Origin: an uncultured Aquabacterium sp.
GTDB taxonomy: Bacteria > Pseudomonadota > Gammaproteobacteria > Burkholderiales > Burkholderiaceae_C
Assembly (NCBI RefSeq): GCF_913773725.1
Contig: NZ_CAJYGK010000016.1
Coordinates: forward strand, 62,001-126,000
Length of the DNA: 64,000 nt
Direction: 5' to 3'
The position numbers and the translations under genes were made by a program. Each line of letters starts with the position of its first letter. The first letter of the stretch is position 1. Under the pieces are notes generated by a model. It did no database searches. It saw only the letters and a program-made list of their open reading frames with translations, and was not told where the DNA came from. This document shows, in pieces, positions 1-64,000 of the stretch.

Positions 1-852
1 GACCCACACGGTCATGCCGAGCCAGTGGTTGGCTCGGAAGGCGCGGAAGCAGTCCTCGCGCTGGCGATGCCGGATCAGGCCGACGTGCCAGACGGCCTGG
101 GCGGCAGCCACCAGCAACCCCACCTGGTAGACCACGCCGCGGCCGGCGTCCTGCCCGACCCACCACCAGCAGCCGATGCACAGGGCGTAGAACAGCGCGA
201 TGCCGATCACATCGAACCGGCCGAGGGTGATGGCCGAGGTCCGCATGCCGATGCGCAGGTCGTCATCGCGGTCGACCATGGCGTACTCGGTGTCGTAGGC
301 CAGCACCCAGGCGATGTTGCCCGCCACCAGCCACCACGCTTGCGCGGGCACCTGCCCCTGGACGGCCGCATACGCCATCGGGATGCCGAAGCTGAACGCG
401 ATGCCGAGCACGGCTTGCGGCATCGCGAAGAACCGCTTGGTGAACGGGTACAGGATGGCCACGCCGAGGGCGCCAAAAGACAAGGCGATCGTCAGCCGGT
501 TGGTGAACAGCACCAGCACGAAGGACACCAGCGCGAGCACCACGCCCACCGCGGTCGCCTCGCGAACCGACAGCCGACCGCTGGTGATCGGCCGCTGCGC
601 GGTGCGCTTGACGTGGCGATCGAACTCGCGGTCGGCGATGTCGTTGACGGCACAGCCCGCGCTGCGCATGAGCACCGTGCCCAGCGTGAAGATCAACAGC
701 AGGTGAACGGGCGGGAGCCCCGCCGCAGCCAGCCACAGCGCGGCCAGCACGGGCCACAGGCACAGCAACCAGCCTTGGGGCCGGTTCCAGCGAATCAGGT
801 CCAGGTAGAGCGACCAGCGGTCGCGCAGGGTCAGGGCGGGGCTCGGGCTCAT
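1..852 (-). CDS. ubiA: 4-hydroxybenzoate octaprenyltransferase UbiA (3' end cut by window edge)
   Basis: Integral membrane prenyltransferase that attaches the polyprenyl tail to 4-hydroxybenzoate in ubiquinone synthesis. The ATG at 852 opens a protein starting [13 protein letters not shown]. It continues with the [10 protein letters not shown] helix start and the Asp-rich Mg-prenyl-diphosphate motif [11 protein letters not shown], followed by [11 protein letters not shown], all characteristic of UbiA. 284 codons lie in the window and the usual family length is about 290, so only a few C-terminal residues are missing; the last visible residues ([11 protein letters not shown]) are typical of the UbiA end. 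The gene lies downstream of the efflux operon on the same strand, but a hairpin with a T-run at 871-899 separates them, so it probably has its own promoter. Confidence 0.93.
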
Positions 853-870
853 CACGGCGCAGATGATAAA

Positions 871-899
871 GGGCCGCCCCACTGCGCGCGAGGCGGCCC
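871..899 (-). terminator. intrinsic terminator of the efflux operon
   Basis: Perfect 8-bp inverted repeat, GGGCCGCC at 871-878 and GGCGGCCC at 892-899. Read on the minus strand it is followed by TTTATC. It lies 45 bases past the stop of the outer-membrane channel gene and just before ubiA. Confidence 0.65.
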
Positions 900-943
900 G
901 GAGGGCGAAACCGTGCGGCCGCGGACGGCCGCGCTGTGCCGGC

Positions 944-2470
944 TCAGCGCGCCGGCACAGCCGGTGCGGACCGCGCCTGGGCGGTGTCCACGGCGGTGGT
1001 GGCCCAGCCGCCACCTAGCGCGCGGTAGACCGCGATGTGGGCCTGCTGACGCGCCAGTTGCGCTGCTATCAGCCCCTGCTGGGCCGAAAACAGCGCGCGC
1101 TGGGCGTCCAGCAGGTCGAGCTGGTTGGCCACACCGCTCTCATAGCGCAGCGTGGACAGGCGCAGGCGGGCCGCCTCGGCCTCGGTCTGTGCGCGCTGCG
1201 CCTGGGCCTGCTCGCTCCAGGTCTGGCGGGCCACCAGGGCATCGGCCACGTCCTTGAACGCCGACTGCACGGTCCGGTCGTACTGCGCCAGTGCAATGTC
1301 GCGGCGGGCCACGGCGCTGTCGACGCCGGCGGCGGTGCGCCCCCAGTCCAGCAGCGGCACCGTCAGCGACGGGGCCACCGACGCGCCGACCAGCCCGTCG
1401 TTGACCAGCCCCGCCAGCGAGGTGCTTGCCAGCCCCAGCGTGGCCGTGAGGCTGATGCGCGGGAAGCGGGCGGCTCGGGCTGCGCCGATGTTGGCGTTGG
1501 CGGCCACCAGGTTCTGCTCGGCCTGCATGATGTCCGGGCGCCGCAGCAGCACGTCGGAAGACAGGCCCACCGGCAGCTCGGTCAGCTCGGGCCACAGCGG
1601 GCGGCTCACGACCTGAGCCAGGGCTTCCGCCTGTGCCATGCCTTGGGGCGCCAGCGCGGCGGCATCCACCGGACCGGGCAGCAGATCGGCCGGCACGCTG
1701 CGGCCCAGCAGCACTTCCAGCGCGCTCAGGTCCTGGGCCCACTGGCGCTGCGCCTGGGCACGCGTCACGCGGGCCGCTTCGACCAGCGACTGCGCTGTGC
1801 GCAGGTCCAGCTCGTTGAGCACGCCGGCGTCGAACTTCAGCTGCTGCAGCTTCAGCGAAGCCTCGCGCGTGGACAGGGTCTGCTCGGCCAGGGCGAGTTG
1901 CCAGCGATCGGCCCACAGCGTGTACCAGGTGCTGGCCACCGACGCGACCAGGCTGATGTGAGTGGCCTGACGGGCCGATTCCGACGCCATCAGCTGGGCG
2001 CCGGCCGCTTCGCTGAGGGCCTTCACGCGGCCGAACAGGTCGAGCTCGAACGCCGACAGACTCACGCCCGCCTGCACCGAGTTGCCGTAGGCAAACGGCC
2101 GGGAGGTGGCCCGCTGACGGGCTGCATTCGCCACGCCATTGAGCGACGGGAAGCGGTCGGCATCGGCGATCGCGTAGGCCGCGCGCAGGGCCTCGATGTT
2201 GAGTGCGGCCACGCGCAGGTCGCGGTTGTTCTCCAGCGACAGCCCGATGAGCTGCTGCAGCCGGGCATCCGGGAAGTAACGCTGCCACGGCACATCGGCC
2301 ACGGGCGTGGCAGGGGCAGACGACACCGGCGCTGCACCGGCCACCGAAGGCAGGGCCGACGGCACAGCCAGCGCGGGGCGTTGGTAGGTCGGGGTCAGCG
2401 AGCAGCCGGCCAGGGCGAGCGCGGCAGCCAGCGCGGCGGCCGGGCGCAGGAACAGTGCCGGGTCAGTCAT
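944..2470 (-). CDS. RND efflux outer-membrane channel lipoprotein (NodT/OprM family)
   Basis: Outer-membrane TolC-like channel of a tripartite drug efflux pump. From the ATG at 2470 the 508-aa product has a lipoprotein signal with the lipobox LAGC (Cys23). The mature part begins SLTPTYQRP, as in OprM/NodT proteins, and is followed by two OEP repeats rich in Ala/Gln helices (for example [14 protein letters not shown] and [15 protein letters not shown]). An upstream GTG at 2500 would add ten residues before the signal peptide, so the ATG is preferred. The start overlaps the pump stop by 8 bases (ATGACTGA), indicating translational coupling. It is the last gene of the adaptor-pump-channel operon. 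Confidence 0.93.
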
Positions 2471-5400
2471 GGTCGGTCTCCACTTCAGGCTGGGTGGCAC
2501 GCGCGGGGAAGAAGCGGCGCACCACCACGAAGAACACGGGCACGAAGAACACCGCCAGCACCGTGGCCGCGATCATGCCGCTCATCACGCCGGTGCCGAT
2601 GGCACGCTGGGCGGCCGCACCGGCGCCGTTGGCCAGCACCAGTGGCATCACCCCGAGGATGAAGGCCAGCGAGGTCATGATGATCGGACGGAAGCGCAGG
2701 TGGCAGGCCTGCAGCGTGGCCTCGAGCAGGCCCATGCCCTTTTCCTGCAGTTCCTTGGCGAACTCGATGATCAGGATGGCGTTCTTCGCGGACAGGCCGA
2801 TGATGGTGATCAGGCCGACCTTGAAGTAGACGTCGTTGGGCAGGGCGCGCACGTTGGCGCCCAGGAGCGAGCCCAGGATGCCGAGCGGCACCACCAGCAT
2901 CACGGCCACCGGGATCGACCAGCTTTCGTACAGCGCCGCCAGGCACAGGAACACCGCCAGCAGCGAGAACGCGAGCAGCAGCGTGGCCTGCGAGCCGGAC
3001 AGCTTCTCTTCACGCGACAGGCCCGTCCATTCGATGCCGATGCCCGGCGGCAACTTGGCCGCCATGCGCTCGATCTCCTCCATGGCCTGACCGGTGCTGT
3101 AGCCCGCGGCCGCGTCACCCGAAATGCGCATGGCGGGGTAGCCGTTGTAACGCACGGCCTGCATCTGGCCGGTGATCCAGCGCGTCGTCGCGAACGCCGA
3201 CATCGGCACGTTCTGCCCCTGATTGTTGACCACGTTGAGCTGCAGGATCTGGTCCGGCTGCATGCGGTCCTTCGCATCGGCCTGCACGATCACCCGCTGC
3301 ATGCGGCTGCGGTTGGGGAAGTCGTTGACGTAGCTCGAGCCGAGCGCAGTCGAGAGCGTGGCGCTGATCGCATCGACGCCCACACCCAGTGCCTGCGCCT
3401 TCTCGCGGTCGATGTCCACCTGCAACTGCGGCGCATCTTCCAGACCATCGGGGCGCACGCCCGTCAGGATCGGGTTCTGCATCGCCATGCCCAGCATCTG
3501 GTTGCGCGCACCAAGCAGCGCCTCATGCCCCAGGCCGCCCCGGTCCTGCAGGCGCAGCGAGAAGCCGGTGCCGTTGCCCAGCTCGCGGATGGCGGGCGGG
3601 TTCAGCGGGAAGATGAAAGCGTCGCGGATGCCCGCAAGCCCCCCGAAGGCGCGACCGGCCAGGGCCTGGGCCGACTGCCCCTCTCCCTTGCGCTGATCCC
3701 AGTCCTTGAGGGTGACGAAGCCCAGTGCCGCGTTCTGGCCCGAGCCCGAGAAGCTGAAGCCCACCACGCCCACGATGGACTCGACCTCGGGCTGCTTCAG
3801 GAAGAACTGCTCGACCTGCGAGATCACGGCCTCGGTCCGGTTCGAGGTGGCACCCGGCGGCAGCTGCACGTTGACGATCAGGTTGCCCTGGTCTTCGTTG
3901 GGCAGGAAGGACGACGGCATGCGCACATACAGCCAGCCCACCACGCCCACGATCACCGCGTAGACGATGAGCACGCGGCCGCCCCGGCGCACCAGCTTGG
4001 CCACCCAGCTCTCGTAGCCATGGGTGGTCGAAGTGAAGGCCCGGTTGAACCAGCCGAACACGCCTTTCTTCTCATGGTGGTCCGCCGGAACCGGCTTGAG
4101 CAGCGTGGCGCACAGCGCCGGCGTGAGCGACAGCGCCAGGAAGGCCGAGAACAGCATCGACGTGGCCATCGACAGCGAGAACTGGCGGTAGATGTTGCCC
4201 ACCGAGCCGGCGAAGAAGGCCATCGGGATGAACACCGACACCAGCACCACGGTGATGCCAACGATGGCGCCACTGATCTGGCTCATGGCCTTGCGCGTGG
4301 CCTGCAGCGGGCTCAGCCCTTCCTGAACCATCAGGCGCTCGACGTTTTCGACCACCACGATGGCGTCGTCCACCAGGATGCCGATGGCCAGCACCATGCC
4401 GAACATCGTCAGCACGTTGATGGAGAAGCCCAGCGTCAGCATCACCCCGAAGGTGCCCAGCAGCGCGACCGGCACCACCAGCGTCGGGATCAGTGTGTAG
4501 CGGATGTTCTGCAGGAACAGGTACATCACGATGAACACCAGCACGACCGCTTCGATCAGGGTCTCGACAACCTGGCCAATCGACAGCTCCACGAAGCCCG
4601 AAGTGTCGTACGGCACGCTGAAATCCATGCCTTCGGGGAAGTACTGCTTGAGCTCGCCCAGGCGCACCTTGACGGCCTTGGCCGCCGCCAGCGCATTGCC
4701 GGTGGGCGAGAGCTGGATGCCCATGCCGGTGGCAGGCTGGCCGTTCAGGCGTGCATAGGTACCGTAGGTCTGCGCACCCAGTTCGATGCGGGCCACGTCC
4801 TTCAGGCGCACGGTCGAGCCGTCGGTCTTGGCACGCAGCACGATCTCGCCGAATTGCTTCTCGTTGGCCAGCTGGCCCGTCACCACGACGGTGGCCGAGA
4901 TGGTCTGCTCGCCGATGTTCGGACGGTCGCCGATGCCGCCGGCCGGCACCAGGGCGTTCTGCGCACGGATGGCGTTGTTGACGTCGGCCATCGACAGGCC
5001 GTAGGACACCAGCTTGGCCGGGTCCACCCAGATGCGCATGGCGCGCTCGGTGCCGAACAGCTGCACCTGACCGATGCCGGGCACGCGCTGCAGTTCGGGC
5101 ACGATGTTGCGGGCAGCGTAGTCGCCCAGCGCGATCGGGTCATAGGCCGGGTTGCTGGACGACAGCATCACGAACATCAGGAAGTTGTTGCGTGACTTGT
5201 CGACCCGCACGCCCTGCTGCGTCACCGCAGACGGCAGACGCGGCGTGGCGCGCGACAGGCGGTTCTGCACCTCGACCTGAGCCAGGTCGATGTTGGTGCC
5301 CGTCTCGAAGGTGACGGTGATCTGGCCGGTGCCGTTGGCCTGACTCACGGACTCCATGTAGGCCAGACCGGGCGCGCCATTGAGCTCCTGCTCGATGACG

Positions 5401-5588
5401 CTGATGACGCTTTCATCCAGCGTCTTGGCCGAGGCACCCGGGTAGGTGGCGTTGATGACGATGGCGGGCGGCGCCACCGTCGGGTACTGGGCGATCGGCA
5501 GCTGCGTGATGGCCACCCCGCCGAAGACGAGGATGAACAGCGCGATCACCCACGCGAAGATGGGTCGATCAATGAAGAAGCGTGGCAT
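2463..5588 (-). CDS. RND (HAE1/AcrB-type) multidrug efflux pump, inner-membrane subunit
   Basis: Proton-driven drug/proton antiporter of the inner membrane. The 1041-aa product from the ATG at 5588 starts MPRFFIDRPIFAWVIALF, almost the same as AcrB. It has the expected twelve-helix layout with two large periplasmic loops and the TM4 proton-relay motif GILVDDAIVVVENV with the Asp-Asp pair. A TTG two codons upstream is not needed, since AcrB-family proteins start at this Met, and AGGCGG sits about 8 bases before it. It is 13 bases downstream of the adaptor gene and overlaps the channel gene. Substrates cannot be read from the sequence; homology is closest in style to AcrB/TtgB/MexB pumps. Confidence 0.96.
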   Translation of the reverse strand: MPRFFIDRPIFAWVIALFILVFGGVAITQLPIAQYPTVAPPAIVINATYPGASAKTLDESVISVIEQELNGAPGLAYMESVSQANGTGQITVTFETGTNIDLAQVEVQNRLSRATPRLPSAVTQQGVRVDKSRNNFLMFVMLSSSNPAYDPIALGDYAARNIVPELQRVPGIGQVQLFGTERAMRIWVDPAKLVSYGLSMADVNNAIRAQNALVPAGGIGDRPNIGEQTISATVVVTGQLANEKQFGEIVLRAKTDGSTVRLKDVARIELGAQTYGTYARLNGQPATGMGIQLSPTGNALAAAKAVKVRLGELKQYFPEGMDFSVPYDTSGFVELSIGQVVETLIEAVVLVFIVMYLFLQNIRYTLIPTLVVPVALLGTFGVMLTLGFSINVLTMFGMVLAIGILVDDAIVVVENVERLMVQEGLSPLQATRKAMSQISGAIVGITVVLVSVFIPMAFFAGSVGNIYRQFSLSMATSMLFSAFLALSLTPALCATLLKPVPADHHEKKGVFGWFNRAFTSTTHGYESWVAKLVRRGGRVLIVYAVIVGVVGWLYVRMPSSFLPNEDQGNLIVNVQLPPGATSNRTEAVISQVEQFFLKQPEVESIVGVVGFSFSGSGQNAALGFVTLKDWDQRKGEGQSAQALAGRAFGGLAGIRDAFIFPLNPPAIRELGNGTGFSLRLQDRGGLGHEALLGARNQMLGMAMQNPILTGVRPDGLEDAPQLQVDIDREKAQALGVGVDAISATLSTALGSSYVNDFPNRSRMQRVIVQADAKDRMQPDQILQLNVVNNQGQNVPMSAFATTRWITGQMQAVRYNGYPAMRISGDAAAGYSTGQAMEEIERMAAKLPPGIGIEWTGLSREEKLSGSQATLLLAFSLLAVFLCLAALYESWSIPVAVMLVVPLGILGSLLGANVRALPNDVYFKVGLITIIGLSAKNAILIIEFAKELQEKGMGLLEATLQACHLRFRPIIMTSLAFILGVMPLVLANGAGAAAQRAIGTGVMSGMIAATVLAVFFVPVFFVVVRRFFPARATQPEVETDHD

Positions 5589-5601
5589 GCGCAACCGCCT
5601 T

Positions 5602-6858
5602 TCACTGTGCCGCAGAAGCGGACGAGGCAGCCGAGGTCGGCGCCGAGGCGGATGCCGGGGCCGAAGCCGCCAGCGGGGTCCACGGCACGGGCTTCACCGG
5701 GGCGTTGGGCGCCATCATCATCTTCTGGAAGCCGTCGACGATGACCTGATCCCCCTCCTTCAGCCCATCCGGCACCACCCAGTTCGTGCCCGTGGCGCCG
5801 CCCAGCTTGACAGGCCGGCGACCGACCTTGCCTTCCGGCTCCACCACGGACACGACATCACCCTGTGCGGTGCGGGTGACCGCCTGCTGGGGCAGCAGCA
5901 CGCCACCGCCCACCTCGGCCTGGGCCAGCCGCACGCGCACGTACATGCCGGGCAGCAGCTCGTTCTTGGGGTTGGGCAGCTCGGCGCGCAGCAGCACCTG
6001 ACCGGAAGTGCTGTCCACCGTCAGGTCGGTGAACAGCAGGCGGCCGGCCACGGGGTACTCGCGTCCGTCTTCCAGCACGACCTTGATGCGCGCCGCATTC
6101 TCGCCGGCACGTTGAAGCTGCCCCGCAGCCAGCGCCTGGCGCAGGCGCATCACCTCGCCGGCCGACTGCGTGAAGTTCACATACAGCGGGTTGACCTGCT
6201 GCACCACCGCCAGCTGCGTGGCCTCGCCCTGCCCCACCAGCGCCCCTTCGGTCACCAGAGCACGGCCGATGCGGCCGGAGATGGGCGAGGTCACCGAGGC
6301 ATAGCCCAGGTTGAGGCGCGCCGTGGCGATGGCGGCCTTGGCGGCGGCCACGTCGGCCTGCGCCTGACGCTGCGCCACCTGGGCATTCAGGAACTCCTGC
6401 GGGCTGATGGCCTTGGCGGCCTGCAGCGGCTGGTAGCGCTCCACCAGGGCGCTGGCCTGGGCCAGGTTGGCCTCGGCCTTGGCCAGCGTGGCCAGTGCGC
6501 TGTCGAGCGCGGCCTTGTACGGCGCGGGATCGATCTGGAACAGCGGCTGGCCGGCCTTCACGTCCGAGCCCTCGGCAAACAGGCGCTGCTGCAGGATGCC
6601 GGCGGCGCGGGCACGCACCTGCGCCACGCGGGAAGCCTCCAGGCGGCCTGGCAGTTCGGCCATCACAGGCACCGCCCCCATCTTCACCGTCACGACGCCG
6701 ACCGGGATGGCCGGCACGCCACCCGCGCCGGCAGCCGGCGCAGCCGCGCCCGACTTGGCCTTGTCGTCACCGCCACAGGCGGCCAGAAACAGGGCGGCGG
6801 CCGCACACACGGCCAACAAACGGGCGGAAGACCGCACCGAAGGAGAGGGGGAGACCAT
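5602..6858 (-). CDS. RND efflux periplasmic adaptor (membrane fusion) lipoprotein, AcrA-type
   Basis: Links the inner-membrane pump to the outer-membrane channel. The 418-aa product from the ATG at 6858 has a lipoprotein signal ending in LAAC. It then shows the split lipoyl/barrel-sandwich and hairpin arrangement of HlyD-like adaptors (VRARAAGILQQRLFAEGSDV near the N-terminus; GRIGRALVTEGALVGQG after the hairpin). GAGGTG six bases upstream supports this start over the GTG at 6867. It is the first gene of the efflux operon and reads away from the tetR-type gene through a shared 126-bp regulatory region holding an AcrR-like palindrome, so it is probably repressed by that regulator. Confidence 0.95.
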   Translation of the reverse strand: MVSPSPSVRSSARLLAVCAAAALFLAACGGDDKAKSGAAAPAAGAGGVPAIPVGVVTVKMGAVPVMAELPGRLEASRVAQVRARAAGILQQRLFAEGSDVKAGQPLFQIDPAPYKAALDSALATLAKAEANLAQASALVERYQPLQAAKAISPQEFLNAQVAQRQAQADVAAAKAAIATARLNLGYASVTSPISGRIGRALVTEGALVGQGEATQLAVVQQVNPLYVNFTQSAGEVMRLRQALAAGQLQRAGENAARIKVVLEDGREYPVAGRLLFTDLTVDSTSGQVLLRAELPNPKNELLPGMYVRVRLAQAEVGGGVLLPQQAVTRTAQGDVVSVVEPEGKVGRRPVKLGGATGTNWVVPDGLKEGDQVIVDGFQKMMMAPNAPVKPVPWTPLAASAPASASAPTSAASSASAAQ

Positions 6859-6907
6859 AAGGGACACCTCGTTTGAATTCTTGCCTGGTCAATTAACCAC
6901 GTGACTA

Positions 6908-6931
6908 TACATACATTCGCGAACGTATGTG
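6908..6931. promoter_or_regulatory. AcrR-type operator between efflux operon and TetR gene
   Basis: Inverted repeat with arms ACATACATTCG and CGAACGTATGT (6909-6930), 10 of 11 positions complementary. It closely resembles the published E. coli acrAB/acrR operator core with ACATACAT...ATGTATGT arms. It lies 49 bases before the adaptor ATG and 53 bases before the regulator ATG, so one bound repressor could cover both promoters. Confidence 0.75.
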
Positions 6932-6984
6932 CTCGTTTGAGGGACAATATCCCTGTCCGGCAACGGCCCTTTGTCCCAATTCCC

Positions 6985-7623
6985 ATGCGCCGCACCAAGG
7001 AAGACGCCCTCCAGACCCGCGAGACCCTGCTCGATGCCGCCGAAACCCTGTTCGCGCGGCAGGGCGTGTCGCGCACCTCGCTGCAGGACATTGCGCGCGA
7101 AGCCGGGGTCACGCGAGGGGCGATCTACTGGCACTTCGAGGACAAGGCCGACCTGTTCAACGCCATGATGGCGCGCACGACGCTGCCCCTCGAAAACGGC
7201 CTGAATGCGCTGGACGCCCCGGACCGCCCGGACCCGCTGGACGACCTGGTGCACTCTGCGCTGAATGTGTTGCAGCAGGTTGAACATGACCCTCGCACCC
7301 GCCGGGTCTTCGACATCGCCACGATGAAGGTCGAACTCGTGCCCGACATGGAGGGCGTCCGCCGTCGCCACATCGAGGTGCAGGACAACTGCCGGTGCCA
7401 CATCAAGGGATGTCTGACGCGGGCCCGCGAGCTGGGCCATGTGCGCGCCGAACTCGACCCGGAAAGCCTCACCATCACGTGGCTCGCCCTGGTCAACGGC
7501 CTGATCCACAACTGGATGCTGGACCCGGGCCGCTTCAACTTGCGCGAGGAAGGCCTGCGCAGCCTGACCCTGTTTCTGGATGGCTTGCGGCCGACCGCCA
7601 CGCCGCCGGCCCGTCGTCCCTGA
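6985..7623 (+). CDS. TetR/AcrR-family repressor of the efflux operon
   Basis: DNA-binding repressor, 212 aa from the ATG at 6985. The N-terminal domain matches AcrR/TtgR closely: MRRTKEDALQTRETLLDAAE, then the HTH LQDIAREAGVTRGAIYWHF and DKADLFNAMM. The C-terminal ligand domain (residues 70-205) is typical of the AcrR-C family. The frame is open upstream to a GTG at 6901, but that lies inside the operator and would add a non-homologous tail. It is divergent from the adaptor gene and convergent with the phosphatase gene. It likely represses both itself and the pump through the palindrome at 6908-6931; the inducing ligand is unknown. Confidence 0.93.
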   Translation: MRRTKEDALQTRETLLDAAETLFARQGVSRTSLQDIAREAGVTRGAIYWHFEDKADLFNAMMARTTLPLENGLNALDAPDRPDPLDDLVHSALNVLQQVEHDPRTRRVFDIATMKVELVPDMEGVRRRHIEVQDNCRCHIKGCLTRARELGHVRAELDPESLTITWLALVNGLIHNWMLDPGRFNLREEGLRSLTLFLDGLRPTATPPARRP

Positions 7624-7627
7624 GACC

Positions 7628-8293
7628 TCAGGCGGGACGCAGCACCAGACCGTCGCTCGTTTCGTCGAGCCCGCCTTCGTCGAGATGGCGGTCATCGGCC
7701 CAGCCGACCAGGCTGAAGCCTTCAGGCGAGTACAGCAGGCGGTTGATGCTTGCATTCGTCACCTTCCAGCTGCGGGGGGCTTCGATGGCCACCCGGTTGG
7801 CCGCACGGTAGAAACAGTCCAGCACGCCGCCATGCGCGACCAGCGCCACCGTCTGCCCCGGGTGGCGGGCGGCCAGCCGCGCGGCAGCGCCCACGGCGCG
7901 GTCATAGAACGCCTGCAGGGTTTCGCCACCCGCCGGGCCATAGGCCGGTTCGCGGGCGCGCCAGCGACGCATGTCCTCGGGATGGTGCTCGGCCACCTCG
8001 GCCTGCGTCCGCCCCTCGAGACACCCGAAATGCCGCTCTCGCAACGCTTCGTCGATCTGCAAGGTCAGCCCCGCGTGGCGCGCGATGGCCGCGGCCGTGT
8101 CACGGGCCCGCTGCAGGTCGCTGCTGTAGATGGCGTGAATGCCCTCGTCCGCCAGGGCCTGGCCCACCCGTTCAGCCTGCCACCGCCCACGGGCGTTCAG
8201 CGGGATGTCGGTGTGACCCTGGATGCGGGTCTCGGTGTTCCAGTCGGTTTCGCCGTGGCGAATGACCACCAGTCGGGTGATGTTGTCAGGCAT
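7628..8293 (-). CDS. histidine phosphatase family protein (phosphoglycerate mutase-like, GpmB/CobC type)
   Basis: Predicted cofactor-independent phosphatase of the RHG superfamily, 221 aa. The phospho-acceptor motif VVIRHGETDWN is at residues 9-19 (His13). Further family features are IPLNARGRWQAE, SSDLQRARDTA, the proton-donor region ERHFGCLEGR and the second histidine in LVAHGG. The ATG at 8293 is chosen because homology begins four residues later; open frame continues upstream to 8329 without homology. The substrate cannot be decided: members act on phosphosugars, alpha-ribazole phosphate or nucleotides. It converges with the TetR gene. Confidence 0.88.
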   Translation of the reverse strand: MPDNITRLVVIRHGETDWNTETRIQGHTDIPLNARGRWQAERVGQALADEGIHAIYSSDLQRARDTAAAIARHAGLTLQIDEALRERHFGCLEGRTQAEVAEHHPEDMRRWRAREPAYGPAGGETLQAFYDRAVGAAARLAARHPGQTVALVAHGGVLDCFYRAANRVAIEAPRSWKVTNASINRLLYSPEGFSLVGWADDRHLDEGGLDETSDGLVLRPA

Positions 8294-8362
8294 GGCGTGA
8301 TCATGCCTCAGCATGTGGCGGTGCACCATGCCGCATCCGGATGGCCCTGCGGGGCACCCTGC

Positions 8363-8686
8363 TCAGAATTCGACACCCCACACCACGGGCTTGCCACCAG
8401 CCTGGGCCTGCTCCAGCAGGCGTACCAGGGGTGCCGCGCGCTGGTGCAGCGACACCGGCTGGTCGGCAAAGGGCAACTCGATCGGCTCATTGGTTTCCGG
8501 ATTCACGGGGGCCGTGGGCAGGTCGGTCGGCGCGCTGCGCAGGGCCGCCAGCACGCGCGGCATGTCATCCACCTCGATGATGCCGGGCTCGGCCGCGTTC
8601 TTGCCCACCAGCTTGAGCAGGGCTTCGGCGGTGGACTGCAGCATCACCAGGTTGCCGGTGGCCTGAGACTTGAACGTGATCGGCAT
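8363..8686 (-). CDS. DUF1840 family protein
   Basis: Small soluble protein of 107 aa from the ATG at 8686, with GGGAG eight bases upstream. It begins MPITFKSQATGNLVML and ends GKPVVWGVEF, a pattern I recognise from the DUF1840 family of Burkholderiales. It contains a loop rich in Pro and Thr (residues 53-66) and a C-terminal helix. No catalytic motif or signal peptide is visible and no function is known. It is transcribed away from the YqiA-like esterase gene, from a short shared promoter region at 8687-8756. Confidence 0.8.
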   Translation of the reverse strand: MPITFKSQATGNLVMLQSTAEALLKLVGKNAAEPGIIEVDDMPRVLAALRSAPTDLPTAPVNPETNEPIELPFADQPVSLHQRAAPLVRLLEQAQAGGKPVVWGVEF

Positions 8687-8756
8687 GGGCGTGCTCCCTT
8701 TTGTGTCAGACGCCATTCGATTATGGCGCCGGGCCCGTGGCGCATACTCGGAGCCC

Positions 8757-9371
8757 ATGGTCGCGTCCCCCGTTTCCCCGCCCACCCACCTGCTCTACCT
8801 GCACGGGTTCCGCTCGTCGCCACGCTCCTTCAAAGCGCAGAAGCTGGCGCAGGTGGTGGCCACGCGTCGCGCCCGCGGCCAGGCGGCGCCGGAGTGGGCC
8901 TGCCCGCAACTGCCCCCCTCGCCGGCCCAGGCGTGGCAGGACATCGCAGCCCTCACGGCCGACTGGCCACGCGACACCATGGTCGTCGTCGGTTCGTCGC
9001 TCGGGGGGTTTTACGCCGCCGTGGCCGCCCAGCGGCTGGGTTGCCGCGTGGCCATGGTCAACCCGGCCGTGGCCCCGGATCGCGACCTGGCCCGCTACAT
9101 CGGCGAGCAGACCGCCTTCCACAACCCTGAGGACCGGTTCTTCTTCCGGCCCGAGTTCATCGGGGAGCTGCAGGCCCTGCGCCCGTGGCCCCTGCACGAG
9201 CCGGCCCGCCACTGGGGCCTGGTCGCCCAGGGCGACGAGGTGCTGGACTGGCGTGAGATGGCCCATCACCTGGCCGGCACGCAGCTGACCGTGCTGCCCG
9301 GCAGTGACCATGCCGTCAGCGATTTCGACGACCACCTGCCCGCGCTGCTGGCCTGGCTGGGCCTGGACTGA
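8757..9371 (+). CDS. YqiA/UPF0227-like alpha/beta-fold esterase
   Basis: Probable cytoplasmic esterase of 204 aa. It shows the oxyanion strand LLYLHGFRSSPRSFKAQKL near the N-terminus and the nucleophile elbow VVGSSLGGFYA. The acid segment is GDEVLDW and the catalytic histidine lies in GSDHAVSDF, together a complete Ser-Asp-His triad in YqiA order. The ATG at 8757 has GGAG close upstream, while the longer open frame from 8670 runs through the divergent gene's start. The natural substrate is not evident; E. coli YqiA hydrolyses palmitoyl-CoA and short esters. It converges with the GNAT gene. Confidence 0.87.
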   Translation: MVASPVSPPTHLLYLHGFRSSPRSFKAQKLAQVVATRRARGQAAPEWACPQLPPSPAQAWQDIAALTADWPRDTMVVVGSSLGGFYAAVAAQRLGCRVAMVNPAVAPDRDLARYIGEQTAFHNPEDRFFFRPEFIGELQALRPWPLHEPARHWGLVAQGDEVLDWREMAHHLAGTQLTVLPGSDHAVSDFDDHLPALLAWLGLD

Positions 9372-9380
9372 ACTGGTGCC

Positions 9381-9956
9381 TCAGCGCGTCAGCGCGTACA
9401 CCCACACGTCCCGCGGTGTGGGTGACACATTGGGGTGGATCACCGCCCGCCGGTGGCAGCCCTCACACGCCCAGCCCAGCCGCGCGAGCAGCCGGGCCGA
9501 GGCCAGGTTGTCCAGGTCGCACAGGGCGTCCAGCCGCCAGACCGAGGGCTGCGCCAGGGCGATCTCGCCCAGCGCTGCCAGCGCCTCGCGCATCAGCCCC
9601 TGCCCCCAGGCGGCCTGCCCCATCAGGTAGCCCAGCCGCAGGTGGTGGGCCGCCATGCCCGGCTGGCTCATGGGCTGCAGCTCCACCAAGCCGAAGGCCT
9701 CGTCGGGCGCCAGCCCCGGCACACCGGCCGACGCCCGCAGCGTCATGGCCCAGACCCAGCCGCTGCCCTTGAGCCAGCGGTGCAGGTCATGGCCGATCTG
9801 CCGGCGCGTGTCGTCGGGCGACTCGTGCGGCAGGATGCCCAGGTAGCGCAGCACGGCAGGGTCGCTGCCCCAGTGGCGGAAGGCCGATTCGGCGTCGGCC
9901 GGACGTGGGTCGCGCAACCGGACCCGGGGGGTTTCGATGCAGCGAGGCAGGTTCAT
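9381..9956 (-). CDS. GNAT family N-acetyltransferase (RimJ/RimL type)
   Basis: 191-aa acetyl-CoA-dependent acetyltransferase. It starts MNLPRCIETPRVRLRDPRP, the usual opening of the RimJ/RimL-like Acetyltransf_3 family. LGYLMGQAAWGQGLMREAL corresponds to the acetyl-CoA-binding Q/RxxGxG/A region, and CDLDNLASARLLARLGW to the classic xNxASxRvleKlGF motif near the C-terminus. The ATG at 9956 was chosen from homology; upstream codons in the frame are not GNAT-like. The target (protein N-terminus, small amine or antibiotic) cannot be inferred. Confidence 0.85.
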   Translation of the reverse strand: MNLPRCIETPRVRLRDPRPADAESAFRHWGSDPAVLRYLGILPHESPDDTRRQIGHDLHRWLKGSGWVWAMTLRASAGVPGLAPDEAFGLVELQPMSQPGMAAHHLRLGYLMGQAAWGQGLMREALAALGEIALAQPSVWRLDALCDLDNLASARLLARLGWACEGCHRRAVIHPNVSPTPRDVWVYALTR

Positions 9957-10057
9957 GCCCGCACCTTGCCGCAAGCCCTGCTCGCCGACCATCCCCCGCT
10001 CGCAAGCCCCACCGCCAAAATGGGACAATCGCGTTTTGCCCAGAAAAGCCTTGCCGC

Positions 10058-12118
10058 ATGTTTGCCCTGTTTGACGACGCCGGAAAATTCCTTGCCGGCC
10101 GCGTGATGTCCGAAGCCGACAGCTCGATGCAGATCGAGCTGGACAGCGGCAAGCGCGTGAAGGTGAAAGCCGCCAACGTCCTGATCAAGTTCGCCAAGCC
10201 GGCCCCGGCCGAGCTGCTGGCACAGGCCGCGGCCCAGTCTGCCGACATCGACGTGGACCTGGTGTGGGAAGTGGCTCCGGACGAAGACTTCGGCTTCGAG
10301 GACCTGGCGCGCGAGTACTTCAGCGCCAGCGCCGACGCCGTGCAGCAGGCCGCCATGCTCATGCGCCTGTTCGAGACCCCGCACTACTTCCATCGCCGCG
10401 GCAAGGGCCGCTTCAAGAAGGCCCCGGAAGACATCCTCAAGCAGGCGCTGGCCGCCATCGAGCGCAAGAAGCAGCAGGCCCTGCAGATCGCCGAATGGGC
10501 CCAGGAACTGGCCGCCGGCCGCTGCCCGCAGCCCATCAAGGAACAGCTCTACAAAATCCTGTTCAAGCCGGACAAGAACGGCCCGGAGTACAAGGCCGTG
10601 GTCGACGCCGCCAAGGCCACGCAGCGCGCCCCGCTCGACCTGCTGAAGGGCGCCGGCGCGATCGACAGCCCCTACCAGTTCCACTTCAAGCGCTTCCTGT
10701 TCGAGCACTTCCCGAAGGGCACGGGCTTCCCGGCGCTGGCCGCCCCGCCGATCACCGACGAGCTGCCGCTGGCGCCGGTGCAGGCCTTTTCGATCGACGA
10801 CTCGATGACGACCGAGATCGACGATGCGCTGTCGGTGCAGGGGCTGGGCTCGGGCACGGTCACCTACGGCATCCACATTGCCGCGCCGGGCCTGGCCATC
10901 GCGCCGGGCACGCCGGTCGATGCGCTGGCGCGCGGGCGCATGTCCACGGTCTACATGCCCGGCCACAAGATCACCATGCTGCCCGACGACGTGGTGCAGG
11001 CCTACACGCTCATCGAGGGCCGCGACTGCCCCGCCGTGTCGCTGTACGTCACGTTCGACGAAGCCACGCTGGCCGTGAAAGGCAGTGAGACGAAGCTGGA
11101 GCGCGTGCCCATTGCCGCCAACCTGCGCCACGACAAGCTGGATGGCGTGATCACCGAGGCCAGCCTGACGGGCGAGGCGCCGGCCGACTATGCCTTTGCG
11201 CCGGAACTGACCTTTGCCTTCCGCCTGGCGCGGCACCTGAAAGCGCAGCGCGAGGTGGTGCGCGGCAAGCCGGAAACCTTCAACCGGCCCGACTACACCT
11301 TCAAGCTGCTGGGCGCCAACGGCGAGAACACCATGAGCGACGGCATCGAGCCCACGGGCACGGAACAGGTCGTCATCGGCACGCGCCAGCGCGGCTCGGC
11401 ACTCGACCTGATCGTGGCCGAGGCCATGATCCTGGCCAACAGCACCTGGGGCGGCTGGCTGGCCGAACTGGGCGTGCCCGGCATCTACCGCAGCCAGGCC
11501 AGCCTGGCGCCCGGCATCAAGGTGCGCATGGGCACCAAGGCCCTGCCGCACGCCGGCATGGGCGTGGCGCAGTACACCTGGGCCACCTCGCCGCTGCGCC
11601 GCTATGTCGACCTGGTCAACCAGTGGCAGATCGTCGCGTGCGCCCGGCACGGCCGCACCGCCGCGCTGGCCGCCCCGTTCAAGCCCAAGGATGCCGCCCT
11701 GTTCGCCATCATCTCGGGCTTCGACGGCGCCTACAGCGCCTACAACGGCTTCCAGTCCAGCATGGAGCGCTACTGGACACTGAAGCACCTGCAGCAGCAG
11801 CAGATCGCCGAACTGGATGCCGCCGTCATGGTCAACGGCCTGGTGCGCGCCGACACGCTGCCGCTGGTCTTCAAGGCCATCGGCGCCGATGGCCTGCCCC
11901 GCCATGCCAAGGTGCGCGTGCGCATCACCGGGCTGGACGAGCTGACGCTGGACGTGCATGCCAGCGTCGTGGCGCGACTGGACGACAGCGCGCCCTCGGA
12001 TGCGGGTGATGCCGAAGGCGAGGCCGAGGACGACCTGCCTGACAATGCCGGAGCCCTGACGCTGGCCATCGACGTGAACGACGCCGATACGCCGGCCGCG
12101 GACACCCCGGCTGCCTGA
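10058..12118 (+). CDS. RNB-domain exoribonuclease (RNase II/R family)
   Basis: Predicted 3'-5' exoribonuclease, 686 aa. The ATG at 10058 opens MFALFDDAGKFLAG, an N-terminal small-barrel-like region. The RNB catalytic domain starts at about residue 230 and the S1-like end follows at about 600. The metal-binding loop reads SIDDSMTTEIDDALS (residues 245-259). Compared with E. coli RNase II the four acidic positions are Asp247, Glu253, Asp255 and Asp256, so the second Asp is Glu. The R-rich RNA-clamp region ATSPLRRYVDL is present. The frame upstream to 9905 overlaps the GNAT gene and is not homologous. It heads the RNB-tonB-aroE-mtgA row; GGGACAAT at 10022-10029 could be its -10. Confidence 0.93.
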   Translation: MFALFDDAGKFLAGRVMSEADSSMQIELDSGKRVKVKAANVLIKFAKPAPAELLAQAAAQSADIDVDLVWEVAPDEDFGFEDLAREYFSASADAVQQAAMLMRLFETPHYFHRRGKGRFKKAPEDILKQALAAIERKKQQALQIAEWAQELAAGRCPQPIKEQLYKILFKPDKNGPEYKAVVDAAKATQRAPLDLLKGAGAIDSPYQFHFKRFLFEHFPKGTGFPALAAPPITDELPLAPVQAFSIDDSMTTEIDDALSVQGLGSGTVTYGIHIAAPGLAIAPGTPVDALARGRMSTVYMPGHKITMLPDDVVQAYTLIEGRDCPAVSLYVTFDEATLAVKGSETKLERVPIAANLRHDKLDGVITEASLTGEAPADYAFAPELTFAFRLARHLKAQREVVRGKPETFNRPDYTFKLLGANGENTMSDGIEPTGTEQVVIGTRQRGSALDLIVAEAMILANSTWGGWLAELGVPGIYRSQASLAPGIKVRMGTKALPHAGMGVAQYTWATSPLRRYVDLVNQWQIVACARHGRTAALAAPFKPKDAALFAIISGFDGAYSAYNGFQSSMERYWTLKHLQQQQIAELDAAVMVNGLVRADTLPLVFKAIGADGLPRHAKVRVRITGLDELTLDVHASVVARLDDSAPSDAGDAEGEAEDDLPDNAGALTLAIDVNDADTPAADTPAA

Positions 12119-12147
12119 CCCCACTGCCCCTGTCGACCGCCCCGCGC

Positions 12148-13035
12148 ATGCTGACCCGCCTCAAAGCCCTGTGGAATGAGATGAGCCTGCTGCAGGTGTG
12201 CCTGGGCGTGTCCATCATGGTGCATGGGGTGCTGCTGAGCTTCCGCTTTGTCGACCCGGAAGGCTTCAACCGTGTCTTCAAGGACACCCCACTGGAGGTG
12301 GTGCTGGTCAATGCCGCGAGCCAGGAGGCGCCCACCAAGGCGCAGGCCCTGGCCCAGGCCAACCTGGCCGGTGGCGGCGAAGCCGACCGGGGGCGTGTCA
12401 CCTCCCCGCTGCCACCGTCGCCCGAGGCCGCGCAGGGGGATGCGATGGACGACACCCTGCGCATGATCGAACAGATGCAGCGCGAACAGCAGCAACTGCT
12501 CTCGCAGGTCAAGAACGAGCTGTCGGCCCTGCCCCCCCCACAGCCGGACGCCCGCACCGACACCCCGCAGCAGCGCGCCGAGGAAGAGCGGCGCCGGCAG
12601 CTGACCCGGCTGCTCGCCGAGATCGAGAAACGCATCCAGGAAGAGAATGCCCGGCCCAAGAAGCGCTACCTGAGTCCGGCAACGCTGCGCTCGGCCGACG
12701 CGATGTACTACGCTGCCTTCCGCACCCGCGTCGAGCGGGCCGGCACCGAGTACTTCCCCACGGGCCGCAACGGCGAGAAGCTGTATGGCGAGCTGGTGAT
12801 GTTCGTGTCACTGGACCGCCAGGGGCGCGTGGTCGACACCGAGGTGCGCACCAGCTCCGGCAACCGGCTGCTCGACAAGCGCGCCGGTGCCATCGTGCGG
12901 CAGGCCGGCCCCTTCGGCCAGGTGCCGGCCGAGGTTGCCTCGGGCCATGACCTGCTCGTGATCTCGTCGCGCTTCCGCTTCACCCGCGACGCCGGCATGC
13001 AGGCCACCACCATGGCCCCGCCCGGCGCCCCGTGA
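12148..13035 (+). CDS. TonB-family energy-transducer-like protein
   Basis: 295-aa inner-membrane-anchored periplasmic protein. A single transmembrane segment lies at residues 14-34 ([17 protein letters not shown]). It is followed by a Pro/Gln-rich and charged coiled-coil stretch (residues 105-170, [18 protein letters not shown]) that can span the periplasm. The C-terminal TonB/TolA-like domain carries [20 protein letters not shown] and [11 protein letters not shown]. It lacks an exbB/exbD pair nearby, so it may transduce energy to an outer-membrane receptor or act structurally. The gene follows the RNB gene by 29 bases and its stop overlaps the longest possible aroE frame. Confidence 0.85.
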
Positions 13036-13067
13036 TCGGCCTGGACCGCTTTGCCCTTTTTTCCCCG

Positions 13068-13952
13068 ATGACCATCCCGACCGCCCCCTCCGCCCCGGCT
13101 CCCGATCGCTACGCCGTTGCCGGCAACCCGGTGGCCCACAGCCGTTCACCGGCCATCCACGCCCGCTTTGCCGAGCAGACCGGGCAAGCCGTGCACTACG
13201 AGCGGCTGCTGTGTCCGCTGGATGCCTTCGTGCCCACCGTGCAGGCCTTCGCGGCCGAGGGCGCGCGGGGCTGCAATGTCACCGTGCCCTTCAAGTTCGA
13301 GGCCTTCCAGCTGGCCGCGCGCCGCACCCCGCGTGCCGAGCTGGCCCAGGCCGCCAACACCCTGCGCTTCGATGCCGACGCCGATGGCGGCTGGCTGGCC
13401 GACAACACCGACGGCGTGGGGCTGGTGCGTGACATCACGGTCAACGCGGGCGTGGCGCTGGCCGGCGCGCGCGTGCTGCTGCTGGGTGCCGGGGGTGCCA
13501 GCGCGGGCGTGCTCGGGCCCCTGATCGAAGCCCGCCCTGCCGAGATCGTGCTGGCCAACCGCACACGCGACAAGGCCGAGGCCATCGTGTCGCGCCACCT
13601 TGGGTGGGCGGCACAGCACGGCGTGCGCCTGTCGGCACGGGGCCTGCAGGATGCCGGCACCGGCTTCGACGTGTTCATCAACGGCACGGCAGCCAGCCTG
13701 TCCGGTGGCGGTGTGCCGGTGGGCCCCGAGGTGCTCCGACCGGGCGCTCTGGCACTCGACATGATGTACGGCCCGGCGGCAGCCCCCTTTCTGGCGTGGG
13801 CGCGCGGACACGGTGCCGTGCCCCGCGACGGCCTGGGCATGCTGGTCGAACAGGCCGCAGAGAGCTTCACCCTGTGGCGTGGTGTGCGTCCGGACACGGC
13901 CCCCGTGCTCGCCGCCCTGCGCGCCGAGGTGGACGCCGCCCCGGCCCGCTGA
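13068..13952 (+). CDS. aroE: shikimate dehydrogenase
   Basis: NADPH-dependent reduction of 3-dehydroshikimate to shikimate in aromatic amino acid synthesis. The 294-aa product has the substrate-binding opening [14 protein letters not shown], the catalytic-Lys motif [13 protein letters not shown] and the Asp in [12 protein letters not shown]. The NADP-binding GAGGAS loop follows, then [10 protein letters not shown] and GLGMLVEQA at the C-terminus. The ATG at 13068 gives the usual N-terminus; a GTG at 13032 overlapping the tonB stop would add 12 residues. It is in the same transcription unit as tonB and mtgA. Confidence 0.95.
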
Positions 13953-13985
13953 ACACCGGCATTTCCGACGGAAGGAGAGGCATCG

Positions 13986-14783
13986 ATGCGCGCAGTCTGG
14001 CGGATCGCCGTGCTGGTGGGGCTCAGCGCCCTGAGTCTGCAGTTGTTCTTCATGGCCCGCATCGCGCTGATGGCGGTTGTGGACCCGCAGTCCACCAGCT
14101 TTCAGCGCAGCGAGTTCGCGCGCATCCTGAGGACGGAGGGCCGCGTGGGATGGCGCCAGGAGTGGGTTCCCGGTGAGCGCATTTCAGACCACCTGCGCCG
14201 CGCCGTGATCGCGTCGGAAGACGCGAATTTCGCCGACCACCATGGTGTCGAATGGGATGCCCTGCAGAACGCCTGGAAGAAGAACACCGCAGCGCAGGCC
14301 CGCGCCGAGCGCCAACGCGCGGAGGCCATGGCGCGCTACCAGCGGGCCGTGGAGCGCGCACGCCGCCGGGGGCGCCCCGACCCCGCCCCGCCCGATGCCG
14401 CCCAGGCCACGCCCAAGGTGATCGGTGGCTCGACCATCACCCAGCAACTCGCAAAGAACCTGTTTCTCAGCGGCGAACGCAACTTCCTGCGCAAGGGCCA
14501 GGAGTTCGCCATCACCTTCATGCTCGAAGGCCTGCTCAGCAAGCAGCGCATCCTCGACATCTACCTGAACAACGTCGAATGGGGCGAGGGGGTGTTTGGC
14601 GCCCAGGCTGCCTCCCGACAGTACTTCGGCGTGGACGCTGCCCGGCTGGCGCCGATGCAGGCCGCCCGGCTGGCGGTCATGCTGCCGGCGCCCAAGCGCT
14701 TCGAGCGACAGCCCGGGTCGGGCTACCTGGTGGGACGCGCCGGCACGATCGTGGCCCGCATGGGGGCCGTCGAACTCCCCTGA
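13986..14783 (+). CDS. mtgA: monofunctional biosynthetic peptidoglycan transglycosylase
   Basis: Polymerises lipid II into glycan strands (GT51). 265 aa with one N-terminal membrane segment (residues 5-31), the catalytic Glu78 in ASEDANFADHHGVEWDAL, GGSTITQQLAKNLFLSGER, and GLLSKQRILDIYLNNVEWGEGVFG. Between the first two motifs, residues 101-144 form an extra Ala/Arg-rich, Pro-ended segment (14286-14417) that is much shorter in E. coli MtgA (242 aa); it lies beside the active-site cleft. The gene ends a row with aroE and converges with the helicase gene. Confidence 0.94.
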   Translation: MRAVWRIAVLVGLSALSLQLFFMARIALMAVVDPQSTSFQRSEFARILRTEGRVGWRQEWVPGERISDHLRRAVIASEDANFADHHGVEWDALQNAWKKNTAAQARAERQRAEAMARYQRAVERARRRGRPDPAPPDAAQATPKVIGGSTITQQLAKNLFLSGERNFLRKGQEFAITFMLEGLLSKQRILDIYLNNVEWGEGVFGAQAASRQYFGVDAARLAPMQAARLAVMLPAPKRFERQPGSGYLVGRAGTIVARMGAVELP

Positions 14784-14808
14784 GCCCAAGGGCTCCCGGG
14801 CTCCGGCG

Positions 14809-16362
14809 TCAGCGGCGGGCGGTGCCCGAGCCGCCCAGCAACATGGCGACCTTGCGCTTGGGCTTGATGAAGCGCGACAGGCCACCGCCCCCTGCCGCCG
14901 GGGCCGGGGTCGGGTCCTTCTTGTCCCAGGCCGGATCGGCGTCCGCCGAGGGCTCGTACGGCGTGTCGAAGAACGGGTCGGCCGGGGCACGGCGCGGCGC
15001 CGGCGGCATCGGGCGCGACGCACGGGCTTCACGCGGTCCGCCGCGGCCAAAGCCTTCGTCCGGGCGGCTGTCGCCCTCGTCACGGCGCTCGCGACGGTAG
15101 CCACCCCGGTCACCGTAGCCGCGGCGCTCGAGCTCGAACGGCTCGACATCGGGCTTCTTCTTGATCAGCTTTTCGATGTCGGCCATCAGGCGCGCATCCG
15201 CCCCCGTCACCAGCGACACCGCCAGCCCCGACGCGCCGGCACGGCCCGTGCGGCCGATGCGGTGCACGTAGTCTTCGGCGTTGAACGGGATGTCGTAGTT
15301 GAACACCGCTGGCAGCGCCGCGATGTCGATGCCGCGCGCAGCCACGTCGGTGGCCACGAGCAGGTCCATCTCACCGGCCTTGAACGCGGCCAGGGCCTTC
15401 AGGCGTTCGTCCTGCGACTTGTCACCGTGCAGTGCCGCGGTCTTCAGCCCATCGCGCTCGAAGGCGCGGGCCAGGCGCCCCGCGCCGATCTTCGAGTTCA
15501 CGAAGACGATGGACTGGCTGATGTTGCGGTCGCGCAGGATCTGGCGAATCACCGCGCGCTTGTCGTCTTCGTCGACCTTGTAGAAGCGCTGCTCGACGGT
15601 GGAGGCCGTCGCGTTCGGGCGGGCCACTTCCACCAGCACCGGGTCCTGCAGGTAGCTGGACGCGAGCTTCTTGATCTCGGGCGAGAAGGTGGCCGAGAAC
15701 AGCAGGGTCTGGCGCTGCTTGGGCAGGTAGCTCAGGATGCGCTGCAGGTCGGGCAGGAAGCCGATGTCGAGCATGCGGTCGGCTTCGTCCAGCACGACGT
15801 ACTCGACCTGGCCGAGGTTGCAGTTCTTGGCCTCGATGTGGTCCAGCAGGCGGCCCGGCGTGGCAATCAGCACCTCGACACCGGCCTTCAGCTCGGCTGT
15901 CTGGGGCTTCATGTCCATGCCGCCGAACACCACGGCCACGCGCAGGTTCGTCTGCTTGGCGTAGGCCTTGACATTGTTCGCGACCTGGTCGGCCAACTCC
16001 CGCGTGGGCGCCAGCACCACGGCGCGCACCGGGTGGCGGGCCGGGGACATGCTGGCGTTCTCGTGCTTGAGCATCTTCTGCAGCAGCGGGATCGAGAACG
16101 CAGCCGTCTTGCCGGTGCCGGTCTGGGCGGCGCCCATGACATCACGGCCGGACAGCACCACCGGGATGGCCTTGGCCTGGATCGGCGTCATCGTCGCGTA
16201 GCCCTGCGTCTCGATGGCGCGCAGCAGTTTCGCGTCGAGCGGCAGGGTGTTGAAGAGCGCGGGAGCCTCGGCCACGGTGGCAGAGGGGGCGGCTTCAGGT
16301 GCCGCAGCAGCTGCCGGTGCAGCCGGGGCCAGATCGGCCACTTCAGAGGTGTTCAAGGTCAT
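14809..16362 (-). CDS. rhlE: DEAD-box ATP-dependent RNA helicase (RhlE type)
   Basis: RNA-unwinding helicase, 517 aa from the ATG at 16362 (another ATG four codons upstream at 16374 is equally possible). An Ala-rich N-terminal tail of about 35 residues precedes the Q-motif region. Motifs are in order: I AQTGTGKT, Ia PTRELADQV, Ib TPGRLLDH, II DEAD in VVLDEADRML, III FSATF, V ATDVAARGIDI and VI HRIGRTGRAG. The C-terminal tail (from about residue 395) is rich in Arg, Gly and Pro, typical of RhlE proteins for RNA contact. Likely roles are ribosome assembly or mRNA decay; cold response is usual for relatives but not shown here. Confidence 0.92.
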   Translation of the reverse strand: MTLNTSEVADLAPAAPAAAAAPEAAPSATVAEAPALFNTLPLDAKLLRAIETQGYATMTPIQAKAIPVVLSGRDVMGAAQTGTGKTAAFSIPLLQKMLKHENASMSPARHPVRAVVLAPTRELADQVANNVKAYAKQTNLRVAVVFGGMDMKPQTAELKAGVEVLIATPGRLLDHIEAKNCNLGQVEYVVLDEADRMLDIGFLPDLQRILSYLPKQRQTLLFSATFSPEIKKLASSYLQDPVLVEVARPNATASTVEQRFYKVDEDDKRAVIRQILRDRNISQSIVFVNSKIGAGRLARAFERDGLKTAALHGDKSQDERLKALAAFKAGEMDLLVATDVAARGIDIAALPAVFNYDIPFNAEDYVHRIGRTGRAGASGLAVSLVTGADARLMADIEKLIKKKPDVEPFELERRGYGDRGGYRRERRDEGDSRPDEGFGRGGPREARASRPMPPAPRRAPADPFFDTPYEPSADADPAWDKKDPTPAPAAGGGGLSRFIKPKRKVAMLLGGSGTARR

Positions 16363-16433
16363 CAGGGAGCACATTATCCCCCTGTTGCTTCATTTTTGCG
16401 CAAACATCCATCACCGGATCAGGCGGCGCCCCC

Positions 16434-17525
16434 TCAGAAGGTGTAACCGACCTGGGTCTGCGCCCCCCCGTTGGCCGCCTCGGCCTGCTCCAGCAGGCGC
16501 AGCAAGGGGCCCAGGCCGCTGTAGCGGGCGGCGACGCGGTGGGCATAGGTCCACACGCGGGGAATGTCGTCCAGGTACTGGCGTTTGCCGTCGCGGATGG
16601 CCAGACGGGCGAAGATGCCCAGCACCTTCAGGTGGCGCTGCAGGCCCATCCACTCGAAATCGCGCCAGAAATCGCCGAAATCGGCCGGCACGGGCAAGCC
16701 GGCCTTGCGGGCGGCCTCCCAGTAGCGCACGGCATAGTCGATCTGGACGTCCTCGTCCCACATCACGTAGGCATCGCGCAGCAGGCTCACCAGGTCATAC
16801 GTGATGGGGCCATGCACCGCGTCCTGGAAATCGATCACGCCCAGGCGGGCAGCGGGGTCGGCCGGGTCGGCCATCAGGTTGCGGCTGTGGTAGTCCCGGT
16901 GCACCAGCACCCGGGCCTGCCCCAACACCTGGGTCTTGATCGTGGTGAAGATGCGGGTCAGGTGGCCGCGCTGCGTGTCGTCCAGCGTCAGGCCGCGCAA
17001 CTGGGTCAGGTACCAGTCGGGAAACAGGTCCATCTCGCGCTGCAGCAGGGCATCGTCGTAGTCGGGCAGCACGCCGGCGGCCGGCACGGCCTGCAGGCGC
17101 ACCAGTTCTTCGGTGGCCGAGCGGTAGCGGGCCCGGTTGCCGGCATCCCAGGGCTGGTCGGTCACCAGGGTGGACAGCAGGGTGTGCTGCCCCAGGTCGC
17201 TCAGCAGCATGAAGCCCTGCGCCTCGTCCCACTCGAGGATGGCCGGCACGCCGACGAAGCCCCCCGCGAGCAGGCGGTCGACGGCCACGAAGGGGCGGCA
17301 GTCCTCCTTCTCGGGCGGCGCGTCCATGATGATGCGTGAGCCTTCGGCGGCCGCCACGCGGAAGTACCGCCGGAAACTCGCATCGGCACTGGCCGGCTGC
17401 ACCGAGCCGGCGTCGAGCCCGTGGCGGGGGCCGACTTCGGCCAGCCAGGCGGCGAAGGCCTGCGCACGGGCAGGATCGACCCAGGTCAGGGCAGGCGCGG
17501 GGGCGGAGGCGTGAGTTTCAGGCAT
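16434..17525 (-). CDS. amgK: aminoglycoside phosphotransferase-fold sugar kinase, probable AmgK (MurNAc/GlcNAc anomeric kinase)
   Basis: 363-aa APH-fold kinase. The nucleotide region includes ASFRRYFRV and the catalytic loop HRDYHSRNLM with IDFQDAVHGP, the Brenner and DFG-equivalent motifs. In Pseudomonas, AmgK phosphorylates recycled MurNAc at C1 for direct UDP-MurNAc salvage, and its gene lies next to lptD with murU immediately downstream. Here the lptD-divergent position is kept, but the next gene on this strand is the rhlE-type helicase and no murU is present. The ATG at 17525 is chosen because upstream residues are not homologous. Assignment to AmgK rather than another APH kinase rests on this linkage. 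Confidence 0.82.
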   Translation of the reverse strand: MPETHASAPAPALTWVDPARAQAFAAWLAEVGPRHGLDAGSVQPASADASFRRYFRVAAAEGSRIIMDAPPEKEDCRPFVAVDRLLAGGFVGVPAILEWDEAQGFMLLSDLGQHTLLSTLVTDQPWDAGNRARYRSATEELVRLQAVPAAGVLPDYDDALLQREMDLFPDWYLTQLRGLTLDDTQRGHLTRIFTTIKTQVLGQARVLVHRDYHSRNLMADPADPAARLGVIDFQDAVHGPITYDLVSLLRDAYVMWDEDVQIDYAVRYWEAARKAGLPVPADFGDFWRDFEWMGLQRHLKVLGIFARLAIRDGKRQYLDDIPRVWTYAHRVAARYSGLGPLLRLLEQAEAANGGAQTQVGYTF

Positions 17526-17570
17526 GAGGCGACAGACTGGGGAGGCGTCCCGCAAGCAGGCGGGGCAACA

Positions 17571-17579
17571 TGAAATAAT
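17571..17579 (+). promoter_or_regulatory. possible extended -10 promoter of lptD-surA-rsmA
   Basis: TGAAATAAT has the extended -10 form (TG-N-AATAAT) in an otherwise GC-rich divergent gap between amgK and lptD. Transcription would begin near 17586, leaving the GTG at 17654 as the first good lptD start. No convincing -35 is seen. Confidence 0.35.
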
Positions 17580-17653
17580 GGGTGATTTTAGGCAAGGCCG
17601 GATCGCAGACGCGACACGCCCAAGCCGCAGCAGCCCTGCGACCTGACTACACC

Positions 17654-20170
17654 GTGTCTCGCACCCACCGACCCACCGCCCTCCTCCGCTGCACACCGAT
17701 CGCCCTGGCCGTGGCCTTGCTGAGCCTCAGCGGCCTGGCCGGCATCGGGCTCGACGCGGCCCACGCCCAGCCCAGCAGCCCAGAGCAGCCCACGTCGACG
17801 CCCCCCGCGACGACCGGTGCCTCCCGCCTGAGCTTTTCGCTGCCGACCCAGGCCGGGCCGCACAACGGCAAGCTGCCGCTGTTCTTCGAAGCCGACACGC
17901 TGGAAGGCGAGGCCAACCAGCGCACCCGTGCGACCGGCTCGGTGCGCCTGCGCCAGGGCGACCTGACGGTGCGTGCCGATGAGCTGACCCACACCCAGCC
18001 GGACAACACCGCGCGGGCCTTCGGGAACGTGCGCATCACCCGCAACGGCAACATCTTCAGCGGGCCCGAACTCACGCTCAAGCTCGACACGCTCGAGGGC
18101 GAATTCATCCGGCCGCAGTACTGGTTCCTGCGCACCCAGGCCGGCGGACAGGCCGATCTGATCGAGTTCCTCGGCAACAACCGCATGCGGGCTCACCAGG
18201 CCGACTACAGCAGCTGCACCCCGGCCAACACGGCCGACGGAAAGCCGGGCGAACCGGACTGGTGGCTGCGCACCTCGCGCGTCGACATGGACTTCGACGC
18301 CAACGAGGGCCGCGCCGAGAACGCCGTCATCTGGTTCAAGGGTCTGCCCATCCTGGCCGCGCCCGTGCTGACCTTCCCGCTGACCGAGGCGCGCAAGTCG
18401 GGCTGGCTGCCGCCCAGCATCGACTACGACACCCGCAACGGACTCGGGATTGCGGAGCCGTACTACTGGAACATCGCACCCAACATGGACGCCACGCTCA
18501 CGCCCACGCTCTCGAGCCGGCGCGGCATGGGGCTGGGCGGCGAGTTCCGTTTCCTGACCGAGCATGACCGCGGCACGGTGAACGCGTTCGTGCTGCCGGA
18601 CGACCGCGTCAAGGAACGCGACCGCGGCATGATCCACTTCCGCCAGGCGGGCACACATGCCTCCAGCGACGGGCTCTCGTTCACGACGTACAACCTGCGC
18701 TGGCGCCGGGTGTCGGACGACGACTACTGGAAGGACTTCTCGCGCACGCTGCCCACGCTCACCCCGCGGCTGTACGACAGCAACGCCTCGGTGGAGCGGC
18801 AGCTGAATGCTCGCGACTGGGGCCTGGGCGACAGCCAGACGGCGCTGTTTGCCAGCACGCAGTCGTGGCAGGTGCTGCGCGACACCTCGCTCAAGTCCGA
18901 TCCGGTGCTGAGCGCCATCGAGGCGCCCTACCGGCGCAACCGGGCGGGGCTGCGCAGCCGCTCGGTGGCCGAAAGCGGGCTGACCTGGCGGGTGCAGGGA
19001 CGGGTCGACCAGTTCACGCACCAGGACGGCAGCCTGCAGTCGGGCCTGCGCAGCAACCTGACCGGCACGGTCGAGCAGACCTTCGCCGTCGGGGGCGTGC
19101 AGGTCACCCCTCGCCTGAGCCTGGACGACACCCGCTACGACGTCGAGCAGGCACTGGCCAACGGAAGCCGCAGCGCGGCCCGCACCCTGCCGACCTTCTC
19201 GGTGGACGCGGGCTTCACGCTCGAGCGCCCGGTGACGCTGTTCGACCGCGCCCTGACCCAGACGCTGGAGCCGCGCATCCAGTACGTGCGCACGCCGTAC
19301 AAGGACCAGAGCATGCTGCCGCTGTTCGACACGGCCGCGCGCGACTTCAATCAGTATGCGATCTACAGCGAAAACGCCTACACCGGCGTGGACCGGATCT
19401 CGGACGCCAACCAGGTCACCCTGGGCCTGACCTCGCGCCTGTTCGACCAGCGCACCGGTGCCGAGGCGCTGCGCCTGGGCGTCGTGCAGAAGGTGCTGCT
19501 GGCCGACCAGCGCATCAACCCGACCGGCGACGGCCCCATCACCCAGCGCCTGTCGGACCTGCTGCTGCTGGGCTCGACCTCGGTCATCCCGAACTGGTAC
19601 TTCGACAACGTGCTGCAGCTCAACGCGCAGACCAACGAACCCGAACGGGCCACGATGGGCATGCGCTACTCGCCCGGCGGCTACCGCACCATCAGCGCCA
19701 TCTACCGCTATGCCCGCGAGCGCACCAACCAGTTCGACCTGGGCTGGCAGTGGCCGATCGCTGGCCGCAAGCCCTCGGTGACCCAGTTGCGCGCTCAGGC
19801 CTCGTCGCCGGACCAGATCAGCCTCAACACCCAGCCCGCCACCAGCAGCGCGAGCTGCGGCGAGGGCGGCACCTGGTACAGCGTGGGCCGATTCAACTAC
19901 AACATCCGCGACGGCCGCATGGCCAACAGCCTGCTCGGCATGGAATACGACGCCGGCTGCTGGATCACCCGCGTGGTGGCCGAGCGCACGACCGTGGGCA
20001 CCACCTCCAGCCGCCGGATCATGATCCAGCTCGAGCTGGTGGGCCTGTCGCGCATCGGCTCGAACCCCTTGAGTACCCTGAGGGACAATATCCCTGGTTA
20101 CCGCCTGCTGCGTGAAGACGACAGCGTCCTGTCGGCCCCGGCCTCCCAGCAAATCCCTTCCGATGACTGA
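17654..20170 (+). CDS. lptD: LPS-assembly outer-membrane protein LptD
   Basis: Outer-membrane beta-barrel that, with LptE, inserts lipopolysaccharide into the outer leaflet. 838 aa from the GTG at 17654, which gives a normal signal peptide ending DAAHA. The OstA/LptA-like N-terminal domain follows (FEADTLEGEANQRTRATGS, RADELTHTQPD), then the barrel from about residue 235 with WFKGLPILAAPVLTFPL. A Cys near position 185 (SSCTP) and Cys residues near the C-terminus fit the disulfide pattern of LptD. The frame extends upstream to a GTG at 17582, but that is close to or before the likely transcription start. It overlaps surA by 8 bases (ATGACTGA), so the barrel and its chaperone are co-translated. 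Confidence 0.95.
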   Translation: MSRTHRPTALLRCTPIALAVALLSLSGLAGIGLDAAHAQPSSPEQPTSTPPATTGASRLSFSLPTQAGPHNGKLPLFFEADTLEGEANQRTRATGSVRLRQGDLTVRADELTHTQPDNTARAFGNVRITRNGNIFSGPELTLKLDTLEGEFIRPQYWFLRTQAGGQADLIEFLGNNRMRAHQADYSSCTPANTADGKPGEPDWWLRTSRVDMDFDANEGRAENAVIWFKGLPILAAPVLTFPLTEARKSGWLPPSIDYDTRNGLGIAEPYYWNIAPNMDATLTPTLSSRRGMGLGGEFRFLTEHDRGTVNAFVLPDDRVKERDRGMIHFRQAGTHASSDGLSFTTYNLRWRRVSDDDYWKDFSRTLPTLTPRLYDSNASVERQLNARDWGLGDSQTALFASTQSWQVLRDTSLKSDPVLSAIEAPYRRNRAGLRSRSVAESGLTWRVQGRVDQFTHQDGSLQSGLRSNLTGTVEQTFAVGGVQVTPRLSLDDTRYDVEQALANGSRSAARTLPTFSVDAGFTLERPVTLFDRALTQTLEPRIQYVRTPYKDQSMLPLFDTAARDFNQYAIYSENAYTGVDRISDANQVTLGLTSRLFDQRTGAEALRLGVVQKVLLADQRINPTGDGPITQRLSDLLLLGSTSVIPNWYFDNVLQLNAQTNEPERATMGMRYSPGGYRTISAIYRYARERTNQFDLGWQWPIAGRKPSVTQLRAQASSPDQISLNTQPATSSASCGEGGTWYSVGRFNYNIRDGRMANSLLGMEYDAGCWITRVVAERTTVGTTSSRRIMIQLELVGLSRIGSNPLSTLRDNIPGYRLLREDDSVLSAPASQQIPSDD

Positions 20171-21566
20171 CCTCCGCCCCTCGTTGTTTCGCCCGACCGC
20201 ATTGCGTGCGGTGGCCCGTGGCGTCTGCCTCTGTCTGACGCTGGGCGCGCTGTCGCCCGCCATGGCCCAGTTCCGCCGTGACCCGCCGGCCGTGAGTCCC
20301 CGCATTCCCGGCAATGCGGGCCTGAGCACCGAGCTCAAGATCGCCGGCCAGCCGACGACGGCCGACTACATCATCGCCATCGTCAACAACGAGGTGGTGA
20401 CCCACACCGACGTGGACAAGCGCGTGGCCCGATTGCAGGCCACGGCCCAGCGCGGCAGCCTGCCCCCGGCCGACGAACTGCGCCGCCAGGTGCTGGACGC
20501 CCTCATCGACGAAAAGGCGCAGCTGGCCTTTGCAAAAATGCAGGGCGTCGAGGTGTCAGAGGGTGAGATCGACGCCACGATCGAGAACATCGCGCAGCAG
20601 AACCAGTTGTCCCTGGCCGAACTCAAGCGGCGCATGGAGGCCGACGGCCTCGACTTCCAGCGCTACCGAACCAGCCTGCGCGAGCAGATCCTGCTGCAGC
20701 GTGTGCGCGAGCGCGAGGTCGGCCAACGTATCCGCATCACGGACGCCGAGATCGACACCTTCCTGCAGAGCGACCCGGCTGGACAGGAAGAGGCCGCGCT
20801 GAACGTGGCCCACATCCTGATCGGCGTGCCGGAAGGCGCTTCGGCCGACCAGGTTCGGGCCCTGCAGGCCAAGGCCGAATCGCTGCGCGCCCGGGTGGCC
20901 GAAGGCGCCAACTTCAGCCAGCTGGCCAAGGAGCAGTCGGACGATCGGACCACGCGGGATCAGGGCGGCACCCTCGGCCTGCGCGAGGCCAGTCGCCTGC
21001 CCGAACTCTTCGTGCGCGCCGTGGACGGCCTGCAGGTCGGCCAGGTGGCGCCCGTCGTGCGCTCCAACGCCGGCTTCCACGTGATCAAGCTCGTGGCCCG
21101 CGAGAACGTCGCCCAGGCCAGCTACACCGAACAGCGCGCCCGCCACATCCTGCTGCGCACCACGCCGCAGCAGCCGGCCGGCGAGCTGGTGAGAAAGCTT
21201 GCCGACATCCGCAAGCAGATCGCCAACGGGCAGGCGAGCTTCCCGCAGATGGCGCGCCAGTATTCGGAAGACGGCAGCGCCTCGCGCGGCGGCGACCTCG
21301 GCTGGGCCCCGCCCGGCATGTTCGTGCCCGAGTTCGAGAAGGCGCTGAATGCCCTGCAGCCGGGACAGATCTCGGAGCCGGTGGTCAGCCGTTTCGGCGT
21401 GCACCTGATCCAGCTGATCGAACGCCGCGAGGTCAAGCTCACCGACGCACAGAAACGCGAGGCCGCCCGCAACGTGCTGCGCGAGCGCAAGTTCGAGTCG
21501 ACCTACGAAGAATGGGCCCGCGAGATCCGCGCCGCCGCCTGGATCGAGATGCGTGATGCGCCCTGA
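20163..21566 (+). CDS. surA: periplasmic chaperone and peptidyl-prolyl isomerase SurA
   Basis: Chaperone for outer-membrane proteins such as LptD. 467 aa with a signal peptide ending SPAMA, then the SurA N-domain ([39 protein letters not shown]). Two parvulin domains begin near residues 215 ([13 protein letters not shown]) and 325 ([13 protein letters not shown]), and a C-terminal helix completes the fold. The start overlaps the lptD stop and the stop overlaps rsmA by 11 bases. In many proteobacteria pdxA lies between surA and rsmA; it is absent here. Confidence 0.95.
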
Positions 21567-22404
21567 TCGTCCCGCGCAGCGCCGTCCGGGCGCCCCGAAA
21601 CGGGCTGTCGCCGGCGGCGGCGGCCACGTCGCGCGCAAGCGCTTCGGCCAGCACTTCCTCAGCGACAGCGGCGTGATCGACGAGATCGTGCGCGCCATTG
21701 CGCCCCGGCCCGGGCAGGCCCTCGTCGAGATCGGCCCCGGCCTGGCCGCCCTGACCGACCCGGTCGTGGCCCGCAGCGAACGGCTCACGGTGATCGAACT
21801 GGACCGCGACCTTGCCGCCCGGCTGCGCAAGCGCCCCGAGCTGAACGTCGTCGAGTCCGACGTGCTGAAGGTCGACTTCGGGGCCCTGCAGACGCAGGTG
21901 GCCCAGCCCGGCCAGAAGCTGCGCGTTATCGGCAACCTGCCCTACAACATCTCCAGCCCCATCCTGTTCCACCTGCTGCCGGTGGCCCATCTGGTGGAAG
22001 ACCAGCACTTCATGCTGCAGAAAGAGGTGGTCGACCGCATGGTGGCGTCACCGGGCAGCAAGGACTATGGACGGCTGAGCGTGATGCTGCAGTGGCGCTA
22101 CGACATGGAAAACGTCGTCCACGTGCCCCCGGAAGCCTTCGATCCGCCGCCCAAGGTGGACTCGGCCGTGGTGCGCATGACGCCGTTCGCCGAGCCCCCC
22201 GAGGTGGACGCCGAGCTGCTCGAGAAGCTGGTCGCGGTCGCGTTCTCGCAGCGCCGCAAGCTGCTGCGCCACACGCTGGGCGCCTGGCTGGCCGAGCGCG
22301 GCATCGCGTCGGACTTCAACCTGCAGCGCCGCGCTGAAGAGGTGCCGGTGGCGGACTACCTGGCGCTGGTGCAGCAGGTGAAGGCGGCGCAGGCGTCGGC
22401 CTGA
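21556..22404 (+). CDS. rsmA: 16S rRNA (A1518/A1519) dimethyltransferase KsgA
   Basis: Dimethylates two adjacent adenosines in the 3' hairpin of 16S rRNA. 282 aa; the N-terminal tail rich in Arg and Gly (residues 1-25) precedes the family signature [11 protein letters not shown]. The SAM-binding motif is [12 protein letters not shown], the acidic strand is VIELDRDLA and the catalytic motif [11 protein letters not shown]-terminal RKLLRHTLG is also typical. The ATG at 21556 directly follows a GTG at 21553; both overlap surA, implying coupling. Confidence 0.95.
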
Positions 22405-22461
22405 CGCCTGCAGCAGGGGCGTCGTCAGCGCGCCGCCCCGCACTTCACTACACTGGATCGC

Positions 22462-23703
22462 ATGCGAACCTATCTCGTCGGCGGCGCCGTGCGCGACCGC
22501 CTGCTTGGCCGTGCCGGCGGTGACCGCGACTGGGTGGTCGTCGGCGCCACGCCGCAACAGATGGTCGACCTCGGCTTTCGCCCGGTCGGCAAGGACTTCC
22601 CGGTCTTTCTGCACCCCGAGACCGGCGAAGAACACGCGCTCGCCCGCACCGAACGCAAGAGCGGCCACGGCTACCACGGCTTCACGGTCTACACCGCGCC
22701 GGACGTCACGCTGGAAGACGACCTGGTCCGCCGTGACCTGACCGTCAACGCCATGGCCGAAGACGAACACGGTCAGGTCATCGACCCGCACGGCGGCCAG
22801 CGCGACCTGGCGGCACGCGTGCTGCGCCATGTGTCGCCCGCCTTTGCCGAAGACCCGGTGCGCATCCTGCGGCTGGCGCGCTTTGCCGCGCGCTTCCATG
22901 ACTTCACGGTGGCCGAGGAAACCCTGGCCCTGATGCGGCAGATGGTGGACGACGGCGAGGTGGACCACCTGGTGGCCGAGCGGGTCTGGCAGGAGTTGGC
23001 GCGCGGGCTGATGGAGGCGCGGCCCTCGCGGATGTTCGAGGTGCTGCGTGCGTGCGGCGCCCTGGTGCGCCTGCTGCCCGAACTGGACCGTCTTTGGGGC
23101 GTGCCCCAGCGCGCCGACTACCACCCCGAGGTCGACACCGGTGTGCACGTGATGATGGTGCTGGACATGGCCGCCCGCCTGGGCGCCAGCCTGCCCGTGC
23201 GCTACGCCTGCCTGGGGCACGACCTGGGCAAAGGCACCACCCCCGCCGACATCCTGCCCCGCCATCTGGGCCACGAAGGGCGCAGCGCCCGGCTGCTGCA
23301 TGACGTGAACCAGCGCCTGCGCGTGCCCAACGACTGCCGCGAGCTGGCCGACGTCGTGGCCCGCGAGCACGGCAACGTCCACCGCAGCCTGGACTTCGGG
23401 CCGGAAGCGGTGCTGCGCCTGCTGGAACGCTGTGATGCCTTCCGCAAGCCGGCGCGTTTTCACGAACTGCTGCTGGCCTGTGAGTGCGACGCGCGCGGGC
23501 GGCTGGGGCTGGAGGACAGCGCCTACCCCCAGCGTGCGCGCCTGGCGGCAGCGCTGTCGACAGCACAGGCCGTCGACACCGCAGCGGTTTCGGCGGCGGC
23601 CCTGGCGGCCGGGCATACGGGGCCGGCTGTGGGGCAGGCGATCACCCGCGCGCGACTGGACGCGCTCACCGCAGTGGCGACGGCGAAACAGCTCGGACCG
23701 TGA
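22462..23703 (+). CDS. cca: multifunctional CCA-adding tRNA nucleotidyltransferase
   Basis: Adds or repairs the 3' CCA of tRNAs. 413 aa: YLVGGAVRDRLLGR at the N-terminus, the metal-binding DRDWVVVG, and the RRDLTVNAMA motif. EDPVRILRLARFAARF marks the tRNA-binding neck. After residue 225 there is an HD phosphohydrolase domain with LGHDLGKG and the first histidine in VHVMMVLD, as in the E. coli-type enzyme with phosphatase and phosphodiesterase activity. The ATG at 22462 has TACACT nine bases upstream (22449-22454), possibly a -10. It sits between rsmA and the chemoreceptor, same strand. Confidence 0.95.
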   Translation: MRTYLVGGAVRDRLLGRAGGDRDWVVVGATPQQMVDLGFRPVGKDFPVFLHPETGEEHALARTERKSGHGYHGFTVYTAPDVTLEDDLVRRDLTVNAMAEDEHGQVIDPHGGQRDLAARVLRHVSPAFAEDPVRILRLARFAARFHDFTVAEETLALMRQMVDDGEVDHLVAERVWQELARGLMEARPSRMFEVLRACGALVRLLPELDRLWGVPQRADYHPEVDTGVHVMMVLDMAARLGASLPVRYACLGHDLGKGTTPADILPRHLGHEGRSARLLHDVNQRLRVPNDCRELADVVAREHGNVHRSLDFGPEAVLRLLERCDAFRKPARFHELLLACECDARGRLGLEDSAYPQRARLAAALSTAQAVDTAAVSAAALAAGHTGPAVGQAITRARLDALTAVATAKQLGP

Positions 23704-23751
23704 AATCGGCACGCCCGCGAATCTGGAAAATCTGAAATTTCGCCACTTCGC

Positions 23752-23778
23752 TCAAGTCGCAGATCGATCAACCGATAC
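23752..23778 (+). promoter_or_regulatory. FliA (sigma-28)-type promoter of the chemoreceptor gene
   Basis: TCAAGTCG at 23752-23759, an 11-base spacer, then ACCGATAC at 23771-23778. This fits the flagellar sigma-28 pattern TAAAGTTT-N11-GCCGATAA with exactly the right spacing. The CCGATA core is intact and TCAAG is a usual betaproteobacterial -35 variant. It lies 40 bases upstream of the methyl-accepting protein ATG. Confidence 0.7.
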
Positions 23779-23799
23779 CCCTCACAGACCGATACCCCT
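23771..23799 (+). repeat. 12-bp direct repeat at the chemoreceptor promoter
   Basis: ACCGATACCCCT occurs at 23771-23782 and again at 23788-23799, 17 bases apart start to start. The first copy contains the sigma-28 -10 element; the second has no matching -35 and would fall in the early transcript. Confidence 0.8.
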
Positions 23800-23818
23800 G
23801 TAGTGAGGAGCAACCGCG

Positions 23819-25372
23819 ATGTTGAGCAGGATGAAACTGGGCGCCCGCCTTGGGCTGGCATTTGGCAGCACGGCCCTGCTGCTGCTGCTGACAGGGGCGT
23901 TCGGGTTGTTCCAGATGTCTCGCCTGCACGCGAACACGACCGATCTCGCCACCAACTGGTTGCCCAGCGTCCGGACGCTGGAGGAACTGCGCACAGAGCT
24001 GAATGAGGCGCGCCGGGCAGGGTTGCGTCATGTGCTGGAAACCAGCGATTCGGCCAAATCCCAACAGGCCCGTCTGGTAAACCAGCATTTCGAGCAAAAC
24101 CTGCCCGAGATCCTGTCCCGATACGAAAAGCTCATCACCTCGGATGAGGAGCGGGCGCTCTTCGAACAAATCAAAGCGGGCATCGCCGCCTACAAGCAGC
24201 AGAACGATCGAATGATCGGGCTTTCCAGTCAGGGTGATGCGTCGTTCGCAGACACCCGCGAACTGGCGAATGGTGAGTCAGCCAAGACCTTTGTGGATCT
24301 GTCAGAAGTGGTGGCAAAGGACGTGGCGCTGAATGTCAAGGGGGCAGATCAGTCATGGAGTGAGGCTCAGCGCACCTATGTGCTGGCGATGCGATCCGTC
24401 ATTGGCGGCATTGCGCTCATCGTGACCATCTGTGCCTTGCTGGCTTGGCGCATCTCGCGCTCCATCACCCAGCCGCTGGCCGAAGCCGTCGAACTGAGTC
24501 AGGCAGTTGCTCAAGGCGACCTCACCCGTCAGGCCCGGGCTCAGGGCGAAGACGAAGTGGCACAGCTGGTTCAGTCCATGAACGAAATGAGCCGCAACCT
24601 TTCGCGCCTGGTGGCCGATGTGCGCCAGGGCACCGACGCGATCGCAACGGCCTCCACCCAGATCGCTCAGGGCAACGCCGACCTGTCTGCCCGCACCGAG
24701 CAGCAGGCGGCCAGCCTGCAGGAAACGGCCGCGTCCATGCATCAGATGAACCAGACGGTTCGCGCCAATTCCGACAACGCCAGCCAGGCCAACCAGCTGG
24801 CCGCTCAGGCCACCGAAGTGGCTGCACGCGGTGGAGACGACGTGGCCCAGGTCGTCGCGACCATGGCCGCCATCCAGGAGTCCAGCCGCCGCATTGCCGA
24901 CATCATTTCGGTGATCGACGGCATCGCGTTCCAGACCAACATCCTCGCGCTGAATGCTGCGGTGGAAGCCGCGCGGGCCGGCGAACAGGGGCGCGGGTTT
25001 GCCGTGGTGGCCAGCGAGGTGCGCTCGCTCGCGCAGCGGTCGGCCAATGCGGCCAAGGAAATCAAGAGCCTGATCACCGACAGCGTGGAAAAGGTCGAGA
25101 TCGGCAACCAGCAGGTCAACAGCGCTGGCCAGACGATTCAGGAGGTGGTGCTGCAGGTGCGCAAGGTCAACGACCTGATCGCCGAGATCACTTCGTCGAG
25201 CACGGAGCAAAGCACCGGCATCGGCCAGATCAACCAGGCCGTGGGGCAGCTGGACCAGGCCACGCAACAGAATGCGGCGCTGGTGGAAGAAACATCGGCT
25301 GCAGCAGAAAGCCTGCGCAACCAGGCCAATGGCTTGTCGCGCGCGGTGTCGGTGTTCCGCGTGCAGGCCTGA
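23819..25372 (+). CDS. methyl-accepting chemotaxis protein
   Basis: Inner-membrane chemoreceptor of 517 aa. Residues 1-9 are cytoplasmic and TM1 is about 10-33. A helical periplasmic 4HB-type sensor covers about 34-190, TM2 195-212, and HAMP about 213-265. The signalling domain has the strictly conserved hairpin tip with [19 protein letters not shown] and [17 protein letters not shown]. The C-terminus is FRVQA with no CheR/CheB-tethering NWETF pentapeptide. GAGGAG about nine bases before the ATG supports the start. A sigma-28 promoter immediately upstream ties it to the flagellar regulon. The ligand is unknown. It sits where lpxC-linked genes often follow ftsZ in relatives, on the opposite strand. 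Confidence 0.95.
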
Positions 25373-25384
25373 CAAGGCCAAAAG

Positions 25385-25414
25385 CCCCCCGCTTCCTTCA
25401 CAGGACGCGGGGGG
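25385..25414 (-). terminator. intrinsic terminator downstream of ftsZ
   Basis: Stem CCCCCCGC (25385-25392) and GCGGGGGG (25407-25414) with a 14-base loop. On the minus strand the stem is followed by CTTTT. It lies 58 bases past the ftsZ stop and closes the dcw transcription unit; it may also stop read-through from the chemoreceptor gene. Confidence 0.75.
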
Positions 25415-25471
25415 ATGAACAACTTAACTTGGCAACGGTACGATCAATGGGGCGGCCGAAGCCGCCGCAGT

Positions 25472-26707
25472 TCAGTCAGCCTGCTTGCGCAGGAAGGCCG
25501 GGATCTCGATCTCGTCCATGCCATTGCTGGCCAGGGCATCGACCTTGGCAGCGGCCTGCGTACGGCCCGAGCGCCAGACGCTGGGCGTGTTCAGACCGCT
25601 GAAGTCGTTGCCACCGTGGGCGCCGCCCAGACCGTGCGCCTGCGCATGGCCCACCGGCTGCGTCAGCACAGGGATGTTGTCGGTGCCGGTGCGGGCGAAG
25701 GCCTGCGTGGTCGACACGCTGTGCACCACGGTCATCGGGGCCTGGGCACGCTTGCCCGAGCTCAGGCCGGTGGCGATCACGGTCACGCGCAGCTGGTCAC
25801 CCAGGCTCTCGTCGTAGGCCGTGCCGTAGATGACGTGGGCGTCTTCCGCAGCGTAGCGGCGGATGGTGTTCATGGCGTTGCGCGACTCGCTCAGCTTGAA
25901 GCTGGCCTTGGACGCGGCAATCAGCACCAGCACGCCACGCGCGCCGGACAGGTCGATGCCTTCCAGCAGCGGGCAGGCCACGGCGGCTTCGGCAGCCTTG
26001 GTGGCGCGGTCCGGGCCGCCGGCGGTCGCGGTGCCCATCATGGCCTTGCCCGGCTCGCTCATCACGGTCTTGACGTCTTCGAAGTCGACGTTCACCAGGC
26101 CCGGGATGTGGATGATGTCCGAGATGCCGCCCACGGCGTTCTTCAGCACGTCGTTGGCCTTGCCGAAGGCTTCTTCCTGGGTGATGTCATCGCCCAGCAC
26201 TTCCAGCAGCTTCTCGTTGAGCACGACGATCAGCGAGTCGACATTGGCTTCCAGTTCGGCCAGGCCGGCATCGGCCTGCTTGGTGCGGCGGTTGCCTTCG
26301 AACTCGAACGGCTTGGTCACGACACCCACGGTCAGGATGCCCATTTCCTTGGCCACGCGGGCGATCACAGGGGCTGCGCCCGTGCCCGTGCCACCGCCCA
26401 TGCCGGCGGTGATGAAGACCATGTGGGCGCCGTCCAGCGCATTGCGGATCTGGTCGACGGCCTCTTCGGCAGCGGCCTTGCCGGCCTCGGGCTTGGCGCC
26501 GGCGCCCAGGCCCGACGAGCCCAGCTGCAGCTGCATCTCGGCGCTGGAGCGGCTCAGGGCCTGCGAGTCGGTGTTCGCGCAGATGAACTGCACGCCCTGC
26601 ACGCCCTGGTTGATCATGTGCTCGACGGCATTGCCGCCGCCGCCGCCCACGCCGATCACCTTGATCTGGGTGCCAGCATCGAAGTTGTCGATCATCTCGA
26701 TTGCCAT
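25472..26707 (-). CDS. ftsZ: cell division GTPase FtsZ
   Basis: Tubulin homologue forming the Z-ring. 411 aa: KVIGVGGGGGNAVEHM at the N-terminal nucleotide fold, tubulin signature GMGGGTGTGAAP, the T7-loop region and the C-terminal peptide DEIEIPAFLRKQAD that binds FtsA and ZipA. The variable linker (about residues 320-395) is short to medium. It starts 62 bases after ftsA and is the last gene of the dcw cluster. That spacer holds GC-rich palindromic sequence (GGGGCCCC) that could influence ftsZ expression, but no clear terminator. Confidence 0.98.
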   Translation of the reverse strand: MAIEMIDNFDAGTQIKVIGVGGGGGNAVEHMINQGVQGVQFICANTDSQALSRSSAEMQLQLGSSGLGAGAKPEAGKAAAEEAVDQIRNALDGAHMVFITAGMGGGTGTGAAPVIARVAKEMGILTVGVVTKPFEFEGNRRTKQADAGLAELEANVDSLIVVLNEKLLEVLGDDITQEEAFGKANDVLKNAVGGISDIIHIPGLVNVDFEDVKTVMSEPGKAMMGTATAGGPDRATKAAEAAVACPLLEGIDLSGARGVLVLIAASKASFKLSESRNAMNTIRRYAAEDAHVIYGTAYDESLGDQLRVTVIATGLSSGKRAQAPMTVVHSVSTTQAFARTGTDNIPVLTQPVGHAQAHGLGGAHGGNDFSGLNTPSVWRSGRTQAAAKVDALASNGMDEIEIPAFLRKQAD

Positions 26708-26769
26708 GTCGTACCTCTCTTTTAGTTCAAGCAGTTGCCAATGAAAAGGATGGGGCCCCTTGGGGGGCT

Positions 26770-27999
26770 TCAGAAGTTGCCAACAAACCAGTCGCGTACA
26801 CGGCCGAACAGGGTCTGCACCGACCCCGCCTGCTGTGCCGCTTTCATCCCGCGCGAACGCGCGAGTCTTGCCTCTTCGAGCAAGCCCATGACGGTGGCCG
26901 AGCGCGGGCTGGCCACCATGTCGTGCAGTGCACCCGAGTACAGGGGCAGGCCCTTGCGCACGGGTTTCAGGAAGATGTCCTCGGCGAGTTCGACCATGCC
27001 GGGCATGACGGCCGAGCCGCCCGTCAGCACGATGCCGGAGGACAGCAGCTCCTCGTAACCGGACTCGCGGATCACCTGGTGAACCAGCGAGAAGATCTCT
27101 TCGACGCGCGGCTCGATCACGCCGGCCAGCGCCTGGCGCGAGAGCATGCGCGGGGCGCGGTCGCCCAGCCCCGGCACCTCGACCTGGTCGTTCGGGTCGG
27201 CCAGCAGCTGCTTGGCCACACCGTGCTCGACCTTGATGTCCTCGGCGTCCTTCGTGGGGGTGCGCAGGGCCATCGCGATGTCGCTGGTGATCAGGTCACC
27301 GGCGATGGGGATGACGGCCGTGTGGCGCACCGAGCCATCGGTGAAGATGGACACGTCGGTGGTGCCGGCACCGATGTCGACCAGGGCCACACCGAGCGAC
27401 TTCTCGTCGTCGGTCAGCACGGCGGCGCTCGATGCGCTGGGATTGAGCACCAGCTGCTCGGCCTCCAGGCCGCAGCGGCGCACGCACTTGACGATGTTCT
27501 CGGCGGCGCTCTGCGCGCCCGTCACGATGTGGACCTTGACCTCGAGGCGGCCGCCGCTCATGCCGATCGGCTCCTTCACCTCGTGGCCATCGATGATGAA
27601 CTCCTGCGGCTCGACCAGCAGCAGACGCTGGTCGTTCGGGATGTTGATGGCCTTGGCGGTCTCGACCACGCGCTGCACGTCGATCGGCGCGACCTCCTTG
27701 TCCCGCACGATGACCATGCCCGTGCTGTTCTGGCCCCGGATGTGGCTGCCGGTGATGCCGGTCCACACGCGGCTGATCTTGCAATCGGCCATCAGCTCGG
27801 CTTCTTTCAGCGCCTGCTGGATGGACTGCACGGTCGCGTCGATGTTGACGACCACGCCGCGCTTGAGGCCGTGGCTCGGGGCCACGCCGAGACCCGCGAG
27901 GCGCAGGTCGCCACCGGGCAGGACCTCGGCCACGACCGCCATCACCTTGGCGGTGCCGATGTCCAGTCCGACGACCAGATCCTTGTATTCCTTGGGCAT
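26770..27999 (-). CDS. ftsA: cell division protein FtsA
   Basis: Actin-fold ATPase that anchors FtsZ to the membrane. 409 aa: phosphate-1 loop DLVVGLDIGTAKVMAVV near the N-terminus, 1C SHMA domain after about residue 85, phosphate-2 motif VALVDIGAGTTDVSIF and adenosine motif GIVLTGGSAVMPG. The C-terminal amphipathic membrane-targeting helix ends RVRDWFVGNF. It is 27 bases downstream of ftsQ and precedes ftsZ. Confidence 0.97.
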   Translation of the reverse strand: MPKEYKDLVVGLDIGTAKVMAVVAEVLPGGDLRLAGLGVAPSHGLKRGVVVNIDATVQSIQQALKEAELMADCKISRVWTGITGSHIRGQNSTGMVIVRDKEVAPIDVQRVVETAKAINIPNDQRLLLVEPQEFIIDGHEVKEPIGMSGGRLEVKVHIVTGAQSAAENIVKCVRRCGLEAEQLVLNPSASSAAVLTDDEKSLGVALVDIGAGTTDVSIFTDGSVRHTAVIPIAGDLITSDIAMALRTPTKDAEDIKVEHGVAKQLLADPNDQVEVPGLGDRAPRMLSRQALAGVIEPRVEEIFSLVHQVIRESGYEELLSSGIVLTGGSAVMPGMVELAEDIFLKPVRKGLPLYSGALHDMVASPRSATVMGLLEEARLARSRGMKAAQQAGSVQTLFGRVRDWFVGNF

Positions 28000-28026
28000 G
28001 GTGTGTGTGAAAGGCTCGTGGGTTGA

Positions 28027-28887
28027 TCAGGGTTGAGGCTTGCGCGGCGCCGGCTTGGGCGGCGGCTTCAGCTTCGGTTTGTTGGCGGCATCGGCCCAGG
28101 TGCTGGTGCCACGCAGCTTGACGGCGTAGCCCTGCGGGTAACGGAGGTCGGCCTGCTCCAGCGGGGCCGGGTACTGGCGCTGCAGCGCAGGCAAGGTCCG
28201 CACAAAGCGTTCGGCGCGGGCGCGCACTTCGTCGTCGCTGCCACGGCCCAGTTCGATACGGGCCTCGTTGTCGAGCTGCAGGCTCCACGACCCGCGGGCC
28301 GTCAGGCGCAGGGTGTGGATCTCCCCCAGCGGCTCGAACAGCGGCTGGAGCGCGCGCAGCATGCTCAGCATGCGGGCCGACTCAATGCCGGTGCTGTGGG
28401 CCGGGCCGCGCAGCATCGGCAGGCGCTCGTCTTCGACGTCGCCCAGGTTGGCATCGAAGACCTCGCCCAGCGTGTTGACCAGCTGGTCTTCCTCGTCCTC
28501 GCGGTACCAGTAGGCCGCCGGCTGGTGCTCCTCCAGCGTCACGCGCAGTTCGTTGGGCCACACGCGGTGCACCACGGCTTTGCGCACCCAGGGTACGGCC
28601 TCGAAGGCCTCGCGGGTCTTCTGAAGGTCGATGCCGAAGAAGCTGCCCTGCAGGCGGTGCACGACGTTGGCCCGCACATTGGTGACGTTGTTGCGATGCA
28701 GGTCGCCGCCCACCTCGATGCGCTCGATGGTGAAGTACGGCAGCCGCGACAGGCGCACCAGCCCCGAGGCCAGCAACAGCCCCACGAGCCCGATCGCGAG
28801 CACGATCGTGGCCGTGTTCATCCAGCGGACGTCCATCGGCGTCTCGTCTCGGATGGGGGCAGCGTGCAAGGCTGCGGCGGCAAGCAT
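28027..28887 (-). CDS. ftsQ: cell division protein FtsQ
   Basis: Bitopic divisome protein linking FtsL/FtsB to early proteins. 286 aa from the ATG at 28887, which has AGGAC at suitable distance; a longer frame would overlap ddl. The transmembrane segment is at about residues 25-45 (TIVLAIGLVGLLLASGLV). The POTRA domain begins YFTIERIEVGGDLHRNN and is followed by the FtsQ domain (VPWVRKAVVHRVWPNELRV and EEHQPAAYWY). The C-terminal tail after residue 265 is unusually rich in Lys and Pro. Confidence 0.95.
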   Translation of the reverse strand: MLAAAALHAAPIRDETPMDVRWMNTATIVLAIGLVGLLLASGLVRLSRLPYFTIERIEVGGDLHRNNVTNVRANVVHRLQGSFFGIDLQKTREAFEAVPWVRKAVVHRVWPNELRVTLEEHQPAAYWYREDEEDQLVNTLGEVFDANLGDVEDERLPMLRGPAHSTGIESARMLSMLRALQPLFEPLGEIHTLRLTARGSWSLQLDNEARIELGRGSDDEVRARAERFVRTLPALQRQYPAPLEQADLRYPQGYAVKLRGTSTWADAANKPKLKPPPKPAPRKPQP

Positions 28888-28915
28888 GGTCGGGTCCTGT
28901 GCGCCTTTCGTCGCG

Positions 28916-29890
28916 TCAGCGGGGTGTGCCGTCCAGGCTGGCCGAAGCCAGCAGGTGCACACACAGTTGTTCGTAGCTCAGGCCGGCCACGCGGGCCGAC
29001 ATGGGCACCAGCGAATGGCCGGTCATGCCGGGCGAGGTGTTGATCTCCAGCAGGAAGGGCTGGCGGTCACTCTGGCGGATCATGACGTCGGCACGGGCCC
29101 AGCCGCGGCAGCCCAGCGTGCGGAAGGCCCGCACCACCTGGCGCTGGATCTCGGCTTCCTCGTCGGCGTCCAGTCCGCTCGGGCACAGGTACTGCACCTC
29201 GTCGGTGAAGTACTTGTTCTGGTAGTCGTAGTTGCCACCCGGCGCGACGATGCGGATCACGGGCAGCGCCTGCGCGTGGCCCTCCACGATGAGCACCGGG
29301 CAGGTCGTTTCCTCACCTTCGATGAACTGCTCACACAGCACCTCGGGGTCGTGCTGCGCGGCGGCCGCGTACGCGGCGGCGCACTGGGCGGGGTCGGTCA
29401 CCTTGGTCAGGCCGATGGACGAGCCTTCGCGCGCCGGCTTGACGATCATCGGCGCGCCCAGCACGGCCAGCGCGTGCACGCACTCGTCGGCGCTGCTGAC
29501 CATGCGCCAGTCCGGCGTGGGCAGGCCCTCGAAACGCCAGATGCGCTTGGTCATGATCTTGTCCATCGCGATGGACGAGGCCATGACGCCCGAGCCCGTG
29601 TACGGGATCTTCAGCAGCTCGAGCGCGCCCTGCACGGTGCCGTCTTCGCCACCGCGGCCATGCAGCGCGATGAAGCAGCGGTCCACGCCTTCGGCGCGCA
29701 GGTCTTCCAGCGGGCGCTCGGCCGGGTCGAAGGCGAACGCGTTGACGCCAGCCGACTGCAGCGCCTGCAGCACGCCGGTGCCCGACATGATCGAGACCTC
29801 GCGCTCGGCCGAGGTGCCGCCGAACAGGACGGCAACCTTGCCCAGCGAGGCCGGGTCGATGCGGGGGGGCTGAAGGTGAACCTGGCTCAT
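28916..29890 (-). CDS. ddl: D-alanine-D-alanine ligase
   Basis: Joins two D-Ala for the peptidoglycan stem peptide in an ATP-grasp reaction. 324 aa: [66 protein letters not shown], and the metal site [20 protein letters not shown]. It is the DdlB type usual in dcw clusters. Its ATG overlaps the murC stop (ATGA). Confidence 0.97.
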
Positions 29891-31302
29891 GCCGATGCCT
29901 CTTGCTTCAACAGTTCCGCCACCTTGGCGGGCACGCCGCCGATCGAACCGGCGCCCATGCAGATGACGATGTCGCCGTCGCGCGTGCTCTCGGCGATGGC
30001 CTGCGGCAGCGCTGCCACGTCGTCGACGAAGACCGGCTCGACCTTACCGGCCACGCGCACCGCGCGGGTCAGCGCCCGGCCGTCGGCGGCCACGATGGGC
30101 GCCTCGCCCGCCGCATAGACCTCGGTCAGCAGCACCGCATCGGCCGTGCCCAGCACCTTCACGAAGTCTTCAAAGCAATCACGCGTGCGGGTGTAGCGGT
30201 GCGGCTGGAAGGCCAGCACCAGGCGCTGGCCGGGGAAGGCGCCGCGCGCCGCGTTGATCACGGCGGCCATCTCGACCGGGTGGTGGCCGTAGTCGTCGAT
30301 CAGCGTGAACTGGCCACCGTCGCCGGCACGGCACTGGCCGTGGCGCTGGAAGCGGCGGCCCACGCCGGTGAACTCGCCCAGCGCCTTCACCATCGGGGCG
30401 TCGGGCAGCTCGATCTCGGTGGCCACGGCAATGGCCGCCAGCGCATTGAGCACGTTGTGCACGCCAGGCAGGTTCAGCGTCACGTCCAGATCGGGCATGA
30501 CCTGGCCGTTGCGGCGCTGCACCGTGAAACGCATCTGCCCGCCGGGCAGCGCCACCACATTGACAGCACGCACCTGGGCGTCTTCACCAAAGCCATAGGT
30601 GATCACCGGACGCGAGATCAGCGGGATGATGCTGCGCACGCCGGGATCGTCGGCGCACAGGATGGCCGAGCCGTAGAACGGCATGCGGTGCAGGAAGTCG
30701 ACGAAGGCCTGCTTGAGCTTCGCGAAATCGTGCCCGTAGGTGTCCATGTGGTCGGCGTCGATGTTGGTGACGACCGACAGCACGGGCAGCAGGTTCAGGA
30801 AGGAGGCGTCCGATTCGTCGGCCTCGACCACGATGTACTCGCCCTTGCCCAGCGCCGAGTTGGCACCGGCGCTGTTGAGCTTGCCACCGATCACGAAGGT
30901 CGGGTCGACGCCGGCTTCGGCCAGAATGCAGGTCACCAGCGAGGTGGTGGTGGTCTTGCCGTGCGTGCCCGCAATGGCGATGCCGCGGCGCAGGCGCATC
31001 AGCTCGGCCAGCATCACGGCGCGGGGCACGACGGGGATGCGCCTCGCGCGCGCGGCGATCACCTCGGGGTTGTCGCCCTTCACCGCGGTGGAGGTGACCA
31101 CGGCTTCGGCGCCTTCGATGTGCACGGCCTCGTGGCCGATGAACACACGGATGCCGAGCGAGGCCAGACGGCGCGACGTGGCGCTGTCCGACTGGTCGGA
31201 GCCCGAGACGGTGTAGCCCAGGTTGTGCAGGATCTCGGCGATGCCGCTCATGCCGGCGCCCCCGATGCCCACGAAGTGGATGTGCTTGACGGCGTGCTTC
31301 AT
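29887..31302 (-). CDS. murC: UDP-N-acetylmuramate--L-alanine ligase
   Basis: Adds L-Ala to UDP-MurNAc. 471 aa from the ATG at 31302: UDP-binding [17 protein letters not shown], the ATP loop [15 protein letters not shown], and DEDS-like [24 protein letters not shown] and [12 protein letters not shown] mark the later domains. The start overlaps the murG stop by ATGA and the stop overlaps ddl by the same pattern. Confidence 0.97.
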
Positions 31303-32408
31303 GCAGACGCCTTTCCGGAAGTAGGTTTCACGTGCTGTTCGATGGCATCGGCCACGGCGGCGGCCGAGCGGGTGCGCGCCAGTTGCCGCGCCCGTTCGGC
31401 CATGGTCAGCAGCTGCGTGCGGTCGAGCGCCATCAGGCGCTGCGCCAGCGCGTCGGCCGACAGCTCGGCTTGCGGCAGGTGCACGGCCGCGCCATGCCCG
31501 GCCATGTACTCTGCGTTGTCGCGCTGGTGCGCCGTGGTCGACACGATCAGCGGGATCAGGATGCTCGGCACACCGGCCGCGCACAGTTCGCTGACGGTGA
31601 TGGCGCCGGCGCGGCACACGATCAGGTCGCAGGCGGCCAGGCGCTCGGCCATGTTGTTGATGAAGGGCAGGACCTCGGCATCGCGGCTGGCGTCGAGGCC
31701 CGCGGCGGCGTAGGCCTTGCGCACGTCTTCGAGGTTGGCCATGCCGGTCTGGTGCGTGATCAGCGGGCGCTGGTCGGCCGGGATCTTCGCCAGCGCCTGG
31801 GGCACGGTGTCGTTCAGCACGCGCGCGCCCAGGCTGCCGCCCACCACCAGCACGCGCAGCGGGCCGGTGCGACCGGCAAAGCGCTCGGCGGGCGGGGCGA
31901 TGGCTTCGATTTCGGCGCGCACCGGGTTGCCGGTCACGCGGGCCACCTTGTGCTGCGAGGCGGGGCCGTCAAAGCCGCAGGCCAGCACGTCGGTGATCGG
32001 CAGCAACGCGCGGTTGCTCAGCAGCATGGCGGCATCGGCATTGACCATCACCAGCGGCAGACCACGGGCCGTGCCCATCACCCCACCAGGGAAGCAGACG
32101 TAGCCACCCATGCCCAGCACGGCCGTGGCCTTGCGGGCTGCCAGAATCTTCCAGCACTCGGCAAAGGCCTTGAGCAGGCGCACGCCGCCGAACAGCGTGT
32201 CGACCGGACTCTTGCCGCGCAGGCCATTGAAGGCGATGGTGTCGAGCGGAATGCCGGTGGGCGGCACGAGGCGGTTTTCCATGCCGCCGGTGGTACCCAG
32301 CCACGACACGGTCCAGCCGCGGCGCTTCATCTCGTCGGCCACGGCCAGGCCGGGCATGATGTGCCCGCCGGTGCCGGCCGCCATGATCACGAGGTGACGT
32401 GCGCTCAT
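31299..32408 (-). CDS. murG: UDP-GlcNAc:undecaprenyl-PP-MurNAc-pentapeptide GlcNAc transferase
   Basis: Converts lipid I to lipid II on the cytoplasmic face. 369 aa: first G-loop [19 protein letters not shown], second [13 protein letters not shown], and the UDP-GlcNAc site with [20 protein letters not shown] and [14 protein letters not shown]. In many homologues the last segment has a PLPxAxDxHQ pattern; here the Ser-Thr-Thr-Ala-His-Gln variant is seen. It overlaps ftsW and murC by ATGA junctions. Confidence 0.96.
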
Positions 32409-33685
32409 GCCCGGCCTCCGCGCATGAGTTGGCGGTTTTCAATGTCAACGCGCAGGCAGATCGCCAGCGCCACGCAGTTGAGCAGGATGGCCGAGCCGCC
32501 GAAGCTCATCAGCGGCAGCGTCAGGCCCTTGGTGGGCAGCACGCCCAGGTTCACACCCATGTTGATGAATCCCTGGCCGCCCATCCACACGGCCACGCCC
32601 TGGGCCACCAGCCCCGAGAACACGCGGTCGAGCGCGATGGCCTGGCGGCCGATGTTGAACAGGCGCACCACCAACCAGAAGAATGCCAGGATGACGATGC
32701 CGACGCCGACAAAGCCGAGTTCCTCGCCGATGACGGCGAGCAGGAAGTCGGTGTGCGCCTCGGGGAGGTAGTGCAGCTTTTCCAGGCTGGAGCCCAGCCC
32801 TTCGCCGAACACCTCGCCACGCCCGAAGGCGATCAGCGAGTGCGTGAGCTGATAGGCCTTGCCCAGCGCGTTCTTCTCGCTCCACGGGTCGAGGTAGGCG
32901 AAGATGCGCTCGCGGCGCCACGGGCTGAGCGTCACCATCAGGGCAAACGCCCCCAGGAGCACGGCCGTGATCAGGAAGAACATGCGGCCGTTGACGCCGC
33001 CCAGAAACAGGATGGCCATGGCAATGGTCGCGATCACCATGAAGGCGCCCATGTCGGGCTCTGCCAGCAGCAGCAACCCGACGACACCCACCGCCACGGC
33101 CATGGGCATCACGGCGCGGAAAAAGCGCTCCTTGACCTCCATCTTGCGGACCATGTAGTCGCTGGCGTACAGCACGATGGCCAGCTTGGCCAGCTCGGAC
33201 GGCTGGAAGTTCATGATGCCCAGCGGCAGCCAGCGGCGTGCGCCATAGACCACCTTGCCTACGTGCGGGATCAACACGAGGATCAACAGCACCAGCGATG
33301 CGATGAACAGCCACGGGGCCCAGCGCTCCCAGGTGGCCATCGGGATCTGGGTCACGACGGCCGCCACACTGATGGCCATGATGATCGAGACCAGGTGGCG
33401 CACGAAGAAATGGTGCGGCGCGTAGTTCGCGAACCGCGGGCTGTCTGGCAGGGCGATCGTGGCGGAGTAGACCATGACCAGTCCACCCAGCAGCAGTGCG
33501 ATCGTGACCCAGACGAGCGGCTGGTCGAAGCCCATCACACGCGACGGGTTGGCGGCGCTGACGTTCACATAGTCCCGAACGGGCAGCGAGCCCGAGCCGC
33601 TCGCATCGCCCCCGCCCAGGCGGGCGCGCAGCCCCCCCAGCAGGCCGCCGAAGCGTCCGGTCAGACCCGCGCGTGACACGCTCAT
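32405..33685 (-). CDS. ftsW: septal peptidoglycan glycosyltransferase FtsW (SEDS family)
   Basis: Polymerises septal glycan with FtsI. 426 aa and ten or so transmembrane helices. SEDS features include [31 protein letters not shown], the catalytic-Asp loop region after [19 protein letters not shown], and the C-terminal [18 protein letters not shown]. The N-terminal cytoplasmic tail of about 50 residues is Gly-rich. ATGA overlap with murG downstream and with murD upstream. Confidence 0.97.
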
Positions 33686-35469
33686 GCGATGTCTCCCCGG
33701 TCGGCCGCCAGCGCCTGCACGGTGTCGATGAACACCTCGGCGCGGTGGGCGTAATTGCGGAACATGTCCAGGCTGGCGCAGGCCGGGCTCAGCAGCACGG
33801 CGTCGCCCTCACGCGCCTGTGCGAAGGCCCAGCGGGTCGCGTCTTCCAGGGTGGCGTGGCGGACCATGGGCAGCGCGTCGCCCTGCGACGTTTCAGCGCC
33901 CTGCAGCACGGCCTCGATGGCCTCGGCGTCGCGGCCGATCAAGGCCACCGCACGCGCGTGGCGGCCCACGGGCTCGCGCAGCGGCCCGAAGTCCTGGCCC
34001 TTGCCGTCGCCCCCCAGGATGACGACCAGCTTGCCTGGCGACAGATCGGCCCCCAGGCCGACCAGTGCCGCGACCGTGGCGCCAACGTTCGTGCCCTTGC
34101 TGTCGTCGATGGCGTCGATGCCCCCCACCGTGGCCACGTGCTCGACGCGGTGCGGCTCACCGCGGTACTCGCGCAGGCCGTGCAGCATCGGTGCCAAGGG
34201 GCAGCCGATGGCGGTGGTCAGGGCCAGCGCCGCCAGCGCGTTCGAGGCATTGTGGCGGCCGCGGATGCGCAGCGCGTCGGCTGGCATCAGCCGCTGCAGC
34301 ACGATCTCTTCTTCCTCGCCCTTCTTGCGCTTGACCGTCAGGTCGGCTTCGCGGGCGCGCACCAGCCAGGCCATGCCGGACTCGGTCACCAGACCGAAAT
34401 CGCCCGGGCGGCGTGGGGCATCCAGACCGAAGTGGACCGACGCACGCTCGACGAGCTTCGACGGCCGGCCACGCACACCCGACTTCACGACCTCGGGCGG
34501 CGGCAGCATGCCCATCACCACCTCGTCGTCGCGGTTGAGCACCATCAGGCCTTGCTTGCCGAAAATGCGGGCCTTGGCGGCGGCATAGGCGGCCATGGAG
34601 CCGTGCCAGTCCAGGTGGTCCTGCGTGATGTTGAGCACCACGGCGGCACTTGGCTCGAAGTGGTTGACGCCATCGAGCTGGAAGCTCGACAGCTCCAGCA
34701 CCCACACGTCGGGCAGCACCTCGAACGTGGGCGCGGGCGGCGGTGGCGGCACCAGGTCGATCAGCGGCGCGTCGGCATCGTCAGACAGCACGGCGGCGCC
34801 TTCGGACTCGTCGGCGGGCGCTGCCAATGCGTCGGCCTCGCTCGGTACGGTCTCGTTCTGCGCGGTCTCGTTCGGTGCGGCGTCGGGCTGCTCGCCCTGC
34901 TCCGGCGCCGCAGCTGCCTCATCGGCACCCTCCGCTTCAGCCGAGGTGCCGCGTGGCGGCTCGGCGTCCAGCGCCTGGCTCAGCGTGTCGAGCAGGGTCG
35001 GCCCGATGTTGCCCGCCAGGCCCACGCGCAGGCCGGCGCGCTCGCACAGCTGCGCCGTCAGCGACGTGGTGGTGGTCTTGCCGTTCGTGCCGGTGATGGC
35101 CAGCACCTTGGGGGCATAGCCCAGGTCGGTCTTGAGGTCGGCCAACGCCGAAGCAAACAGCGACAGCTCACCCCGGACCGGAATGCCCTGCTCATCGGCG
35201 CGCGCGCACAGGGCGGCCACATCGGGCGCGTTGGGGGCCAGGCCGGGGCTCTTGAGCACCAGCTGCACGCCATCCAGCAGCGCCGCATCCAGTCCCTGAT
35301 GCAGCGTGGCCGCAGGCACATCGCGGGCCAGCGTCGCAGCCTGGGGCGGGTTGGCACGCGTGTCGGCCACGCGCACGGTCGAGCCGCACCGGGCGCACCA
35401 GCGCGCCATCGCCAATCCGGAGTCACCCAGACCCAGGATCAGCACGGTGAGGTCCTTGAGGTAGTGCAT
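33682..35469 (-). CDS. murD: UDP-N-acetylmuramoyl-L-alanine--D-glutamate ligase with a long internal insertion
   Basis: Adds D-Glu to UDP-MurNAc-L-Ala. Family motifs are [16 protein letters not shown] (residues 8-23), the ATP loop [13 protein letters not shown] (124-136), [11 protein letters not shown], and [12 protein letters not shown] (256-267). [28 protein letters not shown] and the C-terminal [10 protein letters not shown] complete the fold. At 595 aa it is about 155 longer than E. coli MurD. Residues about 170-250, between [18 protein letters not shown] and [10 protein letters not shown], form an acidic Ala/Glu/Asp/Pro-rich stretch ending in a run of five prolines. This lies in a surface position of the central domain, so activity is likely kept. 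The ATG at 35469 matches the usual start. Confidence 0.95.
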
Positions 35470-35483
35470 GGTCTCGTGTTCGT

Positions 35484-36662
35484 TCAGCGCAGCTTCAGCG
35501 ACGACAGGCCCAGCAGGCACAGCAGCATCGTGATGATCCAGAAGCGGACCACGACCTGCGTCTCCTTCCAGCCCGACTTTTCAAAGTGGTGGTGCAGCGG
35601 CGCCATCAGCAGAATGCGCCGGCCTTCGCCGTACTTCTTCTTCGTGTATTTGAAGTAGCTCACCTGCACCATGACGGACAGGGCCTCGAGCACGAACACC
35701 CCGCCCATGAAGGCCAGCACGATTTCCTGGCGCACGATGACGGCGATGGTGCCCAGCGCGCCACCGAGGGCCAACGCGCCGACATCACCCATGAAGACCT
35801 GGGCCGGATAGGCGTTGAACCACAGAAACGCCAGGCCCGCCCCCGACATGGCGGCGCAGAAGATCAGCAGCTCGCCCGCGCCGGGAATGTGCGGCAGCAG
35901 CAGGTACTTGGCGAACACGGCGTTGCCGGTCACGTAGGCAAAGATACCGAGCGCCGCCGACACCATCACCACCGGCATGATGGCCAGGCCGTCCAGGCCG
36001 TCGGTCAGGTTCACCGCGTTGCTGGTGCCCACGATGACGATGTAGGTCAGCACGATGAAGCCCCAGACGCCCAGCGGGTAGCTGACCGTCTTGAAGAAGG
36101 GCACGATCAGGTCGGCCTTGGGCGGCAGGTCGGCCGAGAAGCCGGAGGCCACCCAGTCGATGAAGAGCTGGATCACCCGCAGCGTGTTGACCTCGGAGAC
36201 GTTGAACGCGAGGTACAGCGCCGCGATCAGCCCGATGATGGACTGCCAGAAGTACTTCTGGCCCGAAGGCATGCCTTCTGGGTCTTTCAAGACCACCTTG
36301 CGCCAGTCATCAACCCAGCCGATGGCGCCGAAGCCCAGCGTCACGATCATCACGATCCAGACGAAGCGGTTGGCCCAGTCGAACCACAGCATGGTCGAGA
36401 TGCCCAGCGACAGCAGGATGAGCGCGCCGCCCATTGTGGGCGTGCCCCGCTTGGCGAGATGGGCCTGCACGCCGTACTCGCGGATGGGCTGGCCGATCTT
36501 GAGCTCGGTGAGCTTGCGGATGACGAGCGGACCCAGCACCAGACCGATGAGCAGTGCCGTCATGGCGGCCATCACGGCGCGGAAAGTGAGGTACTGGAAG
36601 ACACGCAGGAAGCCCCAATCCGGGTTGAGACCCTGCAGCCACATGGCCAGACTAAGCAGCAT
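35484..36662 (-). CDS. mraY: phospho-MurNAc-pentapeptide translocase
   Basis: Makes lipid I by transferring phospho-MurNAc-pentapeptide to undecaprenyl phosphate. 392 aa and about ten transmembrane helices. Motifs: [16 protein letters not shown], the DDxxK-like [45 protein letters not shown], and the HHH motif [13 protein letters not shown]. The ATG at 36662 follows a perfect GGAGGT and overlaps the murF stop by 11 bases; a GTG two codons earlier is less likely. Confidence 0.97.
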
Positions 36663-38073
36663 GCGCACCTCCGGACAGGCAGGTGACGACTTGTTCCATC
36701 TTCATGAAGCGAGAACCTTTGACGAGCACGGAAGCCGCATCGGGCGCGGCCTGCGGACTGGCCAGCGCGGCGACGATGTCGGCGGCGCTGGCGAAATGAC
36801 GGGCAGACGCACCGACCGCCTGCGCCGCATGGGCGCACAGCGTGCCGGCTGTCCAGACATGGTCGATGCCGCGTTCGCGGGCATAGGCCCCCACTTCCGC
36901 ATGGAAGGCGGGCCCCTGGTCGCCGACCTCGCCCATGTCGCCCAGCACCAGCCAGTGCGGGCCGGGCAGGCCGGCGAGCATGTCGATGGCCGCGCGCACG
37001 GAGTCGGGGTTGGCGTTGTAGCTGTCGTCCACCAGCGTGAGCGTGCGCCCGGCAAAGGCCACGCGCTTGAGCTGGGAGCGGCCCTTGACGGGCTCGAACG
37101 CGGTGAGGCCGGCCACGATGGCGGCCAGCGGCACGCCCGCACCCAGCGCCGCGGCGGTGGCCGCCAGCGCGTTGCGGACGTTGTGGGCGCCGGCCATGTG
37201 CAGGGCCAGCGCGGCCTCGCCCTGCGGGGTGCGCAGGGTCAGGGCCCAATGGGGATGGTCGTCGCTGACCCACTGTGCCTGGCCCGTGACGGCCGCCGCA
37301 TCGTGTGTGGCGAACTCGAGCTTGTGGCACCCGTTGGCCAGTTCGCGCCAGATGGGGGTGTGCGCATCGTCCGCCGGGAAGACGGCCACCCCGCTACGTG
37401 ACAGCGACTGCAGCACGGCACCGTTCTCGCGCGCCACGGCCTCGACCGTGTGCATGAACTCCTGGTGCTCGCGCTGGGCATTGTTGACCAGCCCGACCGT
37501 GGGCGCGGCCATGGCACTCAGCTGCGCGATCTCGCCCGGATGGTTCATGCCCAGTTCGACCACGGCACAGCGGTGCACGCCTTCGCGCAGGCGCAACAGC
37601 GTCAGCGGCACGCCGATGTCGTTGTTGAAGTTGCCCTGTGTGGCGAGCGCGGCGTCGGGCGTGCCGGCCACGTCCTGCATCCAGGCGCGCAGGATGGCGG
37701 CCACCATCTGCGTGACGGTGGTCTTGCCATTGCTGCCCGTCACGCCGATCAGCGGGATATCGAAGCGCGCGCGCCAGCCGGCAGCGAGCCAGCCCAGCGC
37801 GGCCCGGGTGTCGGGCACGATCAGGCCCGGCAGGCCGCAGGGCTCCACGCCACGCTGCGCCAGTACGGCTGCGGCCCCCGATGCGGCCACCTGCGGCAGA
37901 AAATCATGGGCATCGAAGCGTTCGCCGCGCAGGGCCACGAAGAGGTCGCCGGCCTGCAGCGTGCGGGTGTCGGTGTGCACGCGGCCCAGCGGCGTGGCCG
38001 GATCGCCATGCAGGACCGAGCCAGGCAGCAACGCGTGCGCCAGGCCGAGGGTCATCATCGGGGTGAAGGTCAT
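36652..38073 (-). CDS. murF: UDP-MurNAc-tripeptide--D-alanyl-D-alanine ligase
   Basis: Adds the D-Ala-D-Ala dipeptide in the last cytoplasmic step. 473 aa: [26 protein letters not shown] in the substrate domain (residues about 33-58), the ATP loop [55 protein letters not shown] and [15 protein letters not shown]. It overlaps murE by ATGA and mraY by 11 bases. Confidence 0.97.
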
Positions 38074-39629
38074 GCGGCGCCTCCCATGGCTACCAGATCG
38101 GCCCGTTGCGCGAGGGCGGCGCGGGCCTCTTCCACGTCGGAGAACGGCGAACGCAGGCCTGCGACCTCCTGATAGTCTTCATGGCCCTTCCCGGCGATCA
38201 GGACGACGTCGTGCGGCTCGGCATCGGCCAGCGCCTCGGCGATCGCTTCTCGGCGGTCGGCCACCACGGCGATCCGCGCACGCCCTTGCACGCCAGCCCG
38301 CACCTGGCCGAGGATGGCGTGCGGGTCTTCATGACGCGGGTTGTCGCTCGTGAGCACCACATGATCGGCCAGGGCATCGGCGATGCCTCCCATCAACGGG
38401 CGCTTGATCGGGTCGCGGTTGCCGCCGCAGCCGAACACACACCACAAACGCCCGCCCCGGGCGTCGGCCACCGGACGCAGCGCCTCCAGCGCCTTTTGCA
38501 GCGCATCCGGCGTGTGGGCGTAGTCGACCACGGCCAGCGGCAGGCGGGCGGCCAGCGCTGGCGGCACGGCCACCAGTTCCATCCGGCCCGGAACGGCCTG
38601 TAGACCGCGGCAGGCCGCCGCCGCCTCGGCCAGGGGCACGCCGAGCGCGCGCAGCGCCCCCACCACGGCGAGCAGGTTGGACACATTGAAGCGGCCGATC
38701 ACCGGCGCATGCAGATCGATGCGGCTGAGCTCGGTCAGGCCGCTGTCGGTGTGCTCCACCAGCGTGAATGCGATGCCGGCTGCCTCATGGCGGACGTGCT
38801 GGGCCTGCAGACGCGCCGGGGTGTCCACGCCATACGACCACACCGCCAGGCCGCGCGAGCGCGCATGGGTGCACAGCCCGGCGCCCATCGGGTCGTCGAG
38901 GTTGACGACCGCGGCCTGCAGCCCGGGCCAGTCGAACAGGGCGCGCTTGGCCTGCCAGTACGCGGCCATGCTGCCGTGGTAATCGAGGTGGTCCTGCGTA
39001 AAGTTGGTGAACTGCGCCACGGCGATGTGGGTGGCATGGAGTCGCAGCTCTTCGATGCCGATGGACGAGGCCTCGATGGCCGCGGCCTGCAGCCCCCCAT
39101 CGGCGAAGGCCCGGAAGGTCGCGTGCAAGGTGACGGGATCGGGCGTGGTCAACCCGGTGGGCGTGAACCCGGCGCCGCCCGGCTGCCCGACACCCAGCGT
39201 GCCGATCACGCCGCAGCCGCGCCCGAGCGCAGCCAGCGCCTGGGCTGTCCACCACGAGGTCGACGTCTTGCCGTTGGTGCCCGTGACGGCCACGACCTGC
39301 AGGCGTGCGCTGGGCTCGCCATAGAAGCCGTGGGCGATCTCGGCGCTGCGGGCCTTGAGTCCGGGCACCGCCGCCACCCGTGCATCGTCGAAGCCGAAGG
39401 GCTCGGCACCCTCGGCTTCGACCAGGCAGGCACGTGCACCGTCGGCCAGCGCCTGGGCCACGAAGCTGCGACCATCCCGTGCGGCCCCGGGCCAGGCGAT
39501 GAAAGCCACGCCCTGTCCGGCCAACGCCCCCACCTGGCGACTGTCGACGGTGAGCGCGCCCACCCCCTGCTCGCGCAGCCAGGCCAGCGCGTCTGCGGTG
39601 CTGTGAAGGGCATGCACGTGGGCGGCCAT
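38070..39629 (-). CDS. murE: UDP-MurNAc-tripeptide synthetase (meso-diaminopimelate adding)
   Basis: Adds the third stem residue. 519 aa from the ATG at 39629, whose first base is shared with the ftsI stop (TGATG). Motifs: ALTVDSRQVGALAGQG, the ATP loop VAVTGTNGKTSTSWWTAQ, TTPDPVTLHA, EASSIGIEELRL and NFTQDHLDYHGSM. DNPRHEDP near residue 400 is the specificity loop for meso-DAP. The frame stays open upstream through ftsI to 40391, but that part has no MurE homology. Downstream overlap with murF is ATGA. Confidence 0.96.
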   Translation of the reverse strand: MAAHVHALHSTADALAWLREQGVGALTVDSRQVGALAGQGVAFIAWPGAARDGRSFVAQALADGARACLVEAEGAEPFGFDDARVAAVPGLKARSAEIAHGFYGEPSARLQVVAVTGTNGKTSTSWWTAQALAALGRGCGVIGTLGVGQPGGAGFTPTGLTTPDPVTLHATFRAFADGGLQAAAIEASSIGIEELRLHATHIAVAQFTNFTQDHLDYHGSMAAYWQAKRALFDWPGLQAAVVNLDDPMGAGLCTHARSRGLAVWSYGVDTPARLQAQHVRHEAAGIAFTLVEHTDSGLTELSRIDLHAPVIGRFNVSNLLAVVGALRALGVPLAEAAAACRGLQAVPGRMELVAVPPALAARLPLAVVDYAHTPDALQKALEALRPVADARGGRLWCVFGCGGNRDPIKRPLMGGIADALADHVVLTSDNPRHEDPHAILGQVRAGVQGRARIAVVADRREAIAEALADAEPHDVVLIAGKGHEDYQEVAGLRSPFSDVEEARAALAQRADLVAMGGAA

Positions 39630-41563
39630 CAGAAGCTCTCCTGTTCGGCCGGCTGCGCCGAAATGATCTGGGGCTCGACGTGCTGGTCGGGCATCACGCC
39701 CAGACGGTGCAGCGTCTGCTGGACGACCTGGCTGAACACGGGCGCCGCCACCTCGCCGCCGTAGTACACGCCGTTGCCAGGCTCGTCGACCATCACCGCC
39801 ACGACGATGCGCGGCTTGCTGATGGGTGCGATGCCGACAAACCAGGAACGGTACTTGTTGCCCGCATAGCCCTTGCCCTCCTGCTTGCGCGCAGTACCGG
39901 TCTTGCCCCCCACGCTGTAGCCCATGGTCTGGGCCTTGGGCGCCGTGCCGCCCGGGCCGGTGGCCAGTTGTAGCATCTCGCGAACGGCCCGGGCCGTTGC
40001 CGGCGAAATCACCGGCTTGCCCTTCACAGGAACAGGATCGACCCCGGCGGTACGGGGGGCTTGCTCTTCCGTGGCGTCGTCCTCGCCAGGCCGGAACGCC
40101 GTCTTGAAAGCCAGTGTCGGCCGCGCCCCCCCCTGCTCGGCCAGCTTGCGCGCCGGTGCGGGTTCGGTGTCGCGCTTGAGCAGGCTCATCGGAACAAGCT
40201 GGCCATCGGTGGCAAAGATCGTGTACGACTGCGCCAGCTGGAACAGGCTGGCCGACAGACCGTAGCCGTAGCTCATGGTGACCTGCTCGATGCGACGCCA
40301 GCTCTTGTAAGGACGCAGCCGCCCCGTGACCACACCCGGGAAGCCGATCTGCGGCTTCTGGCCCAGACCCACGGCGGTGTACATCTCCCACATCTCGCGG
40401 GGCTGCATCTGCAGGGCCATCTTGGCCGTGCCCACGTTGCTCGATTTCTGGATCACCTGGGCCACCGTCAGATCTCCGTGCGCGTGCGAGTCGGAGATGG
40501 TTGAGCCGTCGATGGTCAACCGGCCCGGCGCCGTCTGGATGACCGTATCCGGGCGGACCCGCCGCGACTCGATGGCCAGCGCGGCGATCAAGGGCTTCAT
40601 GGTCGAGCCCGGCTCGAAGGTGTCGGTGAGCGCTCGGTTGCGCAGCTGTGCGCCGGTCAGGTTGCGACGGTCTTCGGGGGTGTAGCTGGGCACGTTGGCC
40701 AGCGCCAGGATCTCGCCCGTCAGGGCGTCGAGCACCACCACGCTGCCGGCCTTGGCCTTGTGCTGGACGACCGCATCCCGGATACGCTGATAGGCATAGA
40801 ACTGGATCTTGGCGTCGATCGACAGCTGGACGGGCTGGCCGTCCTCTGCGGGAACGAGGTCGCCCACGGCCTCGACCACCCGGCCCAGTCGGTCCTTGAT
40901 CACATGGCGCGCGCCATCGCGACCGGCCAGCTGGGACTGGTAGGCCAGCTCGATGCCTTCCTGCCCCTTGTCCTCGATGTTGGTGAAGCCGATGATGTGC
41001 GCAGCGGCCTCGCCTTCAGGGTACTGACGTCGCGATTCGCGCAGCTCGTACACACCCTTGATCTTGAGGGCGGCCACCTTCTGCGCCACCTCATCCGGCA
41101 CCTGCCGGCGCAACCAGACGAAGTTCTGGCTCGACCCGAGCCGTTTCTTCAGATCGGCCGGACTCATGTCGATCAGCTTGCCCAGCTTGCGCAGGTCCTC
41201 GGGCGAGGCGCTCATGTCCTTGGGGATCGCCCACAGCGAGGGCGCCGGCACGCTGGACGCCAGCAGCTCGCCATTGCGGTCCAGGATGCGCCCGCGGTTG
41301 GCGGGCAGCGCGATGCGGCGCTCGTAACGGCTCGCGCCTTGCTGCAGGTAAAAATCGTTGTGGATGATCTGGATCCACGCGGCCCGCCCGATGAGCACGG
41401 CAAAGCCCAGCCCGATCGCCCCGATGAGGAACTTGACCCGCCAGGGCGGCGTGCGCGAGGCCAGCAAAGGGCTGGTCGCGTAACGCACCGTCGGCATGCC
41501 GGCCGCCCCTTGGCGGCGCGGGCGCCCCGCCAGGCGACGCAGCAGCGATCCCACGCGGCTCAT
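39629..41563 (-). CDS. ftsI: penicillin-binding protein 3, septal transpeptidase FtsI
   Basis: Class B PBP that crosslinks septal peptidoglycan with FtsW. 644 aa: Arg-rich cytoplasmic N-terminus, one transmembrane segment (about residues 44-64), then the PBP dimer/pedestal domain with RRIALPANRGRILDRNG. The transpeptidase domain has the acyl-Ser motif FEPGSTMKPL near residue 318, the SxN motif in QKSSNVGTAK and KTG in VGGKTGTARKQEGKG. It is slightly longer than E. coli FtsI (588) because of a loop near residues 450-490. ATGA overlap with ftsL; TGATG with murE. Confidence 0.97.
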   Translation of the reverse strand: MSRVGSLLRRLAGRPRRQGAAGMPTVRYATSPLLASRTPPWRVKFLIGAIGLGFAVLIGRAAWIQIIHNDFYLQQGASRYERRIALPANRGRILDRNGELLASSVPAPSLWAIPKDMSASPEDLRKLGKLIDMSPADLKKRLGSSQNFVWLRRQVPDEVAQKVAALKIKGVYELRESRRQYPEGEAAAHIIGFTNIEDKGQEGIELAYQSQLAGRDGARHVIKDRLGRVVEAVGDLVPAEDGQPVQLSIDAKIQFYAYQRIRDAVVQHKAKAGSVVVLDALTGEILALANVPSYTPEDRRNLTGAQLRNRALTDTFEPGSTMKPLIAALAIESRRVRPDTVIQTAPGRLTIDGSTISDSHAHGDLTVAQVIQKSSNVGTAKMALQMQPREMWEMYTAVGLGQKPQIGFPGVVTGRLRPYKSWRRIEQVTMSYGYGLSASLFQLAQSYTIFATDGQLVPMSLLKRDTEPAPARKLAEQGGARPTLAFKTAFRPGEDDATEEQAPRTAGVDPVPVKGKPVISPATARAVREMLQLATGPGGTAPKAQTMGYSVGGKTGTARKQEGKGYAGNKYRSWFVGIAPISKPRIVVAVMVDEPGNGVYYGGEVAAPVFSQVVQQTLHRLGVMPDQHVEPQIISAQPAEQESF

Positions 41564-41865
41564 GGCGTGCCCTCCGCAGCCGAGGCGGACGCCGAAGCCG
41601 CCCCCGACGCGGTCACATAGTGCGTCAGGGCGGGCGTGTTGTTGAACATGCGCAGCTTCTCGCGCGCCAGCTTTTCCACCCGCAGCGGGGTGGCCTGGGC
41701 CCGCTTGTCCAGCTGCAGGCGCTCGTAATCGATCTGCAGTTCGTGCGCCTGCGCCTTGGCTTTCTCCAGGTCAGCAAACAGGCGACGGGCCTCGTTGCTG
41801 GAGCGGATCAGCCAAACGCAACTGGCCATCAGCAGGATGGCCAGAACGACATTGAGGCGCACCAT
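41560..41865 (-). CDS. ftsL: cell division protein FtsL
   Basis: Small bitopic divisome protein of 101 aa. The transmembrane helix covers residues 5-22 (NVVLAILLMASCVWLIRS). A coiled coil follows at about 25-60 (EARRLFADLEKAKAQAHELQ) that would pair with FtsB and FtsQ. The C-terminus is Ala/Ser-rich. The ATG at 41865 shares its A with the rsmH stop (TGATG); the longer open frame upstream lies inside rsmH and is not homologous. Identified by size, topology and position between rsmH and ftsI. Confidence 0.92.
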   Translation of the reverse strand: MVRLNVVLAILLMASCVWLIRSSNEARRLFADLEKAKAQAHELQIDYERLQLDKRAQATPLRVEKLAREKLRMFNNTPALTHYVTASGAASASASAAEGTP

Positions 41866-42911
41866 CACCGACGCCCCCCTTTCGACGCGCCCCGGCCGGT
41901 ACGGCCCGGCGCCTTCTGGGCGTCGGCCGCGGCGACCAGCTGCGGGGACCACGGCACATCGGTGCGACGGGCCACCCGCAACACCGCCGAGCGGGAACGC
42001 GGGTTGTCGGCCACCTCGGACTCGGACGGCTTGATGCGCCCCAGCGACTCGAGCAGCAGCGGGCGCGGCTGGGCAAAGGGCACGCGGCGGTCCACTTCCT
42101 CGCGGCTGTGGCGGGCGATGAAGGTCTTGACGATGCGGTCTTCGAGCGAGTGGAAGCTGATGACCGACAGGTGACCGCCCGGCGCGAGCATCTTCAGGCT
42201 CGACTCCAGAGCGTCTTCCAGTTCGCCCAGCTCTCGGTTGACGTGAATCCGAAGAGCCTGGAAGGTGCGTGTGGCGGGGTCCTGCCCAGGCTCACGGGTC
42301 TTGACCGCACGAGCCACGACCGCCTGCAGCTCGCCGGTGGTGCGCACAGGCTGTCCCGCTTCGCGGCGCGCGACAAGCGCCTTTGCAATGGGCCCAGCAA
42401 ACCGTTCTTCTCCATAGGTGCGGATGACATCGGCCAGCTCCTCAAACGAGGCGCGCGCCAGGTAATCGGCGGCGCTCTCGCCCTGGGTCGTGTCCATGCG
42501 CATGTCCAGCGGCGCATCGAAGCGGAAGCTGAACCCGCGCGCGGGGTTGTCGATCTGGGGCGACGACACCCCGATGTCCATCAGCAGGCCCGCGACGGGC
42601 CCGAAGCCCTGCTGCGCCACCACCTCGGCCCACGACGAAAACGGCGCGTGCACGATGGTGAAACGGGGGTCGGTGATGGCGTCGGGGCCCTGGGTGGCAT
42701 GCGCGATCGCATCCGGGTCGCGGTCGAGCGCCAGCAGGCGCGCCTGCGGCCCCAACCGGGACAGGATCAGCCGCGAGTGCCCGCCGCGACCGAAGGTGGC
42801 GTCCACGTACACGCCATTCGGGTCCGGGCCCGTGGCGGTGTCCCACAACGCCTCCACCGCTTCGTGCAGCAGAACGGTGCGGTGCGTCCATGTCGCGCTC
42901 CCCGTGGTCAT
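41865..42911 (-). CDS. rsmH: 16S rRNA (C1402-N4) methyltransferase
   Basis: Methylates N4 of C1402 in 16S rRNA. 348 aa from the ATG at 42911: [16 protein letters not shown]-binding [17 protein letters not shown] and [59 protein letters not shown] and [12 protein letters not shown] also match the family. It starts 10 bases after the mraZ stop. Alternative upstream starts to 43001 would overlap mraZ. Confidence 0.96.
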
Positions 42912-42921
42912 CGTGCGGCGG

Positions 42922-43353
42922 TCAGAAGGTGAAGTCCTGCAGCGCATCGGGCATGGGCTGCGCCATGACCTCGGCTTCGTGCGCGGCGTAACGGGCCGCA
43001 TCCCACAGCTCGAAGTGACTGCCCATGCCCAGCAGCATCACATCCTTGGTGATGCCCGCAGCGGCGCGCAGTTCGGGCGAGATCAGCACGCGCGCGGCGC
43101 TGTCGACCTCGACGTCCATGGCGTTGCCCAGAAAGATCCGCTTCCAGCCCGCCGCCGACATGGGCAGGGCCGCGACCTTGTCACGGAAGGCCTCCCAGGC
43201 GGGGCGCGGGAAGACCATCAGACAGCCATCGGGGTTCTTGGTGATGGTGAGCTGGCCGCTGCACAGGGCGGACAGGGCGTCGCGATGGCGCGCAGGGACG
43301 GCCATCCGCCCCTTCGCGTCCAGCGCCAACGCTGAAGCCCCCTGAAAGACCAC
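42922..43353 (-). CDS. mraZ: MraZ, transcriptional regulator of the dcw cluster
   Basis: AbrB-like swapped-hairpin DNA-binding protein that represses the dcw promoter in E. coli. 143 aa from a GTG at 43353: [20 protein letters not shown], then [17 protein letters not shown], and the second hairpin [20 protein letters not shown]. The start is uncertain: GTGs at 43353, 43359 and 43362 and a TTG at 43374 are all in frame. 43353 gives the family length (142-143 aa). No strong Shine-Dalgarno is seen. Candidate MraZ boxes overlap this start region, so the protein likely controls its own operon. Confidence 0.93.
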
Positions 43354-43356
43354 GTT

Positions 43357-43391
43357 CACCACAAAACCCCACAAAAGTGCACTTCATCCCA
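43357..43391 (-). promoter_or_regulatory. MraZ-box repeats at the dcw promoter
   Basis: On the minus strand, five-base units occur every 10 bases: TGGGA (43391-43387), a degenerate TGCAC (43381-43377), TGGGG (43371-43367) and TGGTG (43361-43357). The published E. coli MraZ site is a series of TGGGN units with 5-base spacers, immediately downstream of the mraZ promoter, the same geometry as here. Confidence 0.65.
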
Positions 43392-43419
43392 CTTTACCCG
43401 ATCCACACCCCCGGAACAA
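43391..43419 (-). promoter_or_regulatory. sigma-70-type promoter of the dcw cluster
   Basis: On the minus strand TTGTTC (43419-43414), a 17-base spacer and TAAAGT (43396-43391) form a reasonable -35/-10 pair. Transcription would begin near 43384, inside the MraZ-box array and about 30 bases before mraZ. Confidence 0.55.
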
Positions 43420-43484
43420 GGGAGGAAACAAAAAAAACGCCAATGAAATCAAAGACTTACGCGCGTTTTTCAGCCCACAAACGC

Positions 43485-43511
43485 AAAAAAAAGTCCTTCA
43501 AAATCAAGGAC
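43485..43511 (-). terminator. intrinsic terminator upstream of mraZ (leader attenuator or sRNA 3' end)
   Basis: On the minus strand GTCCTT (43511-43506 side pairing AAGGAC) forms a 6-bp stem with a 7-base loop GATTTTG, followed by eight T residues (43492-43485). No minus-strand gene lies upstream: the neighbour is plus-strand feoA, 175 bases away. The structure therefore ends either a short RNA or a leader that begins in this gap. Confidence 0.6.
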
Positions 43512-43584
43512 CTGCAAATTGGTCTGCAAGCGCTGGATGAGCAATTTCCCTCCACCGGGTGGGTGGAAACACGGCGCAACGACG

Positions 43585-43598
43585 CCCCCCCCCCCCCC
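43585..43598. repeat. homopolymeric tract of 14 cytosines
   Basis: Fourteen consecutive C on the plus strand in the divergent mraZ-feoA gap. Tracts of this length slip readily during replication and are also prone to sequencing error, so the exact length is uncertain. Confidence 0.85.
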
Positions 43599-43650
43599 GA
43601 TCTGCGCGTGCGGGATGGCCGAGCGGCGTGATCCGGATCAAGGCCCGTGA

Positions 43651-43670
43651 ATTGCGAATGGTTCGCATTT
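43651..43670 (+). promoter_or_regulatory. Fur box overlapping the feoA promoter
   Basis: ATTGCGAATGGTTCGCATTT contains the inverted repeat TGCGAA/TTCGCA and resembles the alternating hexamer pattern of Fur sites in GC-rich betaproteobacteria. It covers a -35-like TTGCGA (43652-43657) followed after 18 bases by TAGAAT (43676-43681). Iron-bound Fur would block this promoter. Confidence 0.65.
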
Positions 43671-43686
43671 GAACCTAGAATGCATC

Positions 43687-43974
43687 ATGAGCGCCGCAGA
43701 CCTTCTCCATCCCGGCCGCCACGCGCGGCCGGCCGTCACCCTGGACCAGTTGCCCGTGCGCACGCTGGCCACCATCCGCGAGATTCACTGTGCTCGCCAT
43801 GACGGTGGCGCGCTCAAGCGCCGACTGATGGAACTGGGATTCGTGCCGGGCGAGCGCGTCCAGGTGCTGCGCCGGGTCTTTGCCGGCCGCGGTCCGCTGG
43901 CTGTGCGGGTCGGCACCAGCACCTTCGCGATGCGCAGGCTGGAGTCGTCGCTGATCGAAGTCGTGCCCGCCTGA
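43687..43974 (+). CDS. feoA: ferrous iron transport protein A
   Basis: Small cytoplasmic SH3-like partner of FeoB. 95 aa: VTLDQLPVRTLATIREIH, then LKRRLMELGFVPGERVQVLRR and the closing MRRLESSLIEV. The first 18 residues (MSAADLLHPGRHARP...) extend beyond most FeoA proteins. The ATG at 43687 is only 6 bases after the best -10 (43676-43681), so the mRNA could be leaderless; a TTG at 43669 would lie inside the Fur box and is rejected. First gene of the feoAB operon. Confidence 0.92.
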   Translation: MSAADLLHPGRHARPAVTLDQLPVRTLATIREIHCARHDGGALKRRLMELGFVPGERVQVLRRVFAGRGPLAVRVGTSTFAMRRLESSLIEVVPA

Positions 43975-44032
43975 GCCTTCCCGGGCTCACCCATCCAACG
44001 CCTCACACGCGCAGTACGCAGGAGTCCCCCTC

Positions 44033-45919
44033 ATGGCGGCAGCGGCCCCTACCGCGACCTCGACCCCGCTCATCGCCCTGGTCGGCAACCCGAATTGCGG
44101 CAAGACCGCCCTCTTCAACCGCCTCACCGGCGCCCGCCAGAAGGTCGGCAACTATGCCGGCGTGACCGTCGAGCGCAAGGAGGGCCAGTTCATCTCGCCC
44201 AAGGGCCAGCCTTGGCGCTTGCTGGATTTGCCTGGCGCCTACAGTCTGCTGGCTGCCACGCCGGACGAAGTCATCACCCGGGACGTGATCGCCGGCACAC
44301 GCCGCGACGAATCCGCCCCCGTGGGCCTGGTGTGCGTCGTGGACGCGACCAACCTGCGACTGAACCTGCGCATGGTGCTGGAGTTGCAGACGCTGGGCGT
44401 GCCCATGGTGCTCGTCATCAACATGATGGACGAGGCCACTCGACGGGGCATCCGGATCGACACGGCCCGGCTTCAGGCCGAACTGGGCATGCCGGTGGTC
44501 GAAGCCGTTGCGGTGCGTGCAGGAGGTGAACAAGCCCTGCTGGCCCAGCTCGATGCGCTGGACTGGGCCGATCTGCCGGCGCCCGACGGGCCTCGCCCCG
44601 TGGCGCGCCTGGCCGAAATCCCGGTCGAACAGACGCACCAGCGGGTCGGCCAGCTTCTGGCGGCCTGCGTGCACGCCCCCGAGCACGCCTCTCACTTCAC
44701 GACCACGCTCGACCGCTACGTCCTCCACCCCATTCTGGGGCCGATGATCCTGGCCGCGCTGATGTTCCTGGTGTTCCAGGCGGTGTTCACCTGGGCGGCA
44801 GCCCCGATGGACCTGATCGACGCGGGCGTCGGCTGGGTCGGCGAACAGGTTCAGGCCCGCATGGCCGACGGCATGCTGCGCAGCCTGCTGGTCGATGGCG
44901 TCATCGCCGGCGCAGGCAGCGTGCTGGTTTTCCTCCCCCAGATCATCATCCTGTTTGCCTTCATCCTGGCGCTGGAGGATTCAGGCTACCTGCCTCGCGC
45001 GGCCTTTCTGCTGGACCGCATCATGGGCAGCGTCGGGCTGTCGGGCCGGGCTTTCATTCCGCTGCTGTCGAGCTTCGCCTGCGCCATCCCTGGCATCATG
45101 GCCACCCGCACCATCGGGCAGCCGCGCGACCGGCTGGTCACGATCCTGATCGCGCCCCTGATGACCTGCTCGGCGCGGTTGCCGGTGTACGCGCTGCTGA
45201 TCGCGGCCTTCGTGCCCTCGCGCACGGTGGGCGGCCTGTTCAATCTGCAAGGGCTGGTGCTCTTCGGCCTGTACATGGCGGGCATTGTGTCGGCCATGGT
45301 GGTGGCCCTGGTGCTCAAGCGCGTCCTCAAGCAAGGCAACAGCCAGCCTTTGCTGATGGAGTTGCCCGACTACCACTGGCCGCATTGGCGCGATCTGCTG
45401 CTCGGCCTGTGGGAACGGGGCAGCACCTTCGTGCGCCGCGTGGGCACAACCATTCTTTCGCTGATGGTGATGCTGTGGTTCCTGTCGAACTTCCCGGCGC
45501 CCCCGGACGGCGCCACGGGACCGGCCATTCAGTACAGCATCGCCGGCATGATGGGTCGCGCGCTCGAGGTGGTGTTCGCCCCCATCGGCTTCACCTGGCA
45601 GATCTGCATCGCACTGGTGCCCGGCCTGGCCGCGCGCGAGGTGGCCGTGGCAGCCCTGGGCACGGTTTACAGCCTGTCGCAGAGTGGCGATGAGTTGTCG
45701 GGCGCGCTGGCGCAACTGCTGAGCCAGACGTGGAGCCTGCCCACGGCCCTGTCGCTGTTGACTTGGTACGTATACGCGCCGCAATGCCTGCCGACGCTGA
45801 TGGTGGTTCGCCGCGAAACCAACGGCTGGAAGGTGCCGCTGATGCTGGCGGGCTACCTGTTCACGCTGGCTTACCTGGCATGCTTCATCGTGTACCACGT
45901 CGCATCGTGGTGGCTGTGA
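44033..45919 (+). CDS. feoB: ferrous iron transporter FeoB
   Basis: Inner-membrane Fe(II) transporter with an N-terminal G domain. 628 aa: G1 ALVGNPNCGKTALFNRLTG (residues 15-33), G2 NYAGVTVER, G3 LLDLPGAYSL, G4 VINMMDEA, then a GDI-like helical part. Two Gate domains begin at about residue 235, with FIPLLSSFACAIPGIMATRTI and the conserved Cys in LIAPLMTCSARLPVYALL. At 628 aa it is shorter than E. coli FeoB (773), mainly in the linker and C-terminus. GGAG precedes the ATG. Co-transcribed with feoA and the Cys-rich protein. Confidence 0.96.
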   Translation: MAAAAPTATSTPLIALVGNPNCGKTALFNRLTGARQKVGNYAGVTVERKEGQFISPKGQPWRLLDLPGAYSLLAATPDEVITRDVIAGTRRDESAPVGLVCVVDATNLRLNLRMVLELQTLGVPMVLVINMMDEATRRGIRIDTARLQAELGMPVVEAVAVRAGGEQALLAQLDALDWADLPAPDGPRPVARLAEIPVEQTHQRVGQLLAACVHAPEHASHFTTTLDRYVLHPILGPMILAALMFLVFQAVFTWAAAPMDLIDAGVGWVGEQVQARMADGMLRSLLVDGVIAGAGSVLVFLPQIIILFAFILALEDSGYLPRAAFLLDRIMGSVGLSGRAFIPLLSSFACAIPGIMATRTIGQPRDRLVTILIAPLMTCSARLPVYALLIAAFVPSRTVGGLFNLQGLVLFGLYMAGIVSAMVVALVLKRVLKQGNSQPLLMELPDYHWPHWRDLLLGLWERGSTFVRRVGTTILSLMVMLWFLSNFPAPPDGATGPAIQYSIAGMMGRALEVVFAPIGFTWQICIALVPGLAAREVAVAALGTVYSLSQSGDELSGALAQLLSQTWSLPTALSLLTWYVYAPQCLPTLMVVRRETNGWKVPLMLAGYLFTLAYLACFIVYHVASWWL

Positions 45920-45944
45920 TCAGAAGAGCAACCAAAGGTCGAAC

Positions 45945-46190
45945 ATGCTGCAAGACGTCATCGCCTGCCTGATCGGTCTGGTGGCGGCAGCATGGCTGTT
46001 GCGCCGTTGGTGGCCCGCACGCTGGCGCCCCGGGCGTGGCCTGCAAAGCACCGACTGCGAGGCGACAGGCGCGTCGGGTGCCTCGTGTGGCAGCGGCTGC
46101 GGGCAATGCGGGGGAAGCGCCCCGCTGCCCGCACGGGATCACCGAGGCGCCGGCGCACCGGTGCATTGGCACAAGCCCCCTGCACGCTAG
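45945..46190 (+). CDS. small Cys-rich membrane protein linked to FeoB (DUF6587-like)
   Basis: 81-aa protein starting 25 bases after feoB. One N-terminal transmembrane helix (residues 5-19, VIACLIGLVAAAWLLRR) is followed by a basic stretch. A Cys cluster (CEATGASGASCGSGCGQCGG, residues 38-57) comes next and then a His-containing tail. The same plan of one helix plus CxxxC-type cysteines is known for FeoB-associated proteins replacing FeoC; here it may bind iron or an Fe-S cluster near the transporter. Function not demonstrated. Confidence 0.75.
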   Translation: MLQDVIACLIGLVAAAWLLRRWWPARWRPGRGLQSTDCEATGASGASCGSGCGQCGGSAPLPARDHRGAGAPVHWHKPPAR

Positions 46191-46281
46191 GGGTTCCCCC
46201 TGTGCCGGGGGGTGCGGCCTCGCCCCCCACTGCCTAAACTTGATGTCAATAAACAAACTCAGGTTCAGCAGTACCCCTGTC

Positions 46282-46518
46282 ATGAAAACCCTTTTCGCCA
46301 TTGCACCCCTTGCAATCGCGTTGAGCTTCGTCGGACAAGAAGGCGAGCCCCGCTCTGCCCAGGGCGCCGCTCAAGCCGCCGCCCGCACCGACCTGGCCCA
46401 CGCGGTCCGTACGCCGGCCCACCGCACGCCCCCGCAACTGCTGGGTACCGTGGCACATGGTGATCGCCTGCCTGCCATGCCCCTGTCCACCGTGCTGGAC
46501 ACCCCCCATCGCCGCTGA
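46282..46518 (+). CDS. hypothetical small secreted protein (uncertain)
   Basis: 78 aa from the ATG at 46282. The N-terminus MKTLFAIAPLAIALSFVG looks like a signal peptide; the remainder is polar, rich in Ala, Pro, Arg and His with no recognised domain. No good Shine-Dalgarno is visible within 12 bases, and the frame is open upstream to 46036 in the high-GC background. It sits between the feo operon and the thiC riboswitch with its own gap on each side. A real gene is possible but not established. Confidence 0.4.
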   Translation: MKTLFAIAPLAIALSFVGQEGEPRSAQGAAQAAARTDLAHAVRTPAHRTPPQLLGTVAHGDRLPAMPLSTVLDTPHRR

Positions 46519-46530
46519 CCGGCAGGGCCC

Positions 46531-46559
46531 TGGTCTCCACCGCCGGATCGCAGTACACT
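46531..46559 (+). promoter_or_regulatory. possible promoter of the thiamin operon
   Basis: TACACT at 46554-46559 is a good -10, with a weak TGGTCT 17 bases upstream (46531-46536). Transcription would start around 46566, just where the TPP riboswitch begins, which supports the call. Confidence 0.45.
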
Positions 46560-46567
46560 GCGCCTTG

Positions 46568-46665
46568 CTCCGGGGTGTGCTGTGCGTGAAATCCGCGCGC
46601 AGTGCTGAGATGGATAACCGAACCCGTTGAACTTGATCCGGTTCATACCGGCGAAAGAAGAGCTG
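46568..46665 (+). ncRNA. TPP riboswitch (THI element) upstream of thiC
   Basis: Contains the conserved blocks of the thiamin pyrophosphate aptamer in order: CTCCGGGGTG at the P1/P2 start, GTGCTGAGAT, AACCCGTTGAACTTGATCCG and GGTTCATACCGGCG, then AAAGAAGAG closing P1. The CUGAGA and ACCCG/GAUCYGG blocks are diagnostic. It is followed by about 160 nucleotides to the thiC ATG, enough for an expression platform. TPP binding would lower expression of thiC-thiO-thiS-thiG-thiDE. Confidence 0.95.
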
Positions 46666-46730
46666 TCCTGCCTGGGCCGCATGGCGACCTGCGCGGGTGC
46701 GGCTTCAGATTGAGGCCGCATGCCGCCTGA

Positions 46731-48740
<2,010 letters not shown>

Positions 48741-48759
48741 GTGAACGCGGGGCAAGACG

Positions 48760-49932
48760 ATGTCGAACTTCGCCTCTGACCGGCCCTGCCGCATCGGCGT
48801 GGCCGGCGCCGGCCTGCTGGGCCGGTTGTGCGCCTGGCACCTGAGCCGGCTCGGGCATGCGGTAAGCGTGTTCGATCCGGCCCCCGGCCCGGCGCCCCGG
48901 CACGATGGCCAGGGTGCTGCAGGCTTCACGGCCGCCGGCATGCTGAGCCCGCTGGCCGAGCTGGACGCCGCCGAACCCGACGTGGCCGGCCGCGGCTGGC
49001 ACAGCATTCCGCGGTGGGCGGCCATCGCGGCGGAACTGGTTGCCGGAACGGCGGGCGAGCCACCCATGGCGCGCCGGGGCAGCCTGATGGTGGCGCACGG
49101 GCCGGACCTGGGCGCGGCCCGCCGGGTGCTGGCCCGGCTGGACCAGCCCATGCCGGGTCAGCCCGCCTGGGCCCACCCTCGCTCGCTGTCACCCGCCGAG
49201 CTGGCGACGCTGGAGCCGGATCTGCACGGCAGCGGCGGGCCGCTGCACGCCTGGCTGCTGCCCGGAGAGGGGCACCTGGACACCGTGACCATGCTGCAGG
49301 GGCTGCACGACACGGCCCCCTCGGTGCGATGGCACTGGGGCCAGCATGTGGCAGCCACCCAACCGGGCGCGTTGCAGCTGGCCGATGGCAGCCACCACCG
49401 CTTCGACCTGGTCGTCGACGTGCGGGGCACGGGCGCGCGGCCCGACGCGCCCGTGCGGGGCGTCCGGGGCGAGGTGGTGTGGCTGCACGCCCCGGGGCTG
49501 CAACTGCAGCGGCCGGTGCGCCTGCTGCACCCGCGTCATCGGGTCTACATCGTCCCCCGGTCGGGGCAGCGCGTGCTGGTCGGCGCCAGCGAGCTCGAAA
49601 CCGAAGACCGCTCGCCCATGTCGCTGCGCACCGCTGTGGAGCTGATGGCGGCGGCGCACAGCGTGATCCCCGCGCTGGCCGAGGCCCGCATCCTGCGGCT
49701 GGACACCAACCTGCGCCCTGCCCTGCCCGACAACCGGCCGCAGGTCGTGGTCAACGACGGGCTGGTGCGGCTCAACGGCCTGTATCGGCATGGCTGGCTG
49801 CTGGCCCCCTCGGTGGTCGATGAGGCCCTGGGCCGGCTGGGCTGCCCCCCCCTGCCCAGCGCTGGCCACGAACCGCACCCGCCCGCCGCGGTTTCGGCGT
49901 CCCGCCCCCGACCCGAAAGGCTCGTGTCATGA
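48760..49932 (+). CDS. thiO: glycine oxidase-type FAD-dependent oxidoreductase ThiO
   Basis: Probably oxidises glycine to iminoacetate for thiazole formation. 390 aa: the FAD dinucleotide fold RIGVAGAGLLGRLCAWHLSR near the N-terminus, GFTAAGMLSPLAELDAAE, GEGHLDTVTML, YIVPRSGQRVLVGASELE, and the C-terminal FAD contact LNGLYRHGWLLAPSVVDE. The last motif normally reads GHxRNGxLLAP, here GLYRHGWLLAP. Its stop overlaps thiS by ATGA. Function is inferred from fold and operon position. Confidence 0.9.
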   Translation: MSNFASDRPCRIGVAGAGLLGRLCAWHLSRLGHAVSVFDPAPGPAPRHDGQGAAGFTAAGMLSPLAELDAAEPDVAGRGWHSIPRWAAIAAELVAGTAGEPPMARRGSLMVAHGPDLGAARRVLARLDQPMPGQPAWAHPRSLSPAELATLEPDLHGSGGPLHAWLLPGEGHLDTVTMLQGLHDTAPSVRWHWGQHVAATQPGALQLADGSHHRFDLVVDVRGTGARPDAPVRGVRGEVVWLHAPGLQLQRPVRLLHPRHRVYIVPRSGQRVLVGASELETEDRSPMSLRTAVELMAAAHSVIPALAEARILRLDTNLRPALPDNRPQVVVNDGLVRLNGLYRHGWLLAPSVVDEALGRLGCPPLPSAGHEPHPPAAVSASRPRPERLVS

Positions 49933-50159
49933 GCGACCCAACCCATATCACGCTCCACACCGACCAGGGCCCGCTGCAACTGCCTTCGGGCAGCAGCCTG
50001 GCAGACGCCGTGGCGCGCCTGCTGGCGGGCACCGAGCAGGACCCCGTCAGTGTGGCCACGGCCGTCAACGGCCACTTCGTGCCGCGTCACGCGCGCGCCG
50101 GGCACCGTCTGTCCGACGGTGACACGGTGCTGTGCTTTTCCCCGATCACCGGAGGCTGA
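49929..50159 (+). CDS. thiS: sulfur carrier protein ThiS
   Basis: Ubiquitin-like sulfur donor of 76 aa ending in the activated Gly-Gly (FSPITGG). The core matches ThiS ([12 protein letters not shown] and [12 protein letters not shown]). The N-terminal part is slightly longer than E. coli ThiS (66 aa). Overlaps thiO by four bases and is followed by thiG within three bases; GGAGG for thiG lies at the thiS end. Confidence 0.94.
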
Positions 50160-50161
50160 AC

Positions 50162-50980
50162 GTGTCCCCCACTTCCACACTGGCTGACACCTGGCGCATT
50201 GGCGACACGGTGCTGCACAGCCGCTTTTTGCTCGGCACGGCCGGCTACCCTTCCCCGCAGACCTTGCAGGATGCCATCGAGGCCTCCGGCAGCCAGGTGC
50301 TCACGCTGGGGCTCAAGCGCACGCTGGCCGTGCCGGGCGGCGGCGACAACGGCTTCGTGCAGATCATCCGCGACACGGCGCGGGCCCGCGGCGCGCACCT
50401 GCTTCCCAACACCGCCGGATGCCGCAGTGCGCGCGAGGCCATCACACTGGCCCACATGGCGCGCGAGCTGCTGGACACGCACTGGATCAAGCTCGAGGTC
50501 GTCGGTGACGAGCAGACCCTGCAGCCCGACCCGTTCGAACTGGTGACCGCGGCACGCCAGCTGGTCGCCGATGGCTTCGAGGTGCTGCCTTACTGCACAG
50601 ACGACCTGGTCAGCGCCCAGCGCCTGGTCGATGCAGGCTGCCGCATCCTGATGCCCTGGGCCGCCCCGATCGGCTCGGGCCTGGGCCTGCTCAACCCCTG
50701 GGCCTTGCGCACGCTGCGGGCCCGCCTGCCTGACCTCACGCTGATCGTCGACGCGGGGCTGGGCGCGCCGTCGCATGCGGCGGCGGCGATGGAACTGGGC
50801 TTCGACGCCGTGCTGCTGAACTCGGCCGTGTCGCAATCCAAGGACCCCGTGCGCATGGCCGCCGCGTTCCGCGACGCTGTGGCCGGCGGACGCGCAGGCC
50901 ACCTTGCCGGACTGATGCCCACCAGCGACGTGGCCATCGCGACCACGCCGGTGGGTGGGCAGCCCTTCGTGCTGCTGTGA
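50162..50980 (+). CDS. thiG: thiazole synthase ThiG
   Basis: TIM-barrel enzyme that forms the thiazole phosphate from DXP, ThiS-thiocarboxylate and iminoglycine. 272 aa from the GTG at 50162, preceded by GGAGG. Motifs: [14 protein letters not shown], the Schiff-base Lys region [68 protein letters not shown] and [11 protein letters not shown]. Open frame to 50132 lies within thiS. Confidence 0.96.
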
Positions 50981-50999
50981 CCTTTCGCCCCCTAAGCGC

Positions 51000-52730
51000 A
51001 TGACCATTTCGCAGCCCCTCTCCGCGCCTGACGCACCGGCGCGCCCCGTTGTGTGGAGCATCGCCGGCCTGGACACGTCCGGGGGTGCGGGCCTGAGCGC
51101 CGACCAGCGCGCGGCCGACGCGCTCGGCGTGCACCTGTGCCCGATCGCGGCGGTGCTGACCGCACAGCATTCGCGCGGCGTCGAAGCCCTGTTTCCGGTT
51201 CCACCCGAGCAACTGCAGGCCCAACTCAGCGCCCTGGCCACCGACCTGCCACCACGGGTGATCAAGACCGGCCTGCTGGGCAGCGTGGCCGCAGTGCAGA
51301 TCGTCGCGCGCTGGGTCGACCACTTCCGCGCCAGCACCCCACCCGGCCTGGATCCGCACCGGCATCTGGCCCTGGTGATCGACCCGGTGCTGGGCGCTTC
51401 GGCGGGTGGCACGCCATTCAGCACCGAAGCCGTGCTGGAGGCGTACCGGCAGTGGCTGTTGCCACGGGCCACGGTGGTGACGCCGAACCGCGCCGAGGCC
51501 CGCAGGCTGTTGAAGCGTCCCGGCGGACATGGCGCGCCGCGTCAGGATCTGCCCGCGCTCGCGGTCGACCTCATGGCGCTGGGGGCGCGCAGCGTGGTCA
51601 TCACGGGTGGCGACGCCCCGCATCATCACCCGACGGGGCCGGCTTCCGCAAGCTGGTGCGTGGACTGGCTGGCCACCCCGCAGGCCCATGGCTGGCTGTG
51701 CGCCCCGCGCATCGACACGCCTCACCACCATGGCACCGGCTGCACCTTTGCCACCGGGGTGGCGGGCGCGTGGGCCCGGGGCCATGTGGATGCCGACGCC
51801 GTGGTGCTGGCCCACATGCTGACCCGCGACGCCCTGGCCGGGGCCCATGCGGCGGGCGCCGGGGCCGGGCCCGTGAAGGCCCGGGACGGCTTTGCTTTAC
51901 CGGGCCGGGCCGGCCTGCCTTGGCTGGGGCTGGGCGACGAGTTGCCATGGCAGTTGCTTCACGGCGCACCGACCTCGGAAACAGCGCCAGCCGACGCGCT
52001 TCGCATCCCGCCGTTGTTTGCCCCATTCAGGGCCCCTTGCGACGGGCTCTACGGCATCCTGCCCGACGGCGATGAGCTGGGCCACGCGGTGGCAGCGGGC
52101 CTGCGGCTGGTGCAACTCAGGCACAAGCCCCGTGACGGCCTGGATCATCACCTGGCTCAGAGCCTGAGCCACTGCGCACAGCACGGCGCCCAGCTGTTCG
52201 TGAACGACCACTGGCGGGATGCCTTGGCGCTGCCCCCGCGGGTGTCGGCCGAACCGGGTTTTCGCCTGGGGCTGCACCTCGGGCAGGAAGACCTGCTGGC
52301 CCTGAGCCTCGACGACCGGCAGCGGCTGCTGGCCGAGCGCGACCGAGTGATGCTGGGGCTGAGCTCGCACAGCCTGTGGGAACTGGCCCGCGCGGCCGGC
52401 TGCGGCGCCAGCCTGATCGCCTGCGGCCCCGTGATGCCCACGACCACCAAGGACATGCCGTGGCGCCCCCAGGGCGAGCACAACCTGCGCTGGTGGGTGG
52501 CGCACAGCCCCGCGCCGGTGGTCGCCATCGGCGGGCTGCTGACGGCGCAGGATGTGGCGCGCTTTGCGGCCTGCGGCCCGGCCGCGGTGTGCGTCGTGCG
52601 CGGCCTGGGTCAGGGGGCGCACGACATGGCCGGCCGGATACCGCCGCTCAGGGCGGCCGCGGCCACGCCGCAGGACGGCCGGCCGGCACCGGCCTTGCCA
52701 GAGCCGGTTCTGGACACCGGCCCGGGCTGA
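51000..52730 (+). CDS. thiDE: bifunctional HMP(-P) kinase / thiamin-phosphate synthase (ThiD-ThiE fusion)
   Basis: 576-aa fusion. Residues 1-285 are a ThiD ribokinase-type domain: WSIAGLDTSGGAGLSADQRA, KTGLLGSVAAVQ, VVTPNRAEARRLL and the catalytic HHHGTGCTFATG. After a linker, residues about 335-560 are ThiE: GLYGILPDGDELGHAV, LVQLRHKP, LFVNDHWRDALAL, GLHLGQEDL and GPVMPTTTKDMPW. It therefore makes HMP-PP and couples it to the thiazole phosphate made by the upstream genes. The start is the ATG at 51000, 19 bases after thiG. Last gene of the operon. Confidence 0.93.
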   Translation: MTISQPLSAPDAPARPVVWSIAGLDTSGGAGLSADQRAADALGVHLCPIAAVLTAQHSRGVEALFPVPPEQLQAQLSALATDLPPRVIKTGLLGSVAAVQIVARWVDHFRASTPPGLDPHRHLALVIDPVLGASAGGTPFSTEAVLEAYRQWLLPRATVVTPNRAEARRLLKRPGGHGAPRQDLPALAVDLMALGARSVVITGGDAPHHHPTGPASASWCVDWLATPQAHGWLCAPRIDTPHHHGTGCTFATGVAGAWARGHVDADAVVLAHMLTRDALAGAHAAGAGAGPVKARDGFALPGRAGLPWLGLGDELPWQLLHGAPTSETAPADALRIPPLFAPFRAPCDGLYGILPDGDELGHAVAAGLRLVQLRHKPRDGLDHHLAQSLSHCAQHGAQLFVNDHWRDALALPPRVSAEPGFRLGLHLGQEDLLALSLDDRQRLLAERDRVMLGLSSHSLWELARAAGCGASLIACGPVMPTTTKDMPWRPQGEHNLRWWVAHSPAPVVAIGGLLTAQDVARFAACGPAAVCVVRGLGQGAHDMAGRIPPLRAAAATPQDGRPAPALPEPVLDTGPG

Positions 52731-52740
52731 AGCGCCAGGT

Positions 52741-53226
52741 TCAGCTGTCCAGCGGGCGCAATTCGCCGCCTTCGAGCCACTCGCGCAGGGTGGTCACCAT
52801 GTCGCGGTCGTTGTGCAGCCAGGCGCTGTGCCGGTAATCGTTGTAATAGGCTTCCTCGTCTGTCTGCGCGCCCAGCGCCTCGTAGACGAAGCGCAGCACC
52901 ATCTGGCGGGGCTGCGGCTCCTCGATGCAGATCGTCAGGCGGATGGGGGCGGTGTCGCCATGGGCTTCGGGCGTGAACACCAGGCTGTCCTCGGCGGCCA
53001 CGCGAACCTGGTCTTTCAGGGTGTGCGGACCGAACCGCAGGGTGCGGGTGATGAGCCCAGGCTCGGACTCGGCCCAGTCGCACTGCTCCGGCCCGTTGGG
53101 AAAGCGCTGCGGCGCCTTGACCCGCTGCATCAGCCCGAGCCACAACTGCGCCCGGGTGAAGCTCAGCGTCATGGCGCTGTACGCGGGATCGGGGGAGTTG
53201 ATTTCGATGAGGTGTTCGAATCGCAT
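52741..53226 (-). CDS. DUF1857 (AtaL-like, SRPBCC fold) family protein
   Basis: 161-aa soluble protein, MRFEHLIEINSPDPA at the N-terminus and FTRAQLWLGLMQRVKAPQRF next, as in DUF1857/AtaL proteins of the START/SRPBCC superfamily. A hydrophobic cavity for a small ligand is expected, but neither ligand nor role is known. It converges with thiDE (10-base gap) and is divergent from bioB with about 110 bases between starts. Confidence 0.8.
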   Translation of the reverse strand: MRFEHLIEINSPDPAYSAMTLSFTRAQLWLGLMQRVKAPQRFPNGPEQCDWAESEPGLITRTLRFGPHTLKDQVRVAAEDSLVFTPEAHGDTAPIRLTICIEEPQPRQMVLRFVYEALGAQTDEEAYYNDYRHSAWLHNDRDMVTTLREWLEGGELRPLDS

Positions 53227-53337
53227 GGCCCGAGCTTAACGCCGATGCGTCAGGCAGACTAAACTTCGCCCTGGGGCCCACAAGGCCCCGCTGCTTTTGT
53301 CTGTTCACACCTGCCGCGAACCGGCGCGGCCCGCCCC

Positions 53338-54435
53338 ATGTCCCAGTGCGCCACCTCCTCCACCGCCGCCCCCGTGTCCGAACCGGCCGCCCAGCCCGTT
53401 CAGATCGTGCCCCGCAAGGCGGTGCTCAACAGCCACGGCTGTGGCGGCGACTGCACCGACCCGAACTTCGACAACGGCCGCTGGCCGCGCTCGAAGGTGC
53501 TGGCGCTGTTCAATCTGCCCTTCAACGACCTGCTGTGGCAGGCCCAGCAGGTGCACCGCCAGCACTGGGACGCCAACGAGATCGAACATGCCACGCTGCT
53601 GTCGGTCAAGACGGGCGGCTGCCCCGAGGACTGTGGCTACTGCCCGCAATCGGCCAGCTACGACACGGGCGTGGAAGCCAGCAAGCTGATGTCGCCCGAG
53701 CAGGTGCGTGAGGCCGTCGTGGCCGCGCGTGACGCGGGCGCCAGCCGTTTCTGCATGGGCGCAGCCTGGCGTGCGCCGAAGGACCGCGACATCGAAAAAG
53801 TGGCCGAGCTGATCGGCGTGATCAAGGAAGAAGGCCTGGAAGCCTGCTGCACGCTGGGCATGCTGACCGACACCCAGGCACAGGCCCTCAAGGACGCCGG
53901 CCTGGACTACTACAACCACAACCTCGACACCGCACCCGAGCTGTACGGCGACATCATCACCACGCGTGACATGCAGGACCGCCTGGACACGCTGGCCCAC
54001 GTGCGCAACGCCAGCATCAAGGTGTGCAGCGGCGGCATCGTCGGCATGGGTGAAACGCGCGAGGGCCGCGCCGGCCTGATCGCCCAGCTGGCCAACCTGC
54101 CCACCTATCCCGAATCGGTGCCGATCAACGACCTGGTTCGGGTGCCCGGCACGCCACTGGCCGACACGCCGCAGCTCGACCCGCTGGAGTTCGTGCGCAC
54201 CATCGCCGTGGCCCGCATCACCATGCCCACGGCCCGCGTGCGCCTATCGGCCGGACGCCAGCAGATGAGCGAAGCGGTGCAGGCGCTGTGTTTCCTGGCC
54301 GGCGCCAATTCGATCTTCTACGGCGACAAGCTGCTGACCACCGGCAACCCCGAGTTCGACAAGGATCAGGCGCTGATGGCCAAGCTGGGCCTCAAGAGCG
54401 GCAAGGCCGTGACGGCCAAGGCACAGGCCGCCTGA
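53338..54435 (+). CDS. bioB: biotin synthase
   Basis: Radical-SAM enzyme inserting sulfur into dethiobiotin. 365 aa: radical-SAM cluster [13 protein letters not shown] with Cys95, Cys99 and Cys102, [15 protein letters not shown] segment [11 protein letters not shown], the [12 protein letters not shown] block and GGIVGMGE. The [2Fe-2S] ligand region includes the conserved Arg in [11 protein letters not shown]. The N-terminus has an extra segment (residues 27-50) with two cysteines, HGCGGDC (Cys35, Cys39), which is not in E. coli BioB. No other bio genes are in the window. Confidence 0.95.
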
Positions 54436-54443
54436 TCCCGACG

Positions 54444-54484
54444 CATCCGGCCGACATGCCCGAAAAAGGGCATCCGGTCGGATG
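54444..54484 (+). terminator. large hairpin downstream of bioB, possible terminator
   Basis: Near-perfect inverted repeat with arms beginning CATCCG and ending CGGATG and an inner ATGCCC/GGGCAT stem around GAAAAA. It starts 8 bases after the bioB stop. No T-run follows, so Rho-independent termination is uncertain; mRNA 3'-end protection is an alternative. Confidence 0.5.
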
Positions 54485-54523
54485 TCACGCCTCCGATTTG
54501 ATCTGGCTCAGATCGAGGGGAAC

Positions 54524-54558
54524 ATGCGGGCTGCACGCCATTGCAGCCCGGCCCGCAT
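54524..54558 (+). repeat. second hairpin upstream of ppk2
   Basis: GGCTGCA (54529-54535) and TGCAGCC (54542-54548) form a perfect 7-bp stem with a 6-base loop; outer ATGCG/CGCAT (54524-54528, 54554-54558) can extend it with a 5-base bulge. It ends 40 bases before the ppk2 ATG and may be in its 5' leader. Confidence 0.5.
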
Positions 54559-54598
54559 GAGCGTACGTTCGATTGTTTCAGAACGATGACACACGCTC

Positions 54599-55774
54599 AT
54601 GGACAAACCCGCCAAGCCTGCCTCTTCCCGCTCTGCCGCCACACGCACCACGCCGCGCGCCGCATCCCGGCCGGCGCGCACCCCGCGTCGCGCCGTGGCA
54701 GGTGACGTCATCCACAGCACCCGCCCCGACCACATCGAAGCCGCCGTGGCCCGCGAGGCCACCGAGGCCCGCCAGTACGCCCAGGTGGCGGCGCTCGACG
54801 ACATCGTGCGGCAGACCCCGCCGGAAGAACTGGCCCGCGCGATCGACGCGCTGCTGGACGGGGCCTCGCCGGACGACGCGGCCGTGCTGCGCGCCGCGCT
54901 GCAGGGGCGGCTTGACCGCCACGCCCCGCGCGTCAACCCCGACGAAGAGCTGGCGCCCACGTGGCGCGATGCCTCGACCTACCCCTACCGCAACCTCATG
55001 GCCCGCAAGAGCTATGAGAAACAGAAGTACCGCCTGCAGGTGGAACTGCTGAAGCTGCAGGCCTGGGTCAAGGCGACCGGCCAGAAGGTGGTGATCCTGT
55101 TCGAGGGACGTGACGCCGCCGGCAAGGGCGGCACGATCAAGCGCTTCATGGAGCACCTCAACCCGCGGGGCGCCCGCGTGGTCGCGCTGGAAAAGCCCAG
55201 CGAAGTCGAAAAGGGCCAGTGGTACTTCCAGCGCTATGTGCAGCACCTGCCCACGGCCGGCGAGATCGTGCTGTTCGACCGCAGCTGGTACAACCGCGCG
55301 GGGGTGGAGCACGTGATGGGCTTCTGCTCGCCCGAGGAGTACCGGGAGTTCATGCGCCAGGCGCCGGAGTTCGAGCGCAACCTGGTGCGCTCGGGCATGC
55401 ACCTGATCAAGTTCTGGTTCTCGGTGAGCCGCAAGGAGCAGCGCCGCCGCTTCAAGGAGCGCGAAACGCACCCGCTCAAGCAGTGGAAACTCTCGCCGGT
55501 GGACCTGGCCTCGCTCGACAAGTGGGACGACTACACGCGCGCCAAGGAGGCGATGTTCTTCCACACCGACACGGCCGATGCGCCGTGGACCGTGATCAAG
55601 AGCGATTGCAAGAAGCGCGCACGCCTGAACGCCATGCGCTATGTGCTGCACAAGCTGCCCTACGCCAACCGCGATCTGAGCCACGTGGCCCAGCCCGACC
55701 CCTTGCTGGTGGGCCGCGCCAACGTGGTGTACGAACGCGGCGAGCACCCCGGCGAGGTGCCGGTGGAGGCCTGA
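54599..55774 (+). CDS. ppk2: polyphosphate kinase 2 (class I)
   Basis: Transfers phosphate between polyphosphate and nucleoside di-/triphosphates. 391 aa: a basic, Ala/Arg/Thr-rich N-terminal tail (residues 1-35), a helical region (45-115), then the PPK2 core. The core starts YPYRNLMARKSYEKQKYRLQ and has Walker A FEGRDAAGKGGTIKR (about 167-181) and the lid/Walker B motif FDRSWYNRAGVEHVMGF. FWFSVSRKEQRRRF and LSPVDLASLDKWDDY complete the core. The EEYREFM and single-domain arrangement point to class I, usually favouring GTP or ATP formation from polyP. The N-terminal tail is longer than in most class I enzymes. Confidence 0.93.
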   Translation: MDKPAKPASSRSAATRTTPRAASRPARTPRRAVAGDVIHSTRPDHIEAAVAREATEARQYAQVAALDDIVRQTPPEELARAIDALLDGASPDDAAVLRAALQGRLDRHAPRVNPDEELAPTWRDASTYPYRNLMARKSYEKQKYRLQVELLKLQAWVKATGQKVVILFEGRDAAGKGGTIKRFMEHLNPRGARVVALEKPSEVEKGQWYFQRYVQHLPTAGEIVLFDRSWYNRAGVEHVMGFCSPEEYREFMRQAPEFERNLVRSGMHLIKFWFSVSRKEQRRRFKERETHPLKQWKLSPVDLASLDKWDDYTRAKEAMFFHTDTADAPWTVIKSDCKKRARLNAMRYVLHKLPYANRDLSHVAQPDPLLVGRANVVYERGEHPGEVPVEA

Positions 55775-55807
55775 CCAAAGTGGCGTGGCGCGACGCCCGC
55801 GTAGGGG

Positions 55808-56302
55808 TCAGCGCCGGGCCTTGGGAACCCAGGCCCAGACCATGCGGGCCTCGATCGGAGTCTCGCCCGCGGCGTCGGTGATGCGCACGGCCACCGTCAC
55901 CTCGCCCTTGTCCTGGGTCTGCATGGCCGCAATCTGATCCGGCGACAGGGCGGCCGTTGCGCGCAGGTCGCCCTGGGCGCGCCGGAGGTAGTCGACCTGC
56001 ATGGTCTTGATCAGCGGCAGCTTGTCGTCCGGCAGGTGCATGCCCACACAGAAGCCCGTGGCGGTTTCGGCCAGCAAGGCCATGCCGGCCGCGTGCACGC
56101 CCTTGATGTGGTTCTGCACGGGGCGGCGGTTGCGGATGCCCACCACCACCTGGCGGGCGCTCACCTCCTCGAAGCGCAGCCCCGCCGTGCCCACCAGCGG
56201 CACGATGCGGCCAAGGATGAGGCTGACCAGGCGCACCCTCAGGGGCGTGGGCAGCCCTTCGAATCGGGCCAGGGTGCGGGCGAGCTGGTTGGGGCGGGAC
56301 AT
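55808..56302 (-). CDS. hotdog-fold DUF4442 / PaaI-like thioesterase family protein
   Basis: 164 aa from the ATG at 56302, preceded by GGAGG. The hotdog core is seen in VVGIRNRRPVQNHIKGVHAAGMALLAETATG, where the NHxxGxHAxA pattern marks the central helix of thioesterases, and in LIKTMQVDYLRRAQGDLRA. No signal peptide. It converges with ppk2. An acyl-CoA or related thioester substrate is likely, but the DUF4442 branch is uncharacterised. Confidence 0.82.
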   Translation of the reverse strand: MSRPNQLARTLARFEGLPTPLRVRLVSLILGRIVPLVGTAGLRFEEVSARQVVVGIRNRRPVQNHIKGVHAAGMALLAETATGFCVGMHLPDDKLPLIKTMQVDYLRRAQGDLRATAALSPDQIAAMQTQDKGEVTVAVRITDAAGETPIEARMVWAWVPKARR

Positions 56303-56381
56303 GGGCAAACCTCCGGACTTCAAGGAGGGTGATGGTAATGAATTTGGTACCGCGAAGAACCGATGTCGTTCGCGCCCGCGC

Positions 56382-57758
56382 TCACGCGGCCATCAGCCCC
56401 GCCAGCGCGGCACCGTCGAAAGCCTCGATGCCCGGCACCACCTGTGGCAGCTCGGATGCGGGCACGCCGAACCAGCTGGCCAGCGAGGCCCCCAGCTGCT
56501 GCACCGCCAGCGTGGGCAGCAGGCGCCCCTGCCCCACGTGGTGCTCGCCGTCCAGCCCGGCGGGCGGCAAGGTGCCATACACCTGCCCACCCCGCACCGC
56601 ACCGCCCAGCACGAGGTGATGCCCGCCCCAGCCGTGGTCCGAGCCGTCGCCATTGCTCGTCAGCGTGCGCCCGAAGTCGCTGGCGGTGAAGGTCGTGACC
56701 TGGTTGGCCAGGCCGAGTCGGTCGACCTCTGCCTGGAAGGCCACCAGGGCCGAGGCGACCTGGGCCAGCAAGGCCGGGTGACGGGCCGTCAGGTTGTCGT
56801 GCAGGTCGAAGCCGCCGAGCTGAACGAAGAACACCTGCCGCCGCAGGCCCAGGGTGCCGCGCGCGGCCATCAGCCGGGCCACCATGGCGAGTTGCAGGCC
56901 CAGCGGCTCGGACAGGTTGAAGCCAACGGGTGATGGGACATCGACCAGGGCCGACCGGAGCCGGGCATTGACATCGATGGCGCGGGCCATCGTGCGGGCG
57001 TGCTCGGCCGCAAACAGGTGGGGTTGCGCGGTGTCGGTCACCAGGCTGCGAAAGGCCTCCACGCAGGCCGCAGAGCCGAACAGCCCGCCCTCGAGCGCCG
57101 CCAGGGCAGGCACCCCGCTCGGGCTCAGCATGTAGGGCACGGCCGTGGTGCCAGCGAGGAACACCGCCTGCCCTGCCAGGTTCATGCACGTCAGGGCCGC
57201 CTGGCTGTTGCCGGAGAGCACGGCATCGGCGGCCCGTCCGCCCCAGCCCGACAGGGCCCCTTCGGGCTGCCCGCTCTGCCAGACCGACTGCTGGTCGTTG
57301 TGCGAGAACAGCCTGGGCGGCAAGGGCACGCGCCGCGCGCGGTAGTCCGCCAGGGTGGTGGGCCGCACCAGGGGGCCGATGTTGCCGAGCCAGGCCAGGC
57401 GCCCGTCGACAAACTCGGGCAGCAGCGGCGCCAGCGCCGGCGCCGTGGCCCACAGTTGCCCCTGCACGCGGGCCGGCAGACGGGTCGCAGCCAGGTCGTC
57501 CATCGGCAGCGCCAGCGCACCGCGAGCCGCCGCGTAGACGCGGTGGGCCTCCGGGTCCACCGGCACCAGGGTGTTGGCGTGGTCATTGCCACCTTGCAGG
57601 AACACGCACACCAGCGCCTTGTAGTCATCGGTCGAGGCGGCTGCGGCGGCCTCGGCGATGTGGGACAGCTGCAGCGCCAGGGGCGCGGCCACACCGGCCA
57701 CCGACGCGGCCGCGCAGCGTCGCAGGAAGGCGCGCCGACTGAGGAGGGACGAGGACAT
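56382..57758 (-). CDS. DUF1501 family protein with Tat signal
   Basis: 458-aa exported protein. The signal has a perfect twin-arginine motif SRRAFLR (residues 7-13) followed by a hydrophobic stretch and an Ala-rich cleavage region, so it is exported folded and probably contains a metal. DUF1501 proteins are distantly related to sulfatase/alkaline-phosphatase folds; here VCVFLQGGNDHANTLVP, FSHNDQQSVWQSG, TFTASDFGRTLTSNG and DHGWGGHHLVLGG are the conserved blocks. It lies 44 bases downstream of the DUF1800 gene, the usual pairing, and so is probably secreted with it. Function unknown. Confidence 0.9.
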   Translation of the reverse strand: MSSSLLSRRAFLRRCAAASVAGVAAPLALQLSHIAEAAAAASTDDYKALVCVFLQGGNDHANTLVPVDPEAHRVYAAARGALALPMDDLAATRLPARVQGQLWATAPALAPLLPEFVDGRLAWLGNIGPLVRPTTLADYRARRVPLPPRLFSHNDQQSVWQSGQPEGALSGWGGRAADAVLSGNSQAALTCMNLAGQAVFLAGTTAVPYMLSPSGVPALAALEGGLFGSAACVEAFRSLVTDTAQPHLFAAEHARTMARAIDVNARLRSALVDVPSPVGFNLSEPLGLQLAMVARLMAARGTLGLRRQVFFVQLGGFDLHDNLTARHPALLAQVASALVAFQAEVDRLGLANQVTTFTASDFGRTLTSNGDGSDHGWGGHHLVLGGAVRGGQVYGTLPPAGLDGEHHVGQGRLLPTLAVQQLGASLASWFGVPASELPQVVPGIEAFDGAALAGLMAA

Positions 57759-57802
57759 GATGGGGCTTCCGGAATGAGGGGGGACGCTGACGAAACGCGG
57801 GC

Positions 57803-59599
57803 TCAGCGCTGCACGAGGTACTGCGGGCAGGTCATGATGAGGAAGAACGCGGCCACGACCCGGTTGCGGCGCTCCGTGTCCGACGACACCGCGATGCTGG
57901 CCACGGCGTCCCGGATGGTCGTCACCGTTTCGGGCCGCAACGTGCCGCCACTGAGGTAGCGCACCAGTTGAGCCACCAGGTCGTCCGGGGTGTCGGCCAG
58001 GGCCATCCAGCGTCGGTAGTCCGGCTCGATGCCATTGCCACCGAAGGGCAGCACCGCCAGCAGGAAGTTGGCGTAGCCCATCACGCTCGACTCGTTGGTG
58101 ATCTGGAATTCGGGGGCCACGAGCCCCCGGCGGGCCATGCCGGTCTGCACCGGCACGTGTCCAGGCCGGAAGAAATTGAACACCGACGGCGCGCGCAGGG
58201 GAGCCTGCCCCATCGCATCGCTGCCCGACACATCGGGGAAGCGCCACTGCCCGTCGGTGGACCGCACGGAGGCGAGCCGCAGCCATTGCAGCAGCCTCAG
58301 CATGGGCTCGCGCAGCTTGCCGTCCGCCAGGGATGCCGGCGCCACGGGCGCCGCATGGTCGAGGGTCGGCCGGGCCTCGGGGTCGCTCAGCACGGCACGC
58401 ACCACCTGGGCCAAGTTGCCCCGCTCGCCACCCGGGCCAGCGGCATTGAAGACCCGGGCCACGCGACGCACGTAGTCGGGGCTGGGATTGCTGCACACCA
58501 GCCGCTGGATCAGTTGGCGCGCGATGAAGGGGCCCACGTTGGGATGCGCGCACACGGCGTCGAGCGCACGCGCCAAGGCCACGGGGCCCGGTGTGCCCGC
58601 CGGGATGACGCTGCCATCGATGAGGCGCTTGGCCCCGTCGTCGTGCCGATCGGCATGGAAGTCCATCGGCGCACGCAGGTAGTCGAACGGGCCTTCGGGG
58701 TCCAGCGGGTTGAAGCCATCGACATCCCAGCCGGTGAAGACCCGGGCCAGCTCGCTGACCAGCGTGCCGTCGTAGGTTTCCGTCTGCGGGCGGCTGGGGG
58801 TGCCGTCCAGCTGCAGCGTGGTCAGCCCGATGCTGAACAGCTGCATGAGTTCGCGCGCGTAGTTCTCGTCCGGCTGGCGCCCCTGTCCATCGGCGCGCGC
58901 ACTGCCACGCATGCTGAGGTACACGCCCATGGCCGGTGACAGCGTGATGGCCCCGAGCAGTGCCCTGAAGGAGCCGAAGCAATGGCGTTCGAGCAGCTCC
59001 CACCACGCCAGACAGGCAAACTGCTTCCAGTACGCCACCATGTTCAGTGGCGACACCACGAAGATCTCGCTGAGCGCCAGCACGACGCGCTGGCGCAGGA
59101 CATCCCGCGCGGTGCACAGGCGCCACCACAGCGCGTGGTCGAGCCCGTAGTCGCCGCGCGCGTACAGGCGGTTGTCCAGGCCTCGCGCCCGGGCCCAGTC
59201 CCACACCGAGTCCTGCACGGGCAGCGCCACCTGCGCATCGAACCAGACGTCAGCGCCATCGCGCACGACCGCGTCGACCTCGTCCGGCGTGGCACCGAGA
59301 CCGCCTTGCGCAAGCAGCCGCGCCGCGCGGTCGGGCGTCATCGCTTCGAAGGGGGCCACCTCGCCCGCGCAGCCGGGCTCGTTCACGGCCGCCGCCGCAC
59401 TCATGCCGGCACATCCGGCAGGCAGGCGGGGGCTCTTGTCCGCAGCGGGTTGCCCCCCGCCTCCGCCGCCACAGGCCGTCAAGGTGGTGCCAAGGGCACC
59501 GGCCCATGTGGCGGCGGTCACCGCCCGCGCGGGTGCCTCAGGACGCGCGGCCGCCCGCTCGGGCCTCTGTTCGGCAGGCCGTGCCCACGTGTCTGTCAT
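57803..59599 (-). CDS. DUF1800 family protein, putative lipoprotein
   Basis: 598 aa from the ATG at 59599. A signal-like stretch with lipobox LTAC and a following Gly run (residues about 38-50) suggests a lipoprotein, although the Arg-rich n-region is long. DUF1800 blocks: AARLLAQGGLGATPDEVDA, the WW-containing ALWWRLCTARDVLRQRVVLA, DENYARELMQLFSIG, ARVFTGWDVDGFN and APSVFNFFRPGHVP. These proteins occur with DUF1501 partners across bacteria and have no known activity. The two genes form a likely operon; the adjacent metE and hotdog genes suggest no shared pathway. Confidence 0.9.
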   Translation of the reverse strand: MTDTWARPAEQRPERAAARPEAPARAVTAATWAGALGTTLTACGGGGGGQPAADKSPRLPAGCAGMSAAAAVNEPGCAGEVAPFEAMTPDRAARLLAQGGLGATPDEVDAVVRDGADVWFDAQVALPVQDSVWDWARARGLDNRLYARGDYGLDHALWWRLCTARDVLRQRVVLALSEIFVVSPLNMVAYWKQFACLAWWELLERHCFGSFRALLGAITLSPAMGVYLSMRGSARADGQGRQPDENYARELMQLFSIGLTTLQLDGTPSRPQTETYDGTLVSELARVFTGWDVDGFNPLDPEGPFDYLRAPMDFHADRHDDGAKRLIDGSVIPAGTPGPVALARALDAVCAHPNVGPFIARQLIQRLVCSNPSPDYVRRVARVFNAAGPGGERGNLAQVVRAVLSDPEARPTLDHAAPVAPASLADGKLREPMLRLLQWLRLASVRSTDGQWRFPDVSGSDAMGQAPLRAPSVFNFFRPGHVPVQTGMARRGLVAPEFQITNESSVMGYANFLLAVLPFGGNGIEPDYRRWMALADTPDDLVAQLVRYLSGGTLRPETVTTIRDAVASIAVSSDTERRNRVVAAFFLIMTCPQYLVQR

Positions 59600-59737
59600 C
59601 GGTGTCTGCTCCCTGTTCGGCACGGATGCAGCACTGTAGTGGCGCCGGACACCGCGGCTCAAGCGCGCATCGGTGCCCCTCACCCGATTGGGGGACAAGA
59701 GGCGTGCATGGCCCCCCCGACCTGCGGGGCACAGTGA

Positions 59738-62059
59738 TCAGGCTGCCTGTGCCGGCGGAGCCTCCATCCGCTCCAGCCCCCACCGCGCTCGCAACAGGCG
59801 GGCTGCCGCCACCATGTTGGCCAGTGCGGCACGGGTTTCCGGCCAGCCCCGTGTCTTGAGGCCGCAGTCGGGGTTGACCCACAGCCGCGCCACCGGAATG
59901 ACATCGGCAGCCCGTGCCAGCAAGGTCGTCATGGCCTCCACGGTGGGCACGCGCGGCGAATGGATGTCGTAGACCCCTGGGCCGATGGCATTGGGGTAGT
60001 CGAACGCGCCGAAGCCATCAAGCAGGGCCATGGCCGACCGTGCCGTCTCGATCGTGATCACGTCCGCGTCCATGGCCGCGATGGCGGGCAGGATGTCGTT
60101 GAACTCCGAGTAGCACATGTGGGTGTGGATCTGCGTCTCGTCGCGCACACCACACGAGGCCAGCCGGAACGCCCGCACGGCCCAGTCCAGATAGTGGGCC
60201 CAGTCGCGCTGGCGCAGGGGCAGGCCTTCGCGGAAGGCCGGCTCGTCGATCTGGATCACACGGATGCCAGCCTGCTCGAGGTCACGGACCTCGTCCCGCA
60301 CGGCCAGCGCCAGCTGCAACGCCGTCGTCTCGCGCGGCTGGTCGTCCCGCACGAAAGACCATTGCAGCAGGGTGACCGGGCCGGTCAGCATGCCCTTCAT
60401 CGGCCTGTCGGTCAGCGATTGCGCAAAGCGCGTGGTCTCCACCGTCATGGGCTCCGGCCGCAGCACATCGCCGTACAGGATGGGCGGCTTCACGCACCGC
60501 GACCCATAGCTTTGCACCCATCCGTGCTCGGTGAAGGCAAAGCCGAAGAGCTGCTCGCCGAAGTACTCGACCATGTCGTTGCGTTCGGCCTCGCCATGGA
60601 CCAGCACATCCAGACCCAGCGCTTCCTGCTCGCGCACCGCCTGGCGGATCTCGTCGCGGATGCGGTGCAGGTAGCCCTCGGCCGACAGCTCGCCACGGCG
60701 GTAGGCGGCGCGTGTGCGGCGGATCTCGGCGGTCTGCGGGAAAGAGCCGATGGTCGTGGTCGGCAAGGCTGGCAACGGCAAGGCCGCCTGCTGGCGTGCG
60801 GCCCGCTCGGCAAACGGACTGCCGCGCTGGGTCATGGCCGCCGACACGTCGGCCACGCGGCGCTGCACAGCACGGTAGGTGACCCGCGGCGAGGCCCGGC
60901 GCCCTGCAGCGACGGCGTCCGAATGCTGCAGGGCGGAGGCCACCGCGTCGTCGCCCTCGTCGAGGGCTTGCGCCAGCACCTTGAGTTCATCGAGCTTGTC
61001 GAGCGCGAACGCCAGCCAGCTGCGAACCTCGGGGTCGAGCCGGGTTTCCGCGGCCAGGCTGACGGGCACATGCAAGAGGGAGCACGAGGGCGCCAGCCAC
61101 AGGCGATCGCCCCACAGCGCGTGGGCCGCCTTGAGCGGTGACAGCGCGCGGCGCAGGTCGGTGCGCCAGATGTTCCGGCCATCCACGACACCGAGAGACA
61201 GCACCCGGTCGCGTGGCCACGCGGCCAGCCAGGCGTCGAGCTGCTCGGGGGCGCGCACGAGGTCCAGGTGCACGCCGTCGATCGGCAGGCCGGCCAGGCG
61301 TTCGGCGTGCTCGGCGGCCGTCCCGAAACTGGTGGCCACCAGAGTGCGCACCCCGGTCGTGGGCAGGGCGGCGTAGGCCTGCGAGACGGCGGCCAGCCAG
61401 TCGGGTGGCAGGTCGGCACACAAGGCCGGTTCGTCGAACTGCACCCAGGCCACCCCGCGGGCCTGCAGGCCATCGAGCAGGCGACGGTAGCCCGACAGAA
61501 GGCGCGGCAGCAGGCTCAGCCGCGGGTCTTGGCCGGGCTGACTGTCGCCGTACCAGCGCGACACCCACAGCAGCGTGATCGGCCCGGGCAGCACGGCCTT
61601 GACGGGATGGCCCAGCGCCTGCGCCTCGTCCACCTCGTCCCACAGCCAGGTGACGCCGCCATCGAAGCGGGTGTGCGCATCCAGCTCGGGGACCAGGTGG
61701 TGGTAGTTGGTGTCGAACCACTTGGTCATGTCCATCGCTGGCTGGTCGGCATTGCCCCGCGCGAGGGCGAAGTACTCGCTCAGGCTGAGCTGCCGGGCGT
61801 CGAAGCCGAACCGGCGTGGCAAGGCCCCGAGCGCCACACACAGACTCAGGATGTGGTCGTACCAGGCAAAGTCCCCCACCGTGACGAGGGTCTGGCCGGC
61901 ATCGCGCTGAGCCTGCCAGTGGCGTGCCCGCAGCATGCGGCCGGTGTCCACCAGCCGGGCGGCATCGGGGTCGTCACCGCGCCAGAAGGATTCGAGGGCG
62001 TGCTTGAGCTCGCGCTGGGCGCCAATGCGCGGAAAGCCGAGGATATGGGTCTGGGTCAT
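59738..62059 (-). CDS. metE: cobalamin-independent methionine synthase
   Basis: Transfers a methyl group from 5-methyl-THF-polyglutamate to homocysteine. 773 aa from the ATG at 62059 ([19 protein letters not shown]). The C-terminal catalytic domain begins [17 protein letters not shown]. Zinc ligands are visible in [10 protein letters not shown] (His, Cys), the Glu in ITIETARS and the Cys in [13 protein letters not shown]. The frame continues upstream to 62110 without homology. A MetR-type palindrome is 80-94 bases upstream; no cobalamin riboswitch is seen. Confidence 0.97.
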
Positions 62060-62138
62060 CGCAGGATTCAGGTTGGTCGATGGCCGGCAGTCTGGCCGGC
62101 ACGAAACCATGAATCAAGCGATATGTTTTCAACGAGAC

Positions 62139-62153
62139 ATGAATGGAATTCAT
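62139..62153 (-). promoter_or_regulatory. MetR-type operator upstream of metE
   Basis: ATGAATGGAATTCAT is a perfect palindrome around GGA and contains TGAA-N5-TTCA, the consensus for the LysR-type activator MetR. It lies 80 bases upstream of the metE ATG, where an activator site is expected. metR itself is not in the window. Confidence 0.65.
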
Positions 62154-62189
62154 CCATAAAGCGAGCGCTCGGGCCACCCCAATAAACAA

Positions 62190-62216
62190 AAAGGGGGCCT
62201 TCGGCAGGCCCCCTTT
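62190..62216 (-). terminator. intrinsic terminator of the PEP-CTERM gene
   Basis: Stem AAAGGGGGCCT (62190-62200) and AGGCCCCCTTT (62206-62216) with loop TCGGC. On the minus strand it continues as CCCCCTTTTTGTTT, a strong Rho-independent terminator. A second hairpin, GGCCCG-GAAT-CGGGCC (62232-62247), precedes it. Confidence 0.85.
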
Positions 62217-62252
62217 GGAAGTGTCCATCGTGGCCCGGAATCGGGCCTGGCG

Positions 62253-62356
62253 TCACCGCGCGCGCCGCGACGCCGCACTGCGGCCACGCCCAGCAGACCC
62301 AGCGCCATCAGCCCCACCGAGGCCGGCTCGGGCACGGCCGTCACGCGCACCAGATC
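62253..62356 (-). other. detached PEP-CTERM sorting signal, in frame after a TAG stop
   Basis: Directly after the TAG of the upstream frame (62359-62357) the same frame reads DLVRVTAVPEPASVGLMALG, then a hydrophobic helix and RRRGAR. This is a complete PEP-CTERM signal (VPEP, transmembrane helix, Arg cluster). The frame has no stop soon after the Arg cluster and runs to 62150 through the terminator; a TGA at 62255-62253 would end it properly in another frame. So the tail seems to carry a nonsense codon and a possible frameshift. Confidence 0.8.
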
Positions 62357-62929
62357 CTAGTAGCTGCTGTTGCTGAGCTTGTCCACCTTCACGAGCGACG
62401 GGCCGGTCCAGTTGGCCGCGGCAGTGAGGTAGCTGTTGGCCAGGTTAGCGAGGCTCACACCGGCCGTCGTGGTGTCGTTCACGTAGAAGCTGCCCATGCC
62501 GTAGCCCAGGCTCAGCTTGCTGTTCGACTCGTGCATGATCTCCCACACAGCGAGCTGCACAGCGGCGTACTCGGTGCTGGAGTCGACCTTGGTGGAGCCA
62601 GTGAACGTGGCCACCGACGAGAACAGGCCCTCAAGCAGCTTCTGGTCGGCCAGACCGAAGGTTCCGACCGTGTAGGTCTGGAAGCTGCTGCTGGTGTACT
62701 GGGTGATCTCGGCGCAGTACACCATGAAGCTCGCGCCCAGGTTGGTCGACACCTGGAAGGTGCCTGCGTCCACTTTCTCGGTGTTCCAGCCGTTCGTCAC
62801 GGTGGTGACGGCATGCGTGCCGGTGCTGGTGTAGCCGTCCGTTTTCAGCGTGAGCGTGGTGCCGGTGGCGTGGGCGAGGCTGACGCCGGCCAGAAGGGCG
62901 AGCGCTGCAGCGCGTTGCGCGTATGCCAT
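62357..62929 (-). CDS. secreted PEP-CTERM-type protein, truncated by in-frame TAG; Cys/Gln thioester-like domain
   Basis: 190 aa up to the TAG. The signal peptide ends VSLAHA (residue about 21). The mature part is Thr/Ser-rich with one Cys in FMVYCAEITQ (Cys72) and YAAVQLAVWEIMHES (Gln125). This arrangement recalls the Cys...Gln-(L)A-(I/V)-W pattern of thioester-forming surface domains; that link is inference. An intact gene would continue into the PEP-CTERM signal just downstream, needing CAG (Gln) in place of TAG. As written, the protein would be secreted to the periplasm without the exosortase signal. Possible causes are a real nonsense mutation, a sequencing error or stop read-through. 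The ATG at 62929 gives a standard signal peptide. Confidence 0.8.
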   Translation of the reverse strand: MAYAQRAAALALLAGVSLAHATGTTLTLKTDGYTSTGTHAVTTVTNGWNTEKVDAGTFQVSTNLGASFMVYCAEITQYTSSSFQTYTVGTFGLADQKLLEGLFSSVATFTGSTKVDSSTEYAAVQLAVWEIMHESNSKLSLGYGMGSFYVNDTTTAGVSLANLANSYLTAAANWTGPSLVKVDKLSNSSY

Positions 62930-63028
62930 GTGAGTACTTCCCGAGATGACTGCCAATACCCCACAAATGTAAGGGGCAGAGCTGTCGGGGAACCATCCCT
63001 CAGGCCCGGGTGCGACCTAAACACAGGG

Positions 63029-63741
<713 letters not shown>

Positions 63742-63745
<4 letters not shown>

Positions 63746-64000
63746 AGCCGGATCGCCTGGGCCGGGTCCATGCGGGCGGCACGCCGCGCAGGCGCAATGG
63801 CTGCCAGCACCCCCGCCACCAGCGTGATGCCCACCGCCTCGAACGCCATGCCGGGCGGGAGCGTGATCGCGAACAGGGGCAGGCCATCGGCCCCGCGCAC
63901 AAAGGTGGTGAAGGCCTTGATCATCGCCATGGCCAGCACGACGCCGGCCATGGAACCCAGCGTGCCCACCAGCGCGCCCTGAAGCAGGAACACGCGCAGA
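63742..64000 (-). CDS. FtsX/MacB-type ABC transporter permease (5' part beyond window)
   Basis: Only the C-terminal 85 residues are present. They include RVFLLQGALVGTLGSMAGVV, a transmembrane helix, a short loop (GADGLPLFAITLPPGM), a last transmembrane helix and the cytoplasmic end APARRAARMDPAQAIRL. This Ala-Arg-Arg-Ala-Arg-x-x-P-x-x-A-x-R ending is the hallmark of FtsX-like permeases that interact with LolD/MacB ATPases. Overlaps the ATPase gene by four bases. Confidence 0.88.

Follow-up and report, generated by a model that had tools for sequence, protein, structure and literature searches.

The 64,000-nucleotide stretch of DNA analysed here (the window) carries, on its minus strand, an open reading frame (ORF) that ends at KLSNSSY followed by TAG, beyond which the same frame goes on to encode a PEP-CTERM sorting signal. 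This raises the question of what the uninterrupted gene encodes, and whether the interruption reflects a loss of function, a freely secreted product, a stop codon that is read through or an error in the assembly. The evidence below makes it likely that an accessory gene, whose intact form probably encodes a small secreted thioester-domain PEP-CTERM protein, has genuinely and recently lost its function here. Features are listed in Table 1.

Table 1. Features of the interrupted gene and its surroundings (window positions; non-gap rows are those of the 120 listed homologues).
Feature	Position	Strand	Remarks
Truncated ORF	62360..62929	-	190 codons from ATG at 62929; signal peptide recognized by eye, then a predicted thioester-domain body that stops short of the last strand
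Codon 72 Cys, predicted thioester Cys, motif YCAE	62714..62716	-	118 of 118 non-gap rows
Codon 125 Gln, QxxxW helix motif	62555..62557	-	119 of 119 non-gap rows
In-frame TAG, codon 191, site of predicted thioester-forming Gln	62357..62359	-	
Untranslated remnant	62255..62356	-	34 codons that would encode the last strand (DLVRV) and the PEP-CTERM signal
Out-of-frame TGA (62255-62253) and one-base difference (L027 has one G more)	62253..62257	-	
Remnant frame beyond the expected end	62150..62254	-	34 further codons; stop at 62152-62150
Terminator-like stem, then T-rich tail	62190..62216	-	Inside the extended frame; same stem in L027
Downstream neighbour	59738..62059	-	Also in G012; presumably MetE-like
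Upstream neighbour	63029..63745	-	Also in G012; presumably a LolD-like ABC ATPase

The interrupted gene and its intact relatives

The 34 codons following the TAG (DLVRV...VPEP...RRRGARG) scored 32.4 bits on their own against the Pfam PEP-CTERM profile (cut-off 20.7), in agreement with the initial annotation, which had described a PEP-CTERM gene split immediately before its signal. In the window allele the signal lies after the TAG, so the translated protein does not end in it. Two further points of that annotation also held: the signal frame lacks a stop at the expected place and continues across the terminator-like stem (one site found vs. 0.7 expected from shuffles, weak by itself), and a TGA in another frame is located exactly at the expected end.

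Locus L027, from an Aquabacterium olei MAG, was 98.8% identical in DNA to positions 61500-64000 of the window (2,502 columns, 29 mismatches, 1 gap) and carries the gene as a single 225-codon ORF, so the split frame in the window did not arise by chance. Two lesions separate the alleles: a C/T difference at the TAG, with Gln at codon 191 in L027, exactly the single CAG to TAG change that had been proposed; and one G fewer in the window directly before the original stop. Besides these, nine synonymous differences (over 138.7 synonymous sites) and no non-synonymous ones were counted in the body, whose protein sequence is identical to that of L027, and three synonymous and no non-synonymous differences in the remnant (codon 225, which contains the gap, left out).

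Other intact copies were found. The relative P0001 (225 amino acids, 99% identical) carries a single private amino-acid difference, is uninterrupted and has Gln at 191, and genome G012 carries an intact copy, 67% identical, flanked by the same two neighbours. Orthologues ending at the position of the TAG without a signal, which would have spoken against a split gene, were absent among L027, P0001 and G012. Near full-length matches were present in only two of 37 same-genus genomes, G012 and the window's own (G000); the intact gene is an accessory gene.

A search of 300 genomes at the level of the order gave matches at E 0.001 or better in at least 112, many of the rows being signal-only. Among the 24 rows at E <=2.9e-14, the window was the only one with an internal TAG. 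Twenty-one order-level loci were compared with the motif pattern: QxAxWE was not matched in 6, and of the 14 that matched it besides the window, 12 (L161-L172) had Q by eye at the place corresponding to codon 191, L178 showed no Q and L175 was incomplete there; the Cys pattern was unmatched in 7 of these 14. One of the 24 rows, L173 (G243:C5:128314-128871), contains one internal TAA, and stops, including a TAG in G086, also occur in the weaker, mostly signal-only rows.

Residue 191 and the predicted thioester domain

Residue conservation was counted in all 120 listed homologues (of 161 proteins; 7,996 candidates scored), and profile matches in a 113-member alignment (A3) that omits P0081, P0087, P0091, P0100, P0105, P0107 and P0113, which are short or odd-ended. 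Residue 191 was Gln in 119 of 119 non-gap rows, which answers the question, raised in the initial annotation, of what relatives encode at the TAG; the window-allele ORF does not encode this putative thioester-forming residue. In the motif YCAE (residues 71-74), the invariant Cys is accompanied by Glu74 in 96 of 118 rows, and W129 was conserved in as many rows (119 of 119) as Q125. By simple regular expressions, the Cys and Gln/Trp motifs appeared in order in 94 of 120 homologues, and a PEP-CTERM-like tail in 114 of 120. PF07589 was matched at E 0.1 or better by 110 of the 113 members, and the C-terminal signal of P0001 scored 28.7 bits (cut-off 20.7).

The fold of the truncated ORF was taken from the predicted model of its intact relative P0001, which, compared with solved structures by Foldseek, showed the fold of thioester domains (TEDs), with modest TM-scores by query length (0.39-0.46 for the top 13). 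The last strand of the model comprises residues 193-198, absent from the 190-residue product. The last aligned residues were 198 to 268 in 5a0l, 199 to 255 in 5a0n and 200 to 276 in 5a0d, entries taken by their titles as SfbI, PnTIE and CpTIE, the three proteins that have a Gln number in the available text of PMC4450167 and an entry in the structure list. Their thioester pairs are given there as Cys109-Gln261, Cys94-Gln247 and Cys138-Gln267 respectively. Counted back from these end points, and provided that the last 7-9 aligned residues contain no gap, residue 191 of the model coincides with 261, 247 and 267, which is the published Gln in all three proteins.

YQDLV in P0001 fits the weak Gln motif of TEDs (hydrophobic-Q-hydrophilic-hydrophobic-hydrophobic), and YCAE in the intact relatives fits the Cys motif ([YFL]C-hydrophobic-hydrophilic). 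Of the TQxx-hydrophobic-W helix motif, which is present in most TEDs but not required, the intact relatives show the Q, the spacing and the W (VQLAVW); the T is absent from the window protein. Since residue 191 falls on the published Gln and YQDLV fits the motif, the TAG appears to occupy the site of the bond-forming Gln, and the truncated product would be unable to form the bond. That a stop codon landed on the codon for the reactive Gln may be a coincidence; what counts is the consequence.

Against the Pfam TED profile PF08341, P0001 scored 15.6 bits, below the cut-off of 22, and 68 of the 113 members matched at E 0.1 or better (best 2.3e-4). TED structures share as little as 12% identity, according to the part of PMC4450167 available, and the sub-cut-off score therefore weakens the formal filing of the family more than the claim about its fold. 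A profile search with A3 of the sequences of solved structures retrieved no TED among its 11 matches, which were unrelated proteins (best E 0.15).

Relation to known surface-protein systems

As far as the available text of PMC4450167 and PMC6194298 goes, the modelled intact relative shares its fold with the TEDs of Gram-positive bacteria (Cpa, SfbI, CpTIE, PnTIE, BaTIE, EfmTIE86 and SaTIE), and the intact relatives share the order of motifs described in the former, i.e. the Cys motif (YCAE), the QxxxW helix and YQDLV. Cys and Gln are invariant in the family alignment. The differences from those proteins included the following: the sorting signal of the intact relatives is of the PEP-CTERM and not the LPXTG type; the predicted TED makes up the whole mature protein, without a stalk; and in the window allele the Gln codon is a stop.

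The second system compared is the PEP-CTERM/EpsH (exosortase) one, as described in the accessible part of PMC1569441. The C-terminal signal of P0001 fits it, as do the 28 PEP-CTERM loci of G000 and the three exosortase-family loci (above the PF09721 cut-off) found there in the exosortase search that had been recommended at the outset; the TAG of the window allele severs the signal from the protein. Beyond the signal, as stated in the same part of that paper, recognizable homology is typically lacking among PEP-CTERM proteins, so their roles are mostly open.

We consider it rather probable that the intact relatives constitute a family of exosortase-anchored, single-domain thioester proteins of Gram-negative bacteria (covalent, amine-reactive and PEP-CTERM-delivered, on the surface or in the matrix), one of which the window strain has lost through a stop at the bond-forming Gln. 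If so, TED chemistry would extend to Gram-negative bacteria; in the search reported in the available text of PMC4450167, TED hits were exclusively Gram-positive. In the literature searched, no paper paired "PEP-CTERM" with "thioester domain", and among those pairing "PEP-CTERM" with "thioester" none was, by title, about TEDs; the combination may be known elsewhere. A thioester fold would give one PEP-CTERM family a testable chemistry, namely covalent attachment in flocs, biofilms or exopolymer, and the intact copies suggest a family of surface proteins, possibly covalent, that has received little notice.

Origin of the interruption

Young pseudogenes of strain-variable surface-protein genes are of a known kind. 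The window gene resembles them in its premature stop, second downstream lesion, conserved body and intact copies in close relatives; unlike such pseudogenes in general, its stop hits the residue predicted to form the bond. The broken allele would be a modest case of a surface protein lost at the level of the strain. The intact protein would be exported and form an internal thioester between Cys72 and Gln191. An exosortase would process its tail, and the protein would function, perhaps as an adhesin, on the surface or within the exopolymer matrix; there its thioester could react with a partner's amines. In the window strain, where the codon for the putative bond-forming Gln is TAG and the one-base difference has put the original stop out of frame, the product would end one residue short of the reactive Gln, without the last strand and the sorting signal, which would deprive it of both cross-linking and anchoring. 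Had the body been under no constraint ever since the split from L027, many amino-acid changes would be expected in it, and none was seen; provided that the truncated product has no use, the break would be much younger than that split, or else an artefact. Body and remnant, free of non-synonymous change, show no sign of decay beyond the two lesions, which leaves the putative youth undated and would fit an artefact as well.

The initial annotation had suggested, as one option, a recent loss of the anchor giving a freely secreted form. The recent loss agrees with the unchanged amino acids of the body and the second lesion at the stop; the working secreted form was not supported. A functional switch, with an unanchored 190-residue body that remains active outside the cell, would account for the intact signal peptide and body, with synonymous changes only. 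Such a product would nevertheless lack a residue that is Gln in every non-gap row and that aligns, in three solved TEDs, with the Gln forming the thioester, as well as the last strand of the model, and since these are lost besides the anchor, the switch is improbable. An assembly or sequencing artefact, with both differences errors and the strain's gene intact, is somewhat less improbable but still unlikely. The state of the gene is known from the assembled sequence alone; both differences lie in one gene whose body and remnant are otherwise unchanged in amino acids; the TAG is part of CTAG, a strongly depleted word (4 in the window vs. 45.3 expected); and the one-base difference sits in a run of G. 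On the other hand, the site is located in the middle of its contig (C16:124,357 of 215,437 bases), and the neighbouring genes make an assembly error less likely. When 40,000 of the 64,000 bases of the window were searched against the genome of L027, 28 of 48 ORFs (chosen over the whole window by length and codon-position GC) were matched in the fetched loci, 23 aligned whole and in one frame within the compared part, and the stop was at the same place in 22 of 26 with comparable ends. The four exceptions were the split gene, ORF 44033-45919, whose stop comes one codon further on in the relative, and two questionable ORFs (39004-39324, and 56001-56933, which overlaps a minus-strand ORF). The comparison gave 65 gap events, some counted twice in overlapping loci and many mutually compensating in diverged stretches; isolated one-base gaps (43612, 46277 and 46744) fell outside the chosen ORFs. 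Two artefacts within one gene would be odd.

Read-through of the stop, another option raised initially, is the least probable explanation. Low-level insertion of Gln at UAG would let some of the thioester protein be made at full length, with an extended cytoplasmic tail; misreading of UAG by tRNA-Gln is known in other bacteria, and the remnant frame shows synonymous changes only besides the lesions. Such a product would, however, extend 34 residues beyond the signal, and none of the 51 distinct tRNA genes found (Rfam matches read by ARAGORN) had the anticodon CTA, TTA or TCA; Ile-GAT and Ala-TGC were missing from this set, and the assembly may therefore lack a few tRNA genes. Only one PEP-CTERM locus of the genome is visibly split, apart from one at a contig end. 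Of the 28 loci, the split gene and L048 (G000:C118:3901-3978) were the only ones with short frames, the other 26 having open frames of at least 174 codons (frame length only). L048 was considered as a second split gene and rejected: no more than about 75 bases separate its match from the end of its contig (4,052 bases), which probably cuts it, leaving a 51-codon frame with the body not on that contig. A loss-of-function allele thus remains the preferred reading.

Candidate causes and some minor features were also recorded. An anticodon-to-T-loop pattern was used to look for a suppressor tRNA and occurred at three places, of which ARAGORN called one as a tRNA, Arg-TCT. The differing C of the TAG codon lies in CCAGG in the relative, as expected for Dcm-type hypermutation, but the 36,567 aligned columns showed no excess of such differences: the relative's C was matched by T in the window at 6 of 461 second C positions of CCWGG, 4 of 344 of CC[CG]GG and 13 of 937 of [AGT]C[AT]GG. 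The four CTAG sites of the window are at 1015, 43675, 46187 and 62357 (shuffle mean 45.3, sd 5.8), and a C-rich run at 43577-43612, outside the chosen ORFs, differs from the relative by several bases. The sole tRNA-Gln among the 51 tRNA genes read (L145, G000:C33) has the anticodon TTG, and two matches, L112 and L113 (G000:C59:5053-6570), belong to one C5-cytosine methylase frame of 584 codons.
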